Of a stretch of 47,063 bases of DNA, positions 1-47,063 are shown one piece after another (the stretch's first letter is position 1; each line of letters starts with the position of its first letter). The stretch comes from Acidobacteriota bacterium (GTDB taxonomy: Bacteria; Acidobacteriota; Terriglobia; Terriglobales; Acidobacteriaceae). The DNA lies in NCBI GenBank assembly GCA_028872955.1, contig JAGWNX010000022.1, positions 1 through 47,063 on the forward strand, given 5' to 3'. A program made the position numbers and the translations under genes. Under the pieces are notes generated by a model, which made no database searches, had not been told where the DNA came from, and saw only the letters and a list, made by a program, of their open reading frames with translations.

Positions 1-47
1 CTGATTGTAAGCGGCCTACGCAACTTTTGTGGGAGTGGAGGCGGCGC

Positions 48-77
48 AGACAACAAAGCCCCGGGGAACCGGGGCTT
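48..77 (-). terminator. Rho-independent terminator of citrate synthase
   Basis: A perfect 9-bp GC-rich stem (56-64 paired with 69-77) with a GGAA loop on the plus strand. Read on the minus strand it follows the gltA stop codon by about 26 nt and is followed by TTTGTTGT, a moderate U-rich tract. The position and the perfect stem support termination of gltA transcription. Confidence 0.7.
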
Positions 78-103
78 CGCTGCATTAAGGAAGGGTTGCT
101 GCG

Positions 104-1243
104 CTAACCCTGGCGCTGTTCCATCGGCGTGTAGGGGGTGGGGTAGGCTGGCCCCACATAGTCGGCGCGCGGACGGATCAGGCGGTTGTCGTCGTGCTGC
201 TCAATCACATGGGCCGCCCAGCCAGCGATGCGGCTGACCGCAAAGATCGGCGTAAACAGATCGATATCAATGCCGAGCAGCGTGTACGTGGAGGCAGAGT
301 AGAAGTCTACGTTGGCGTTCAGCTTCTTCTCCTGCTTGACGAAGAGCTCAATCTGTCGCGACATGGTGAACCACTTCATGTTGCCGGAGGACTTGCTCAA
401 CTCCTCGGACATGCGGCGCAGGTGCGTCGCGCGCGGGTCCTCCGTGTGGTAGACGCGGTGGCCAAAGCCAGAGATCTTCTTCTTCGCCGCGAACATGCCG
501 CGGACGTGCTCCACCGGGTCCTCGCTGGCGGCGTCGATGGCATAGAGCAGGCGCATCGTCGCCTCGTTGGCACCGCCGTGCAGCGGCCCCTTCAGCGCGC
601 CGATGGCACCCGTTATGGCGGAGTGAATATCGGCGAGCGTGGCGGCAATGACGCGCGCGGCAAAGGTGCTCGCGTTCAACTCGTGATCGGCGTGGAGAAT
701 CAGCGCAATGTCAAAGGTACGCGTCGCCGTCTCGGTGGGCTTCTCGCCGTTCAGCATCCACAGAAAGTTGGCCGCATGCGACAGGGTGGGGTCTGCCTCG
801 ACGATCGCCTTGCCCTTGCGGATGCGGTCAAACATGGCCACGATCATGGCGATCTGCGAGGTCAGCCGGTAGGACTTGCGCACGTTGGAGTCGTGGCTGC
901 AGTCGGCCTCGTCGGCATCGTACAGGCTCAGCAGCGAGGTGGCCGTGCGGAGCACCTGCATGGGAGCGGCGGTAGCGGGCACGCTGCGCAGCAGGTCGAC
1001 GACCTCTGCCGGAAGAGTGCGTGCGGCGGCCAGGGCCGCGGTGAACGCCGTCAGCTGGGCAGCGGTAGGCAGGTGGCCAAACCACAGGAGATAGGTCACC
1101 TCTTCAAAGGTCGATCGCTCGGCCAGTTCATGGATATCGATGCCGCGGTACGAGAGCACGCCGGCGTCGCCGTCGATGTAGCAGATGGATGACGTCGTTG
1201 CGACAATGCCCTCAAGGCCTTTAGGAGCGACAGCGGTAGACAT
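104..1243 (-). CDS. gltA: Citrate synthase
   Basis: Condenses acetyl-CoA and oxaloacetate to citrate in the cytoplasm, the entry step of the TCA cycle. 379 aa, the size of the short bacterial citrate/2-methylcitrate synthase type. The catalytic residues are visible: His222 in GPLHGGANE, His262 in GFGHRVY and Asp313 in NVDFYSA, plus the HADHELNAST substrate loop near residue 185. The ATG at 1243 is chosen over an upstream extension to 1270 because GGAGAAGG lies just before it and homologues begin close to the KGLEGIVA segment. It has its own promoter (1290-1319) and terminator (48-77), so it is probably monocistronic. A 2-methylcitrate synthase cannot be fully excluded by eye, but no prpB/prpD neighbours are present. 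Confidence 0.95.
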   Translation of the reverse strand: MSTAVAPKGLEGIVATTSSICYIDGDAGVLSYRGIDIHELAERSTFEEVTYLLWFGHLPTAAQLTAFTAALAAARTLPAEVVDLLRSVPATAAPMQVLRTATSLLSLYDADEADCSHDSNVRKSYRLTSQIAMIVAMFDRIRKGKAIVEADPTLSHAANFLWMLNGEKPTETATRTFDIALILHADHELNASTFAARVIAATLADIHSAITGAIGALKGPLHGGANEATMRLLYAIDAASEDPVEHVRGMFAAKKKISGFGHRVYHTEDPRATHLRRMSEELSKSSGNMKWFTMSRQIELFVKQEKKLNANVDFYSASTYTLLGIDIDLFTPIFAVSRIAGWAAHVIEQHDDNRLIRPRADYVGPAYPTPYTPMEQRQG

Positions 1244-1289
1244 GGTGGACCTTCTCCGGATGCAGCGCACAGCAGGATGTTGATACTCG

Positions 1290-1319
1290 TTTATAGCGTA
1301 GGCAAGAAAGGGTTGTCAC
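1290..1319 (-). promoter_or_regulatory. Sigma70-type promoter of gltA
   Basis: On the minus strand GTGACA (1319-1314) and TATAAA (1295-1290) are separated by 18 bp, each matching the sigma70 consensus at 5 of 6 positions. Initiation about 7 nt downstream would give a leader of roughly 40 nt ending in the strong GGAGAAGG ribosome site before ATG 1243. Confidence 0.65.
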
Positions 1320-1373
1320 CGGTCTGTGCGCGAATATCGGCGCGTTTGTGCGAGGTTGCCGCCTGCCGCCCCG

Positions 1374-2429
1374 CTACGGCATCAGCCGCTGCGGAGCGAA
1401 CGGCGTTAGGTCCACCGCAACGGGTTGCCTCAGAATCTGTCGGGCGATGACCTGCGCGGTCGCCGGCGCCAGCAGAATTCCGTTGCGATAGTGCCCGGTG
1501 GCCAGCCACACATGCGGCTGCTGCGGGTGCTGGCCCAGCACGGGCAGGCGGTCGCGGGTGGCCGGCCGAATTCCGGCCCAGGCCGTCACCATGGGTGCGC
1601 CCCGCAGCGCCGGCATCATGGCTGCGGCTGCCTCCTGCAACTGCTGCAGGTCCTGTGCGTGCACGTTGACGTCAAAGCCGACGTCCTCCACGGTTGCGCC
1701 AAGGATGGCTTGCCCTGCGGCCGGTCCACTGGTGCGTGGCACCACGTAGACGCGTGAGGAGCGCACGACGGTCTCCTGCAGTGCGTCGGGCGGCAGGGTG
1801 ATGGTCAGCATCTGACCTTTTCTGGGAACGACGGCACCAGCCAGTGTGGTGGACCACGCCCCGCAGCAGTCGACAAAGTGCTGGGCCTGCATGCCGCCTG
1901 CCGAGGTGGCAAGGTGCACGGCTCCGCCGGCTGCTGTGGCAGCGTGCAACGTTGTGCCGCGATGCACGGTGATGCCCGCCGCGCGAACGGCAGCAAGCAG
2001 GGCCGACGCCAGCAGACGCGGATCGAGGCTGTGCTCCTGCAGCTGGGCGTAGCACATGCCGGTGCCTTGCAGTGCAGCGGGCAGGTCCTGCTCCGCCAGC
2101 ACCGGGAGCGGGTGCGCCGCATCTGGCGGGTCGGGTTCCACACGTTGCAGCGTGCGTGCGGTTTGGAAGACGACGCGTTCGCCGCTCAGGGCGTGCAGGC
2201 GATCCAGCCACTCGGGATACAGCGAGGCGCTGAGCTGGCTGAGCGCACGCAGCTGCGGCGGGTTATCCGGGTCGTTGGCGGCCAGCATGCCAGCGGCAGC
2301 GGTGGAGGCGGCGGCCAGCGGCTCGCCCTGCTCCAGCACCTGGACTGAGACGCCACAGCGATGCAGCTCCAACGCGAGCGAGAGGCCGATGATGCCCGCA
2401 CCGGCGATACAGACTTCGGGGTACTCCAT
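1374..2429 (-). CDS. thiO: FAD-dependent glycine oxidase-like protein (ThiO family)
   Basis: Flavin-dependent D-amino-acid-oxidase-fold enzyme. ThiO oxidises glycine to the imine used to build the thiazole of thiamine. About 351 aa, usual for ThiO. The N-terminal dinucleotide fold is GAGIIGLSLALEL (about residues 10-22), with the following acidic residue in VQVLEQG. The C-terminal part holds GIRPATRDRLPVLG and the family signature GHYRNGILLAPAT, which contacts the flavin. The ATG at 2429 is used because the dinucleotide fold starts about 5 residues later; an ORF extension to 2543 would add an unrelated tail. No thiS/thiG/thiC genes and no TPP-riboswitch signature are seen next to it, so the pathway assignment rests on the protein alone. 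Another small-amine oxidase of the family is possible. Confidence 0.85.
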   Translation of the reverse strand: MEYPEVCIAGAGIIGLSLALELHRCGVSVQVLEQGEPLAAASTAAAGMLAANDPDNPPQLRALSQLSASLYPEWLDRLHALSGERVVFQTARTLQRVEPDPPDAAHPLPVLAEQDLPAALQGTGMCYAQLQEHSLDPRLLASALLAAVRAAGITVHRGTTLHAATAAGGAVHLATSAGGMQAQHFVDCCGAWSTTLAGAVVPRKGQMLTITLPPDALQETVVRSSRVYVVPRTSGPAAGQAILGATVEDVGFDVNVHAQDLQQLQEAAAAMMPALRGAPMVTAWAGIRPATRDRLPVLGQHPQQPHVWLATGHYRNGILLAPATAQVIARQILRQPVAVDLTPFAPQRLMP

Positions 2430-2579
2430 ACAACAAGTGTAGATGGTGCCCGGGAGGGGATATAGTTCTGAGGGAGACGGTATGACGCGAAAGCGGCGCG
2501 TACGCTCCGCAACGCAGCAGGAGCATTGAGGACTGCGAAACACAGGATCGCGGAAGACAAAGACTGCAAGGAGAGAGCC

Positions 2580-3398
2580 ATGAGTGACGAGTCATTAGAG
2601 GTAGAGCGGTCAGCATCGAATGCGTTTTTGGTATTGATCGGTGTAGCGCTGCTGGTATCGCTGGCATCGCTGGGCTGGTGCTTTGTGCTGCAGAGCCACC
2701 TGGCCACTGCCGACCAGAAGCTGACCGCAGCGCAGCAGCAGGCCAATGATCTGCAGACCAAGCTGGATGCCACCAACGCACGGCTGCGCGCAACCAGCGA
2801 GACGCTGGGCCAGAGCGTGGGCATGACGCAGAAGCAGCTGGAGGCGCGCGCCCAGAGCATCCTGAGCCAGGAGAAGGCAGACACCGCCAAGATTGAGCAG
2901 GCCCAGGCGGCAACCAATAAGCAGATTGGTGCTGTCTCCAGCGACGTGGCCAGCGTGAAGACGGATGTCGGCGGCGTAAAGACGGATGTCGCTTCGACGA
3001 AGTCGGACCTGGAGTCTGCCAAGGCCCAGATGCAGCGCATGATGGGCGACGAGGGGCAGATGAGCGGCCTGATCGCCAAGAACCACGACGAGTTGGAGGT
3101 GCTGAAGCACAAGGGCGACCGTACCTACCTGGAGTTCTCGCTGCAGAAGGGTGCAAAGCCCACGCTGATTGGCACCGTGAAGCTGCAGCTGAAGAAGGCA
3201 GACGAGAAGCACTCGCGCTACACGCTCAACGTCAGCTCAGACGATCGCATTATCGAGAAGAAGGACAAGGGCCTGGACGAGCCCGTGCAGTTCTTCACCG
3301 GCAAAGACCCCGTGCTGTATGAGCTGGTGGTGAATGTGATCGAAAAGAATCATGTCTCCGGGTATCTTTCGATTCCGAAGAACGCGCCGCAAAACTAG
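2580..3398 (+). CDS. Membrane-anchored coiled-coil protein of unknown function
   Basis: 272 aa, no function recognised. Residues about 13-37 (NAFLVLIGVALLVSLASLGW region) form one membrane segment near the N-terminus, giving a type II topology with the rest probably outside the cytoplasmic membrane. Residues about 40-178 are Gln/Ala/Lys/Asp-rich with heptad character, including three near-repeats of VKTDV/STKSDL type around 122-150, and should form a long coiled coil. The final ~90 residues look like a small beta-rich domain (LEFSLQKGAKPTLIGTVKLQL). ATG 2580 is preceded by AAGGAGAGAGCC, a good ribosome site. The gene ends near a bidirectional hairpin terminator (3421-3450). It lies divergent from thiO. 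Confidence 0.8.
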   Translation: MSDESLEVERSASNAFLVLIGVALLVSLASLGWCFVLQSHLATADQKLTAAQQQANDLQTKLDATNARLRATSETLGQSVGMTQKQLEARAQSILSQEKADTAKIEQAQAATNKQIGAVSSDVASVKTDVGGVKTDVASTKSDLESAKAQMQRMMGDEGQMSGLIAKNHDELEVLKHKGDRTYLEFSLQKGAKPTLIGTVKLQLKKADEKHSRYTLNVSSDDRIIEKKDKGLDEPVQFFTGKDPVLYELVVNVIEKNHVSGYLSIPKNAPQN

Positions 3399-3420
3399 CG
3401 CTCCTGCTGCACAAACGCAG

Positions 3421-3450
3421 AACGGGGGACGCTCGATGCGTCCCCCGTTT
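3421..3450. terminator. Bidirectional terminator between the coiled-coil gene and the mini-gene
   Basis: A perfect 12-bp stem (3421-3432 with 3438-3449) with a 5-nt loop and a short T run on the plus side. It sits between the ends of two convergent genes (stop at 3398 plus, stop at 3471 minus) and could end both transcripts. Confidence 0.75.
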
Positions 3451-3470
3451 CTACGTTTGCCTGGATTGCG

Positions 3471-3539
3471 TTACTTCTTGGTTGCCTTCTTTGCTGCCTT
3501 CTTTGCCGGCTTCTTGGCAGCTGCTTTTTTGGTTGCCAT
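3471..3539 (-). CDS. 22-residue Lys/Ala/Pro-rich histone-H1-like mini-protein
   Basis: A very small gene encoding 22 residues beginning MATKKAAAKKPAKK and continuing with AAKK and ATKK. It is composed only of Met, Ala, Thr, Lys and Pro, with 10 Lys residues. The composition is like the C-terminal tails of histone H1 and bacterial HU/Hc1-type nucleoid proteins, which suggests nucleic-acid binding, but no fold or homologue can be named. Support for a real gene: GGGAG 8 nt before the ATG, a near-consensus promoter (3600-3628), a 5' hairpin at the predicted transcript start (3571-3591), and a strong terminator 20 nt after the stop. Lys codons are mixed AAA/AAG. The gene is divergent from the methyltransferase. 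Confidence 0.65.
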   Translation of the reverse strand: MATKKAAAKKPAKKAAKKATKK

Positions 3540-3570
3540 TGTCTATTCTCCCTAGAAGTAGACATCGACA

Positions 3571-3591
3571 CTGCAACACTCGCTGTTGCAG
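3571..3591 (-). other. 5'-end hairpin of the mini-gene transcript
   Basis: An 8-bp perfect stem (3571-3578 with 3584-3591) with a 5-nt loop. It begins within about 2 nt of the transcription start predicted from the promoter at 3600-3628. Such 5'-terminal hairpins commonly stabilise mRNAs; that role is inference here. Confidence 0.5.
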
Positions 3592-3599
3592 CTAACGAA

Positions 3600-3628
3600 G
3601 ATATAGATTCACGAAAAATTCGTGTCAA
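3600..3628 (-). promoter_or_regulatory. Strong sigma70 promoter of the mini-gene with a palindrome in its spacer
   Basis: On the minus strand TTGACA (3628-3623, perfect consensus) and TATATC (3605-3600) are separated by exactly 17 bp. The spacer contains the interrupted palindrome CACGAAAAATTCGTG (3610-3624), placed where a repressor would block RNA polymerase. No cognate regulator is known from this window. Confidence 0.7.
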
Positions 3629-3713
3629 GAGAAATCGCAAGCGTAACGAGATTTTTTCTGCGCGATCGGTATCGACGCGAAGTGCCGTGGTCAGGAGAGG
3701 GCGTGCGCGTTCC

Positions 3714-4520
3714 ATGAATCATGCGGATCGTTTTACAGGACGGGTGCAAGCGTATGAGCGCTATCGCATGCGCTATCCCGCAGCGCAGGTGCTCGCGTTG
3801 CTGCAGCAGTGGTGTGGGCTTCAGCCGGCGTGGCACATTGCTGATGTTGGCGCGGGCACCGGGATGCTCGCTGAGATCTTTCTTGCCAATGGCAACCCGG
3901 TCGTCGCTGTGGAGCCGAACGCGGAGATGCGCGCCGCGTGTCTGCAGTTGACCGCAACCTGGCCGCAGCTTGAGGTGCGCGATGCCAGCGCGGAGCACAC
4001 CGGACTGGCTACCGCCTCGCAGCAGATGGTTGCCGTGGGCCGCGCCTTTCACTGGTTCGATCAGCCACGCGCGGTCCGCGAGTTCGATCGCATTCTGGGT
4101 CCTGACGGCTGGGTGGTCCTGGTCTCGCTCGGCAGGTCGCTGGCCACTACCGAGCAGGACGAGGCGTATGAGTCGTTGCTGCTGCAGCACGGCACGGACT
4201 ACGCCTACCTGCGTGGCGGCTATCGCGTGCATGAGCGATTGTCCGAGGTCTTTGGCGAACAGCCGCTGCATCGTGCGGAGCTGCGCAGCCAAGCGCAGCT
4301 GACGCTGGAAGAGTTTCTGGGGCAGGCCATGTCCATCTCCGTGGCTCCGCTCCCCGGGCATCCCCGGTATGAGGGAATGCAGCAGGCGCTGTACCAGCAC
4401 TTCGCGCGTTACGCTCAGGCAGGTGTGCTGACCATGTCGATGAGCTGCTGGGTAACAGCGCTGCAGAGGAATCCGCGTCAGGCCGCAGCCGCATCCCCAG
4501 CACCAGCGGCACAGTGCTAG
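3714..4520 (+). CDS. Class I SAM-dependent methyltransferase
   Basis: 268 aa. Rossmann-type methyltransferase with motif I VGAGTG at 45-50, the acidic residue ending strand 2 in VAVEPN (Glu67), and the later FHWFDQPRAVREFDRIL / DGWVVLVSLG segments typical of the Methyltransf_11/25 group found in UbiE-like and unknown-substrate enzymes. The substrate cannot be deduced. ATG 3714 is preceded by GGAGAGG at a somewhat long distance; an in-frame extension to 3687 is less likely. The Ala/Pro-rich C-terminus appears disordered. It ends 42 nt before yifB and may be co-transcribed with it. Confidence 0.8.
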   Translation: MNHADRFTGRVQAYERYRMRYPAAQVLALLQQWCGLQPAWHIADVGAGTGMLAEIFLANGNPVVAVEPNAEMRAACLQLTATWPQLEVRDASAEHTGLATASQQMVAVGRAFHWFDQPRAVREFDRILGPDGWVVLVSLGRSLATTEQDEAYESLLLQHGTDYAYLRGGYRVHERLSEVFGEQPLHRAELRSQAQLTLEEFLGQAMSISVAPLPGHPRYEGMQQALYQHFARYAQAGVLTMSMSCWVTALQRNPRQAAAASPAPAAQC

Positions 4521-4562
4521 ACTGCTAAAAATTCTGCCTCAAGGAAACATCAGGCGTCCGAC

Positions 4563-6155
4563 ATGCTCTTCAAGGCTCGCAGTGCAGCGGTGTACGGTAT
4601 CGATGCGCACATCATCGATGTCGAAGTGGACTACTCCGGCGTCAAGCTGGAGAAGGAAGTCTTCAGCACGGTGGGTCTGCCGGACGCGGCAGTCCGCGAG
4701 AGCCGCGATCGCGTGCGCTCCGCCATCAGGAACTCAGGCTTCGACATTCCCCCCACACGCATCACCATTAACCTGGCACCAGCCGACCTGAAGAAGGAAG
4801 GCTCTGGCTTTGATCTGCCGATAGCTGTGGGCATTCTGGGAGCCTACGGCGCGCTGCAGGCCAGGGAGCTGAGTGACATTCTGCTGGTGGGCGAGCTGGG
4901 CCTGGATGGCAGCGTGCGCGCCGTGCCGGGCATGTTGCCCATTGCGGTGGCAGCACTGGCCCAGGGCGTTCGCCACCTCATTGTTCCGGCAGCGAATGCG
5001 CGCGAAGCCGCAGTCGTCAAAGGTGTGCTGGTGTATCCCGTGGCCTCGCTGTTGCAGGTGCGCGAGCTGCTGAACAGCGTAGCCATGGGTACGCCCTCGA
5101 TTCAACCCATTACGCTCGAAGCCGAAGAGCTGATGGAGACGATGCCGCAGTTTCCCCACGACTTCAAGGATGTGCGCGGCCAGCTGGTGGCGAAGCGCGC
5201 CCTGGAGGTGGCAGCTGCCGGTGGTCACAACATCCTGATGATCGGGCCGCCGGGCTCCGGCAAGACCATGCTGGCCAAGCGGCTGCCCTCCATCCTGGCA
5301 CCGCTGCGCTTTGAGGAGGCGCTGGAGACGACAAAGATTCACTCGGTGGCCGGTGTGCTGAACCGCGACGAGGGACTGGTGGCACACCGGCCATTCCGTT
5401 CGCCACACCACACGGTCTCCGATGCCGGACTGATCGGCGGCGGCATGGTGCCGCGTCCCGGCGAGGTGAGCCTGGCGCACAACGGGCTGCTCTTTCTGGA
5501 TGAGCTGCCCGAGTTTCCGCGGAACGTGCTCGAGGTGCTGCGGCAGCCGCTGGAAGACGGCACGGTGACCATCTCACGCGCTGCCATGAGTCTCAGCTTT
5601 CCTGCGCGCTTTATGCTGGCTGCGGCCATGAACCCCTGCCCCTGCGGCTACTTCAACGACAAATCGCGCGAGTGCATGTGCACGCCACCCATGATTCAGC
5701 GCTACGTCAGCAAAGTGAGCGGCCCACTGCTCGATCGCATCGACATCCACATTGAGGTGCCCGCCGTGCAGTACAAAGAGTTGCGTGGAGGTACGGCCGC
5801 CGAGGGCTCGGCGGAGATTCGCGCCCGGGTGCTGGCGGCACGCGAGGTGCAGTATGCGCGCTTCCAGGCAGGTGGGGAGCGCACCCGCGGCTCCGCCCGG
5901 TCGGCCTCGCGCGCGGTCTACTCCAATGCGCAGATGAGCACCCAGCAGATCCGCATGTACTGTGAGCTGCACTCAGACGCCGAGCGCATGCTGGAGCGGG
6001 CGATGCAGCAGCAGGGGCTGAGCGCCCGGGCCCACGACCGCATCCTGAAGGTGGCCCGAACGATTGCCGACCTGGCCGGTGAGGCGCAGATCGGCGTGAA
6101 ACACATCGCTGAGGCGATTCAATACCGGACGCTCGATCGCAGCTACTGGTCCTAG
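4563..6155 (+). CDS. YifB/ComM family Mg-chelatase-like AAA+ ATPase
   Basis: 530 aa, slightly longer than the usual ~505. Related to ComM, a helicase that promotes branch migration during natural transformation. N-terminal Lon-protease-like fold (about 1-175), then the AAA+ core with Walker A GPPGSGKT (228-235) and Walker B LLFLDE (309-314), a Cys-rich segment CPCGYF...CMC (359-373) typical of the family, and a C-terminal Mg_chelatase_C domain ending in RTLDRSYWS. Together with dprA (32675) it hints at DNA uptake or recombination capacity. Assignment to the family is firm; the helicase role is inferred from ComM. Confidence 0.93.
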
Positions 6156-6210
6156 CCGGGAGGCGGCCCTGAATATTCCAATTATGGGATATTTGGAAAG
6201 TCAGACTTTC

Positions 6211-6249
6211 AAAAAAAGTATTGACCCCGATCGGAATCCGATTTACTTT
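6211..6249 (+). promoter_or_regulatory. Candidate promoter with A-tract and central dyad upstream of rpoZ
   Basis: TTGACC (6221-6226, 5 of 6 consensus) and TACTTT (6244-6249, weak) are spaced by 17 bp. Seven A residues at 6211-6217 form an UP-like tract. The spacer contains the perfect dyad ATCGGA-A-TCCGAT (6230-6242), in the position of an operator. The weak -10 with a good -35 and a central dyad is the layout of a regulated promoter. Confidence 0.45.
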
Positions 6250-6255
6250 GCTTGA

Positions 6256-6460
6256 GTGCCTGATTTCCAGCAGTTCTAGAGAGTTGTTGGAAAGAAGGGA
6301 CTTAGACAGGCCGGGCAACTCGAAATCACGCGGTTTTGTCTAAGTCTTGCAGCATGTCGGTCTGTATCCATCTCGCGGCACGGCATCGCGCCGAGCAACT
6401 GGGTGACAGGACGTTTTGCAGGGCGAAGCGGTCGAGCTCTCTCGATCGCGAAGAATTTTT
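6256..6460 (+). ncRNA. Candidate small structured RNA or leader segment
   Basis: Starts at the transcription start predicted from the 6221-6249 promoter and contains three strong hairpins (6264-6293, 6300-6345, 6428-6449). After the last hairpin comes GAAGAATTTTT; the T run is 6 nt from the stem, which is too far for a textbook terminator, so the 3' end is uncertain and transcription may run on into rpoZ. Length (~205 nt) would suit a regulatory RNA. It does not visibly fold as 6S RNA (no pairing of the two ends). Low confidence. Confidence 0.25.
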
Positions 6461-6651
6461 GCGGCCTGCGCGCAGGTGGCAAGGTTCCAAGCCAGTTGTT
6501 TAGCAGGAATCGTTTGGACCGGAATTGCGTCCAAACAGATATTTGTAGGTTTCGTAAGTGAAGTAGGCGCAGCCGTCGCCGGTGGTATCTGACGAAGGTC
6601 ATTCGAACAGGTGCCCGAGACGCCTGACAGCTGCAATCAAAAAGGAGAACT

Positions 6652-6873
6652 ATGCGCTCAGATCTGATCTTTGGAGCCCTTACCCACGTCAACAATCGTT
6701 ATGAGCTGTGCCAGCTGGCCTCGAAGGCCACCCGCAAACTGCACAAGCCGAACACTCGCCTGCAGGACACCACCAATGAGGTTCTGGATCGCTTCCGTGA
6801 GACGATTCCGATGAATCTTGGTGGCGAAACGGCAGTGGAGAAGGTAGAATTGGCCGAAGCCGCAGCAGCCTAA
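6652..6873 (+). CDS. rpoZ: DNA-directed RNA polymerase omega subunit
   Basis: 73 aa. The smallest RNA polymerase core subunit, which binds the beta' subunit and aids assembly. The N-terminal two thirds matches the omega pattern: NNRYELCQLASKATRKL corresponds to the conserved NRFxLvxxAakRARqL helix, followed by the NTRLQDTTNEVLDRF segment. The C-terminal Ala/Glu-rich tail is family-typical. Start at ATG 6652 follows AAAAAGGAGAACT, an excellent ribosome site. Here it lies directly upstream of rho rather than next to gmk/spoT, which is the common order elsewhere. Confidence 0.88.
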   Translation: MRSDLIFGALTHVNNRYELCQLASKATRKLHKPNTRLQDTTNEVLDRFRETIPMNLGGETAVEKVELAEAAAA

Positions 6874-6880
6874 GGGCTAC

Positions 6881-7049
6881 TCGGCTTTGCCTCCGCCTGT
6901 CGTCTCCACCACAACTTCAACTCACTCCGCATCACCCCATCCGCACAGACCTGTTCGTCACCCCGCTTGACTCCCCGTCGCGCTGACACGCCTCTGTATC
7001 ACCTCATCCATCTCCCTTCTGACAAGACCAAGCGACCACAAGGCACATC
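6881..7049 (+). promoter_or_regulatory. C-rich, G-poor leader of rho (candidate rut / autoregulatory site)
   Basis: The 176-nt gap between rpoZ and rho is strikingly C-rich. In 6901-7020 I count 57 C and 14 G in 120 nt (C:G about 4:1), in a genome where coding DNA has similar C and G. High C over G in unstructured RNA is the hallmark of Rho-loading (rut) sites, and rho genes in several bacteria are autoregulated by premature Rho termination in their leader. The function here is inferred from composition and position. Confidence 0.55.
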
Positions 7050-8300
7050 ATGACTATCTCGGAACTGAAAGAGCACAACATTGCGGAGCTGAGCAAGCTC
7101 GCGCGCGGACTCGACATTGCTGGCACCAGCGGCCTGCGCAAGCAGGACCTCATCTTCAAGATTCTGCAGGCCCAGAGCGAGAAGGAGGGCCACATCTTCG
7201 CCGAGGGCGTGCTGGAGATTCTGCCCGATGGCTATGGCTTCCTGCGCTCGCCGGACTACAACTACCTGCCCGGCCCGGACGATATCTACGTCTCGCCCTC
7301 GCAGATCCGCAAGTTTGACCTGAAGACCGGTGACACCATCAGCGGTAACGTTCGCCCCCCGCACGAGGGCGAGAAGTACTTTGCGCTGGTCAAAATTGAG
7401 GCCATCAACTTCGAGTCGCCCGAAGAGACGCGCAACAAGATTCTGTTCGACAATCTGACTCCGTTGTACGCCGCCGAGCGCGTGAAGATGGAGACGGTGC
7501 GCGAGAACCTCTCGGGCCGGGTGATGGACCTGTTGACCCCGGTAGGCAAGGGACAGCGCGGCCTGATCGTCGCTCCGCCACGCACGGGTAAGACGATGCT
7601 GCTGCAGTCGATCGCCAACAGCATTACCTCCAACCACCCCGAGGTGGTGCTGATTGTGCTGCTGATCGACGAGCGCCCGGAAGAAGTGACGGACATGCAG
7701 CGTTCGGTGAAGGGTGAGGTGATCTCTTCGACCTTTGACGAGCCCGCAGCCCGCCACGTGCAGGTAGCCGAGATGGTGATCGAGAAGGCCAAGCGCCTGG
7801 TGGAGCACAAGCGTGATGTGGTCATCCTGCTGGACTCCATCACACGCCTGGCTCGCGCCTACAACACGATTGTGCCGCCTTCGGGCAAGGTACTCTCGGG
7901 CGGTGTGGACTCCAACGCGCTCCAGCGCCCGAAGCGCTTCTTTGGCGCGGCCCGCAACATTGAAGAGGGCGGTTCGCTCACGATCATCGCCACGGCGCTG
8001 GTGGATACAGGCTCGCGCATGGACGAGGTGATCTTCGAGGAGTTCAAGGGCACGGGCAACATGGAAGTGATCCTGGACCGCAAGCTGGTCGACAAGCGCG
8101 TCTTCCCGGCGATCGATATTCAGCGTTCCGGCACGCGTAAGGAAGAGCTGCTGATTCCGAAGGAAGACCTGCAGCGCATCTGGATCCTGCGCAAGGTGCT
8201 CAATCCGCTCTCGCCGGTTGAGGCCATGGAACTGCTGACCGACAAGCTGGCCAAGACCCGCAATAACAGCGAGTTTCTGCACAACATGAACTCTCTGTAG
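7050..8300 (+). CDS. rho: Transcription termination factor Rho
   Basis: 416 aa, the normal length of a Rho without large insertions. Hexameric RNA helicase that ends transcription at C-rich sites. N-terminal SAP-like helical domain (1-45, [20 protein letters not shown]), cold-shock-fold RNA-binding domain with the RNP1-like DGYGFLRS (60-67), Walker A APPRTGKT (175-182), Walker B VVILLD (257-262), the Q-loop [20 protein letters not shown] (284-303) and the arginine-containing SGTRKEE near 360. ATG 7050 has only a weak AAGG ribosome site, consistent with controlled expression from the C-rich leader. Followed by a strong UUCG-loop terminator. Confidence 0.97.
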
Positions 8301-8324
8301 CCACGCAGTTCGACGCATGCAATG

Positions 8325-8356
8325 AGAGCGCAGCCTTCGGGCTGCGCTCTTGCTCT
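8325..8356. terminator. rho terminator, convergent with ribE
   Basis: A perfect 11-bp stem (8325-8335 with 8340-8350) closed by the very stable TTCG tetraloop, followed by TGCTCTTC. It lies 25 nt after the rho stop and 34 nt from the ribE stop on the other strand, so it may serve both. Confidence 0.75.
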
Positions 8357-8389
8357 TCAGGGCAGGCTGGTACGGGATGCTGGTGAGGC

Positions 8390-9040
8390 CTAGTAGCCGT
8401 TCGCCAGCAGGTAGGCCTCGGTCAGCTCAAACGTCGCGGGCTTGCGGTACTGCTGTGCGGCATAGCGCGCCAGGACGTCCGTCTCGATGTTGACGCGGGC
8501 GCCGGGCTGAAGTGTTGCCAGATGGGTGACCGCGTAGGTGTGCGGAATGATCGCGATCTCAACGATATTCTCGTGCAGCGCCGCGACGGTGAGTGAGATG
8601 CCGTCTACGGTGATAGAGCCTTGCGAGACGACGTAGCGCAGCAGCTCCTCCGGCAGCGCCAGTCGCAGCCGCCAGTCGGTCTCGTCCGCGCCTGGGGTGA
8701 TGGGGATGAGCGAGACCAGGGTGGCGGTTCCATCCACGTGGCCCTGCACCACGTGTCCGCCCAGCGGCGAGCCGGCCGGTGTCGGCAGCTCCAGGTTGAC
8801 CGTGCTGCCGGGGTACAGCTCGGCGAGCGTGGTGCGCTCCATGGTCTCGGCGGCCAGGTCTGCGGAGAAGTTGTCGGGGCGGATGTCGAGAGCTGTGAGG
8901 CACACGCCGTTGACGGCGATGCTATCGCCCTCGCGCAGCCTGGGGGCCAGCACGGGGGCCAGGATGGTGATGCGCGTGGCCCCGGCGGTGGGGGTGGTGG
9001 CGAGCAGCGTGCCGGTCGACTCGATAAGGCCTGTGAACAT
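8390..9040 (-). CDS. ribE: Riboflavin synthase alpha subunit
   Basis: 216 aa. Dismutates two 6,7-dimethyl-8-ribityllumazine molecules to riboflavin in the cytoplasm. Two tandem lumazine-binding repeats are visible: the first starts at MFTGLIESTG and contains GDSIAVNGVCLT, the second contains GGHVVQGHVDGTATL and GSITVDGISLTV. Both repeats and the start MFTGL are diagnostic. It begins 42 nt after the ribD stop, so ribD-ribE form an operon. No FMN riboswitch is visible upstream of ribD. The symbol is ribE or ribC depending on convention. Confidence 0.95.
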   Translation of the reverse strand: MFTGLIESTGTLLATTPTAGATRITILAPVLAPRLREGDSIAVNGVCLTALDIRPDNFSADLAAETMERTTLAELYPGSTVNLELPTPAGSPLGGHVVQGHVDGTATLVSLIPITPGADETDWRLRLALPEELLRYVVSQGSITVDGISLTVAALHENIVEIAIIPHTYAVTHLATLQPGARVNIETDVLARYAAQQYRKPATFELTEAYLLANGY

Positions 9041-9082
9041 GGTTCTATTCTAGAAGCTTTATTCGGCGCGGTCTTGTGTCTC

Positions 9083-10246
9083 TCATCCCTCGGCCTGCAA
9101 CGCCTGCCAGGGATCGTGCAGGTAGCCGATCAGCAAGGCATCTGGCCCCAGCGTACGGTTCGTGGTGCGGCGCAGGCTCTGCTGCAGCAGGTAGGGCGAG
9201 GCTACCCCGGAGGCGAACGGTACGGCATCCTCGCCCAGCTCGGTCTCACCAAAGAAGAGCATCGCCTGGTCGACCAGGCCCTGGGCAAGAAACGCTCCGT
9301 TGATCTCGGCCCCGGCCTCCAGCAGCAGGCTCAGGATGTCGCGCCTGGCCAACTCGTCCAGCAGAGCCTTCAGGCTTAGCCGGTCGTGGTCCATGGGCAG
9401 CGCGAGCAACTCCGCACCTGCGGCTGTCAGCGCAGACCGCTGCTGCTGCTGCGCGCTGTGGCTGTGGACCAGCAGCAGGTCGCGATCTGCGGTGCGTACC
9501 AGTTGTGACGTGAGCGGGGTGCGCAGCTGGCTGTCGAGCACGACGCGCAGCAGCCGACGCCGACGGGGCAGGCCGGAGCGATCCGTTAGCGCCGGGTCGT
9601 CTGCAAGTACGGTGCCGATGCCGGTCAGCACGGCATCCTGGGTATGGCGAATCGTCTGCACATACGCACGCGCTACCGGGCCGGTGATCCACACCGGGTG
9701 CGCACCGGTGCGGCGACTGGGGTTCGGAGCAAGCTTGCCATCCACCGAGAGCGCAGCCTTCAGCGTGACGAAGGGCCTGCGCTGCTGCATGACGTGGGCG
9801 AAGGCGTCGTTCAGCCGGCGGGCGGGCTCCGCAAGCAGGCCGACCTGCACGGCGACGCCAGCGGCACGCAGACGCGCGATACCCCGGCCGCGAACCAGCG
9901 GATTCGGGTCTGCCGTGGCGACGACGCAGCGCGCGATGCCGGCGGCCAGCAGCGCATCGGCACAGGGGCCGGTGCGTCCGTGGTGGCTGCAGGGCTCCAG
10001 GGTGACGTAGGCTGTAGCGCCAGACGTGCTGTGGCCACGTGCGGCGGCCTGCTTCAGTGCGGCGATCTCCGCGTGGTCGCGCTGGTCGTAGAGGTGGGCT
10101 CCCTCGGCCAGCACGTCTGCACCACGGGCCAGCACGCAGCCCACGGTGGGGTTGGGGCTGGCCAGGCCGCAGGCCTCAGCAGCCAGTTGCAGCGCGCGCG
10201 TCATGCACTGCTCGTCAAACGCCGTGAAGGATGCCTCGGAGGTCAT
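9083..10246 (-). CDS. ribD: Bifunctional riboflavin biosynthesis deaminase/reductase RibD
   Basis: 387 aa. Deaminates the GTP-derived pyrimidine and then reduces its ribose side chain. N-terminal cytidine-deaminase-like domain with NPTVGCVL (32-39), the zinc/catalytic motif HAE (His58, Glu60) and PCSHHGRTGPC (Cys86, Cys95), then the RibD_C reductase domain from about residue 160 (LKAALSVDGKLA, GIGTVLADDPALTDR, LLLEAGAEINGAFL). First gene of a two-gene rib operon with ribE downstream. The C-terminal reductase part is somewhat divergent but complete. Confidence 0.95.
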   Translation of the reverse strand: MTSEASFTAFDEQCMTRALQLAAEACGLASPNPTVGCVLARGADVLAEGAHLYDQRDHAEIAALKQAAARGHSTSGATAYVTLEPCSHHGRTGPCADALLAAGIARCVVATADPNPLVRGRGIARLRAAGVAVQVGLLAEPARRLNDAFAHVMQQRRPFVTLKAALSVDGKLAPNPSRRTGAHPVWITGPVARAYVQTIRHTQDAVLTGIGTVLADDPALTDRSGLPRRRRLLRVVLDSQLRTPLTSQLVRTADRDLLLVHSHSAQQQQRSALTAAGAELLALPMDHDRLSLKALLDELARRDILSLLLEAGAEINGAFLAQGLVDQAMLFFGETELGEDAVPFASGVASPYLLQQSLRRTTNRTLGPDALLIGYLHDPWQALQAEG

Positions 10247-10320
10247 GAAGAGAGCATAGCTGAGACCGACCGCAGTGCCGCGGGCGTCTGTGCCGCGTAG
10301 TATGGTGCGGGAGCATGCGG

Positions 10321-11181
10321 ATGAGAATCGGCGTCAGTGGATTTGCATGGGCAACGCGGTTTGGGACCAGGTACCTTTCCGTGCTGGAGCCGCTGCGGGC
10401 TGCGGGCATTGAGGTCTTCGAGATCGGCGTCTTCGAGCCAGATCAGGTTCCGGCCGCTGCGCTGCGCCGGGCGATGGAGGCCGCCGGACTGCAGGCCTCC
10501 GTGTGTGCCATTCTGCCGGCGGGCATCAATCCCATCAGCCCGGTAGCAGCCGAGCGACGGCGCGCGCAGCAGCACCTGCAGCGCGTGATTGCCGTAGCGG
10601 CGGAGATGGGTGCGAGCATCGTAGGCGGGCCGGTGTATGCGCCCATCGGCTACCTGCCCGGGCATCGCCCAACCCCGGAGGAGTGGCAGTGGATGGCGGA
10701 GCTGCTCCACGCGACGACCGCCTCGCTGGATGCCTATGGCGTGACCCTGTGCCTGGAGCCGGTGAACCGCGCGGAGACGCACATTGTGCGTACGGCGGCC
10801 GATGCCCGGCGGCTGTGCGAGTCTGTGCCGCACCCACGCATCGGCGTTACCCTGGACACCTTTCACGCCAACATCGAAGAGAAGAGCCTGCCGGGCGCGA
10901 TACGCCTGCTGGGACCGCTGCTGCGGCACGTCCACGTCAGCGAGAATGATCGCGGCATTCCGGGCACCGGGCAGGTGGATCTGCCGGTCATGATCGCCGC
11001 GCTGCGCGAGACCGGCTACGCAGGCTGCCTGCTGCTGGAAGGCTTTGGCTATCTGGCGGAGGAGCGGGAGGCCCCAGGCTGGCTATGGGCAGAGCAGGAC
11101 GTGACCCCGGAGCGTGTGGCGCTCGAGGGTGCCGCCTGCCTGCGGCGCTTGCTGCAGCAGCCGGGCCACACCGCGCGCTGA
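10321..11181 (+). CDS. Sugar epimerase of the D-tagatose/D-psicose 3-epimerase-like TIM-barrel family
   Basis: 286 aa, xylose-isomerase-like TIM barrel. The metal and catalytic set is intact: Glu146 (CLEPVNR), Asp179 (TLDTFHANIEE), His205 (HVHVSEND), Arg211 (NDRGIPG) and Glu240 (LLEGFG). From memory, these line up with the ketose 3-epimerases of Pseudomonas cichorii and Agrobacterium at a constant offset, which favours a ketose 3-epimerase over a generic isomerase. The exact sugar cannot be told. ATG 10321 is preferred to ATG 10315 because GGGAG then sits at normal spacing. Divergent from ribD, convergent with the REC-EAL gene. Confidence 0.8.
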   Translation: MRIGVSGFAWATRFGTRYLSVLEPLRAAGIEVFEIGVFEPDQVPAAALRRAMEAAGLQASVCAILPAGINPISPVAAERRRAQQHLQRVIAVAAEMGASIVGGPVYAPIGYLPGHRPTPEEWQWMAELLHATTASLDAYGVTLCLEPVNRAETHIVRTAADARRLCESVPHPRIGVTLDTFHANIEEKSLPGAIRLLGPLLRHVHVSENDRGIPGTGQVDLPVMIAALRETGYAGCLLLEGFGYLAEEREAPGWLWAEQDVTPERVALEGAACLRRLLQQPGHTAR

Positions 11182-11220
11182 GCCGCGACGGTGGAGAATC
11201 GTGCCGCGATCGCCGGCTTG

Positions 11221-11238
11221 GCGCAGGGAGCACTGCGC
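11221..11238. terminator. Weak hairpin between convergent genes
   Basis: A 6-bp GC-rich stem (11221-11226 with 11233-11238) lies between the epimerase stop (11181) and the REC-EAL stop (11242). No good T tract follows on either strand, so a terminator role is only suggested by position. Confidence 0.3.
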
Positions 11239-11241
11239 GCG

Positions 11242-12447
11242 TCATTGGATCGAGCTGGAGGAGAGGTCCGGAAGTCGGACGGGCGACTGCAACCATTGCA
11301 CCAGATCGTCTGGCGGCAAGGGCTTGCTGAAGTAGTAGCCCTGGGCGATGTCGCACTTCATCTGCTGCAGCAGGTCAAGCTGCTCGGCCGTCTCCACGCC
11401 CTCGGCGATGACACGCATATTCAGTTCGTGTCCTATCTCGATGGTCTTGTGCACCATCACGCGGTCGCTGTCGTTGGAGAGCATCGTCTGCACAAAGCCG
11501 CGATCAATCTTCAGCTCCGTGGCAGGGATGCGTCGCAGCTGCTGCATCATGGAGTAGCCAGTGCCAAAGTCGTCGATGGAGAGCTGGAAGCCTTTCATGC
11601 GCAGACGGGTCAGCACATCCAGCGTGTGCGTCAGCTCCTGGATGAGGCCGCTCTCCGTAATTTCGAAGATGGTGCGCGCTGTGGGCATGTTCTGGTCGCG
11701 CATCAGTTTCAGCACGGTGTCCGGAAAGCGGAGGTCGTGCAGTGAGTAGGCTGAGATGTTGATGGAGAGCGCAATCGGGCGACCCGTGTGCGAGGTAAAG
11801 CGGGGGATCTCACGCAGCCCTTTGCGGATGACGATCCAGCTTAGATCATCGATCAGCTTCAACTCCTCAACGCGGCTGATAAAGTCATCCGGAAAGATGA
11901 GCCCTCGCGTCGGATGCTGCCAGCGCACCAGTGCCTCCACGCCAACCACTTCGCGCGTCGCCAGATCAACCTGAGGCTGATAATGCAGCACGAACTCATC
12001 CTCTCGGATCGCGCGGCAAACCTCCTCTTCGCTGGCGAGTTGTGGCGTCCGTTGCGGTCGAATGGCGGATGTGGTGGCCTTCTGCCGGTAAAAGATGTGC
12101 TCCAGATCAGCCAGGCGAAATGGCTTGTGCAAGCGGGCCACAACGTGAAGCCCTAAGCTCATCGCCCATTGCTCGGCCGTCTCGATCACGCGCTTCTCCA
12201 GGCCGCTCATTAGAACAATGTCGGCGCGGCACTGGCGTTCGCCCAGGATGCGCAGCAGTTCTATGCCATCCACCTCCGGCATCACCAGGTCGAGGAAGAG
12301 CAGGGAGGTATCTTCGGTTAGTTTCTCCAGAAACTCACTTGCGCGCGTTGTAGCGCAGGCGCGCATGCCCATGATGGTGGCAGCATCCACAATAAAGCTG
12401 CCTGAGTCGGCCTCGTCGTCAATGATCAATATGCTCGGCTGGGACAA
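11242..12447 (-). CDS. REC-EAL response regulator, c-di-GMP phosphodiesterase
   Basis: 401 aa. N-terminal receiver domain with Asp10/Asp11 and phosphoacceptor Asp53 (LFLDLVMP), then an EAL domain from about 140. The residues needed to hydrolyse c-di-GMP are all present: EAL at 171-173, Asn230, Glu262, Asp292-Asp293 (IDDFGTGYS), Lys313 (KIDRGF), Glu349 (EGVET) and Gln369. It should therefore be an active phosphodiesterase gated by phosphorylation. The start is TTG at 12447, supported by AAGGAG 6 nt upstream. It follows the MHYT hybrid kinase by 33 nt on the same strand, which makes that kinase its likely partner. Confidence 0.93.
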   Translation of the reverse strand: MSQPSILIIDDEADSGSFIVDAATIMGMRACATTRASEFLEKLTEDTSLLFLDLVMPEVDGIELLRILGERQCRADIVLMSGLEKRVIETAEQWAMSLGLHVVARLHKPFRLADLEHIFYRQKATTSAIRPQRTPQLASEEEVCRAIREDEFVLHYQPQVDLATREVVGVEALVRWQHPTRGLIFPDDFISRVEELKLIDDLSWIVIRKGLREIPRFTSHTGRPIALSINISAYSLHDLRFPDTVLKLMRDQNMPTARTIFEITESGLIQELTHTLDVLTRLRMKGFQLSIDDFGTGYSMMQQLRRIPATELKIDRGFVQTMLSNDSDRVMVHKTIEIGHELNMRVIAEGVETAEQLDLLQQMKCDIAQGYYFSKPLPPDDLVQWLQSPVRLPDLSSSSIQ

Positions 12448-12480
12448 GGTGATCTCCTTCCCGCAAACCTTACCTGCTAA

Positions 12481-15210
12481 TTAGGACATAGCATTGGGCC
12501 CGTTCGCTGTGACTGTCGACACATCGTTTGCTGCAGCTCGACCGGCAAGGGCTTGCAATGCGGTCGAGCAAAGATCTTTCCGCAGGTACGGCTTCATCAA
12601 GAGCGGCGCGTCGTTGATGGTGGCGTACTTTTCTGCCAGCACGTCGGCAGAGAAGCCCGAGCAGAAGATGATTGCAATCTCGGGATGCACCTGCCGCGCG
12701 CGCTCTGCCAGGCGTGCTCCGTTCAGGCTGCCGGGCATGATGATGTCTGTTACCAGCAGGTCAATGTGCGGGTGTGCTGCCAGCACGGCAACAGCCGCCT
12801 CGCCACCCTGCGCCGTAAGGACTGTGAGGCCTGCCGAGCGGAGATACTCAGCTCCGACCTCCAGCAGATCCCGCTCGTCATCGACTAACAGCACCTTGGC
12901 ATCGAGAGGCGCCGGTGCGGAGTCCTGATAGGCTCTACGCGTCCCGGAGCTCTTAAAGTCGCGGATAGGCAGGTACAGCGAGAGGATGGTGCCGTGGCCA
13001 ACCTCGCTGTACAACGTCACGTGGCCACCGGACTGCTTGGCAAAGCCATACACCATGGGCAGGCCCAGGCCCGTGCCTTTGCCTCTGGGCTTGGTCGTGT
13101 AGAAGGGCTCGAACGCGCGTTCGACAACCTCAGGCGGCATTCCGGTTCCAGTATCGGAGACGGAGATGACTGCGTAATTGCCGGGTTCAAGCCGACGTGC
13201 TCGAACGGCAGAGAAGGAATCGTCAAGCGAGCGCTGGTGGGTGACGATGGAGAGGTGTCCGCCGTCTGGCATCGCATCGCGCGCGTTGACCACCAGGTTC
13301 AACAGCGCGCTCTCCAGCCGTGGTTCATCCACAAACACCATCGGCAGATTGGGTGCAAAGTGGGTGGTGACTTCAATCTCTGGTCCTAGCGCGCGCGCAG
13401 CAAGCTCCAGCATGTTCCGGGTGGCCGCTTCCAGCGAGGTTGCGGTGGGCTTAAGGTCCTGTTTACTGGCAAAGGCCAGCAGTCTGCGGGTCAGGTCCGC
13501 GCCGCGATTTGCGGCCTTCTGCGCGGTCTCGATCCGCTTGTGGACGTCGGGCAGGTCGGCGACCATCCTATCCAGCAGGTCAAGGTTTCCCAGGATGACA
13601 CCGAGCAGATTGTTGAAGTCATGGGCGATGCCGCCGGTCAGCTGGCCGATCGCCTCCAGCTTCTGGCTCTGCAGCAACTGCTGCTCCAGGGATTTGGTGG
13701 CGGTAATGTCGCGTGCGATCTTGGAGGCGCCGATCACCTTGCCGCGCGCGTCTCGGATAGGTGAGATGGTCAGGGAGACGTCAATCTCCCGTCCGTCCTT
13801 GGTACGGCGAACGGTGGAGAAGTGCTCTACCGTCTGGTTCTGCAGAATCTTTTGGAGGATATCTTCCTCTTCGTCCATGCGTGAGGGAGGAAGCAGACGT
13901 CGGATGGACTCACCGACCATCTCACTGGCGCTGTAGCCGAAGATCTTCTCCGCACCACGATTCCAGGATGTGATGATGCCGGTCGTATCCTTGCCGATGA
14001 TGGCGTCGTCGGAAGACTCAACAATCGCTGCCAGGCGTTGACGTTCCTGATCCAGCCGCCGAGGCTCTGTTGTCTCCCGGAAGCTGACAAGGATTCGTTC
14101 CAGAGTGCCGCGGTCTCCCAGGATCGGAGTTGCGGTTACTTCACGGCTTGTCATCACACCTGTCGTGCGATCGTGAAAGTACAGCTCTTCGCGGACACAG
14201 GTCTTCAACTCCAGCGCCCGCGTGGCAGGCAACTCGTGCGGCCTGAGCAGAGTGCCGTCTACGGTATAGACGTCATAGCGCCGAATGCAGTACTCGGGCA
14301 GAACGTCTCCGACAGCGATGCCGATCGTCCGCTCGGCCATTGGATTGAGCGTGACCACGCGGGCCGATGGGTCAAGTACCAGCACCCCCTCGCTCATGTT
14401 GTTGAAGACGGCTTGCAGTTGGCGTTTGCTCTCCGTAATCTGCCGGGTCTGCGCGCTCAGGTGGCGATGAACGGTTGCCATCAGGATCGACGCAGTCAGC
14501 AGGATGGCGGCGCAGGTGACGATCAGCATCAGATCGAACAGGCGCACCGGCATGGCTCGCTGCATCGAGCCGTGGAAGTGATCCATGGCTTCGAAGTGCA
14601 TGGATGCCATGCCGACATAGTGCATCCACGGAATGGTGAGGCCGAGCAGCACCGCAGAGGTGAACTTGACGGCAGGGCCCTGGCCCGACTTGCGACGGAA
14701 GCGACGAATCAGCGCAATCGCAAGGAACGAGGAGAAGATGCTGACTGCGATGGAGGCCGCCACGATCCGGGGCGAGTAGACACACATCGCCTTCATCCGC
14801 ATGGCCGCCATGCCGGAGTAGTGCATGGAGGCAATGCCCCCACCAAGCACGATCGAGCCCATCACCATGGCGAGCCGGCTTATGTTCCGGCGGGCAACCA
14901 GCGCCAGCGTGATGGCACTGGCGACGGCCGCAGGAACAAGGGAGAGCCCCATCTGCAACCAGTCAAAGTAGACGGGAATGGCCAGATGGTAGGCCTCCAT
15001 CCCCACATAGTGCATGGTCCAGATGCCCATGCCCATGGAGAGCGAGCCCCAGGTGAGCCAGCCCAGCTGGGCAAGTCCGCGGGATGCGGACACACGCTCT
15101 GCCAGATCGAGCGTCGCATAGGCTGCGTACACCGCGACGACAATGGAGAACAGCACCATTGGCGCACTGTAGTAACCCGGGATAACCTGCGTTGGGCTGA
15201 GCATGAGCAT
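12481..15210 (-). CDS. MHYT-PAS-PAS hybrid sensor histidine kinase
   Basis: 909 aa. The N-terminal membrane sensor has seven hydrophobic segments and three MHYT motifs (66-71, 129-134, 196-201: MHYVGM, MHYSGM, MHYVGM), proposed in this family to bind copper and sense O2, CO or NO. Two PAS domains follow (about 262-385 and 390-505), then HisKA with the H-box GGIAHDFNNLLG (His530), HATPase with Asn642, Asp686 (SDTGTGM) and GTGLGL (712-717), and a C-terminal receiver with Asp822 (VTDIIMP) and Lys873. Starts at ATG 15210 with AGAGG upstream. It forms a two-gene unit with the REC-EAL phosphodiesterase. The signal sensed is inferred from the domain only. Confidence 0.92.
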   Translation of the reverse strand: MLMLSPTQVIPGYYSAPMVLFSIVVAVYAAYATLDLAERVSASRGLAQLGWLTWGSLSMGMGIWTMHYVGMEAYHLAIPVYFDWLQMGLSLVPAAVASAITLALVARRNISRLAMVMGSIVLGGGIASMHYSGMAAMRMKAMCVYSPRIVAASIAVSIFSSFLAIALIRRFRRKSGQGPAVKFTSAVLLGLTIPWMHYVGMASMHFEAMDHFHGSMQRAMPVRLFDLMLIVTCAAILLTASILMATVHRHLSAQTRQITESKRQLQAVFNNMSEGVLVLDPSARVVTLNPMAERTIGIAVGDVLPEYCIRRYDVYTVDGTLLRPHELPATRALELKTCVREELYFHDRTTGVMTSREVTATPILGDRGTLERILVSFRETTEPRRLDQERQRLAAIVESSDDAIIGKDTTGIITSWNRGAEKIFGYSASEMVGESIRRLLPPSRMDEEEDILQKILQNQTVEHFSTVRRTKDGREIDVSLTISPIRDARGKVIGASKIARDITATKSLEQQLLQSQKLEAIGQLTGGIAHDFNNLLGVILGNLDLLDRMVADLPDVHKRIETAQKAANRGADLTRRLLAFASKQDLKPTATSLEAATRNMLELAARALGPEIEVTTHFAPNLPMVFVDEPRLESALLNLVVNARDAMPDGGHLSIVTHQRSLDDSFSAVRARRLEPGNYAVISVSDTGTGMPPEVVERAFEPFYTTKPRGKGTGLGLPMVYGFAKQSGGHVTLYSEVGHGTILSLYLPIRDFKSSGTRRAYQDSAPAPLDAKVLLVDDERDLLEVGAEYLRSAGLTVLTAQGGEAAVAVLAAHPHIDLLVTDIIMPGSLNGARLAERARQVHPEIAIIFCSGFSADVLAEKYATINDAPLLMKPYLRKDLCSTALQALAGRAAANDVSTVTANGPNAMS

Positions 15211-15405
15211 CGATGCCTCTGGCCAATTTCGACCTATCGTTGGTTGTGCGCTTTAACACAAGCAACTTAAAGGCGAACGTGCATTGCCCTAATGAAAAAT
15301 CTAGTCCTCCGGGTGGGCAAAATCAATCCAGAAATTGGGCGGGATTTGCCACCGACGTGTTACCTGCATACATAATCCTGGTTACTTGAGCAAAAGCATG
15401 GTCCT

Positions 15406-15438
15406 GCGCATGCAGGCACGGGTACAGCCTGCGTGCGC
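15406..15438 (-). terminator. Strong hairpin downstream of ftsY
   Basis: A 12-bp stem with one G-U pair (15406-15417 with 15427-15438) and a 9-nt loop lies about 50 nt after the ftsY stop on the minus strand. It is followed by AGGACCATGCTTTT, so the T run is distant. It is probably an end structure of the cupin-cinA-plsY-gpsA-ftsY transcript; a smaller GGGTAA-GACG-TTACCC hairpin (15463-15478) lies between it and ftsY. Confidence 0.4.
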
Positions 15439-15489
15439 GGGGAAGCTCTGGCGCAGGTTGCAGGGTAAGACGTTACCCGCTTTCGTGGC

Positions 15490-16503
15490 CTAATCGACGA
15501 GAGAGTTGATGAACTGGGTACTGTCGAAGGGGATGAGGTCGTCGATCTTCTCGCCAATGCCGGCGTAGACCACGGGGAGCTTCAGCTCCGTCGCAATGGC
15601 CAGCACGATGCCGCCCTTGGCCGTGCCGTCCAGCTTGGTAAGCACGATGCCGGTGACGTGGGCAGCCTCAGTAAACAGGCGTGCCTGGTGCAGGCCGTTC
15701 TGGCCGGTGGTGGCATCCATCACCAGCAGCGTCTGGTGGGGTGCGCCGGGGATCAGCCGCTCGACGGTGCGGCGCATCTTGTCCAGCTCCTTCATCAGGT
15801 CAGCCTTGGTGTGCAGGCGGCCGGCGGTGTCGGCGATGAGCACCTGGGTGCCGCGCGCTTTGGCTGCGGTGCAGGCGTCGTAGAGCGCGGCCGAGGGATC
15901 GCCTCCCTGGCGGGTCTTGATCACCGGCGTGTTGGAGCGCTGCGCCCACACCTCAAGCTGCTCGATGGCTGCGGCGCGAAAGGTATCTGCAGCGCACAAC
16001 AGCACCGTGCGCGGTTCGGGCCCGGTGGCCAGCAGGTGCGCCAGCTTCCCTGTGGTGGTGGTCTTGCCCGTGCCGTTCACGCCCACCATCATGATGACCT
16101 CGGGCGGTGTCGCCGGTGCAGACGCGGGATGGGCTACGCTGTCCAGAATCTGCTGCAGCTCCGCCTTCAACAGCCGCTTCAGCTCTTCGCCACCCTGGAT
16201 GCCCTGGCGCAGCGCCCGCTGGCGCAACCGGTCCAGCACCAGCGCGGTGGTGGGGGCCCCCAGGTCAGCCCGCAGCAGCACAGGCTCCAGCTCGTCGAGT
16301 GTGGAGGCGTCTACCTCGCGGGTGAGCGCAACGACGGAGGCGATGGACTCGGCCAGTGACTCGCGCGTGCGCGTCACCGCCTGCTTCATGCGGTCAAAGA
16401 AGCCGCGCTTGCCGGGTTGCGCGGTCTCGGTCTCCGCAGCCTCGGCCGGTGCAGCCGGGCTCTCGGCGGCAGGTGTCTCACGCTTGAAGAAAGAGAAGGC
16501 CAT
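15490..16503 (-). CDS. ftsY: Signal recognition particle receptor FtsY
   Basis: 337 aa. SRP-family GTPase that receives ribosome-nascent-chain-SRP complexes at the inner membrane. Short acidic A domain (about 1-35: PAAESPAAPAEAAETETAQ), helical N domain (35-125), then the G domain: G1 GVNGTGKT (141-148), DTFRAAAIEQL (173-183), G3 DTAGR (225-229), G4 TKLDGTAKGG (289-298) and G5 GIGE (315-318). The sequence DTAGRLHTKADLMKEL is FtsY-type rather than Ffh, and there is no Met-rich M domain. Starts 56 nt after gpsA. Its RNA partner system, ffs, is encoded at 29198. Confidence 0.97.
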   Translation of the reverse strand: MAFSFFKRETPAAESPAAPAEAAETETAQPGKRGFFDRMKQAVTRTRESLAESIASVVALTREVDASTLDELEPVLLRADLGAPTTALVLDRLRQRALRQGIQGGEELKRLLKAELQQILDSVAHPASAPATPPEVIMMVGVNGTGKTTTTGKLAHLLATGPEPRTVLLCAADTFRAAAIEQLEVWAQRSNTPVIKTRQGGDPSAALYDACTAAKARGTQVLIADTAGRLHTKADLMKELDKMRRTVERLIPGAPHQTLLVMDATTGQNGLHQARLFTEAAHVTGIVLTKLDGTAKGGIVLAIATELKLPVVYAGIGEKIDDLIPFDSTQFINSLVD

Positions 16504-16559
16504 ACGGGCTCTAGTCTATCAAGCCGCGCGGCGGGTGACGGAGACCGGCGTCGTTTGCT

Positions 16560-17552
16560 CTACTCGTCGCGGCCGGGGCGCGCCATCAGCTCGCGAATGG
16601 CGTCCTGCGGGCTTTTGGAGTCGTGCAGGATGGCGTGCATCTGCTCGGTGATGGGCATCTCGACCTCGTAGCGTGCGGCCAGCCCCAGTGCGGCGGTGGT
16701 GCTGCGCACTCCCTCGGCCACCTTGCCGTGCAGCCCGTCCAGAATCTCCGGCAGCTTGCGGCCACGTCCCAGCTCAATACCCACGGCGCGGTTGCGCGAG
16801 AGCGAGCCGGTACAGGTTAGCACCAGGTCGCCGACGCCGGACAGCCCGGCCAGGGTCTGCCGGTGTCCGCCACAGGCCACGGCCAGCCGTGTGATCTCTG
16901 CAATGCCGCGCGTGATTAGTGCCGCTGCCGAGTTGTGCCCCAGGTTCAGGCCGGTCACCACGCCGGAGGCCAGCGCAATCACGTTCTTCAGGGCGCCGCC
17001 CAGCTCCACGCCGGCCACGTCGTCGGTAGTGTAGACGCGGAGCGTGCTGGAGGAGAACTCGCGCTGGATGGTCTGCGCGACCATTGGATTGATGGATGCC
17101 GCGACCAGCGCCGTGGGGAATCCGGCTGCAACCTCCTGGGCAAACGACGGCCCACTCAGTACGGCGACGGGGTTCTCCGTCATCGACGCCATCACCTGGG
17201 ACATCCGCAGCAGCGTGCCCTCTTCCATGCCCTTGGAGGCGCTCACCAGAATCTGATTGCGCGTCAGCAGAGGCGCAATATCGGCGAGTACGGTGCGCAG
17301 GTGCTTGGAGGGCGTGACGAAGAGCAGAATGTCGGCCTCAAAGATAGCCGCCGGCAGGTCGCTGGTGACGTCGACATCGGCGGGCAGCGTGAAGCCCGGC
17401 AGGTAGGGCAGGTTCTCTCCGTGGTCATGCAGCTGCTGGGCCAGCGCAGCCGAGTGCGACCACAGCGCGACCGAGTGGCCGCCGCGCCGCGCCAGCGAGA
17501 GCGCCAGCGCCGTGCCCCAGGCACCTGCACCGAGAATCGCGATCCGGCTCAT
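16560..17552 (-). CDS. gpsA: Glycerol-3-phosphate dehydrogenase [NAD(P)+]
   Basis: 330 aa. Reduces dihydroxyacetone phosphate to sn-glycerol-3-phosphate, the backbone for phospholipids. N-terminal Rossmann motif ILGAGAWGTALA (6-17), LSGPSFAQEVAAGFPTA and the catalytic Lys in GGALKNVIALASG, then the C-terminal helical domain with GLSGVGDLVLTC and SRNRAVG. ATG 17552 overlaps the plsY stop as ATGA, so translation is coupled. The open frame upstream of this ATG is only the shadow of plsY. Encoding the enzyme that makes G3P with the acyltransferase that uses it is a logical pair. Confidence 0.97.
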   Translation of the reverse strand: MSRIAILGAGAWGTALALSLARRGGHSVALWSHSAALAQQLHDHGENLPYLPGFTLPADVDVTSDLPAAIFEADILLFVTPSKHLRTVLADIAPLLTRNQILVSASKGMEEGTLLRMSQVMASMTENPVAVLSGPSFAQEVAAGFPTALVAASINPMVAQTIQREFSSSTLRVYTTDDVAGVELGGALKNVIALASGVVTGLNLGHNSAAALITRGIAEITRLAVACGGHRQTLAGLSGVGDLVLTCTGSLSRNRAVGIELGRGRKLPEILDGLHGKVAEGVRSTTAALGLAARYEVEMPITEQMHAILHDSKSPQDAIRELMARPGRDE

Positions 17553-18160
17553 GCGACCGCCTTGCGCTTGCCGAAGCGGTTCTCCGTCCCACTGAGTAGC
17601 CTGCGAATGTTCTGGTGGTGCTTGGCAATGATGAGGAGCGGCAGAAAGAGGAAGCCGAAGTCCACCACCGGCGTGTGCTGCGGAACGAAGTAGAACGCAA
17701 AGAAGGGCAGTGTCGCTGACGCCAGGATAGAGGCCAGCGAGACGTAGCGGCTGAGCGCGAAGACCACCACGAAGACGCCCAGGATGCACAGCGCGGCTGC
17801 CCAGTTGAGCGCCAGAAACACACCCAGCGCGCTGGCCACGCCCTTGCCGCCCTTGAACCGCAGCCACACGGGAAAGATATGCCCTAGCACAGCGGCGATG
17901 GCCGCAGCCATAGCCAGACTGGCGTCGCCCTGGCCCAGATGCTGGGCCAGCTTGACCGCAAGCAGCGCCTTGCCCAGGTCCAGCAGCAGCGTGGCGATGC
18001 CCAGGCCCTTGGCGCCGGAGCGCAGCACATTGGTGGCACCGATGTTACCGCTGCCCGTCGCGCGGATGTCCTGATGCTTGAACGTGCGCACCAGCAGGTA
18101 TCCGAAGGGAATGGAGCCCAGCAGGTAGGCGAGTGGAAGGGTGAGCAGCCAGGGGTTCAT
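17549..18160 (-). CDS. plsY: Acyl-phosphate:glycerol-3-phosphate acyltransferase
   Basis: 203 aa integral membrane protein. Transfers an acyl group from acyl-phosphate to the sn-1 position of glycerol-3-phosphate, the first step of phospholipid synthesis. The three family motifs are present: AYLLGSIPFGYLL (11-23), ATGSGNIGATNV (34-45) and GHIFPVWLRFKGGKGVA (93-109), with several hydrophobic segments. ATG 18160 is preferred over a TTG at 18187 because the first motif usually lies within about 10-15 residues of the start. Its stop overlaps gpsA by 4 nt and it follows cinA by 55 nt. Confidence 0.96.
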   Translation of the reverse strand: MNPWLLTLPLAYLLGSIPFGYLLVRTFKHQDIRATGSGNIGATNVLRSGAKGLGIATLLLDLGKALLAVKLAQHLGQGDASLAMAAAIAAVLGHIFPVWLRFKGGKGVASALGVFLALNWAAALCILGVFVVVFALSRYVSLASILASATLPFFAFYFVPQHTPVVDFGFLFLPLLIIAKHHQNIRRLLSGTENRFGKRKAVA

Positions 18161-18215
18161 GGGTTTTATCCAGCACGAGTGTATCAAGCCCGGGCACCTG
18201 CGCGGGGCGGCCTGG

Positions 18216-19484
18216 CTACAGCATGTGGCGGCGAATCATCTCCAGCGCGTGCTGCGAGGCCCACAGCCGCACACGGTCGCGATCGCCAGAGATGTTCACT
18301 TCTTTCACCACGGTCTGGACGCCATCGGCAAGGGCAAGGTACACCAGCCCCAGCGGCTTCTCCGCGTCTGGCCCGGTGCCTGGCGTAGGACCGGCGATGC
18401 CGGTGATGGCGACGCCCAGCGATGCCCCGGTGCGCTGGCGGATGCCCTCGGCGAGCGCCCGCGCAACCGGCTCGCTGACCGGGCCGTGGGTGGCGATCAT
18501 CGACTCCGGCACATCGGCAAAGATGGTCTTCAGGTGGTCGGAGTAGACGACCGCGCCACCCAGAAAGTAGCGCGAGCTGCCCGGCACCGCGGTCAGGCGC
18601 TCGGCCAGCAGACCGCCCGAGCAGGACTCCGCCGCAGCCAGCGTGAGGTGGCGCATGCCAAGGTGCAGCAGCACGACCTCCTCCAGGCTCTCGCCGCTGG
18701 AGGAGAAGATGGCATCGTCCAGCTCCGCCTCGATGCGCTCGGAGAGCTCGTCCACACGCGCCTGGGCCTCGGCCAGAGTCGGCCGGACGCAGACGAAGTG
18801 CAGCTGAATCTCTGCGTGGCCGGCCAGGATGGTGGTCTCCACGTCGGGGTATTGCTTGTAGATCGGGGCGGTGCGGGCGTCCACCTGCGACTCCGGGATC
18901 AGCGCCATACGGAGCTGTCGTCGAGCCAGAGCAAACGGCGGAAGCGCGGCGGCCAGCAGTGGCCGGCACTGCTCGTCAAACATCGGCTTCAGCTCCTTGG
19001 GCGGGCCGGGCAGCAGGATGACGATGCGGTGCAGGCTGGGGCCGTGCTGCTGCCAGTAGGTGGTGTCCAGGTACTGGCCGGGTGCGCTGCCGTTGGCGTT
19101 TGGCAGCACGGTCGCGCCAAAGACCAAATCGGCCTGCTTGGAGTTATTTGCCGTCATGGTGATGCCGCGTGCCGCAAACCGTTTGCGCAACGACTCCAGG
19201 ATGGTGGAGTCCTGACGCAGCTTCAGGTTGAGCGCTGCGGCAACGGCTTCGCGGGTCAGGTCATCCTCGGTCGGGCCCAGACCGCCGGAGAAGATCACGA
19301 TGTCGGCGCGCTGCAGTGCGATGCGTGCCGCGTTGGTGAGGTGTTGCAGATTGTCGCCCACGATGGTCTTGAACGCGACCGTGACACCAAGCTCGTTCAG
19401 ACGGCTGGTCAGGTACAACGAGTTGGTGTCCTGACGGTGCGGCGTCAGCATCTCTGAGCCCGCGGCGATAATTTCAGCGATCAT
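18216..19484 (-). CDS. cinA: CinA-family protein: molybdopterin-binding-like domain plus NMN deamidase domain
   Basis: 422 aa, the normal two-domain length. Residues 1-~175 form the MoCF-like domain with ADP-ribose pyrophosphatase activity in characterised members (IAAGSEML, DTNSLYL, FSGGLGPTEDDLTREA, LLPGPPKELKPMF). The C-terminal CinA domain (about 260-422) carries AAESCSGGLLAERL, GGAVVYSDHLK and ITGIAGPTPGT, the nicotinamide-nucleotide amidase signature. It probably recycles NMN and damaged pyridine nucleotides. Second gene of a five-gene minus-strand cluster, 23 nt after the cupin gene. In competence-forming bacteria cinA is co-expressed with recA; no recA is present here. Confidence 0.95.
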   Translation of the reverse strand: MIAEIIAAGSEMLTPHRQDTNSLYLTSRLNELGVTVAFKTIVGDNLQHLTNAARIALQRADIVIFSGGLGPTEDDLTREAVAAALNLKLRQDSTILESLRKRFAARGITMTANNSKQADLVFGATVLPNANGSAPGQYLDTTYWQQHGPSLHRIVILLPGPPKELKPMFDEQCRPLLAAALPPFALARRQLRMALIPESQVDARTAPIYKQYPDVETTILAGHAEIQLHFVCVRPTLAEAQARVDELSERIEAELDDAIFSSSGESLEEVVLLHLGMRHLTLAAAESCSGGLLAERLTAVPGSSRYFLGGAVVYSDHLKTIFADVPESMIATHGPVSEPVARALAEGIRQRTGASLGVAITGIAGPTPGTGPDAEKPLGLVYLALADGVQTVVKEVNISGDRDRVRLWASQHALEMIRRHML

Positions 19485-19507
19485 GAGGTGCGTCGAACTC
19501 CGTTGAG

Positions 19508-19942
19508 TTAGTAGAGAACCTGGCTCTGCAGGAAGGACTCCGGCGTGCCATCGGCCGGATTCACGAAGTGCACATCGGATGGGTCGCGGCGCGGCGTGTC
19601 CACGGCCAGCACCGTGAAGGGATGCTCCAGTACCTGCGGCATGCCGTGCACCGTGCCCCGGCGGAAGAAGATGAGTTGTCCCGGGCCCAGCTCAAAGGGC
19701 TCGGCGTCGCCTAGAAAGAAACGAGCCCTGCCGGTGAGCACCAGCAGGTACTCATCACAGGTGGAGTGGTAGTGCGCAGGCACGGGCGTGTAGACGCGGA
19801 AGACACGTGCGCTGGCAGCGGCCTCGTCCGTAAGCCGTGTATCAATCAACATGGTGGAGGCCGCAGCAGGGAAGTTGCGGACGATGGCCTGAACGTCAAA
19901 GACGGCGGTGGCGGGCGTGCTGGGCTGGTCAGGTTTCGTCAT
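19508..19942 (-). CDS. Small cupin-domain protein
   Basis: 144 aa. Single-domain cupin. Motif 1 is PAHYHSTCDEYLLVLTGRARF, with candidate metal ligands His57, His59 and Glu64; motif 2 is PGQLIFFRRGTVHGM, with His99. The substrate is unknown; such proteins include isomerases, dioxygenases and sugar-binding proteins. The correct start is ATG 19942: the frame stays open further upstream only because it crosses the end of the GH3 gene. The C-terminus (FVNPADGTPESFLQSQVLY) is not recognised. Lies 23 nt before cinA and is probably co-transcribed with it. Confidence 0.82.
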   Translation of the reverse strand: MTKPDQPSTPATAVFDVQAIVRNFPAAASTMLIDTRLTDEAAASARVFRVYTPVPAHYHSTCDEYLLVLTGRARFFLGDAEPFELGPGQLIFFRRGTVHGMPQVLEHPFTVLAVDTPRRDPSDVHFVNPADGTPESFLQSQVLY

Positions 19943-20016
19943 AAGCGTCGCTTGCTCGATTGTAGCCTTCAGCCGTCGGCAGCTCCACGCAGATCGCCGC
20001 ATCCGGTTGCGGGCAA

Positions 20017-20061
20017 GGAAAAGGGGCGGTGCCGACGCGATGGATTGCGACGACACCGCCC
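20017..20061 (-). terminator. Terminator of the GH3 beta-glucosidase gene
   Basis: GGGCGGTG (20024-20031) pairs perfectly with CACCGCCC (20054-20061); the 22-nt loop may fold further. Read on the minus strand the stem is followed by TTTTCCTT. It begins about 15 nt after the stop codon of the GH3 gene. Confidence 0.7.
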
Positions 20062-20075
20062 GGTGGGGGTGTTTG

Positions 20076-22784
20076 CTACTGGATGCTGACCTTGGTGGAG
20101 ACGGGCAGATCGCGTGAGCTGCCGCCAGCATAGACGGTGCGCGGGCCGGTGGCCTTGACCCACGCGTTCTGCTGGACAGACCAGAACTCCAGGCTGCGAC
20201 GCGGGACATGCAGGGTGAGGGTCTTCGCCTGGCCGGCGTCCAGATGCACGCGGTCAAACGCCGCCAGGGCGCGGGTGGCAAAGTCGCCCGGGAACGGGTT
20301 CTCCGGATGGCCCAGGTACACCTGGGGAACCTCGTCGCTGGCAACCGTACCCGAGTTGGTCACGGTGACGGTGACGTCCAGGCCACCATCGGCCGCAGGC
20401 ACCGCAGCGATGCCGGAGTAGGCAAACCGCGTGTACGACAGCCCAAAGCCAAATGGGAACAGCGGCTGAATGTTCTTGAGATCAAACCAGCGGTAGCCGA
20501 CGTGGACCCCTTCGCTGAAGGTGGTCTTGCCGTCCACGCCCGTGCTGGAGCGCTCCGGATAGGCCGGGTTCGTCGCCGGGTAGTCCTGCAGCGACTTTGC
20601 CCAGGTAAACGGCAGGCGCCCTGCCGGGCTCACCTTGCCCAGCAGCACGTTGGCCGTGGCCCAGCCGCCTTCATCGCCCGGCCACCACATCTGCAGCACG
20701 CCGCGCACCTGCGCGAGCCATGGCAGCGCCACCGGCTGACTTACGTTGAGCACGACGATGGTGTTGGGATTGACGGCTGCGATCTCGCTGATCAGCTTGT
20801 CCTGATCCCCGGGCAGGGCGAAGTTCGGCCGTCCGCGGGTCCAGGCAAAGACCACTGCCGTGTGGGCGGCGCGCGCCGCGGCCAGGGCGGCGTCGTGGTC
20901 TGTCTGGCGCTCGGGCGGCGTCATCCAGCTCAGGCGAATCTGCTCCGGATTGCCCGAAGTATCCGGATTGGCAGTCACCGACAGGCTGTGTGCCCCGGCG
21001 GTCAGCTGCACGGCCACGCGCACGTTGTCCAGACCGTCGGTGGTTGGCATCAGGCCGTCTTTGCCACCCAGCACGGTGTCGCCGTGCACTGCGCCGCGCA
21101 TGCCGCTGGCACCAGCCACTGTCTTGCCGTCGATGCTGACGCTGCCGGCGGCGTTCAGCAGCTGCAGGTAGATCCAGTAGGAGCCATCGGCCGGTACGGT
21201 GAGCGTGCCGGTCCAGGTGGACTCCGCCGTAGCGGCCAGCGACTTGCCGTTGCTGTGCGTAAAGTCCAGCGTGGCATCAACGCTGCTGCCACCGCCCTTG
21301 CTGGTGCGCAACAGGCCGGGCTGGCCGTTGTGCGAGAGCGCTGCGGCCGGGATGGGGTGTCCGGTCATATCGTCCTCGACCGCGTAGGTTATGTGCGCGC
21401 CCGGCGCAAACTTCTGCATCGCCTGGTAGGTGCCCACCTGCCGCCACGGGAAGCCGATGGAGCGCTCGCCCGCCGTGCCGATAGCTACGGTCTGGCCGGC
21501 ACCGGGACCGATCAGCGCCAGCGAATCCAGGTCAGCCGCCTTCAGCGGCAGCACGCCCCCCTCGTTCTTCAGCAGCACGGCGGCGTCCTCTGCCGTGCGC
21601 TGGATGACCGCCGCGTTTACCTCCTCCTGATGGGGCTGGATGGCGTGGCTCGGCGGATGGTCCAGGTAGCCGAACTTGCTGATCTGCAGCAGTACATGGC
21701 CAGCGGCACGGGTGATGGTCGCCTCGGTGATCTCGCCGGTCTTCATCAGGTCGTAGAAGTTGGTGTGCGGATCGTGTGCGCTGCCAATGCCGCCAAAGCC
21801 GCGCTTATAGGGTGGCTCCTCGGGCAGGTCGCGCCCAATGAAGCCTGCCAGCATGGCGGTATTTGGCACCATCGGCTTGGCCGGTGGCACCGGCTTGGTG
21901 CCGAAGAAGGTGAACATCATGGAGGCAAATGGGCTGTCTGGGCTGGCCGGTGTGCCGGGCATCTCCATGTCCAGGCCGTTGTTGATGAAGTTGGCGGCGT
22001 GAACTGCGCCCCAGTCTGAGGTGACGAAGCCCTTGAAGCCGACCTCGTTGCGCAGAATGCCCAGCAGCGTGTCATGGTTGCCGCAGGCGGAGGCGCCGTT
22101 GATCTTGTTGTACGAGCACATGATCGACGAGACGCCGGCGTCCGAGGCGAACTGGAAAGGCGCCACGTAGATCTCGCGCAGCGCCTGCTGATCGACGAAG
22201 ACGTTGTTGCCATCCGTGTCGTACGCCACATAGTGCTTGGCCTGCGACATGATGCCCTGCCCCTGGATACCGCGAATCTCAGCCGCGCCCATCATGCCGG
22301 TCAGGAAGGGGTCTTCGCCGAAGGTGTTGTAGCCGCGCGCAAAGGTGATGTCCCGATCGATGTTGATGAACGGCTCCAGCACCACATCAATGCCCAGGGA
22401 CCGGGCCTCGCGCGCGATGGTTGCACCGTTGTCTTCGCCGTCGCGCAGGCTGAAGGTCGATGCCAGGCCCATGGTTGCCGTCTCCGCCTGCGAGGGTAGA
22501 CGAGTCAGCACTCCCGGCGGTCCGTCGGACATGCGGATGGGCGGAATGCCCAGCCGGGGTACGCCAGCCAGATAGCCAGCCTGGCCCTGATTAGTGGCGG
22601 CAGGTTCGGACTGGCCGCGAATCAGGTCCATCTTCTCTTCGAGCGTCATTTGGCTCAACAGCTTGTCGACTCGGGCGTCTCCCGTGACCACGGGCACCTG
22701 CGCAACGCAGGTGGCTGCAGCCAGGCTCAGGGTTGCGGTTAGCAGTGCCGTGCGGGAAAGAACACGAATGGTTACAGATCTCAT
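20076..22784 (-). CDS. Secreted GH3 beta-glucosidase with PA14-like insertion
   Basis: 902 aa. Releases sugars from beta-linked oligosaccharides or glycosides. Signal peptide 1-~28 (VLSRTALLTATLSLAAATCVAQ). Catalytic (beta/alpha)8-like domain with KHYVAYDTDGN and the nucleophile Asp257 in VTSDWGAVH; the second GH3 domain starts near 400 (LLKNEGGVLPL) and is interrupted by a PA14-like beta domain (about 485-625: GTLTVPADGSYWIYLQL, GAHSLSV). A C-terminal fibronectin-III-like domain follows (about 805-875). ATG 22784 has GAGAGG in front; the longer frame to 22937 runs into the esterase gene. Follows the carboxylesterase in the same direction but with its own terminator and candidate promoter. 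Confidence 0.93.
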   Translation of the reverse strand: MRSVTIRVLSRTALLTATLSLAAATCVAQVPVVTGDARVDKLLSQMTLEEKMDLIRGQSEPAATNQGQAGYLAGVPRLGIPPIRMSDGPPGVLTRLPSQAETATMGLASTFSLRDGEDNGATIAREARSLGIDVVLEPFINIDRDITFARGYNTFGEDPFLTGMMGAAEIRGIQGQGIMSQAKHYVAYDTDGNNVFVDQQALREIYVAPFQFASDAGVSSIMCSYNKINGASACGNHDTLLGILRNEVGFKGFVTSDWGAVHAANFINNGLDMEMPGTPASPDSPFASMMFTFFGTKPVPPAKPMVPNTAMLAGFIGRDLPEEPPYKRGFGGIGSAHDPHTNFYDLMKTGEITEATITRAAGHVLLQISKFGYLDHPPSHAIQPHQEEVNAAVIQRTAEDAAVLLKNEGGVLPLKAADLDSLALIGPGAGQTVAIGTAGERSIGFPWRQVGTYQAMQKFAPGAHITYAVEDDMTGHPIPAAALSHNGQPGLLRTSKGGGSSVDATLDFTHSNGKSLAATAESTWTGTLTVPADGSYWIYLQLLNAAGSVSIDGKTVAGASGMRGAVHGDTVLGGKDGLMPTTDGLDNVRVAVQLTAGAHSLSVTANPDTSGNPEQIRLSWMTPPERQTDHDAALAAARAAHTAVVFAWTRGRPNFALPGDQDKLISEIAAVNPNTIVVLNVSQPVALPWLAQVRGVLQMWWPGDEGGWATANVLLGKVSPAGRLPFTWAKSLQDYPATNPAYPERSSTGVDGKTTFSEGVHVGYRWFDLKNIQPLFPFGFGLSYTRFAYSGIAAVPAADGGLDVTVTVTNSGTVASDEVPQVYLGHPENPFPGDFATRALAAFDRVHLDAGQAKTLTLHVPRRSLEFWSVQQNAWVKATGPRTVYAGGSSRDLPVSTKVSIQ

Positions 22785-22822
22785 GAATGGCCTCTCAAGG
22801 GAACAGCTTGGTTCGGGTAGGG

Positions 22823-22851
22823 TTTGTATTTGTAACTTGATTAGATAACAA
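22823..22851 (-). promoter_or_regulatory. Candidate promoter of the GH3 gene
   Basis: On the minus strand TTGTTA (22851-22846) and TACAAA (22828-22823) are spaced by 17 bp, each matching consensus at 4 of 6. It would give a ~32-nt leader to ATG 22784. It overlaps the T tract of the esterase terminator, so either reading of the TTGTTA element is possible. Confidence 0.35.
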
Positions 22852-22884
22852 AGACGGGCGGTGCCTGTGCTGGCGCCGCCCGTC
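22845..22884 (-). terminator. Terminator of the carboxylesterase gene
   Basis: A 12-bp stem with one G-U pair (22853-22864 with 22873-22884), 8-nt loop, followed on the minus strand by TTTGTTATCT. It lies 5 nt after the esterase stop codon. Confidence 0.75.
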
Positions 22885-22888
22885 GTGT

Positions 22889-24478
22889 CTACTTGCCTTC
22901 GGCGCGAGCCGCTGTCAGGTCCAGGCGGGCCTTCCACGGGTCAGCAATTGCGTTGGGGCCAGCTGCGGTGAAGTCCAGCAGCACATCGTGGCTCGCCGAG
23001 TACTGCGGCCAGGTGGGCAGGCCGGCACCGTTCGGGTCGCCGTAGCGGGCAAAGTTCACCCAGTAGGCGTTGGTGTCCTGCGCCACCTTCTCGTCGGCGG
23101 CGGTCAGGTTGGCTCCGTAACGCGCCTTCACGGTATCGAAGACGTAGGGAATCTCGCTGGCGTGCGGTGCGCCGGGCCACTCTTTGCGCATCGACTCCGC
23201 CACATAGGAGAAGCGGTACTCCCACGAGGGCACGCCCGTGCTGGCTACCGTGCCTGCGATAAAGCGCGCTGGCTCGATCATCATGCCATCGGCGGCGACC
23301 TTGGCCCCTACGGCGCGAACGTTGCCGGTGTGCTGGGGATCGTACACGGCCATGGCGGCGTCCTTGTGGGCACCGAACGGCGCAAACAGATCGTCCATGG
23401 TGCGGGCGAAGCTGAAGCCGATGTCCATGCTGTTTGCCCCGATGATGGTCGGGATCTTCATCGCACGCCCGGCCAGGAAGGCCTCCTGCGGTGTCTCCAG
23501 AATCAGCTTGCCGTCGATCATGGGGCCGGGGTAGGTGCTGGCTGCCTGGAACATGCTGGCCATATTCAGGCCGTTCACTACTTTGTCGGCAGGAATCTTA
23601 CGCAGTGCGGCAAGCGCGGCGGGACCGGTTGCGTCAATGCCATTGGCTTTGGCAAAGTTCACGCCCAGCGTCTCGGCCGAGGGCTTGTTGGGCTGGTCTT
23701 TGGAGAGCAACGTCATGCTGTTCAGCCCGGCACGTCCACCGCCGGACTCGATGATGGCGCGCTGGAACAGGCCGCGCGCGAGTGGCGACGTCATCATGGT
23801 GAGCACTGAGCCGCCGCCTGCCGACTCGCCGAACAGCGTCACGCGCTGCGGGTCGCCGCCAAAGGACTTGATGTTGTGCTGCACCCACTTCAGCGCAGCA
23901 ATCTGATCCATAAAGGCGAAGTTGCCGGTGGGCCCCTTGCCGGCCTCGGCGGTGAGCGCCGGATGCGCGAAGAAGCCGAAGCGCCCCAGGCGATAGTTGA
24001 AGCTGACAAAGATGATGCCGTGCCGGGCGAAGGCCGAGCCGTCGTAGACCTCCGGCGAGCTGCCACCGTTCACGTAGCCGCCGCCGTGGATCCACACAAT
24101 GACGGGCAGCGGATCGGCGTGCGCGTCACGCACTGCGGGCTCCCACACGTTCAAAACCAGGCAGTCCTCGGCGGGTGGCGTACCCAGCGGAGCGGCGTCG
24201 CCGGGGAAGGGCAACTGCATGCAGTCGTGGCCGTACTCGGTGGTCTTGCGGACTCCGGCCCAGTGCGGATAAGGCCGTGGTGCGCGCCAGCGCAGATTGC
24301 CAACCGGCGGCGCGGCGTAGGGAATGCCCTTGTAAGCGGTCACGCCATCCTGCGTGGAGCCCTGAATGATACCGGACTCTGTGTTGGCGCGATCGGCAGC
24401 GAGGGCTGCAGAGGAAAAGATGCCGAGCGTTGTGCTGAGGGCAAGGGTTGTTGCGAGGGTACGAAGACGAGCTGCCAT
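22889..24478 (-). CDS. Secreted type-B carboxylesterase
   Basis: 529 aa alpha/beta hydrolase. Signal peptide 1-27 (TLALSTTLGIFSSAALA). The type-B signature EDCLVLNVW (104-112), oxyanion hole HGGG (131-134), nucleophile Ser219 in FGESAGGGS and probable catalytic His439 in GAPHASE are present. Hydrolyses esters; acyl or aromatic ester groups on plant polymers are a reasonable guess from the neighbouring GH3 and pectinesterase genes but are not shown by the sequence. ATG 24478 has CGGAGCAGGA in front. Upstream lie two LacI-operator-like palindromes (24521-24562). Confidence 0.93.
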   Translation of the reverse strand: MAARLRTLATTLALSTTLGIFSSAALAADRANTESGIIQGSTQDGVTAYKGIPYAAPPVGNLRWRAPRPYPHWAGVRKTTEYGHDCMQLPFPGDAAPLGTPPAEDCLVLNVWEPAVRDAHADPLPVIVWIHGGGYVNGGSSPEVYDGSAFARHGIIFVSFNYRLGRFGFFAHPALTAEAGKGPTGNFAFMDQIAALKWVQHNIKSFGGDPQRVTLFGESAGGGSVLTMMTSPLARGLFQRAIIESGGGRAGLNSMTLLSKDQPNKPSAETLGVNFAKANGIDATGPAALAALRKIPADKVVNGLNMASMFQAASTYPGPMIDGKLILETPQEAFLAGRAMKIPTIIGANSMDIGFSFARTMDDLFAPFGAHKDAAMAVYDPQHTGNVRAVGAKVAADGMMIEPARFIAGTVASTGVPSWEYRFSYVAESMRKEWPGAPHASEIPYVFDTVKARYGANLTAADEKVAQDTNAYWVNFARYGDPNGAGLPTWPQYSASHDVLLDFTAAGPNAIADPWKARLDLTAARAEGK

Positions 24479-24520
24479 TCCTGCTCCGAGGTAGAAGTAG
24501 TTTCTAAACCGCGGAGAAGG

Positions 24521-24563
24521 GTAACGCTTACGCTGTGGAGTTGGGAAGAGGTAAAGCGCTTCA
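24521..24563 (-). promoter_or_regulatory. Two LacI-family operator-like palindromes upstream of the esterase
   Basis: GTAACGCTTAC (24521-24531) and GTAAAGCGCTTCA (24551-24563) both resemble the TGTAARCGNTTACA type of operator used by LacI-family regulators, with the central CG core. Their centres are about 30 bp apart (near three helical turns), 45-80 bp upstream of the esterase start. Binding is inferred from pattern only; no lacI-type gene is in the window. Confidence 0.4.
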
Positions 24564-24571
24564 AATCCGCA

Positions 24572-25630
24572 CTACGCCGTGCGTGTCCCCGGCAGTGGCT
24601 GGCCGTCTACGCCCAGGTCCAGGTGGTACAGGGCCTCGCGGGTCGCCAGTACGGCGCAGCCATCTTCAACAAACGCAAGGCCTACGAGATCTGCACCGGC
24701 CACGGCCAGCGACGCCTCGCGCTGCGGCGTGATGCGGACCACGCCGCGCTGCCCGTGCAGGCTGGCTGCAATATAGAGGTTGCCAGCAACGTCGAACGCC
24801 ATGCCCTGCGCGCGACCCAGGCCGCGGTAGAAGACGCTCACGTTGCCGTCGCGGTCGATGGTGTGGATCGCCTGATTGGACGAGGTGGTGGGGCCAGAGA
24901 CGTAGAGCACGCCCTGAGCATCGAACGCCAGATGATAGGCGGCCATCGAAGGCTCGAGTGTTGCGTGCACAAAGATCTCGCGGTTGGCGGCGACGCGAAA
25001 GATGGTGCCCGAGCGGTCGCCAACAAAGAGGTTTCCCTCGAGGTCAAAGGCCAGTCCGGTGGCGATGCCCAGCCCTTCGGCATAGACGCTGACCGCGCCG
25101 GCGGGCGAGATCCTGTAGACGGTACCCTCCGCGCGCGAACTGGTGTACAGGTAACCCGCTGCATCAAAGGCCAGGCCGGACGCGTTCATGATGTTGCGCA
25201 CGAACGGACGCAACTGGAAGTCGCGGGTGATCTGAAAGATTGAGACCGGGACGCTTTGGCCGCGCGCTCCGGAGAGCGTCGCATAGACGTTGCCGGTGGA
25301 GTCCACTGCAGGATTCGCGACCGGGTGCAGGTTCTCTGCCATTGGCACCGCGATGCGCAGCGGTAGCGGGTTGGAGGCAGAGCCGTGGCGCTGCACCACC
25401 ACGTCGCCGGAGATCGAGCCCTCTGGCACCTGCAGCACCAACTGGCCGGGGCGGGCCAGCAGCACCGGCGTGCTTACCTCGCCAATGCTGGCCTGGGGCA
25501 GGTGGCCCTCCTGCGGCCCCAGTTCACGGCCGCGCACCAGCACCTGACCGCCGGGCATGGCGGCGATGGGGTCTACCCCGGTAAGCTGCGGCGCAGGCTG
25601 CTGAGGCTCGCGATGAAAGAGGAATGCCAT
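24572..25630 (-). CDS. TIG/IPT domain plus NHL/SMP-30-like beta-propeller protein
   Basis: 352 aa, precise function unknown. Residues about 15-93 are an IPT/TIG immunoglobulin-like domain (QLTGVDPIAAMPGGQVLVRG, then LVLQVPEGSISGDVVV). From about 100 on there are propeller repeats with the phrase GLAFDxxGxLYxx at 152-163, 192-203, 232-243 and 276-287, as in NHL and SMP-30/gluconolactonase-like proteins. No signal peptide or membrane segment is visible, which is odd for TIG-propeller proteins, usually exported. Starts at ATG 25630, 33 nt after pgpA, and is the last gene of the rimO-yacG-pgpA group. Confidence 0.8.
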   Translation of the reverse strand: MAFLFHREPQQPAPQLTGVDPIAAMPGGQVLVRGRELGPQEGHLPQASIGEVSTPVLLARPGQLVLQVPEGSISGDVVVQRHGSASNPLPLRIAVPMAENLHPVANPAVDSTGNVYATLSGARGQSVPVSIFQITRDFQLRPFVRNIMNASGLAFDAAGYLYTSSRAEGTVYRISPAGAVSVYAEGLGIATGLAFDLEGNLFVGDRSGTIFRVAANREIFVHATLEPSMAAYHLAFDAQGVLYVSGPTTSSNQAIHTIDRDGNVSVFYRGLGRAQGMAFDVAGNLYIAASLHGQRGVVRITPQREASLAVAGADLVGLAFVEDGCAVLATREALYHLDLGVDGQPLPGTRTA

Positions 25631-25663
25631 GGCATCAGTCTAGTGGACTGCCGTGCTGGTGGC

Positions 25664-26182
25664 CTACAGAAGATGGGCAAATCGCGTGAGCAGCTGCGCG
25701 ACCACCAGGCCCAGCACTCCAGCCGCAACGTCGTCCAGCATGATGCCAGTGCCCTCCGGCAGTCGCTCCAACTGGCGCACCGGTGGCGGCTTCAGAATGT
25801 CGAACAGGCGAAACAGCGCAAGGCCCAGCAAGGCGTGCCGCCACGTAGCCGTCAGGCCGATCAGCGTAATCCACTGGCCGGCAACCTCGTCGATCACTAC
25901 GAAGCCAGGGTCCTTGCGGCCAGACTCGCGCGCCACGCGGGTAGCCGCCGGAATACCAACCAGCGTGGCCAGCAGAGCCGCAATTGCCGTGCCCGCGGCC
26001 AGTACCAGCGGCGCAGGATGCAGGAGCTGCCCGGCAGCCATCCACAGCAGCAGCGCTGCCACGGAGCCGTAGGTGCCGGGGCCGGGCTTCATCATGCCCG
26101 CGCCGAAGAAGGTACCCAGGATCCAGGCCCAGGGTGTCTTGTGCGCGGCGGGTGGGTGCGTGGGATGCGCGTCGTTTGCCAT
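25664..26182 (-). CDS. pgpA: Phosphatidylglycerophosphatase A
   Basis: 172 aa membrane protein. Dephosphorylates phosphatidylglycerol phosphate to phosphatidylglycerol at the inner membrane. PgpA signatures: MKPGPGTYGS (31-40), the acidic motif FVVIDEVAGQWITL, the LFRLFDILKPPPV segment and GTGIMLDDVAAGVLG near the C-terminus, with four hydrophobic stretches. ATG 26182 lies 3 nt after the yacG stop, so the genes are translationally linked. The neighbouring acyltransferase and G3P dehydrogenase genes serve the same pathway but are in another cluster. Confidence 0.94.
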   Translation of the reverse strand: MANDAHPTHPPAAHKTPWAWILGTFFGAGMMKPGPGTYGSVAALLLWMAAGQLLHPAPLVLAAGTAIAALLATLVGIPAATRVARESGRKDPGFVVIDEVAGQWITLIGLTATWRHALLGLALFRLFDILKPPPVRQLERLPEGTGIMLDDVAAGVLGLVVAQLLTRFAHLL

Positions 26183-26185
26183 GGG

Positions 26186-26407
26186 CTACTCGTCGTCTCT
26201 GCGGGGGCGGGGCTGGCTGCCCTGGGAGCGGGCCAGCTCCTCCAGCAGGTCGGGGTCCTGAATCGGCGACGAGACCTTGTACTCGCCGCTCGCCCACTTG
26301 CCCAGGTCGAGCAGGCGGCAGCGGTCCGAGCAGAACGGGAACTCCGCCTCCGTAACCAGGACGACCTTGCGGCAGGTGGGGCAGAAGAGGGCTTTGGGTG
26401 TGCTCAT
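26186..26407 (-). CDS. yacG: DNA gyrase inhibitor YacG-like zinc protein
   Basis: 73 aa. Small zinc-ribbon protein; E. coli YacG binds GyrB and inhibits gyrase. The four zinc ligands are Cys9, Cys12 (CPTC) and Cys26, Cys30 (CSDRC), followed by the typical RLLDLGKWASGEY sequence. The Arg-rich C-terminal tail (SQPRPRRDDE) is not conserved. The start is ATG 26407; the open frame further upstream only shadows the end of rimO. Placed 19 nt after rimO and 3 nt before pgpA. Confidence 0.9.
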   Translation of the reverse strand: MSTPKALFCPTCRKVVLVTEAEFPFCSDRCRLLDLGKWASGEYKVSSPIQDPDLLEELARSQGSQPRPRRDDE

Positions 26408-26426
26408 GGGCGTCAACCTGGGGTGA

Positions 26427-28013
26427 TTATTCGAGGATTCTCGCCACCACATCATAGTCGTGCGAGTCGGTGATCTCTGCCCGGTAGAACGTGCCGGGGA
26501 CAAGCGCGTCGTGCGGGCCAAAGTCGTTGATCAGCACCTTGCCGTCAATCTCCGGCGCGTGCAGCGGCGAGCGACCCTGCCACAGCAGCTCGGTCTCCTC
26601 GGACTCGCCCTCCACCAGCAGGTCTATCTCGCGGCCCACCCACGCTGCCTTGGCCCGGGTGCTCACCCGTTGTTGCAGCTTCATCAGCTTGCGGCGGCGG
26701 CTCTCGATGGTGCGGCGCGGCACCTTCAGCGCGGGGTCCAGCTCAAAGGCCCGGGCACCCTCCTCGTCGGAGTAGGTGAAGACGCCCAGCCAGTCGATCT
26801 GCGCCGCCTTCACAAAGTCGCACAGCGCGGCAAAGTCTTCCTCGGTCTCGCCCGGAAAGCCGACGATGAAGCTGGTGCGGATGACGATACCGGGAACGAT
26901 GCGCCGCGCGCGGGCGATCAGGTCCAGGAAGATGGCACCGCTGCCACCGCGCTTCATACGCTTCAGCACGGTGGGGCTGGCGTGCTGCAGCGGCACGTCC
27001 AGATACTTTGCGATGGTGTCGTACTTTGCCATCGTCTCCAGCAGGCGATTGGTCACCTTGTTGGGATACGTGTACAGAAAGCGCAGCCAGCGCAGGCCGG
27101 GCAGCACGGCGAGCGCGGCCAGCAGCTCCGCCAGACCGTCCTTCAGCCCCAGGTCCTCGCCGTAGCAGGTGGTGTCCTGCCCAATCAGCGTAATCTCCCG
27201 CACGCCCTGCGCGATCAGGTTCTCCGCCTCGGCCACAATGGACGACATGCGTCGCGAGCGGAACTTGCCGCGCAGCTGCGGAATAATGCAGAACGTACAC
27301 GGGTGGTCGCACCCTTCGGCGATCTTGATGTACGCGCTGGCCCGCGGAGTGGCCAGGATGCGCGGCGTCTCGTCCGAGTAGAGATAGCTGGGCAGTGCGG
27401 CCGTGGCGCCATCCCAGGCCTCGCGGGAGAAGCGTCCGGCGGCCTCGCGTGCGTCGCCCTCGGCGCGCGAGAAGACGGCGGCCTCTGCAGCCAACTGGGC
27501 ACCCACCTCGGTCGGGTGCGAGTGCTGGTGCACGGCACTTGGCGCGCGCGCAATCTGCGGCTGCGCGTAGGACTCCGGCAGGATGGTGAAGGGCGAGTCC
27601 GTCGCAGGCGCCGGTGCGAGACCAGCCGCGCTCAGAATCGCATCCAGCTCACCGGTGCCGACTACGGCGTCCACCTCTGGGATGTTCTTCCGGATCTCGT
27701 CGCGATAGCGTTCCACCAGGCACCCGGCCACTACGATGCGGCTGGCCTTACCGCCGTGCTGCTGCTTGTGCTGCACCATCTCCAGAATGGTGTTCACGGA
27801 CTCCTGCTTGGCCGAGTCGATGAAGCTGCAGGTGTTGATGACGATGACGTCGGCCTCCTGCGCATCGGGCGTCAACTGCGCGCCGTTGTGGTGCAGCATG
27901 CCCATCATCACCTCGGAGTCCACGAGGTTCTTGGGGCAGCCCAGCGACACAAAGCCGACCTTGGTACGGTCTTTGGCGGGGGCCAGGGATTCGGTGTTGG
28001 CGGAAGAGGTCAC
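26427..28013 (-). CDS. rimO: Ribosomal protein uS12 methylthiotransferase RimO, with an inserted segment
   Basis: About 528 aa, 80-90 longer than usual. Radical-SAM enzyme that adds a methylthio group to an Asp of ribosomal protein S12. UPF0004 domain with VGFVSLGCPKNLVDSE and cluster ligands Cys26, Cys62, Cys98; radical-SAM motif GCDHPCTFC (Cys235, Cys239, Cys242); C-terminal TRAM domain (EIDLLVEGESEETELLWQGR). An Ala/Gln/His-rich stretch of about 80 residues (about 130-215) lies between the first two domains. The sequence GCPKNLVDSE and PQLRGKFRSR separate it from MiaB. No ATG is in frame; GTG 28013 (GGTGG upstream) or TTG 28031 (AAGG upstream) are the candidate starts. Confidence 0.94.
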   Translation of the reverse strand: MTSSANTESLAPAKDRTKVGFVSLGCPKNLVDSEVMMGMLHHNGAQLTPDAQEADVIVINTCSFIDSAKQESVNTILEMVQHKQQHGGKASRIVVAGCLVERYRDEIRKNIPEVDAVVGTGELDAILSAAGLAPAPATDSPFTILPESYAQPQIARAPSAVHQHSHPTEVGAQLAAEAAVFSRAEGDAREAAGRFSREAWDGATAALPSYLYSDETPRILATPRASAYIKIAEGCDHPCTFCIIPQLRGKFRSRRMSSIVAEAENLIAQGVREITLIGQDTTCYGEDLGLKDGLAELLAALAVLPGLRWLRFLYTYPNKVTNRLLETMAKYDTIAKYLDVPLQHASPTVLKRMKRGGSGAIFLDLIARARRIVPGIVIRTSFIVGFPGETEEDFAALCDFVKAAQIDWLGVFTYSDEEGARAFELDPALKVPRRTIESRRRKLMKLQQRVSTRAKAAWVGREIDLLVEGESEETELLWQGRSPLHAPEIDGKVLINDFGPHDALVPGTFYRAEITDSHDYDVVARILE

Positions 28014-28064
28014 AGTCCACCATTTTATCAAGGCTGCCTTGGGCTGAAGGTGCCAACCGGGCTA

Positions 28065-29093
28065 TCAGCGCAGCTTTGCGGCTGCGGCCACGGCGTCCCA
28101 GTGGCCCGGGCCCTTGGCTGGCCCGCCCAGAAAGTGCTGTGGCAGGTACTGCTGCATCTCGCGTTGCGTCAGCTGGTGCGCCCATGGCACGCGTGCGGCG
28201 TCGTTGGCCCCGGGGCCGCTGGAGTGGTACTCCGCATAGTAGGCCGTCGCCTCATTGGCGGTCTTGCCCCAGTTGTTCCAGCCTGCGGCGGCAAGCTCGG
28301 CCGGCAGCGAGGTGTTGAGGTAGACCACGCGCGAATACGCTCGCCACGGCCGTCCCAGCCCGATGCTGCGCCCGCCTAACTCGCTGGTGCTGGTGACCTT
28401 GCTGTTCAGGATGACATAGCCCGTAGTCTGGTCTGGCGCAGTGCGGGACTGTGCCGTGATGAAGCCCGGGCCGTTGGAGTGCAGCTCATCGCGCTCAAAC
28501 ACCGCCGTGGCGTTGCCGAAGATGTAGTCCACGCCGCCCTCCAGGTAGGAGTCGACGTAGTACTGGCGGCCGTAGTCGGCAAAGAGCGTGTCCTGGTGGC
28601 CGAGGAAGCGGCAGTGCTTGAAGACGACGCGGTCTGCCCGTACGGCTGCCGCGACGGCCTGGCCGGTGTTGCCGGCGGAGTTCTCCAACGTCAGGTTGTC
28701 TGCCTCAAAGCCATCGCCATTGATCTCCGCCGTCTCGGTAAAGAAGGTGCCACCTGCGGTCTTCGCGTTCAGGGAGTTGGTGATGACCACCTCCTCCGGC
28801 GACTTGCCCATCCCCAGCAGCGTGATGTTGGTGTGGTTCTGCGTGACGATGATGCGCTCGTGGTACGTACCCGGGGTGATCTCGATGAAGACGCGGCCGG
28901 GGGTGCCGTCGGCGTTGGGCGTGGCAAAGGGATGGTGATCGAGCGCGTTCTGGATGGTTGGGAAGACGGTCAGGCCTTCATTGCCGGGGTCGGCGTGGGG
29001 CGCGGCGGGGTCCACGCGGACGTGTACATCCGCAGCAAGCGCGGGCAGGCAGAGCAGCAGGGCAGAGGCGGAGAGCATGACGCGGCGAAGCAT
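28065..29093 (-). CDS. Secreted pectinesterase (CE8)
   Basis: 342 aa. De-esterifies methyl-galacturonan in pectin. Signal peptide 1-21 (MLSASALLLCLPALAA). Right-handed beta-helix with the full CE8 active site: Gln145 (GNTGQAVA), Gln167-Asp168 (GHQDTLF), Asp189 (GGVDYIFG) and Arg248 (LGRPWR). Starts at ATG 29093 with a weak ribosome site. It stands alone, transcribed away from the SRP RNA gene. Fits a plant-polymer-degrading lifestyle together with the GH3 and esterase genes. Confidence 0.95.
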   Translation of the reverse strand: MLRRVMLSASALLLCLPALAADVHVRVDPAAPHADPGNEGLTVFPTIQNALDHHPFATPNADGTPGRVFIEITPGTYHERIIVTQNHTNITLLGMGKSPEEVVITNSLNAKTAGGTFFTETAEINGDGFEADNLTLENSAGNTGQAVAAAVRADRVVFKHCRFLGHQDTLFADYGRQYYVDSYLEGGVDYIFGNATAVFERDELHSNGPGFITAQSRTAPDQTTGYVILNSKVTSTSELGGRSIGLGRPWRAYSRVVYLNTSLPAELAAAGWNNWGKTANEATAYYAEYHSSGPGANDAARVPWAHQLTQREMQQYLPQHFLGGPAKGPGHWDAVAAAAKLR

Positions 29094-29161
29094 GGTGATG
29101 AGTATAGAGTTGCCTGCGGATAGCAGACGGTGGAGATTTCCACGCGGCGGAATGCAGGCGT

Positions 29162-29191
29162 CTGTTCGCTGCGGCGCCCCAGTGGTAAACT
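29162..29191 (+). promoter_or_regulatory. Candidate promoter of the SRP RNA gene
   Basis: TAAACT (29186-29191) is a good -10 element placed 7 nt before the expected RNA 5' end. The -35 region (CTGTTC, 29162-29167, 18-bp spacing) is weak. Confidence 0.4.
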
Positions 29192-29197
29192 ACGGGT

Positions 29198-29299
29198 GTA
29201 CCGGGTCCTACGCGACGTAATCCCGCCAACCCCGCCAGGTCCGGAAGGAAGCAACGGTAACGGGCTAGTACGGGCGCAGTAGGTAACCCGGTGCTTTTT
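29198..29299 (+). ncRNA. ffs: Signal recognition particle RNA, small bacterial type (4.5S)
   Basis: The apical loop that binds Ffh is unmistakable: GGTCCGGAAGGAAGCA at 29238-29253. The closing stem is CCGGGT (29201-29206) with ACCCGG (29286-29291), and further arm pairing CCTAC with GTAGG is visible. About 100 nt, lacking the Alu domain of the long Bacillus type. Followed directly by five T residues (29295-29299) acting as a terminator with the end of the arm. Works with Ffh (not in the window) and FtsY (15490-16503) in co-translational membrane targeting. Confidence 0.95.
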
Positions 29300-29357
29300 A
29301 TTGCTTGACGAAGCTGAATTTGGCGTCTGCGCAATGGCGCAGTAGATAACCCGGTGC
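29273..29357 (+). repeat. 22-bp direct repeat: SRP RNA 3' arm and a downstream copy
   Basis: GGCGCAGTAGGTAACCCGGTGC (the sequence from 29273 to 29294, 3' arm of the SRP RNA) recurs at 29336-29357 with a single G-to-A difference, 63 bp downstream. The second copy overlaps a perfect CTGCGC-AATG-GCGCAG hairpin (29327-29342) and is followed by a short T run (AGCTTTAAT) instead of T5. It looks like a partial duplication of the RNA gene's 3' end. Confidence 0.8.
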
Positions 29358-29654
29358 AGCTTTAATGGTCCAGACGATGCGGTTCCAGCACCGCAAGGCC
29401 GCCAGCCAGGAGCCCGGCATCGTCAATCCCCCCTCCGCAAAACTTGCTCTTTGCCACCGCGACGCGGGCATATTCCTTTCTCCGCTCGGCGGAGTTGGGT
29501 GCGTGCCGGGTTTGCCCCCGGCCGGGTGACGGTGCCTCTGCAGTGACGGGCAACACGAGCAGAGATGCGCGAGAGTTTGTATGCTGTCAGTGGTTAGAGA
29601 AGCCCCGCGCCGAAGTCAGGTTGCGGGCAATGTGATGTTGCATGAGGTGATGGA
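29300..29654. other. 355-nt intergenic region between ffs and fabH
   Basis: Holds the second copy of the SRP 3' arm (29336-29357) and a small GC hairpin (CTCCGC-TCG-GCGGAG type, near 29480). No convincing gene is seen; a 64-codon minus-strand frame (29362-29556) lacks recognisable features. The fabH promoter presumably lies in the second half but no clear -35/-10 pair was identified. Confidence 0.5.
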
Positions 29655-30671
29655 TTGAGTTTGACAGCGAAGCCACTGACCCCGGCGCGAGCCAAGATCA
29701 GCTCTGTGGGCATGTATGTCCCGCCAAAGTTGCTGACCAACGCCGACCTCGAGTCGATGGTCGAGACCAACGACGAGTGGATCGTTACCCGCACGGGCAT
29801 CCGTGTGCGACACATTGCCGAGAAGGGCGTTGCCACCAGCGATCTGGCTACAGAGGCTGCCAGGCGCTGCCTGGCCGCACGTGGTGTGGATGCCAGCGAG
29901 ATTGACGCCATTCTGGTTGCCACGGTCACGCCAGACATGATGTTTCCGGCCACGGCCTGTCTGGTGCAGCACAAGCTAGGAGCCACGCATGCCTGGGGCT
30001 TCGATCTCTCGGCGGCGTGCTCGGGCTTCGTCTACGCGCTGCAGATGGGAGCCAAGCTGATCGAGTCTGGCGCGCACAGCAAGGTGCTGGTGATCGGCGC
30101 CGATGTGATGAGTTCGATCCTCGACTATACGGACCGCACGACCTGCATCCTGTTTGGCGATGGTGCCGGCGCGGTGCTGCTGGAGCCCGCTGCGGCTGAC
30201 GAGGTGGGCCTGGTCGACTTCAAGCACGAGGTGGATGGAACGGGTGCCACCAGCCTGTACATGGCCGGCGGTGGCAGCTTGCATCCGGCCACGGCAGAGA
30301 CCGTTGCGGCGAAGATGCACTACGTGCACCAGGACGGTGGCTCGGTGTTCAAGGTTGCCGTGCGTAAGATGGCGGAGCTGAGCGAGTCTCTGCTGAAGCG
30401 CAATGGCCTTACCCCTGCTGACGTGGATTGCTTTGTGCCCCATCAGGCGAACCTGCGCATTATCCAGGCCACGGCAGAGCGTCTAGGCCTGCCGCTGGAG
30501 CGTGTCGTCGTCAACATCGGCGAGTATGGCAACACCACCGCGGCCACCATTCCGCTGGCGTTGTGCACGGCGATGGAGAAGGGCATGCTGCGCAAGGGCG
30601 CCACGGTGGTTCTGGCCTCGTTCGGCGGCGGTTACACCGTGGGCAGCACGCTGCTGCGCTGGGAGATCTAG
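29655..30671 (+). CDS. fabH: 3-oxoacyl-ACP synthase III
   Basis: 338 aa. Starts fatty-acid synthesis by condensing an acyl-CoA primer with malonyl-ACP. Catalytic triad complete: Cys122 (SAACSGFVYAL), His263 (VPHQANLRI) and Asn293 (EYGNTTAAT), with the GGGYTVGSTLLRW ending. The start is TTG 29655, supported by GAGGTGATGGA upstream; no ATG lies early enough to keep the KISSVGMYVPPKLLTN beginning required by the fold. Monocistronic by context (convergent with the DedA gene, 10 nt between stops). Confidence 0.95.
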   Translation: MSLTAKPLTPARAKISSVGMYVPPKLLTNADLESMVETNDEWIVTRTGIRVRHIAEKGVATSDLATEAARRCLAARGVDASEIDAILVATVTPDMMFPATACLVQHKLGATHAWGFDLSAACSGFVYALQMGAKLIESGAHSKVLVIGADVMSSILDYTDRTTCILFGDGAGAVLLEPAAADEVGLVDFKHEVDGTGATSLYMAGGGSLHPATAETVAAKMHYVHQDGGSVFKVAVRKMAELSESLLKRNGLTPADVDCFVPHQANLRIIQATAERLGLPLERVVVNIGEYGNTTAATIPLALCTAMEKGMLRKGATVVLASFGGGYTVGSTLLRWEI

Positions 30672-30681
30672 TTGTCTGCCG

Positions 30682-31401
30682 TTAGGCCAGCGGCAGAGTG
30701 ACGCTCTGCTGCTGGGCGGCCTCGGCGTGCTGTGCGCCCCGGCGTGCCGCGCGGTACAGCCGCCACATGCCATAGGCCACCGAGGCGGCAACCACGGTCC
30801 ACATCACTGTCTGAATGGTGCCGGACCAGCGCGCCGAGAAGTGGCTCCACAGGCGCAGAATTCTGCGTCCGTAGTGGATGCCGAGCCACACGGCCAAGGT
30901 GTGGCGCACCGCCCGGCTGATGGTGAAGGTCACGAGAAACGTCTTGCGCGACATGCGCAGCGCGCCGGCGGCCAGCACAAACAGCGTGAGCGGAACAGGC
31001 GGCGGCAGAATCGCCGGAATCGCCACCGCGAGAATCGCATGCCGTTCCACCCACTCCGTCACCAGCGTGTACAGGCCCTGTGGCGCCTTGCGGGCCAGAA
31101 TGGCCGTGCCGCCTGAGCGACCCACGCGATAGCAGGAGTACCCGCCCAGCGCGGAGCCGGCCGTCGCCAGCAGCACCAGTAGCACCGGGTTCTGACGTTG
31201 TGCCGCCATCAGAATCAGCATGATGTCGGTGACGCCGGGGATCGGGAGCGGCACCACCGACGCGTCCACCAGCGCGACCAGGAAGATGCCAAAGACACCG
31301 AAGCCTAACAGAAAGCGCAGCAGCTTGCTGGCGTGTCGTGGCGGACGAACCGGAGGCACGGCACTGGCCAGGAATCGGTGAGTTTGGGCTGCCAGCTTCA
31401 T
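30682..31401 (-). CDS. DedA/VTT-domain membrane protein
   Basis: 239 aa with five or six hydrophobic segments. VTT/SNARE-associated (DedA, YqaA-like) family: the region VVPLPIPGVTDIMLILMA and the AGSALGGYSCYRVGRSGG stretch, then AIPAILPPPVPLTLFVLAAGALRM, fit the conserved re-entrant loops with Pro-rich turns. Members of this superfamily are involved in lipid (undecaprenyl phosphate or phospholipid) translocation and membrane homeostasis; which applies here is unknown. The C-terminal ~25 residues are polar. Confidence 0.82.
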   Translation of the reverse strand: MKLAAQTHRFLASAVPPVRPPRHASKLLRFLLGFGVFGIFLVALVDASVVPLPIPGVTDIMLILMAAQRQNPVLLVLLATAGSALGGYSCYRVGRSGGTAILARKAPQGLYTLVTEWVERHAILAVAIPAILPPPVPLTLFVLAAGALRMSRKTFLVTFTISRAVRHTLAVWLGIHYGRRILRLWSHFSARWSGTIQTVMWTVVAASVAYGMWRLYRAARRGAQHAEAAQQQSVTLPLA

Positions 31402-31476
31402 GTTTGGTTACGACGCTAGCAGAGCAAGAGAAGTTGCGGTGAGAAATCTGGAGGCAAAGATTTTGTTACCGCTAAC

Positions 31477-32340
31477 TTAGTCCAGCAGGCGCAACGCCCC
31501 CAGCGGCGGCAGCACATCATGTTGTGCCGCAAGCTGGCGAAACAGGCGGATTGCGGCCAGGCAAGCTTCGTCCATGTGGTAGTGGATGTTGCGGGTCAGG
31601 TAGTGCTCAATCGTCGGCGCGGGCACGGAGATGCGCGGGGCCCACTCGCGGACCAGAGTCGGAATGTTCGCGAGGCCGTGGTCGCGCGAGCTGCTCAGGT
31701 CGGTGGTAATTGCCGCAGCGGAGAGGTGTGCGGGGCTGAGCGCCTGTGGCCGGACCGCCCACACCGCCGCCACCCAGGGCAGCCCGGTGCGCTGGTGCCA
31801 CTGCTGGGCCAGATCGTACCAGTGGCAGGGCCCGACGGCGGCCTCAATGGCTGCCCGCTGCTCGACCGCCAGCAGTGCGGGGTCGCCGATGATGATGGCG
31901 GCATCGGCCGAGCGCAGCATGGCTACGGGATCGGCCGGTGCGGGGGATAAGTGCGGCTCTGTGCCCAGGAAGTGGCGGAAGAGCACACTGGCGTAGGCCA
32001 GCGAGCTGCGCGAGGCGGTGTCTGCCGCGATGCGACGCACCGTCTGCAGCGTGTGCGGATGCTTGACGATCAGCTGAATGGAGCGCACCTCGTGGAGTGA
32101 GGCGATGGTGCAGCCGGGCACCACGGCCAGCTCCGGCGTGAGCGCGGCGATGGGAATCAGTCCCAGGTCGGCTCGGCCGGCCAGCAGCTCCTGCGCACAC
32201 AGCGCGGGCCGGGTGTAGTGCAGCGTGTAGTGTTCGGCGAGTGCCGTGTTGCGCGGGGGATGTTCAAAATCCCACATCAATGGCGCAGGATTGAGGAAGC
32301 TAATGGCAGCGACCCGAACGGGTTGGAGGACAGAGGACAC
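31477..32340 (-). CDS. mqnA: Chorismate dehydratase MqnA (futalosine menaquinone pathway)
   Basis: 287 aa. Converts chorismate to 3-enolpyruvylbenzoate, the first step of menaquinone synthesis through futalosine. Periplasmic-binding-protein-like fold with the family start VRVAAISFLNPAPLMW, the PALCAQELLAGRADLGLIPIAAL segment and the IIIGDPALLA motif. Start is GTG 32340. No other mqn genes are adjacent. MqnA and MqnD are related; SFLN near the start favours MqnA. It is divergent from the DUF3565 gene with a 38-bp gap. Confidence 0.88.
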   Translation of the reverse strand: MSSVLQPVRVAAISFLNPAPLMWDFEHPPRNTALAEHYTLHYTRPALCAQELLAGRADLGLIPIAALTPELAVVPGCTIASLHEVRSIQLIVKHPHTLQTVRRIAADTASRSSLAYASVLFRHFLGTEPHLSPAPADPVAMLRSADAAIIIGDPALLAVEQRAAIEAAVGPCHWYDLAQQWHQRTGLPWVAAVWAVRPQALSPAHLSAAAITTDLSSSRDHGLANIPTLVREWAPRISVPAPTIEHYLTRNIHYHMDEACLAAIRLFRQLAAQHDVLPPLGALRLLD

Positions 32341-32378
32341 CAGAACCTAGTGTAAGAGATGTACAGGAGGCAACAACG

Positions 32379-32591
32379 ATGCAGCAGGCGATCCTCGGAT
32401 TTTCGCAGGACGAACAGGGCCACTGGGTAGCGCAGCTGGCGTGCGGTCACGGTCGGCACGTGCGCCACGATCCGCCCTGGACGCTGCGGGAGTGGGTGAC
32501 CACCGAGCAGGGCCGCAGCCAGTGGGTGGGCAGGCTGCTGGAGTGCAGCAAGTGCGACGCCGAGCAGTTGGGGCAGGGCGGCGCGGCGTGA
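32379..32591 (+). CDS. DUF3565 family small protein
   Basis: 70 aa, function unknown. Matches the DUF3565 pattern: an N-terminal ILGFSQDEQGHWVAQLACGHGRHVRH, DPPW, a WVTTEQGR segment, and a C-terminal CSKC. Cys22, His24, His27, His30, Cys56 and Cys59 could form a metal site; that is inference. ATG 32379 has GGAGGCAACAACG before it, a strong ribosome site. Divergent from mqnA and followed by dprA after 83 nt. Confidence 0.82.
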   Translation: MQQAILGFSQDEQGHWVAQLACGHGRHVRHDPPWTLREWVTTEQGRSQWVGRLLECSKCDAEQLGQGGAA

Positions 32592-32674
32592 TAGTCTCCT
32601 GCGAATGACATCCTTGCCTGCGGCAGCAGGCCGGGGCTCTATCCTGCGCAGAGCAGTACCGGGAGAGACGAACG

Positions 32675-33865
32675 ATGAGCACGATCAGCGATGCAGAGCC
32701 GTTTGCGCTGCGTGACAGCAAAGAAGCAAGCCTGGGTTGGCTGGCCCTGGCGTTAACGCCCGGTATGGGCCCTACCCGCATCTGGCGGGCGGTGGAGCGG
32801 CTGGGCGGTGCGGCACGGGCGCTGAGCGCGTCGCTCACCGAGCTGGAAGGCTCCGGAATGCCGGCGCGATCGGCCCAGTACCTCTTTGATGGCAAGGCCC
32901 GCGAGGCAGCCGAGGGTGAGCAGCGCCGCGTGCTGGAGGCGGGCGGCCACCTGGTGACGCCGGAAGACTCCGAGTACCCGGAGCGGCTGCGCGAGATCTA
33001 CGACCCGCCCGCAGTGCTGTGGGTGCGGGGCAACCTGGCGGCGCTGGGCAGGCCGGGAATCGCTGTGGTGGGCACGCGTCATCCATCGCCGTACGGGGCG
33101 GGCATGGCGGAGATGCTCTCGCGCGATCTGGCGGCGCGGAAGCTGGTGATCTTGAGCGGGATGGCACGCGGTGTGGATACCGCAGCCCACCAGGGTGCTC
33201 TCGCCGCCGGGGGTACCACCGTCGCCGTCTGGGGCACGGGCATCGATGTGGTGTATCCCAAAGAAAATAAGAGGCTTGCCGAGTCGATTGTGGCCCAGGG
33301 CGGGGCCATCGTCAGCGAGTACCCGCTGGGCACCTTTCCCGCACCGCAGAACTTTCCGGTGCGCAACCGGATCCTGAGCGGCATGAGCATCGGGGTGCTG
33401 GTGATTGAGGCTGGCGAACACAGCGGTACCCGCATCACCGCGCGCTGCGCCATGGAGCAGAATCGCGACGTCTATGCCGTGCCGGGCAACGTAACCAATA
33501 AGAACGCGTGGGGGCCAAATACGCTCATCAAGCAGGGGGCCCGGCTGACGGCGACCTGGGAGGATGTGTGGGAGGATCTGCCCTCGCAGGTGCGCCTGGA
33601 GCTGGAGGCCGCCCTGCAGCAGACCGAGGGCGCTGCATCCCTGGGGGGCGGTGCTGCATCTCTGTTTGACGAGGCACCGCTGGGTGGGCATGAGCGGCTG
33701 GTGCTGGACCAGTTGCGGCGCGACGAGCCGGTGCAGCTGGACGAGCTGATGGAGCGTCTGGAGCAGAAGCTGGGCTCGGCTGAGGTGTTCAGTGCGCTGT
33801 TTGAGCTGGAGCTGGCCGGTCGCGTCAAACAGATGCCGGGCAAGAACTACCTGCGGACGTTCTGA
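32675..33865 (+). CDS. dprA: DNA-processing protein DprA
   Basis: 396 aa. Loads RecA on incoming single-stranded DNA during natural transformation. N-terminal helix-hairpin-helix-like region (LALTPGMGPTRIWRAVERLGG), then the Rossmann-like core with VGTRHPSPYG (132-141), SGMARGVDTAAH (161-172), GTGIDVVYPKEN (187-198) and FPVRNRILSGMS, and a C-terminal winged-helix DML1-like domain (about 335-396) that binds downstream partners. ATG 32675 follows GGGAGAGACGAACG. Often called smf. Occurs here one gene before topA, a common bacterial order. Confidence 0.96.
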   Translation: MSTISDAEPFALRDSKEASLGWLALALTPGMGPTRIWRAVERLGGAARALSASLTELEGSGMPARSAQYLFDGKAREAAEGEQRRVLEAGGHLVTPEDSEYPERLREIYDPPAVLWVRGNLAALGRPGIAVVGTRHPSPYGAGMAEMLSRDLAARKLVILSGMARGVDTAAHQGALAAGGTTVAVWGTGIDVVYPKENKRLAESIVAQGGAIVSEYPLGTFPAPQNFPVRNRILSGMSIGVLVIEAGEHSGTRITARCAMEQNRDVYAVPGNVTNKNAWGPNTLIKQGARLTATWEDVWEDLPSQVRLELEAALQQTEGAASLGGGAASLFDEAPLGGHERLVLDQLRRDEPVQLDELMERLEQKLGSAEVFSALFELELAGRVKQMPGKNYLRTF

Positions 33866-33950
33866 GTCTGAGGCCGGCAACCGTCAGAAAAACAAGGGGT
33901 TTGAGGGTGGCCGCCAACAACCTGGCAGGGTGGCAGCCGTGGTAACGACG

Positions 33951-33980
33951 TTGAAGTTGCAACGTCCATCAGTGTAGATT
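33951..33980 (+). promoter_or_regulatory. Candidate promoter of topA
   Basis: TTGAAG (33951-33956) and TAGATT (33975-33980) with 18-bp spacing, each 4 of 6 to consensus, in the 252-nt gap between dprA and topA. It would give a leader of ~130 nt. The rest of the gap shows nothing clear. Confidence 0.35.
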
Positions 33981-34117
33981 CGGGAAGAATTTTGATGCCT
34001 CCGGGTTCGCGGGGATTTCCTTCCGGACCGGGAGCCGTGGTAGGGTCGCAAGGAAAGCTGCGCGATGTGTGGTGGATTCAGGCGCCGCAACGTGTTGGAT
34101 AGCAGGTAAGGGAACGA

Positions 34118-36913
34118 ATGGCAAAATCACTTGTGATCGTGGAGTCGCCGGCCAAGGCGAAGACGATCAGTAAATATCTCGGCAACGATTACGTGGTGGA
34201 GGCCTCGGTGGGCCACATCATGGACCTGCCGAAGAACGACATTGGCGTTGAGCTGGAGAAGCGTACGTTTGAGCCGACGCTGATCGTATCCCCGGGCAAA
34301 GAGAAGGTGGTGGACCGGCTGAAGAAGCTGGCGACCAAGGTAGACCATGTCTTTCTGGCACCGGACCCCGATCGCGAGGGCGAGGCCATTGCCGCGCACC
34401 TGGAGATGCAGCTGCGCCCGGTGCTGAAGGCCAAGACCTCGCTGCAGCGCGTCACCTTTAATGAGATCACCAAAAAGGCCGTGCAGGCAGCCTTTGCCCA
34501 CGCCCGCGACGTGAACGCCAACCTGGTGGACGCGCAGCAGACTCGCCGGGTGCTGGATCGGCTGGTGGGCTACCAGATCTCGCCGCTGCTTTGGGATAAG
34601 GTGCGCCGCGGACTGAGCGCAGGCCGAGTGCAGACCGTTGCGCTGCGCCTGATTGTCGAGCGCGAGGACGAGATCAACCGCTTTCAGCCGGTGGAGTACT
34701 GGACCATCGGCGCGCAGCTCTCGGCTGGTAAAGACGGGGAGTTTACGGCGAAGTTCACCGGCATCGACGGCGAGCCGGCACGGGTGGCCAACGGTACCGA
34801 CGACGAGGGCAAGCCGCAGTTCCTGGTCGGCGCGCTGCCCAACGGCGCAGAGACCGAGCGTGTGCTGGCGCAGTTGAACCAGGCCAGCTGGAAGGTCTCC
34901 TCCGTGGAGCGCAAGGAGCGTCGCCGCAACCCGACCGCGCCCTACACCACCAGCAAGTTGCAACAGGATGCCAGCAGCCGGCTGGGCTTCAACGTGCGCC
35001 GCACCATGGGCGTGGCGCAGCGGCTGTATGAGGGCGTCGAGATCGGCAACGATGGCACGGTGGGTCTGATCACCTACATGCGTACGGACTCGACCCGCGT
35101 CTCGGCAGACTCCGTGCAGGAGGCCCGCGAGTACATCGGCAAGAAGCATGGCGCAAAGTATCTGCCTGCCGAGCCGAACGAGTACAAAGGCAAGAAGGAC
35201 GCGCAGGATGCGCACGAGGCGATTCGCCCCACGCGCGTGGAGTACACGCCGGAGTCGATTCGCCGCTACCTGAGCGACGAACAGTACCGGCTCTACAAGC
35301 TCATCTGGGAGAAGTTCGTCTCCTCGCAGATGACGCCTGCAGTCTTTGACCAGACGACGGTGGAGATTGCCGCCGAGGCTGACCGCCGGTATGACTTCCG
35401 TGTCTCCGGCTCGACGCTGAAGTTCGATGGCTACCTGGCGGTATGGCAGACGGCCTCAGAGGACGCAATTCTGCCCGCGCTGAAAGACGGTCAGTCGCTC
35501 ACGAAGCTGGGAGTCGAGGCAGAGCAGAAGTTTACCGAGCCGCCGCCGCGGTACAACGAGGCCAGCCTGGTGAAGGTGCTGGAGGAGCGAGGCATCGGTC
35601 GGCCCTCCACCTACGCCTCCATCATTAATACGATTCAGGATCGCGACTATGTGAAGAAGATCCAGGGCAAGTTCGTGCCTACGGAGATCGGCATGGTGGT
35701 CACGGGTCTGCTGGTCAAGAACTTCCCCTACATCTTTGACCCGCAGTACACGGCTCGTCTGGAGGGCGAGCTGGACGCGGTGGAAGAGGGGGAGGAGCGC
35801 TGGACGGATCTGCTGAACGGCTTCTACGACCACTTTGAGCAGGAGCTGGTGGTCGCTGGCGACCGCATGGAAGACATTAAGCGGATGGAAAAGCCGACCG
35901 AGGAGATCTGCGACAAGTGCGGCAGTCCGCTGGTGCTGAAGTGGGGCAAGTTTGGCAGCTTTTACTCCTGCAGCAACTTCACGCGCTCCAAGCCGGTTAC
36001 GGTGGCGGCCGGGCCGTGGAAGAAGGATCCTCGCGCGGTGTCCAGGAAGATCACGACGGCGCTGCACTTCCCCATGGTGGTGAAGGCCACGACAGACGAT
36101 GAGGTGGAGTTCCAGAAGGAGGCTGCGGACGCGAAGCAGCTGACGGCTGCCATCAATGCGGCCTGGGCCAGCCCGGGGAAGAAGGTGACCGTCGAGCAGT
36201 TCAGCTGCGACTTTACCAAGGAGAACGTTGCGGCCAAGCCTGACCTGAGCGCTCCCGGGGCCGATGAGGTGCCAGAGGAGGAGTTCTGCGACAACTGCGG
36301 CCGCGTGATGGTGCTGAAGAATGGGCCGTGGGGTCCGTTTATGAGTTGCCCGGGGTACAACGAAGACCCGCCCTGCAAGACCATCCGCAAGCTGACCCAG
36401 AAGGTGCAGCAGAAGCCGCCGGTGCAGCTGGATGAGGCCTGCCCGAAGTGCGGCAAGCCGTTGCTGCAGCGTGAGGGCGCCTATGGGGAGTTCATTGCCT
36501 GCAGCGGCTACCCGAAGTGCAAGTACGTGAAGCAGGACCTGCTGGATGTACCCTGCCCGAAGTGTGGCAAGGCGATTGCCGTGCGCAAGACCAAGCGCGG
36601 CGACGTCTTCTATGGCTGCACCAACTACCCGAAGTGCGACTTCGCTTCCAACCTGAAGCTGGTCAACGAGGTGTGTCCGAAGTGCGACAGTGCCTACCTG
36701 CTGGAGTATGGCAATAAGGAAGGTCTCTACGTCGTGTGCCCCAACAACCGCGAGTTCCTGCCCAAGCGCCGACCGCGCAAGGGGGCTCCGGCAGAGGAGC
36801 CAACCACGCCACTGTGCAGCTATGAGCGCCGCATCGGCGACGCGCCCACTGTACCGGTGGCGACCATGCCGGATCCTGACCGGACCCGGCCCGTGGTGGA
36901 GAGCGTGGCCTAG
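34118..36913 (+). CDS. topA: DNA topoisomerase I
   Basis: 931 aa. Type IA topoisomerase that relaxes negative supercoils. Toprim domain with Glu9 (VIVESPAKAK) and the metal motif DPDREGE (83-89); active-site Tyr320 in GLITYMRTDSTR; DAHEAIRPT motif shortly after. The C-terminal third (from ~600) carries five Cys4-type zinc ribbons, beginning CDKCG, CDNCG, CPKCG, CPKCG and CPKCD; the last two lie close to the end. The Ala/Pro/Arg-rich tail is not conserved. GTAAGGGAACGA precedes ATG 34118. Confidence 0.97.
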   Translation: MAKSLVIVESPAKAKTISKYLGNDYVVEASVGHIMDLPKNDIGVELEKRTFEPTLIVSPGKEKVVDRLKKLATKVDHVFLAPDPDREGEAIAAHLEMQLRPVLKAKTSLQRVTFNEITKKAVQAAFAHARDVNANLVDAQQTRRVLDRLVGYQISPLLWDKVRRGLSAGRVQTVALRLIVEREDEINRFQPVEYWTIGAQLSAGKDGEFTAKFTGIDGEPARVANGTDDEGKPQFLVGALPNGAETERVLAQLNQASWKVSSVERKERRRNPTAPYTTSKLQQDASSRLGFNVRRTMGVAQRLYEGVEIGNDGTVGLITYMRTDSTRVSADSVQEAREYIGKKHGAKYLPAEPNEYKGKKDAQDAHEAIRPTRVEYTPESIRRYLSDEQYRLYKLIWEKFVSSQMTPAVFDQTTVEIAAEADRRYDFRVSGSTLKFDGYLAVWQTASEDAILPALKDGQSLTKLGVEAEQKFTEPPPRYNEASLVKVLEERGIGRPSTYASIINTIQDRDYVKKIQGKFVPTEIGMVVTGLLVKNFPYIFDPQYTARLEGELDAVEEGEERWTDLLNGFYDHFEQELVVAGDRMEDIKRMEKPTEEICDKCGSPLVLKWGKFGSFYSCSNFTRSKPVTVAAGPWKKDPRAVSRKITTALHFPMVVKATTDDEVEFQKEAADAKQLTAAINAAWASPGKKVTVEQFSCDFTKENVAAKPDLSAPGADEVPEEEFCDNCGRVMVLKNGPWGPFMSCPGYNEDPPCKTIRKLTQKVQQKPPVQLDEACPKCGKPLLQREGAYGEFIACSGYPKCKYVKQDLLDVPCPKCGKAIAVRKTKRGDVFYGCTNYPKCDFASNLKLVNEVCPKCDSAYLLEYGNKEGLYVVCPNNREFLPKRRPRKGAPAEEPTTPLCSYERRIGDAPTVPVATMPDPDRTRPVVESVA

Positions 36914-36990
36914 GACCTATCGTCGCTTCGGGTGACCGTAGGCAGCAGCAGAACAACACGTCCCTGAGGGGCGTAAGGAGAGAAGTGTCC

Positions 36991-37413
36991 ATGGCGACTG
37001 CAACCGATGCCGAACTGGTGATGAAGCTGTATGACCTGCGCCGCGAGCCGGTGATGCGCGAGGCGCGCAAGTTCATCCTCTTCCAGTTCAAGCCGCAGAA
37101 TCATGACGAGTTATACGCCGTCACCCGGAATCAGGCGGTACCCGAGAACGCCTACTGGCGGCAAGTCATCTCCTACTGGGAGATGGCAGCCACGCTCGCG
37201 CTGCGGGGGGCTGTGGACCCTGAGCTGTTCCTGGACTGGAACGGCGAGGGGCTGGTGCTGTACGCCAAGTATCACCACTGGCACGCAGAGTCTGAAAAGC
37301 AGAGCGGACAGCCCTTCATGCGGAATACGGCTGCCCTGATCGAGCGTTTTCCTGAGGCGAAGGCCCGCTACGAGGGGATTCTGAGCCGGTTTGGTCCGGG
37401 CTCCGGGCGCTGA
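36991..37413 (+). CDS. Uncharacterised conserved protein
   Basis: About 140 aa, no family named with confidence. Soluble and largely helical; no signal or membrane segment. Striking aromatic and charged segments: KLYDLRREPVMREARKFIL, YWRQVISYWEMAATLALRG and LDWNGEGLVLYAKYHHWHAE. Helical proteins of this type in Acidobacteriota follow topA, as I recall, but the role is unknown. ATG 36991 or GTG 36985 are both possible after AAGGAGAGAA. The start is 77 nt after topA and may be in one transcript with it. Confidence 0.7.
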   Translation: MATATDAELVMKLYDLRREPVMREARKFILFQFKPQNHDELYAVTRNQAVPENAYWRQVISYWEMAATLALRGAVDPELFLDWNGEGLVLYAKYHHWHAESEKQSGQPFMRNTAALIERFPEAKARYEGILSRFGPGSGR

Positions 37414-37495
37414 GTACGGAGCGCCGGCTTTCCTTTGCGGCACTCATTCTGTTACAAATGCGGGTAGGGCCGCAGGCCGGAGCCACAAGGGTAGA

Positions 37496-37516
37496 TAGGC
37501 CCCTGTACCGGGCCTA
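37496..37516 (+). other. Hairpin upstream of the DUF427 gene
   Basis: TAGGCCC (37496-37502) pairs perfectly with GGGCCTA (37510-37516) around a 7-nt loop. It lies between the stop at 37413 and ATG 37553. It could be a terminator of the upstream gene (no T tract) or a leader or operator structure. Confidence 0.35.
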
Positions 37517-37552
37517 AACAGTTATCTTGTTCATTTGAATGGAATTGTTACT

Positions 37553-37837
37553 ATGGCGAAGGCAGTATGGAATGGTCAGACCCTGGCTGAAAGTGACACC
37601 TTCGAGACCGTCGAGGGAAATATCTACTTTCCTGACGAGACGATAAGGCGCGAGTTTCTGCGTCCCAGCTCGACGACTTCAACGTGCCCGTGGAAGGGCC
37701 TGGCTCGCTACTATACCGTGGTTGTGGATGGGCAGGAGAACCAGGACGCTGCCTGGTACTACCCGGATCCGAAGCCGGCCGCCCGGGCCGTGAAGCACCA
37801 CACCGCCTTCTGGCGCGGGGTCGAGATCATCAAGTAG
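37553..37837 (+). CDS. DUF427 domain protein
   Basis: 94 aa. DUF427 family: MAKAVWNGQTLAESDTFETVEGNIYFP, the TSTCPWKGLARYYTV core and NQDAAWYYPDPKPAA with a final HHTAFWRGVEI are the family signature. Such proteins form small beta-barrel folds of unknown function and often follow stress or metabolic genes. ATG 37553 is used; the TTG at 37535 would add six poorly conserved residues. Ends before a strong bidirectional terminator. Confidence 0.85.
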   Translation: MAKAVWNGQTLAESDTFETVEGNIYFPDETIRREFLRPSSTTSTCPWKGLARYYTVVVDGQENQDAAWYYPDPKPAARAVKHHTAFWRGVEIIK

Positions 37838-37861
37838 CGGAACGCGCCTTCACAAAGACAG

Positions 37862-37897
37862 AACGGGAGCGGCCACGTGGCTGCTCCCGTTTGTTCT
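37862..37897. terminator. Bidirectional terminator between the DUF427 gene and the histidine kinase
   Basis: Nine perfect pairs (37862-37870 with 37883-37891), extended by a G-U pair and an inner GCC-ACGT-GGC arm, followed by TTTGTTCTT. It sits between convergent stops at 37837 and 37912. Confidence 0.8.
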
Positions 37898-37911
37898 TAA
37901 GCGCTTGAGGC

Positions 37912-39432
37912 CTAGTAGGCCTGCGCCTGGTCCAGCGGGAGCCGTACCTGGAAGCAGGTGGCACCCGGACGAGACTCCACGGTGATGTAGCCGTTGTGTT
38001 TGCCGACGATGCGCTGTGCGGTGTCCAGCCCCAGGCCCAGCCCGCTGCCGACTGCCTTGGTGGTGAAGAACGGCTCAAAGATGCGCGACTTGATCGCCGC
38101 ATCGACGCCGGGGCCGTTATCCCAGATCTCAACGAAGGCCATAGGGCCGGTGAGGCGGGTGGTGATGCGCAGCCGTGCTGGCCCGGTGGCACGCGAGCTG
38201 GCCATCGCGTCCAGGGCGTTCTCTATCAGCGCAGTCCACACCTGGTTCAGTTCGCTGCCGTAGGCGCTGACGGGCGGCAGAGCGGGGTCATACTCGCGCT
38301 CGATGGTCACCTCGGCCAGGCGCGACTTGAGCATGGCCAGCGTGGTCTCCAGCGACTGGGCCAGGTCAACGTCCTGGATGGGTGCCTGATCCATGTAGGC
38401 GTAGTCCTTGATGGACGAGATCAGGTCGAAGATGCGGATGGTGGAGTCGACGACGGTCTCAGCCATGCGTTCGACGCGCAGCGAGCTGGCGACGGTCGCC
38501 AGCGCCACGGGCAGCACGCTGGAGTCTGCCACGGCGGCGAGCTCATCCAGTTGCTCGATCGGCAGCCGGGTCTCGGCCAGCGCCGGGGCAATGGTCCAGG
38601 GCTCAGGGATGTTGTGGGCTACCAGCCAGCGCGAGATGGCGTCTTCGCGGTCGGTCGCCTCGAGCGGGCTCTCTGGCGTGGTCAGAAAGTTGGCGTACTC
38701 GGCCATGCGCGCGCGGGCAGACATCACCCAGGCGCGGTAGCCGTTGGACTGCTCCTCGGTCAGGCAGAGCTTGCCCAGGCGGTACTTGTGTTCGCCGTAC
38801 TGGCGCAGCTCCCCAAAGACGGAAGCGGCGGCGCGCTGCGCGGCAGAGGCGGGGTTGTTCAGCTCGTGGGCCAGGTTTGCCGCCAGCTTGCCCAGCGCGG
38901 CCAGCTTCTCTGCCTGCTGCTCAATGCGGGTGACCTCGCGGACGCGATCCAGCAGGATGGAGACGCAGCGTTGCGTCATGGAGGGGATGGCCGCCAGCAT
39001 AGCCGGGAAGTCGCTCTCGTGAATGGTGAGCGCCCATACCGGGCTGACCGCGTAGCCGTCGCCGCCCCAGCTCTTCATGCGCGAGAAGGGCAGCTTGCCG
39101 GTGATCTGCCCGGCGCGACCCACGAAGACGCGCGTTGCGGCTGCGTGGCGCCGCCGCACCTGCACCTCGCCGGAGAGGAAGATGTACATGCGATCGCAGG
39201 CGCTGCCCTCCAGAAAGAGCAGCATCCCGTCGTCGCCCACCTGCTCGGAGCAGTGCTCTGCCAGCCAGGCGTACTCGGCCTCGGTCAGCCCATCCAGCGG
39301 GGGGACCGTCTTCAACGCATCGACAATGCGAAGACGTGGCGTGGGCTCCGCAGGGGCAGCCACGGTGAGCAGCGCAAGGTCGGCCGGTGGCATCGCCGGA
39401 TTCTGAAGTTGGTTCCCTTGGGTGGCGATCAC
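37912..39432 (-). CDS. Sensor histidine kinase with N-terminal CAP-like (cyclic-nucleotide-binding-fold) domain
   Basis: 506 aa, cytoplasmic by sequence (no membrane segment). Residues ~38-155 are a CAP-ED-like beta roll (PLDGLTEAEYAWLAEHCSE..LFLEGSACDRMYIFLSGEVQV), but the phosphate-binding cassette, usually FGExAL..PRxAT, is not recognisable (AGQITGKLPFSRMKSWGG). H-box LAANLAHELNNPASA with His189, N-box Asn405 (ALIENALDAM), G1 DNGPG (438-442), FEPFFTT, G2 GSGLGLG (462-468). An unusual ~150-residue stretch separates the H-box from the second DHp helix. No receiver gene adjoins. The start is GTG 39432 with AGGAGG upstream. Confidence 0.9.
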   Translation of the reverse strand: MIATQGNQLQNPAMPPADLALLTVAAPAEPTPRLRIVDALKTVPPLDGLTEAEYAWLAEHCSEQVGDDGMLLFLEGSACDRMYIFLSGEVQVRRRHAAATRVFVGRAGQITGKLPFSRMKSWGGDGYAVSPVWALTIHESDFPAMLAAIPSMTQRCVSILLDRVREVTRIEQQAEKLAALGKLAANLAHELNNPASAAQRAAASVFGELRQYGEHKYRLGKLCLTEEQSNGYRAWVMSARARMAEYANFLTTPESPLEATDREDAISRWLVAHNIPEPWTIAPALAETRLPIEQLDELAAVADSSVLPVALATVASSLRVERMAETVVDSTIRIFDLISSIKDYAYMDQAPIQDVDLAQSLETTLAMLKSRLAEVTIEREYDPALPPVSAYGSELNQVWTALIENALDAMASSRATGPARLRITTRLTGPMAFVEIWDNGPGVDAAIKSRIFEPFFTTKAVGSGLGLGLDTAQRIVGKHNGYITVESRPGATCFQVRLPLDQAQAY

Positions 39433-39513
39433 GCACCTCCTGGTGCCGCAGTGGCACGTGTCCAGTGTAGTTAGCTTACGCAGGTTTGAAGTCAGTTGGA
39501 TGCGAATGTGCGT

Positions 39514-39536
39514 CGAAGGATGGGAAAAATCCTTCG
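39514..39536 (-). terminator. Hairpin downstream of the MFS gene
   Basis: An 8-bp perfect stem (39514-39521 with 39529-39536) with a GGGAAAA loop lies 10 nt after the MFS stop on the minus strand. No T tract follows, so termination is probable only by position. Confidence 0.4.
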
Positions 39537-39545
39537 GCGAAGTGG

Positions 39546-40970
39546 TCAGGCCGGATTGACCTCGATGGGGTCGGGACGATGCCCACTGGTGGCCGCCCCG
39601 GCATCGTGGTCCAGGCCGAGGGCGTCAAAGACCGGTGCCAGCGACAGCACGGCGACGCAGAGAATGGCTGCGTGGAAGTCCTGCAGCATCGGCGTCGCAG
39701 CCGAGTGCCCATGCACGTGCGCCACAATCCGCAGCGTAACCGCACCGACCGCCACGCCCATGCCGAGCGAGAGCTGCATGACAGCGGAGAGAAAGCCGTT
39801 GGCGCGAGACATCTTCTCCGGCAGGATCTCGGTATAGGCCAGCGTGGTCATGCAGGTGAACTCCATGGAGCGCAGCGCCCCGTGCAGAAAGAGCACCAGC
39901 ATGATGAGCGCCGCAGGCGTGGCCGGCGTGAGCGTGGCGCATAGGGCAACCGAGACCGCCGTGAAGATGCCGTTGACGATGAGAATGCGGCGGAAGCCAA
40001 ACCGGCGCAGCGCCTGGATGACGAACGCCTTCATCGACAGGTCGCCGGCGAAGAGCGCCAGCAGATAGAGGCCGGACGTGAAGGCGTTCAGGCCGAACGC
40101 AATCTGGAACATGAGTGGCAGCAGGAACGGCAGCACCGACACGGCGATGCGGAAGGCGCTGGCACCATACACCGAGAGCGAGTAGGACTTGAGCCGCATG
40201 GACTCGACATCGATGAGCGAGGTAGCAGGGGCGCGGCGAGCCACCAGGATGGCCAGGACTCCGCTGAGCAGGCTGACCGCCAGCAGTGCGGCCGGCAGTT
40301 GCCAGTGCCGGGCATCAGCACCCAGCTTCTCCAGCGCGACGACCGTGCCCGTGGAGGCGATGCCTGCCGGAATAAAAGTGGCCCAGTCAAAGGCATGATG
40401 CTCTTCGGCGCGGGTGTTCTCGATCCAGCGCAGCGTAAGCACCAGCGCCACCAGTCCCAGCGGTAGATTCAGAAAGAAGATCCAGTGCCAGGAGAAGTAG
40501 GTGGTGATGAAGCCGCCCACCGGCGGGCCAACCACCAGTGCGGTAAGGCCCGGCCAGGTGATGTAGGCGATCGCTTGCGTCAGCTGATCTTTGGGCGTGG
40601 CGCGCAGCACAATCAGGCGGCCGACGGGCACCATCATGGCTCCGCCGATGCCCTGCAGAATGCGGAAGAGAGTGAACTGCGTAAGCGTGTGCGAGAAGCC
40701 GCACAGCAGCGAGGCTGCCGTGAAGACGGCGATGGCCGTTCCGAAGACCGATTGCGCGCCGAAGCGATCAGCAAACCAGCCGCTGATGGGGATGAAGACG
40801 GCCAGCGTGATGAGATAGGCCGTCATGCCGATGTTCAGGTTGACCGCACCGACGTGGAAGCTCTTCGCCATCTGCGGCAGTGCCGTGCCGATGATGGTGC
40901 CGTCCAGGTTCTCCATAAAGAACGCAGAGGCAATCAGGCTGGTGACGTAGAGAGGAGATCGGGGCCGCAT
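39546..40970 (-). CDS. MFS transporter, DHA2-type drug exporter
   Basis: 474 aa with about 14 hydrophobic segments. The first helix ends in NLDGTIIGTALPQMAKSF, the DHA2 (14-TM) signature, followed by ISGWFADRFGAQSVFG (motif A) and RILQGIGGAMMVPVGRLIVLR (motif B/C). Predicted proton-driven exporter in the inner membrane; the substrate cannot be told. Stands alone between the histidine kinase and ilvC; no TetR/MarR regulator adjoins. ATG 40970. Confidence 0.9.
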   Translation of the reverse strand: MRPRSPLYVTSLIASAFFMENLDGTIIGTALPQMAKSFHVGAVNLNIGMTAYLITLAVFIPISGWFADRFGAQSVFGTAIAVFTAASLLCGFSHTLTQFTLFRILQGIGGAMMVPVGRLIVLRATPKDQLTQAIAYITWPGLTALVVGPPVGGFITTYFSWHWIFFLNLPLGLVALVLTLRWIENTRAEEHHAFDWATFIPAGIASTGTVVALEKLGADARHWQLPAALLAVSLLSGVLAILVARRAPATSLIDVESMRLKSYSLSVYGASAFRIAVSVLPFLLPLMFQIAFGLNAFTSGLYLLALFAGDLSMKAFVIQALRRFGFRRILIVNGIFTAVSVALCATLTPATPAALIMLVLFLHGALRSMEFTCMTTLAYTEILPEKMSRANGFLSAVMQLSLGMGVAVGAVTLRIVAHVHGHSAATPMLQDFHAAILCVAVLSLAPVFDALGLDHDAGAATSGHRPDPIEVNPA

Positions 40971-40985
40971 GGAATGCTCTCAGTG

Positions 40986-41023
40986 TACAAAACAGCAGAG
41001 GCCCGGCGCGGCCGGGCCTCTGC
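40986..41023 (-). terminator. Terminator of the ilv operon after ilvC
   Basis: A perfect 13-bp GC-rich stem (40995-41007 with 41011-41023) with a GCG triloop; on the minus strand it is followed by TGTTTTGT. It starts 19 nt after the ilvC stop. Confidence 0.85.
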
Positions 41024-41041
41024 GTGGTGCTGCATATGCTA

Positions 41042-42148
<1,107 letters not shown>

Positions 42149-42754
42149 TTACTCCGCAAACTGGTTGGGCAGGTCGTCCTCGTCTGGGCGGCTGGGGAAG
42201 TGTGCGGTGGCGGCGGCGGGCTGGGTGCCCAGCGCCTTCAGCACGCGGCTGGTGTGGTGGCCGCGACGCATGGCCATGCGGCCCGTGCGCGAGACCTCCA
42301 GCACGTCGTAGCTGGCCTCACGCAGCACCTGCAGCAGGCCTTCAATCTTTGAGGCCGAGCCGGTCATCTCCAGCATGATGGACTCTGGCGCCAGGTCCAC
42401 CACGCGCGCGCGGAAGACGGTGGCCAGCTCGAAGATCTGTGAGCGCGAGTGCAGCCCATGCGGCGCGTTGGGCCCGGCGGCTACCTTGATGAGGCATAGC
42501 TCGCGGATAACGGCCTCGGACCGGCCCACCTCATCGACACTGCGCACAATCTCCAGCTTATAGAGCGAGGCGCGGATGCGGTGGGCGGCGTTCTCAGGTG
42601 CCTCGGCGACGATCGTCATGCGCGAGACGCCCTCGCGCTCGCTTTCGCCCACGGTGAGCGAGACGATGTTCACCGAGAGACGGCGAAAGAGGGAGGCGAC
42701 CCGGGTCAGTACGCCGGGTTTGTCGTCTACAAGTGCTACGAAGGTGTGGAGCAT
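42149..42754 (-). CDS. ilvN: Acetolactate synthase small (regulatory) subunit
   Basis: 201 aa. Activates the catalytic subunit and carries valine feedback control. N-terminal ACT domain begins LHTFVALVDDKPGVLTRVASLFRRLSVNIVSL, followed by the ALS_ss_C domain (IRELCLIKVAAG, IFELATVFRARVVDLAPESIMLEMTGSASKIEGLL). The C-terminal ~35 residues are a variable, polar extension. Lies 68 nt after ilvB and 81 nt before ilvC. Also called ilvH. Confidence 0.95.
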   Translation of the reverse strand: MLHTFVALVDDKPGVLTRVASLFRRLSVNIVSLTVGESEREGVSRMTIVAEAPENAAHRIRASLYKLEIVRSVDEVGRSEAVIRELCLIKVAAGPNAPHGLHSRSQIFELATVFRARVVDLAPESIMLEMTGSASKIEGLLQVLREASYDVLEVSRTGRMAMRRGHHTSRVLKALGTQPAAATAHFPSRPDEDDLPNQFAE

Positions 42755-42822
42755 ACTCTGTCCGCTCTTGCTGCTGATGCCAACGCACCAGCGGGTTAGT
42801 GTGGAACCTCTTCAGTTACGTA

Positions 42823-44583
42823 CTACTCGTCCTCGCCGGTCTCGATCAGCGGATTGGGCCGCCGGACCATCTCGTGCAGGGCGCTGCCGGGGGCGATCAT
42901 CGGGTAGACGCCGTCCTCCTTCTCGACCGAGAAGTTGATGAGGAACGCTGACGAGCCGGTGCGCGCCTTTGTAACCGCTGGGGTTACATCCTTGCGCTGG
43001 GTGATGTGCGCGCCGGGAATGCCGTGTGCCTCGGCCAGCTTGACGAAGTCCGGCGAGAGGATCGGCGAGCAGGAGTAGTTCTTGTCGTAGAAGGCCTCCT
43101 GCCACTGGCGCACCATGCCCAGAAAGCCGTTGTTGATGACGGCGATGTTGATGTGCAGGTTCTCCTGCACGATGGTGGAGAGCTCGGCCGCAGTCATCTG
43201 GAAGCCGCCGTCGCCGGCGATGACCCAGACGTCCTTCTCCGGGCAGGCGGCTTTGGCGCCGATGGCCGCCGGCAGCGCAAAGCCCATGGTGCCCAGTCCG
43301 CCGGAGGTGACCAGCGTGCGCGGCGCGTTGTGGCGGAAGTACTGCGCCTCCCACATCTGGTGCTGGCCTACATCTGTAACGATAATGGTATCTTTTTCGC
43401 GACCAGCGGCTACGGCCTCGCGCCAGATGTCGTGGATGACGTGCGCGGCGTACAGGTGGCCGTTGTCCGGCAGGTTGATGATGTCGCGCACGGCCTCGTT
43501 GCCCTTGCTGGCGTTGATCTGCTTCAGCCAGGCATCGCTGGACGAGCGATCCCAGCCGGTGGCCGGGATGAGCTCGAGCAGAGTCGACAGCACCTCGCGC
43601 AGGTCGCCGATCAGGGCGACGTCGGCCTTGACGTTTTTGTTGATCTCCGAGGGGTCGATCTCGATGTGAATCTTCTTGGCGTTGGGGGCGTAGCTGGCCA
43701 GGTTGCCGGTCACGCGGTCATCAAAGCGCATGCCGAAGGCCAGCAGCAGGTCAGACTGCTGAATCGCGTTGTTGACCCAGGACTCGCCGTGCATGCCCAT
43801 CATGCCGAGCGAGAGCGGGTGCGACGCGGGAAAGCTGCCCAGGCCAAGCAGCGTGCTGGCGACGGGGATGTGCAGGCGCTCGGCGAACTCGATCACCTCG
43901 CGCTCTGCCCCAGACTGGTTGATGCCATGGCCGGCGAAGATGATAGGCCGCTTGGCCGCGCGGATCAGCTCCATGGCCTCGCGGATAGCGGAGTTCTCCG
44001 CACGCAGCATGGGGTGCGGGCGGTAGGGCGCTGGCGCGGCGGCGTCAAAGTCAAATGCCGCCATGGCCTGCTGGGCGTCCTTGGTGATGTCGACCAGTAC
44101 CGGGCCGGGACGGCCGGAGCGCGCAATCTGGAAGGCCTCACGCACGATAGGGGCGATGTCCTCGGCGCGCGTCACCAGGAAGTTGTGCTTGGTGATGGGC
44201 AGGGTGATGCCGGTGATGTCGACCTCCTGGAAGGCGTCGGAGCCGAGCACCTTGCTGGAGACCTGGCCGGTAATGGCGATCATCGGAATGGAGTCCAGCA
44301 TGGCAGTGGCCAGGCCGGTGACCAGGTTGGTGGCGCCGGGGCCGCTGGTGGCCATGCACACGCCCACCTGCCCGGAGGCGCGCGCATAGCCGTCGGCCAT
44401 GTGCGAGGCACCCTGCTCGTGCCGCACCAGCACATGGTGGATGGGGAACTTGCGCAGCGCGTCGTAGACCGGGAGGATGGCTCCGCCAGGGTAGCCGAAG
44501 ACCGTGGTGACACCTTCACCGACGAGCGTCGCCCAGAGAATTTCGGAGCCGGTTAAAGTGGGGTTCTGGTTGTTCGCGTTCAT
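42823..44583 (-). CDS. ilvB: Acetolactate synthase large (catalytic) subunit
   Basis: 586 aa. Thiamine-diphosphate enzyme that condenses two pyruvates (or pyruvate and 2-oxobutyrate). Catalytic Glu56 in VRHEQGASHMADGYARA, FGYPGGAILPVYDAL at the N-terminus, and the TPP-Mg motif GDGGFQMTAAELSTIVQENL ending in NNGFLG. ATG 44583 has a perfect AGGAGG 5 nt upstream; a GTG at 44604 precedes it and is not preferred. It lies downstream of two small AT-rich genes and upstream of ilvN. Confidence 0.97.
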   Translation of the reverse strand: MNANNQNPTLTGSEILWATLVGEGVTTVFGYPGGAILPVYDALRKFPIHHVLVRHEQGASHMADGYARASGQVGVCMATSGPGATNLVTGLATAMLDSIPMIAITGQVSSKVLGSDAFQEVDITGITLPITKHNFLVTRAEDIAPIVREAFQIARSGRPGPVLVDITKDAQQAMAAFDFDAAAPAPYRPHPMLRAENSAIREAMELIRAAKRPIIFAGHGINQSGAEREVIEFAERLHIPVASTLLGLGSFPASHPLSLGMMGMHGESWVNNAIQQSDLLLAFGMRFDDRVTGNLASYAPNAKKIHIEIDPSEINKNVKADVALIGDLREVLSTLLELIPATGWDRSSSDAWLKQINASKGNEAVRDIINLPDNGHLYAAHVIHDIWREAVAAGREKDTIIVTDVGQHQMWEAQYFRHNAPRTLVTSGGLGTMGFALPAAIGAKAACPEKDVWVIAGDGGFQMTAAELSTIVQENLHINIAVINNGFLGMVRQWQEAFYDKNYSCSPILSPDFVKLAEAHGIPGAHITQRKDVTPAVTKARTGSSAFLINFSVEKEDGVYPMIAPGSALHEMVRRPNPLIETGEDE

Positions 44584-44620
44584 GGTGCCTCCTGCTGCTT
44601 TCACTTGACTGAATTGCGGG

Positions 44621-45112
44621 CTACAAGGAGCCTAGATATTTCGCAGATGCGCTTTCCTTATCCTCAGTGTTCCGTAGGACGTAGTTATATTCGCTGTCAA
44701 CATTTGTTTCTTTTTCGACTTTTATTTCAGTCGTCGTGAGCCACAAATCAGTGTCTGATCTATCGGACGGAGCTATTTGCCACAAGCTGTCATCCTCAAG
44801 GATGACAAGTGCTCCATCTCTATCTACTTCGTCTACCGAATGACCACTCCCAGGTGTGTAGTCACTTAGTGCGCGCTTTCGGACTATTCGAATGATGCGT
44901 CGCGTATATATGTTCAACCACTGGTCTAGCGCTGTACGTTGAGCGTCATTTAATGTCAGGACGCCTGATTCCGAAAGCTGAGGTTCTGTCATGACTTGAG
45001 CCATGTGCAGAACAGTATCTTGAGAAGCTACTAGCGATGCGGCGGATATAGCGAAGATGAGCCCTGATAGAAATATTTTTCTCAATTTCCCTCCACTGCT
45101 CGTGCTCTTCAA
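44621..45112 (-). CDS. Uncharacterised secreted or membrane-anchored small protein in an AT-rich insert
   Basis: 163 aa, not recognised. Residues ~11-30 (RKIFLSGLIFAISAASLVAS) are a signal peptide or anchor; the rest is polar and acidic with a helical stretch (LNDAQRTALDQWLNIYTRRIIRIVRKRALSDY) and no Cys. The region is only about 46 % GC. The start codon is TTG 45112, which overlaps the stop of the preceding small gene as TTGA; another TTG at 45085 has GGAGGG in front. It ends 37 nt before ilvB and would be transcribed with the ilv operon. Codon choice looks unlike the neighbours. Confidence 0.6.
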   Translation of the reverse strand: MKSTSSGGKLRKIFLSGLIFAISAASLVASQDTVLHMAQVMTEPQLSESGVLTLNDAQRTALDQWLNIYTRRIIRIVRKRALSDYTPGSGHSVDEVDRDGALVILEDDSLWQIAPSDRSDTDLWLTTTEIKVEKETNVDSEYNYVLRNTEDKESASAKYLGSL

Positions 45113-45324
45113 TTCGAGTCAATATATCGCTTTGACTCACTCAATCCAAATTCATACGCCTCTTCTTGGCTAGTGAAAGTTCGCCCCGTCTCCTTTTTTG
45201 CTACAAGTTCTAAAGAATCCATGGCGTCACGCTCAATGGTGAAATGAACGGTCCAGTCGTTCGAATCGCGCAATTTAAATGGGCGGATTGTGATCAGGTA
45301 ATTGCGGTATCTCATAAGCATCAT
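45109..45324 (-). CDS. Uncharacterised small protein in an AT-rich insert
   Basis: 71 aa, not recognised. Predominantly beta-rich N-terminus (YRNYLITIRPFKLRDSNDWTVHFTIERD) followed by a helical C-terminus with FTSQEEAYEFGLSESKRYIDS. The pattern of a short beta sheet followed by an EEA..G...IDS helix recalls small uncharacterised proteins in Proteobacteria, but no family is claimed. ATG 45324 lies 5 nt after the ilvD stop, so it is co-transcribed and probably coupled; internal ATGs at 45321 and 45315 are alternative starts. Its stop overlaps the next gene by 4 nt. Confidence 0.6.
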   Translation of the reverse strand: MMLMRYRNYLITIRPFKLRDSNDWTVHFTIERDAMDSLELVAKKETGRTFTSQEEAYEFGLSESKRYIDSN

Positions 45325-45329
45325 GGATG

Positions 45330-47024
45330 CTACTCAGTGATCGCTCCTTCGCTGGCGCTGCTCACTCCGTTGGCGTACTTGGCGAAGACGCCGCGTTTGT
45401 AGCGTTGTTCTGGCTGCTTTACTTCCTGCAGGCGTCTTGCGATCTCGTCTGCCGGGACCTCGAGGCGCAGCTCGCGGCTGTTGACGTCGAAGGTGATGGT
45501 GTCGCCCTCTTGGACTGCGGCGATGGGGCCGCCGACGAAGGCCTCGGGTGCGACGTGGCCAACCATCAGGCCGCGGGTGGCACCGCTGAAGCGCCCGTCG
45601 GTGATCAGCGCAACGGTCTCGCTCAGCTCCGGGATGCCCTTGATGGCTGCCGTGACGGCCAGCATCTCGCGCATGCCGGGGCCGCCCTTCGGACCTTCGT
45701 AGCGGATGACGCAGACGTCGTTCGGCTTGATCTTGCCGGCCTCGACAGCTGCGAAGCAGGCGTCCTCGCTGTTGAAGACGCGCGCCGGGCCGGAGTGCAG
45801 GACACGCTCGTGCCCGGCGACCTTGACCACGGAGCCCTCGGGCGACAGGTTGCCCTTCAGGATGACGAGGCCGCCGGTCTTCTTCAGCGGCTTGTCCATC
45901 GGGTAGATGACCACCTGGCCGGGCGTCTCCACGGCGTGCGCGGCCTCTTCGGCCAGCGTCTTGCCGGTTACGGTGATCTGGTCGCCTGCGATCAGGCCGG
46001 CCTCCAGCAGGCGCTTGGCCAGTACGCGCGAGCCGCCGGCGTCCTGGTAGTCCTTGGCGGCGTACTTGCCACCGGGCGACAGGTCGCAGATGTGCGGCGT
46101 GCGGTCGCTGATGGCGTTGAAGTCGTCGATGGAGAAGGGGATACCAAACTCGCGCGCGATGGCCAGCAGGTGCAGCACGGCGTTGGTGCTGCCGCCGGAG
46201 GCGCAGACCGCGGCGTAGGCGTTCTCGATGGCGGTGCGGGTGACGATCTTGGAGGGCCGCAGATCGCGGCGAGCCAGCTCCATGACCAGGCGGCCGGCCT
46301 CGCGGCTGGCGCGTGCCTTCTCGGGCGACATGGCGGGCACACCGGTGATCTCGATCGGCGAGATGCCGAGGAACTCACCAGCCATGGCCATGGTGTTGGC
46401 GGTGAACTGGCCTCCGCAGGCGCCGGGGCCGGGGCAGGCTGCAGCTTCCACGGCCTCAAGCTGGTCGTCGTTGATGGTTCCGGCGGCGTGCGAGCCGATA
46501 GCCTCAAAGACGTTGAGGATGGTGATGTCCTTCGAGGAGCCATCGGGCTGCGGCAGATGGCCTGGCGCGATGCTGCCGCCGTAGAGCATCAGCCCCGGAA
46601 TGTCGAGACGGCCCAGCGCCATGATGGCGGCGGGCATGTTCTTGTCGCAGCCGGCGATGCAGACGATGCCGTCGAAGCTGTTGCCGCGCGCGACGAGTTC
46701 GATGGAGTCGGCGATGACCTCGCGCGAGATGAGCGACGCCTTCATGCCCTCGGTTCCCATGGTGATGCCGTCGGAGATGGTGACGGTGTTGAACTCCATG
46801 GGCGTGCCACCGGCCTCGCGCACACCCTGCTTTACCGCTTCGGCCACCTGGCGCAGGTGGAAGTTGCAGGGGCCGATCTCGGTCCACGTGTTGGCGATGC
46901 CGATGATGGGCTTGTGCAGGTCCTCTTTGGAGAAGCCGACACCACGCAGGTAGCTGCGGGCTGCGGCGCGCGAGGGGCCTTCGGTGAGGACTGCGGAACG
47001 CTTCTTGGCGGGATCGAGGGTCAT
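45330..47024 (-). CDS. ilvD: Dihydroxy-acid dehydratase
   Basis: 564 aa, complete. Fe-S enzyme that dehydrates 2,3-dihydroxy-isovalerate and -3-methylvalerate to the 2-oxo acids, the third common step in valine/isoleucine synthesis. Signature sequences: TWTEIGPCNFHL (Cys53), CIAGCDKNMPAAIM (Cys126, Lys128), CPGPGACGGQFTANTMA (197-213) and VCASGGSTNAVLHL; the C-terminal domain has GVLVIYPMDKPLKKTGG-like and RFSGATRGLMVGHVAPEA sequences. Starts at ATG 47024. First gene of the ilv operon on the minus strand; the promoter lies outside or at the window edge. Confidence 0.97.
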   Translation of the reverse strand: MTLDPAKKRSAVLTEGPSRAAARSYLRGVGFSKEDLHKPIIGIANTWTEIGPCNFHLRQVAEAVKQGVREAGGTPMEFNTVTISDGITMGTEGMKASLISREVIADSIELVARGNSFDGIVCIAGCDKNMPAAIMALGRLDIPGLMLYGGSIAPGHLPQPDGSSKDITILNVFEAIGSHAAGTINDDQLEAVEAAACPGPGACGGQFTANTMAMAGEFLGISPIEITGVPAMSPEKARASREAGRLVMELARRDLRPSKIVTRTAIENAYAAVCASGGSTNAVLHLLAIAREFGIPFSIDDFNAISDRTPHICDLSPGGKYAAKDYQDAGGSRVLAKRLLEAGLIAGDQITVTGKTLAEEAAHAVETPGQVVIYPMDKPLKKTGGLVILKGNLSPEGSVVKVAGHERVLHSGPARVFNSEDACFAAVEAGKIKPNDVCVIRYEGPKGGPGMREMLAVTAAIKGIPELSETVALITDGRFSGATRGLMVGHVAPEAFVGGPIAAVQEGDTITFDVNSRELRLEVPADEIARRLQEVKQPEQRYKRGVFAKYANGVSSASEGAITE

Positions 47025-47063
47025 CGTCGTGTATCTTTCGCCTGTCAGTTGGGGCCCGGGTTG

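Follow-up and report, generated by a model that had tools for sequence, protein, structure and literature searches.

The window analyzed here, a stretch of 47,063 nucleotides from a member of the Acidobacteriaceae (phylum Acidobacteriota), carries on its minus strand, at 3628-3421, a short unit that a first-pass annotation had described as a mini-gene with signals of its own. Direct reading confirms that observation and every sequence statement in it: the unit runs from a TTGACA-N17-TATATC promoter through a 5' hairpin, AGGGAGAAU and a 22-codon open reading frame (ORF) to a 12-bp terminator stem. The features are as follows.

3600..3628, minus strand: promoter, by direct reading (TTGACA at 3628-3623, 17-nt spacer, TATATC at 3605-3600)
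A3593, minus strand: predicted +1
3592-3570, minus strand: 5'-terminal leader hairpin of 9 bp with loop GCGAG, from a computed fold
3543..3553, minus strand: AGGGAGAATAG, ribosome-binding site with its GGGAG core at 3552-3548, found in ORF-less relatives too
3471..3539, minus strand: ORF of 22 codons plus TAA, translated as MATKKAAAKKPAKKAAKKATKK (ATG at 3539-3537, TAA at 3473-3471)
3457..3462, minus strand: AGGCAA motif in the interval between stop and terminator
3449-3438/3432-3421, minus strand: terminator-like hairpin with a perfect 12-bp stem, AACGGGGGACGC/GCGTCCCCCGTT, by direct reading and fold
2580..3398, plus strand: convergent neighbor outside the unit, encoding a coiled-coil-like protein with no Pfam family above cut-off

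The terminator calls for a qualification. Its 12-bp stem is indeed perfect, but the textbook form is not there, as the gene's direction offers no clean U-run (CTGCGTTTG). In the computed fold of the unit this hairpin is long (about 22 bp); it is common to the unit and to the convergent plus-strand gene, which ends at 3398, and its stem is seen with sequence changes in relatives. The predicted 186-nt transcript folds with a z of -6.7 against shuffled sequence, most of its base pairs sitting in the two end hairpins, and GGGAG is partly paired in the window's own fold. A simple scanner for promoters leaves this one out, because it requires T at the last base of the -10 element, which here is C. 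A consensus by itself is no proof of a promoter; the proof is the conservation of these sequences. No Rfam family is found at the unit (best match there, E 0.16, far below the gathering cut-off), and the sole Rfam family above cut-off in the window is the SRP RNA, a clear match to the bacterial small SRP RNA at 29199-29296 on the plus strand.

Is the unit a self-contained gene, as had been proposed? Comparison of genomes indicates that it is a real one, conserved and single-copy in most of them. A nucleotide search matched 41 of 61 relatives, some of the matches being merely short K/A-coding stretches of other genes. Among its 30 best matches, all loci of the window's genus, promoter, leader, ORF and terminator stem align in 30/30, and TTGACA-N17-TATA is likewise present in 30/30. 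Of the 37 genomes of the window's genus, 32 contain the string TATAYMTTCGTTAGCTGC a single time; it is present in 0 of 24 more distant genomes. A sequence-only leader model matched 323 of 398 family genomes and 67 of 79 genera; three genomes of the window's genus gave no match to it. A promoter-leader pattern scan of named genomes yielded 71 stretches, under titles that include Edaphobacter, Granulicella, Terriglobus, Acidipila, Silvibacterium, Paracidobacterium and Acidobacterium. The promoter is also aligned in alignment A4, whose rows were chosen by a TTGAC..ATA pattern, and GGGAG stands in 59/59 rows of alignment A3, whose rows were chosen by the GGGAG pattern; since both patterns were used to pick family loci, including those of the follow-up in genera g48 and g80, their presence is partly a result of selection. 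The loci are also kin, so that the counts are not independent events.

The family set comprised 176 loci. The element finder missed five of them (L033, L108, L153, L159 and L169), of which L033 was restored by hand and the other four were left unused; the 171 loci that it found reduce to 116 distinct ones, including L034, which is cut by a contig end. A mobile repeat was considered and ruled out, as nearly all genomes have one copy. Two bins hold two differing copies of the unit each (L100 and L101 in G145, L079 and L099 in G225), by duplication or because the bin is mixed, and two contigs titled Rhodanobacteraceae that carry the Acidobacteriaceae element (L145, L147) probably belong to misnamed bins.

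The coding claim had been left to stand or fall by the substitution pattern in relatives, and it stands. Of 8691 codon-position differences between family ORFs, 6506 fall in the third position, 1478 in the first and 707 in the second; these come from 779 pairs of equal length with at most four amino-acid differences, and the pairs are not independent. Such a third-position bias supports strong coding constraint on the ORF of the unit. Related ORFs number 97 in the family, where the ORF is kept in 97 of 116 distinct loci, and the encoded peptides span forms like MAAKKKAKKKKKH at one end and H1-like repeats of AAPAKK at the other. Their composition is nearly confined to K, A, T, P, S and V, and their length varies from 10 to 87 aa across families; they take the form of a histone H1-like tail, K/A-rich, of low complexity, with T, P, S and V and a varying number of repeats. 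Neither Pfam nor NCBIfam has a family that matches the peptide, and protein searches with the peptide by itself returned no match, which is uninformative at such length and composition. In one group of genera the mini-proteins are of 13-17 aa and end in His (L081, L083, L084, L088-L091, L326, L327, L329 and L331).

The gene extends beyond the family. With a structured model that drew on 59 loci, matches at E<=0.1 came from 124 of the 299 genomes in the class Terriglobia, 72 within the family and 52 outside it. All 52 matches outside the family were read, and 49 of them, in eight further families, have a K/A-rich mini-ORF of 10-87 aa directly after the leader (L301, just below the K+A threshold of the script, is counted among the 49). 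Two more, L291 and L293, from one genus of family f6, keep promoter, leader and GGGAGAAUC without an ORF; L291 has a terminator hairpin, and the terminator finder accepted none in L293. The remaining match is a chance match. The GGGAG region varies in some of the model-only matches of other families. Among 346 genomes of the phylum, all seven matches outside the class were weak (E above 0.006), and none had a K/A ORF at the site. Because the mini-ORF is found in other families and at none of the matches outside the class, the gene probably dates back to the class Terriglobia, as far as the models reach.

A second layer of conservation lies in the RNA. Across 59 rows, two leader hairpins covary, the 5' hairpin of the window and a second one present in relatives: 86.0% of their cells are paired, vs 77.0% in shuffles and 24-52% in slid versions, and 56 cells are double-changed, vs 16.3. 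Codon choice inside the mini-ORFs departs from what these genomes otherwise use. In 93 distinct mini-ORFs, 61% of Ala codons (409/670) are GCA, vs 22% (78/349) in other K/A-rich stretches, 18% (53/301) in 21 ribosomal proteins of the window's own genome and 14% in ten genes of the window. The preference is equally strong after AAA (74%) and after AAG (76%), and its cause may therefore be that structure is avoided, not that an AAGGCA motif is kept. Finally, GGCAA occurs in the 3' UTR of 72 of the 92 coding loci with a located terminator, and the interiors of 19 ORF-less loci hold it 40 times in 1097 nt, an enrichment of more than threefold (shuffle mean 12.1, maximum 23). These motif counts cover family loci; for L033 and L110, where no terminator was located, a fixed stretch served as the interior. 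The motif is absent from five of the seven 3' UTRs of the His-ending group.

Could the transcript then be a non-coding regulatory RNA, its ORF an accident of AAGGCA repeats? The GGCAA repeats of ORF-less copies, the strong conservation of the leader and the skewed codon use would all suit such an RNA. We nonetheless regard this as very improbable, given the third-position bias, the fact that other families, though different in nucleotide sequence, retain an ORF complete with start and stop, and a peptide that stays MAAKKKAKKKKKH-like in a group that mostly lacks the 3' motif.

The reading of the unit as a mini-protein gene thus holds up, but its transcript is probably more than an mRNA, since ORF-less orthologues are conserved; this layer at the RNA level had been overlooked. 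The first 21 family loci read as ORF-less retain the promoter, the leader and the GGGAG core; 20 of them also have a terminator hairpin, L110 being the exception (a looser finder recovered that of L033). These loci come from three genera: g48, g80 and the window's own, of which only part is ORF-less. A follow-up in 30 genomes located the locus in 14 of 15 genomes of g48 (L332, from G308, was not located) and in 9 of 9 genomes of g80; all 23 located loci of these 24 further genomes, some of which repeat the first set, are ORF-less, and the ORF is present at 6 of 6 loci from genera g23, g66 and g71. L327 fell below the K+A threshold of the script yet reads MATKKGGKKAAKKTKKH, and G155 is ORF-less when its locus is read. 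In Terriglobus roseus the locus (L174) is of the g48 type: within the displayed stretch its sequence is the same as in G343, a g48 genome. Five of 46 genomes had no RpoB match and were dropped; on the RpoB tree of the remaining 41, the state of the ORF needs at least three changes, and the starred branches force three. At least three changes mean either several losses, or a loss and then a return, by reversion or exchange, in the window's genus.

Are the ORF-less copies simply the decaying remains of a plain mRNA for a mini-protein? The ORF is, after all, kept in most distinct family loci and in 49 of the 52 matches in other families, and 16 of the 21 ORF-less loci have ACG at the start-codon distance, one base from ATG, the trace that loss of a start would leave. 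The codons ATG, GTG, TTG, CTG, ATT, ATC and ATA are not found at that distance in any of the 21; in the other family, L291 and L293 have ACG 15 nt after GGGAG. We rejected ACG as a working start: translation in its frame yields nothing resembling the K/A-rich mini-protein and often meets no early stop. Against decay, ORF-less groups keep promoter, leader, GGGAG core and, in 20 of 21 loci, the terminator hairpin, the ORF-less state spans whole genera, and the identity among eight ORF-less g80 loci is 93% in the interior, vs 29% upstream (downstream, 57%). Because of this g80 interior and the enrichment of GGCAA, the ORF-less copies do not look like free decay, and we judge the plain-mRNA explanation rather unlikely. 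To see whether ORF-less genomes have a second mini-gene elsewhere, nine of them and four ORF-bearing genomes were covered by a pattern search, which turned up, apart from the element ORF of G176, only DUF6496-like genes of 79-126 aa; the search is of poor sensitivity, having recovered the element's own ORF in only one of the four ORF-bearing genomes.

The neighborhood bears on two further explanations. In the window and in the three genus relatives examined, the next gene is convergent. Several genera have an rsmE-like gene on the unit's own strand, downstream of it, and rsmE-like and DnaJ-like neighbors recur in several genera. The downstream rsmE-like gene is common to ORF-less T. roseus, ORF-less Granulicella L46 and ORF-bearing Paracidobacterium, and a divergent thiolase is common to ORF-less Granulicella L46 and ORF-bearing Acidipila; this matching synteny makes the locus orthologous between these ORF-less and ORF-bearing groups. 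Neighbors change between families (Sua5 or a phosphoribosyltransferase, for example), and for this reason the unit is not operon-bound.

A short Lys-rich ORF followed by a terminator, with an rsmE-like gene downstream in several genera, might suggest an attenuator leader peptide that controls the next gene. The convergent gene in the window and the other neighbors in other families largely refute this, there being no regulated same-strand gene downstream in the window or in the three relatives examined, and we consider an attenuator scarcely credible. Small basic ribosomal proteins are similar to the mini-protein in size and charge, which together with the rsmE-like and DnaJ-like neighbors could point away from a nucleoid peptide and toward a small accessory protein of the ribosome or one that binds rRNA. 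A composition of almost only K, A, T, P, S and V, a length of 10-87 aa, unlike that of a fitted ribosomal protein, and the lack of a family match in Pfam or NCBIfam make this a doubtful candidate.

In total, these observations lead us to favor, with somewhat better than even confidence, an autonomous small gene of the Terriglobia that specifies an H1-tail-like polycation from an RNA that also acts as RNA. In this model, a strong-looking sigma-70-type promoter would drive a short RNA with a hairpin at its start and a terminator hairpin at its end, and translation from AGGGAGAAU would yield a Lys/Ala-rich mini-protein, in effect a free-standing tail of the histone H1 type. The earlier suggestion that the gene is likely highly expressed goes too far; good-looking signals do not demonstrate high expression, and we treat transcription, translation and their levels as predictions. 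The composition of the peptide is consistent with a nucleic-acid-binding polycation, and from that composition we infer that it is most likely unfolded and would bind DNA, RNA or other polyanions by charge, whatever function this may serve. The argument that the RNA works as RNA is that in several lineages the ORF is gone and selection still maintains the RNA. It would act most likely via the GGGAGAAU segment and the AAGGCAA repeats, by base pairing or by protein binding. As to a presumptive partner, 20 of the 21 genomes checked encode Hfq (the exception is a genome that is 63% complete), and CsrA (PF02599) was found in 0 of 31 genomes, with 3 of 14 control genomes positive; an Hfq-dependent RNA is thus possible, and an RNA that sequesters CsrA was set aside as unlikely. 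The wider proposal, that a dual-function RNA with a histone-tail-like polycation is class-wide and that its RNA half is useful enough for lineages in at least two families to have lost the start independently (mostly ATG to ACG) and kept the RNA, is more tentative, and we hold it at slightly less than even confidence.

The unit resembles known kinds, H1-like tails and dual-function RNAs, and joins them in a new way. AlgP has an H1-like tail, DNA-binding activity and an association with polyphosphate granules (PMC9239181), and Chlamydia Hc2 is described as DNA-binding, with a varying number of lysine-rich pentamers (PMC2848022). Both resemble the mini-protein in their Lys/Ala/Pro-rich repeats (PMC9239181, PMC2848022), but AlgP includes a 154-aa domain (PMC9239181), whereas the Terriglobia tail stands alone, at 22 aa, behind a structured leader, and Hc2 has 165-237 aa (PMC2848022), whereas the mini-protein is as short as 10 aa in other families. 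Vibrio VcdRP is a dual-function RNA with a 29-aa protein, and VcdR needs Hfq (PMC8672173); like the present unit, with Hfq in 20 of 21 genomes, it is a short RNA in which a tiny ORF is joined to a conserved non-coding part (PMC8672173). Bacillus SR1/SR1P is reported to be a dual-function RNA of the same short build. Both are likened here by their build, and they differ in that here whole genera lost the ORF and kept the RNA.

A further likeness is to the DUF6496 proteins (PF20106) of the same bacterial family, which have a MATKKAAKK start and a K/A-rich N-terminal tail; they differ in a further C-terminal domain, and the example sequence is without the unit's promoter and leader. As far as sequence can tell, homology of this tail cannot be told from shared composition. 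Five loci (L219-L221, L223 and L224) are DUF6496-like with a MATKKAAKK start, PF20106 being assigned by a Pfam run on L224 only. Elsewhere, L178 (G000:C54:29400-30500) encodes a protein with a long K/A-rich tail, presumably akin to the ribosome silencing factor RsfS, and in most of L177 and L179-L191 the encoded protein has an acidic stretch and, after it, a K/A/P-rich tail. In the literature on H1-like proteins, dual-function RNAs and small proteins that we covered, which left most subscription journals outside its scope, the gene is undescribed.

What emerges is a gene that a large class of soil bacteria has retained, that matches no family in Rfam, Pfam or NCBIfam and that gene callers, given its shortness, likely miss. 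Few bacterial nucleic-acid binders of the H1 type may be smaller than its product. The existence of intact and ORF-less orthologues makes the question of RNA versus peptide directly testable in cultivated soil bacteria, Edaphobacter and Terriglobus roseus among them. If the dual-function reading is true, these bacteria would offer a natural series from coding to non-coding.
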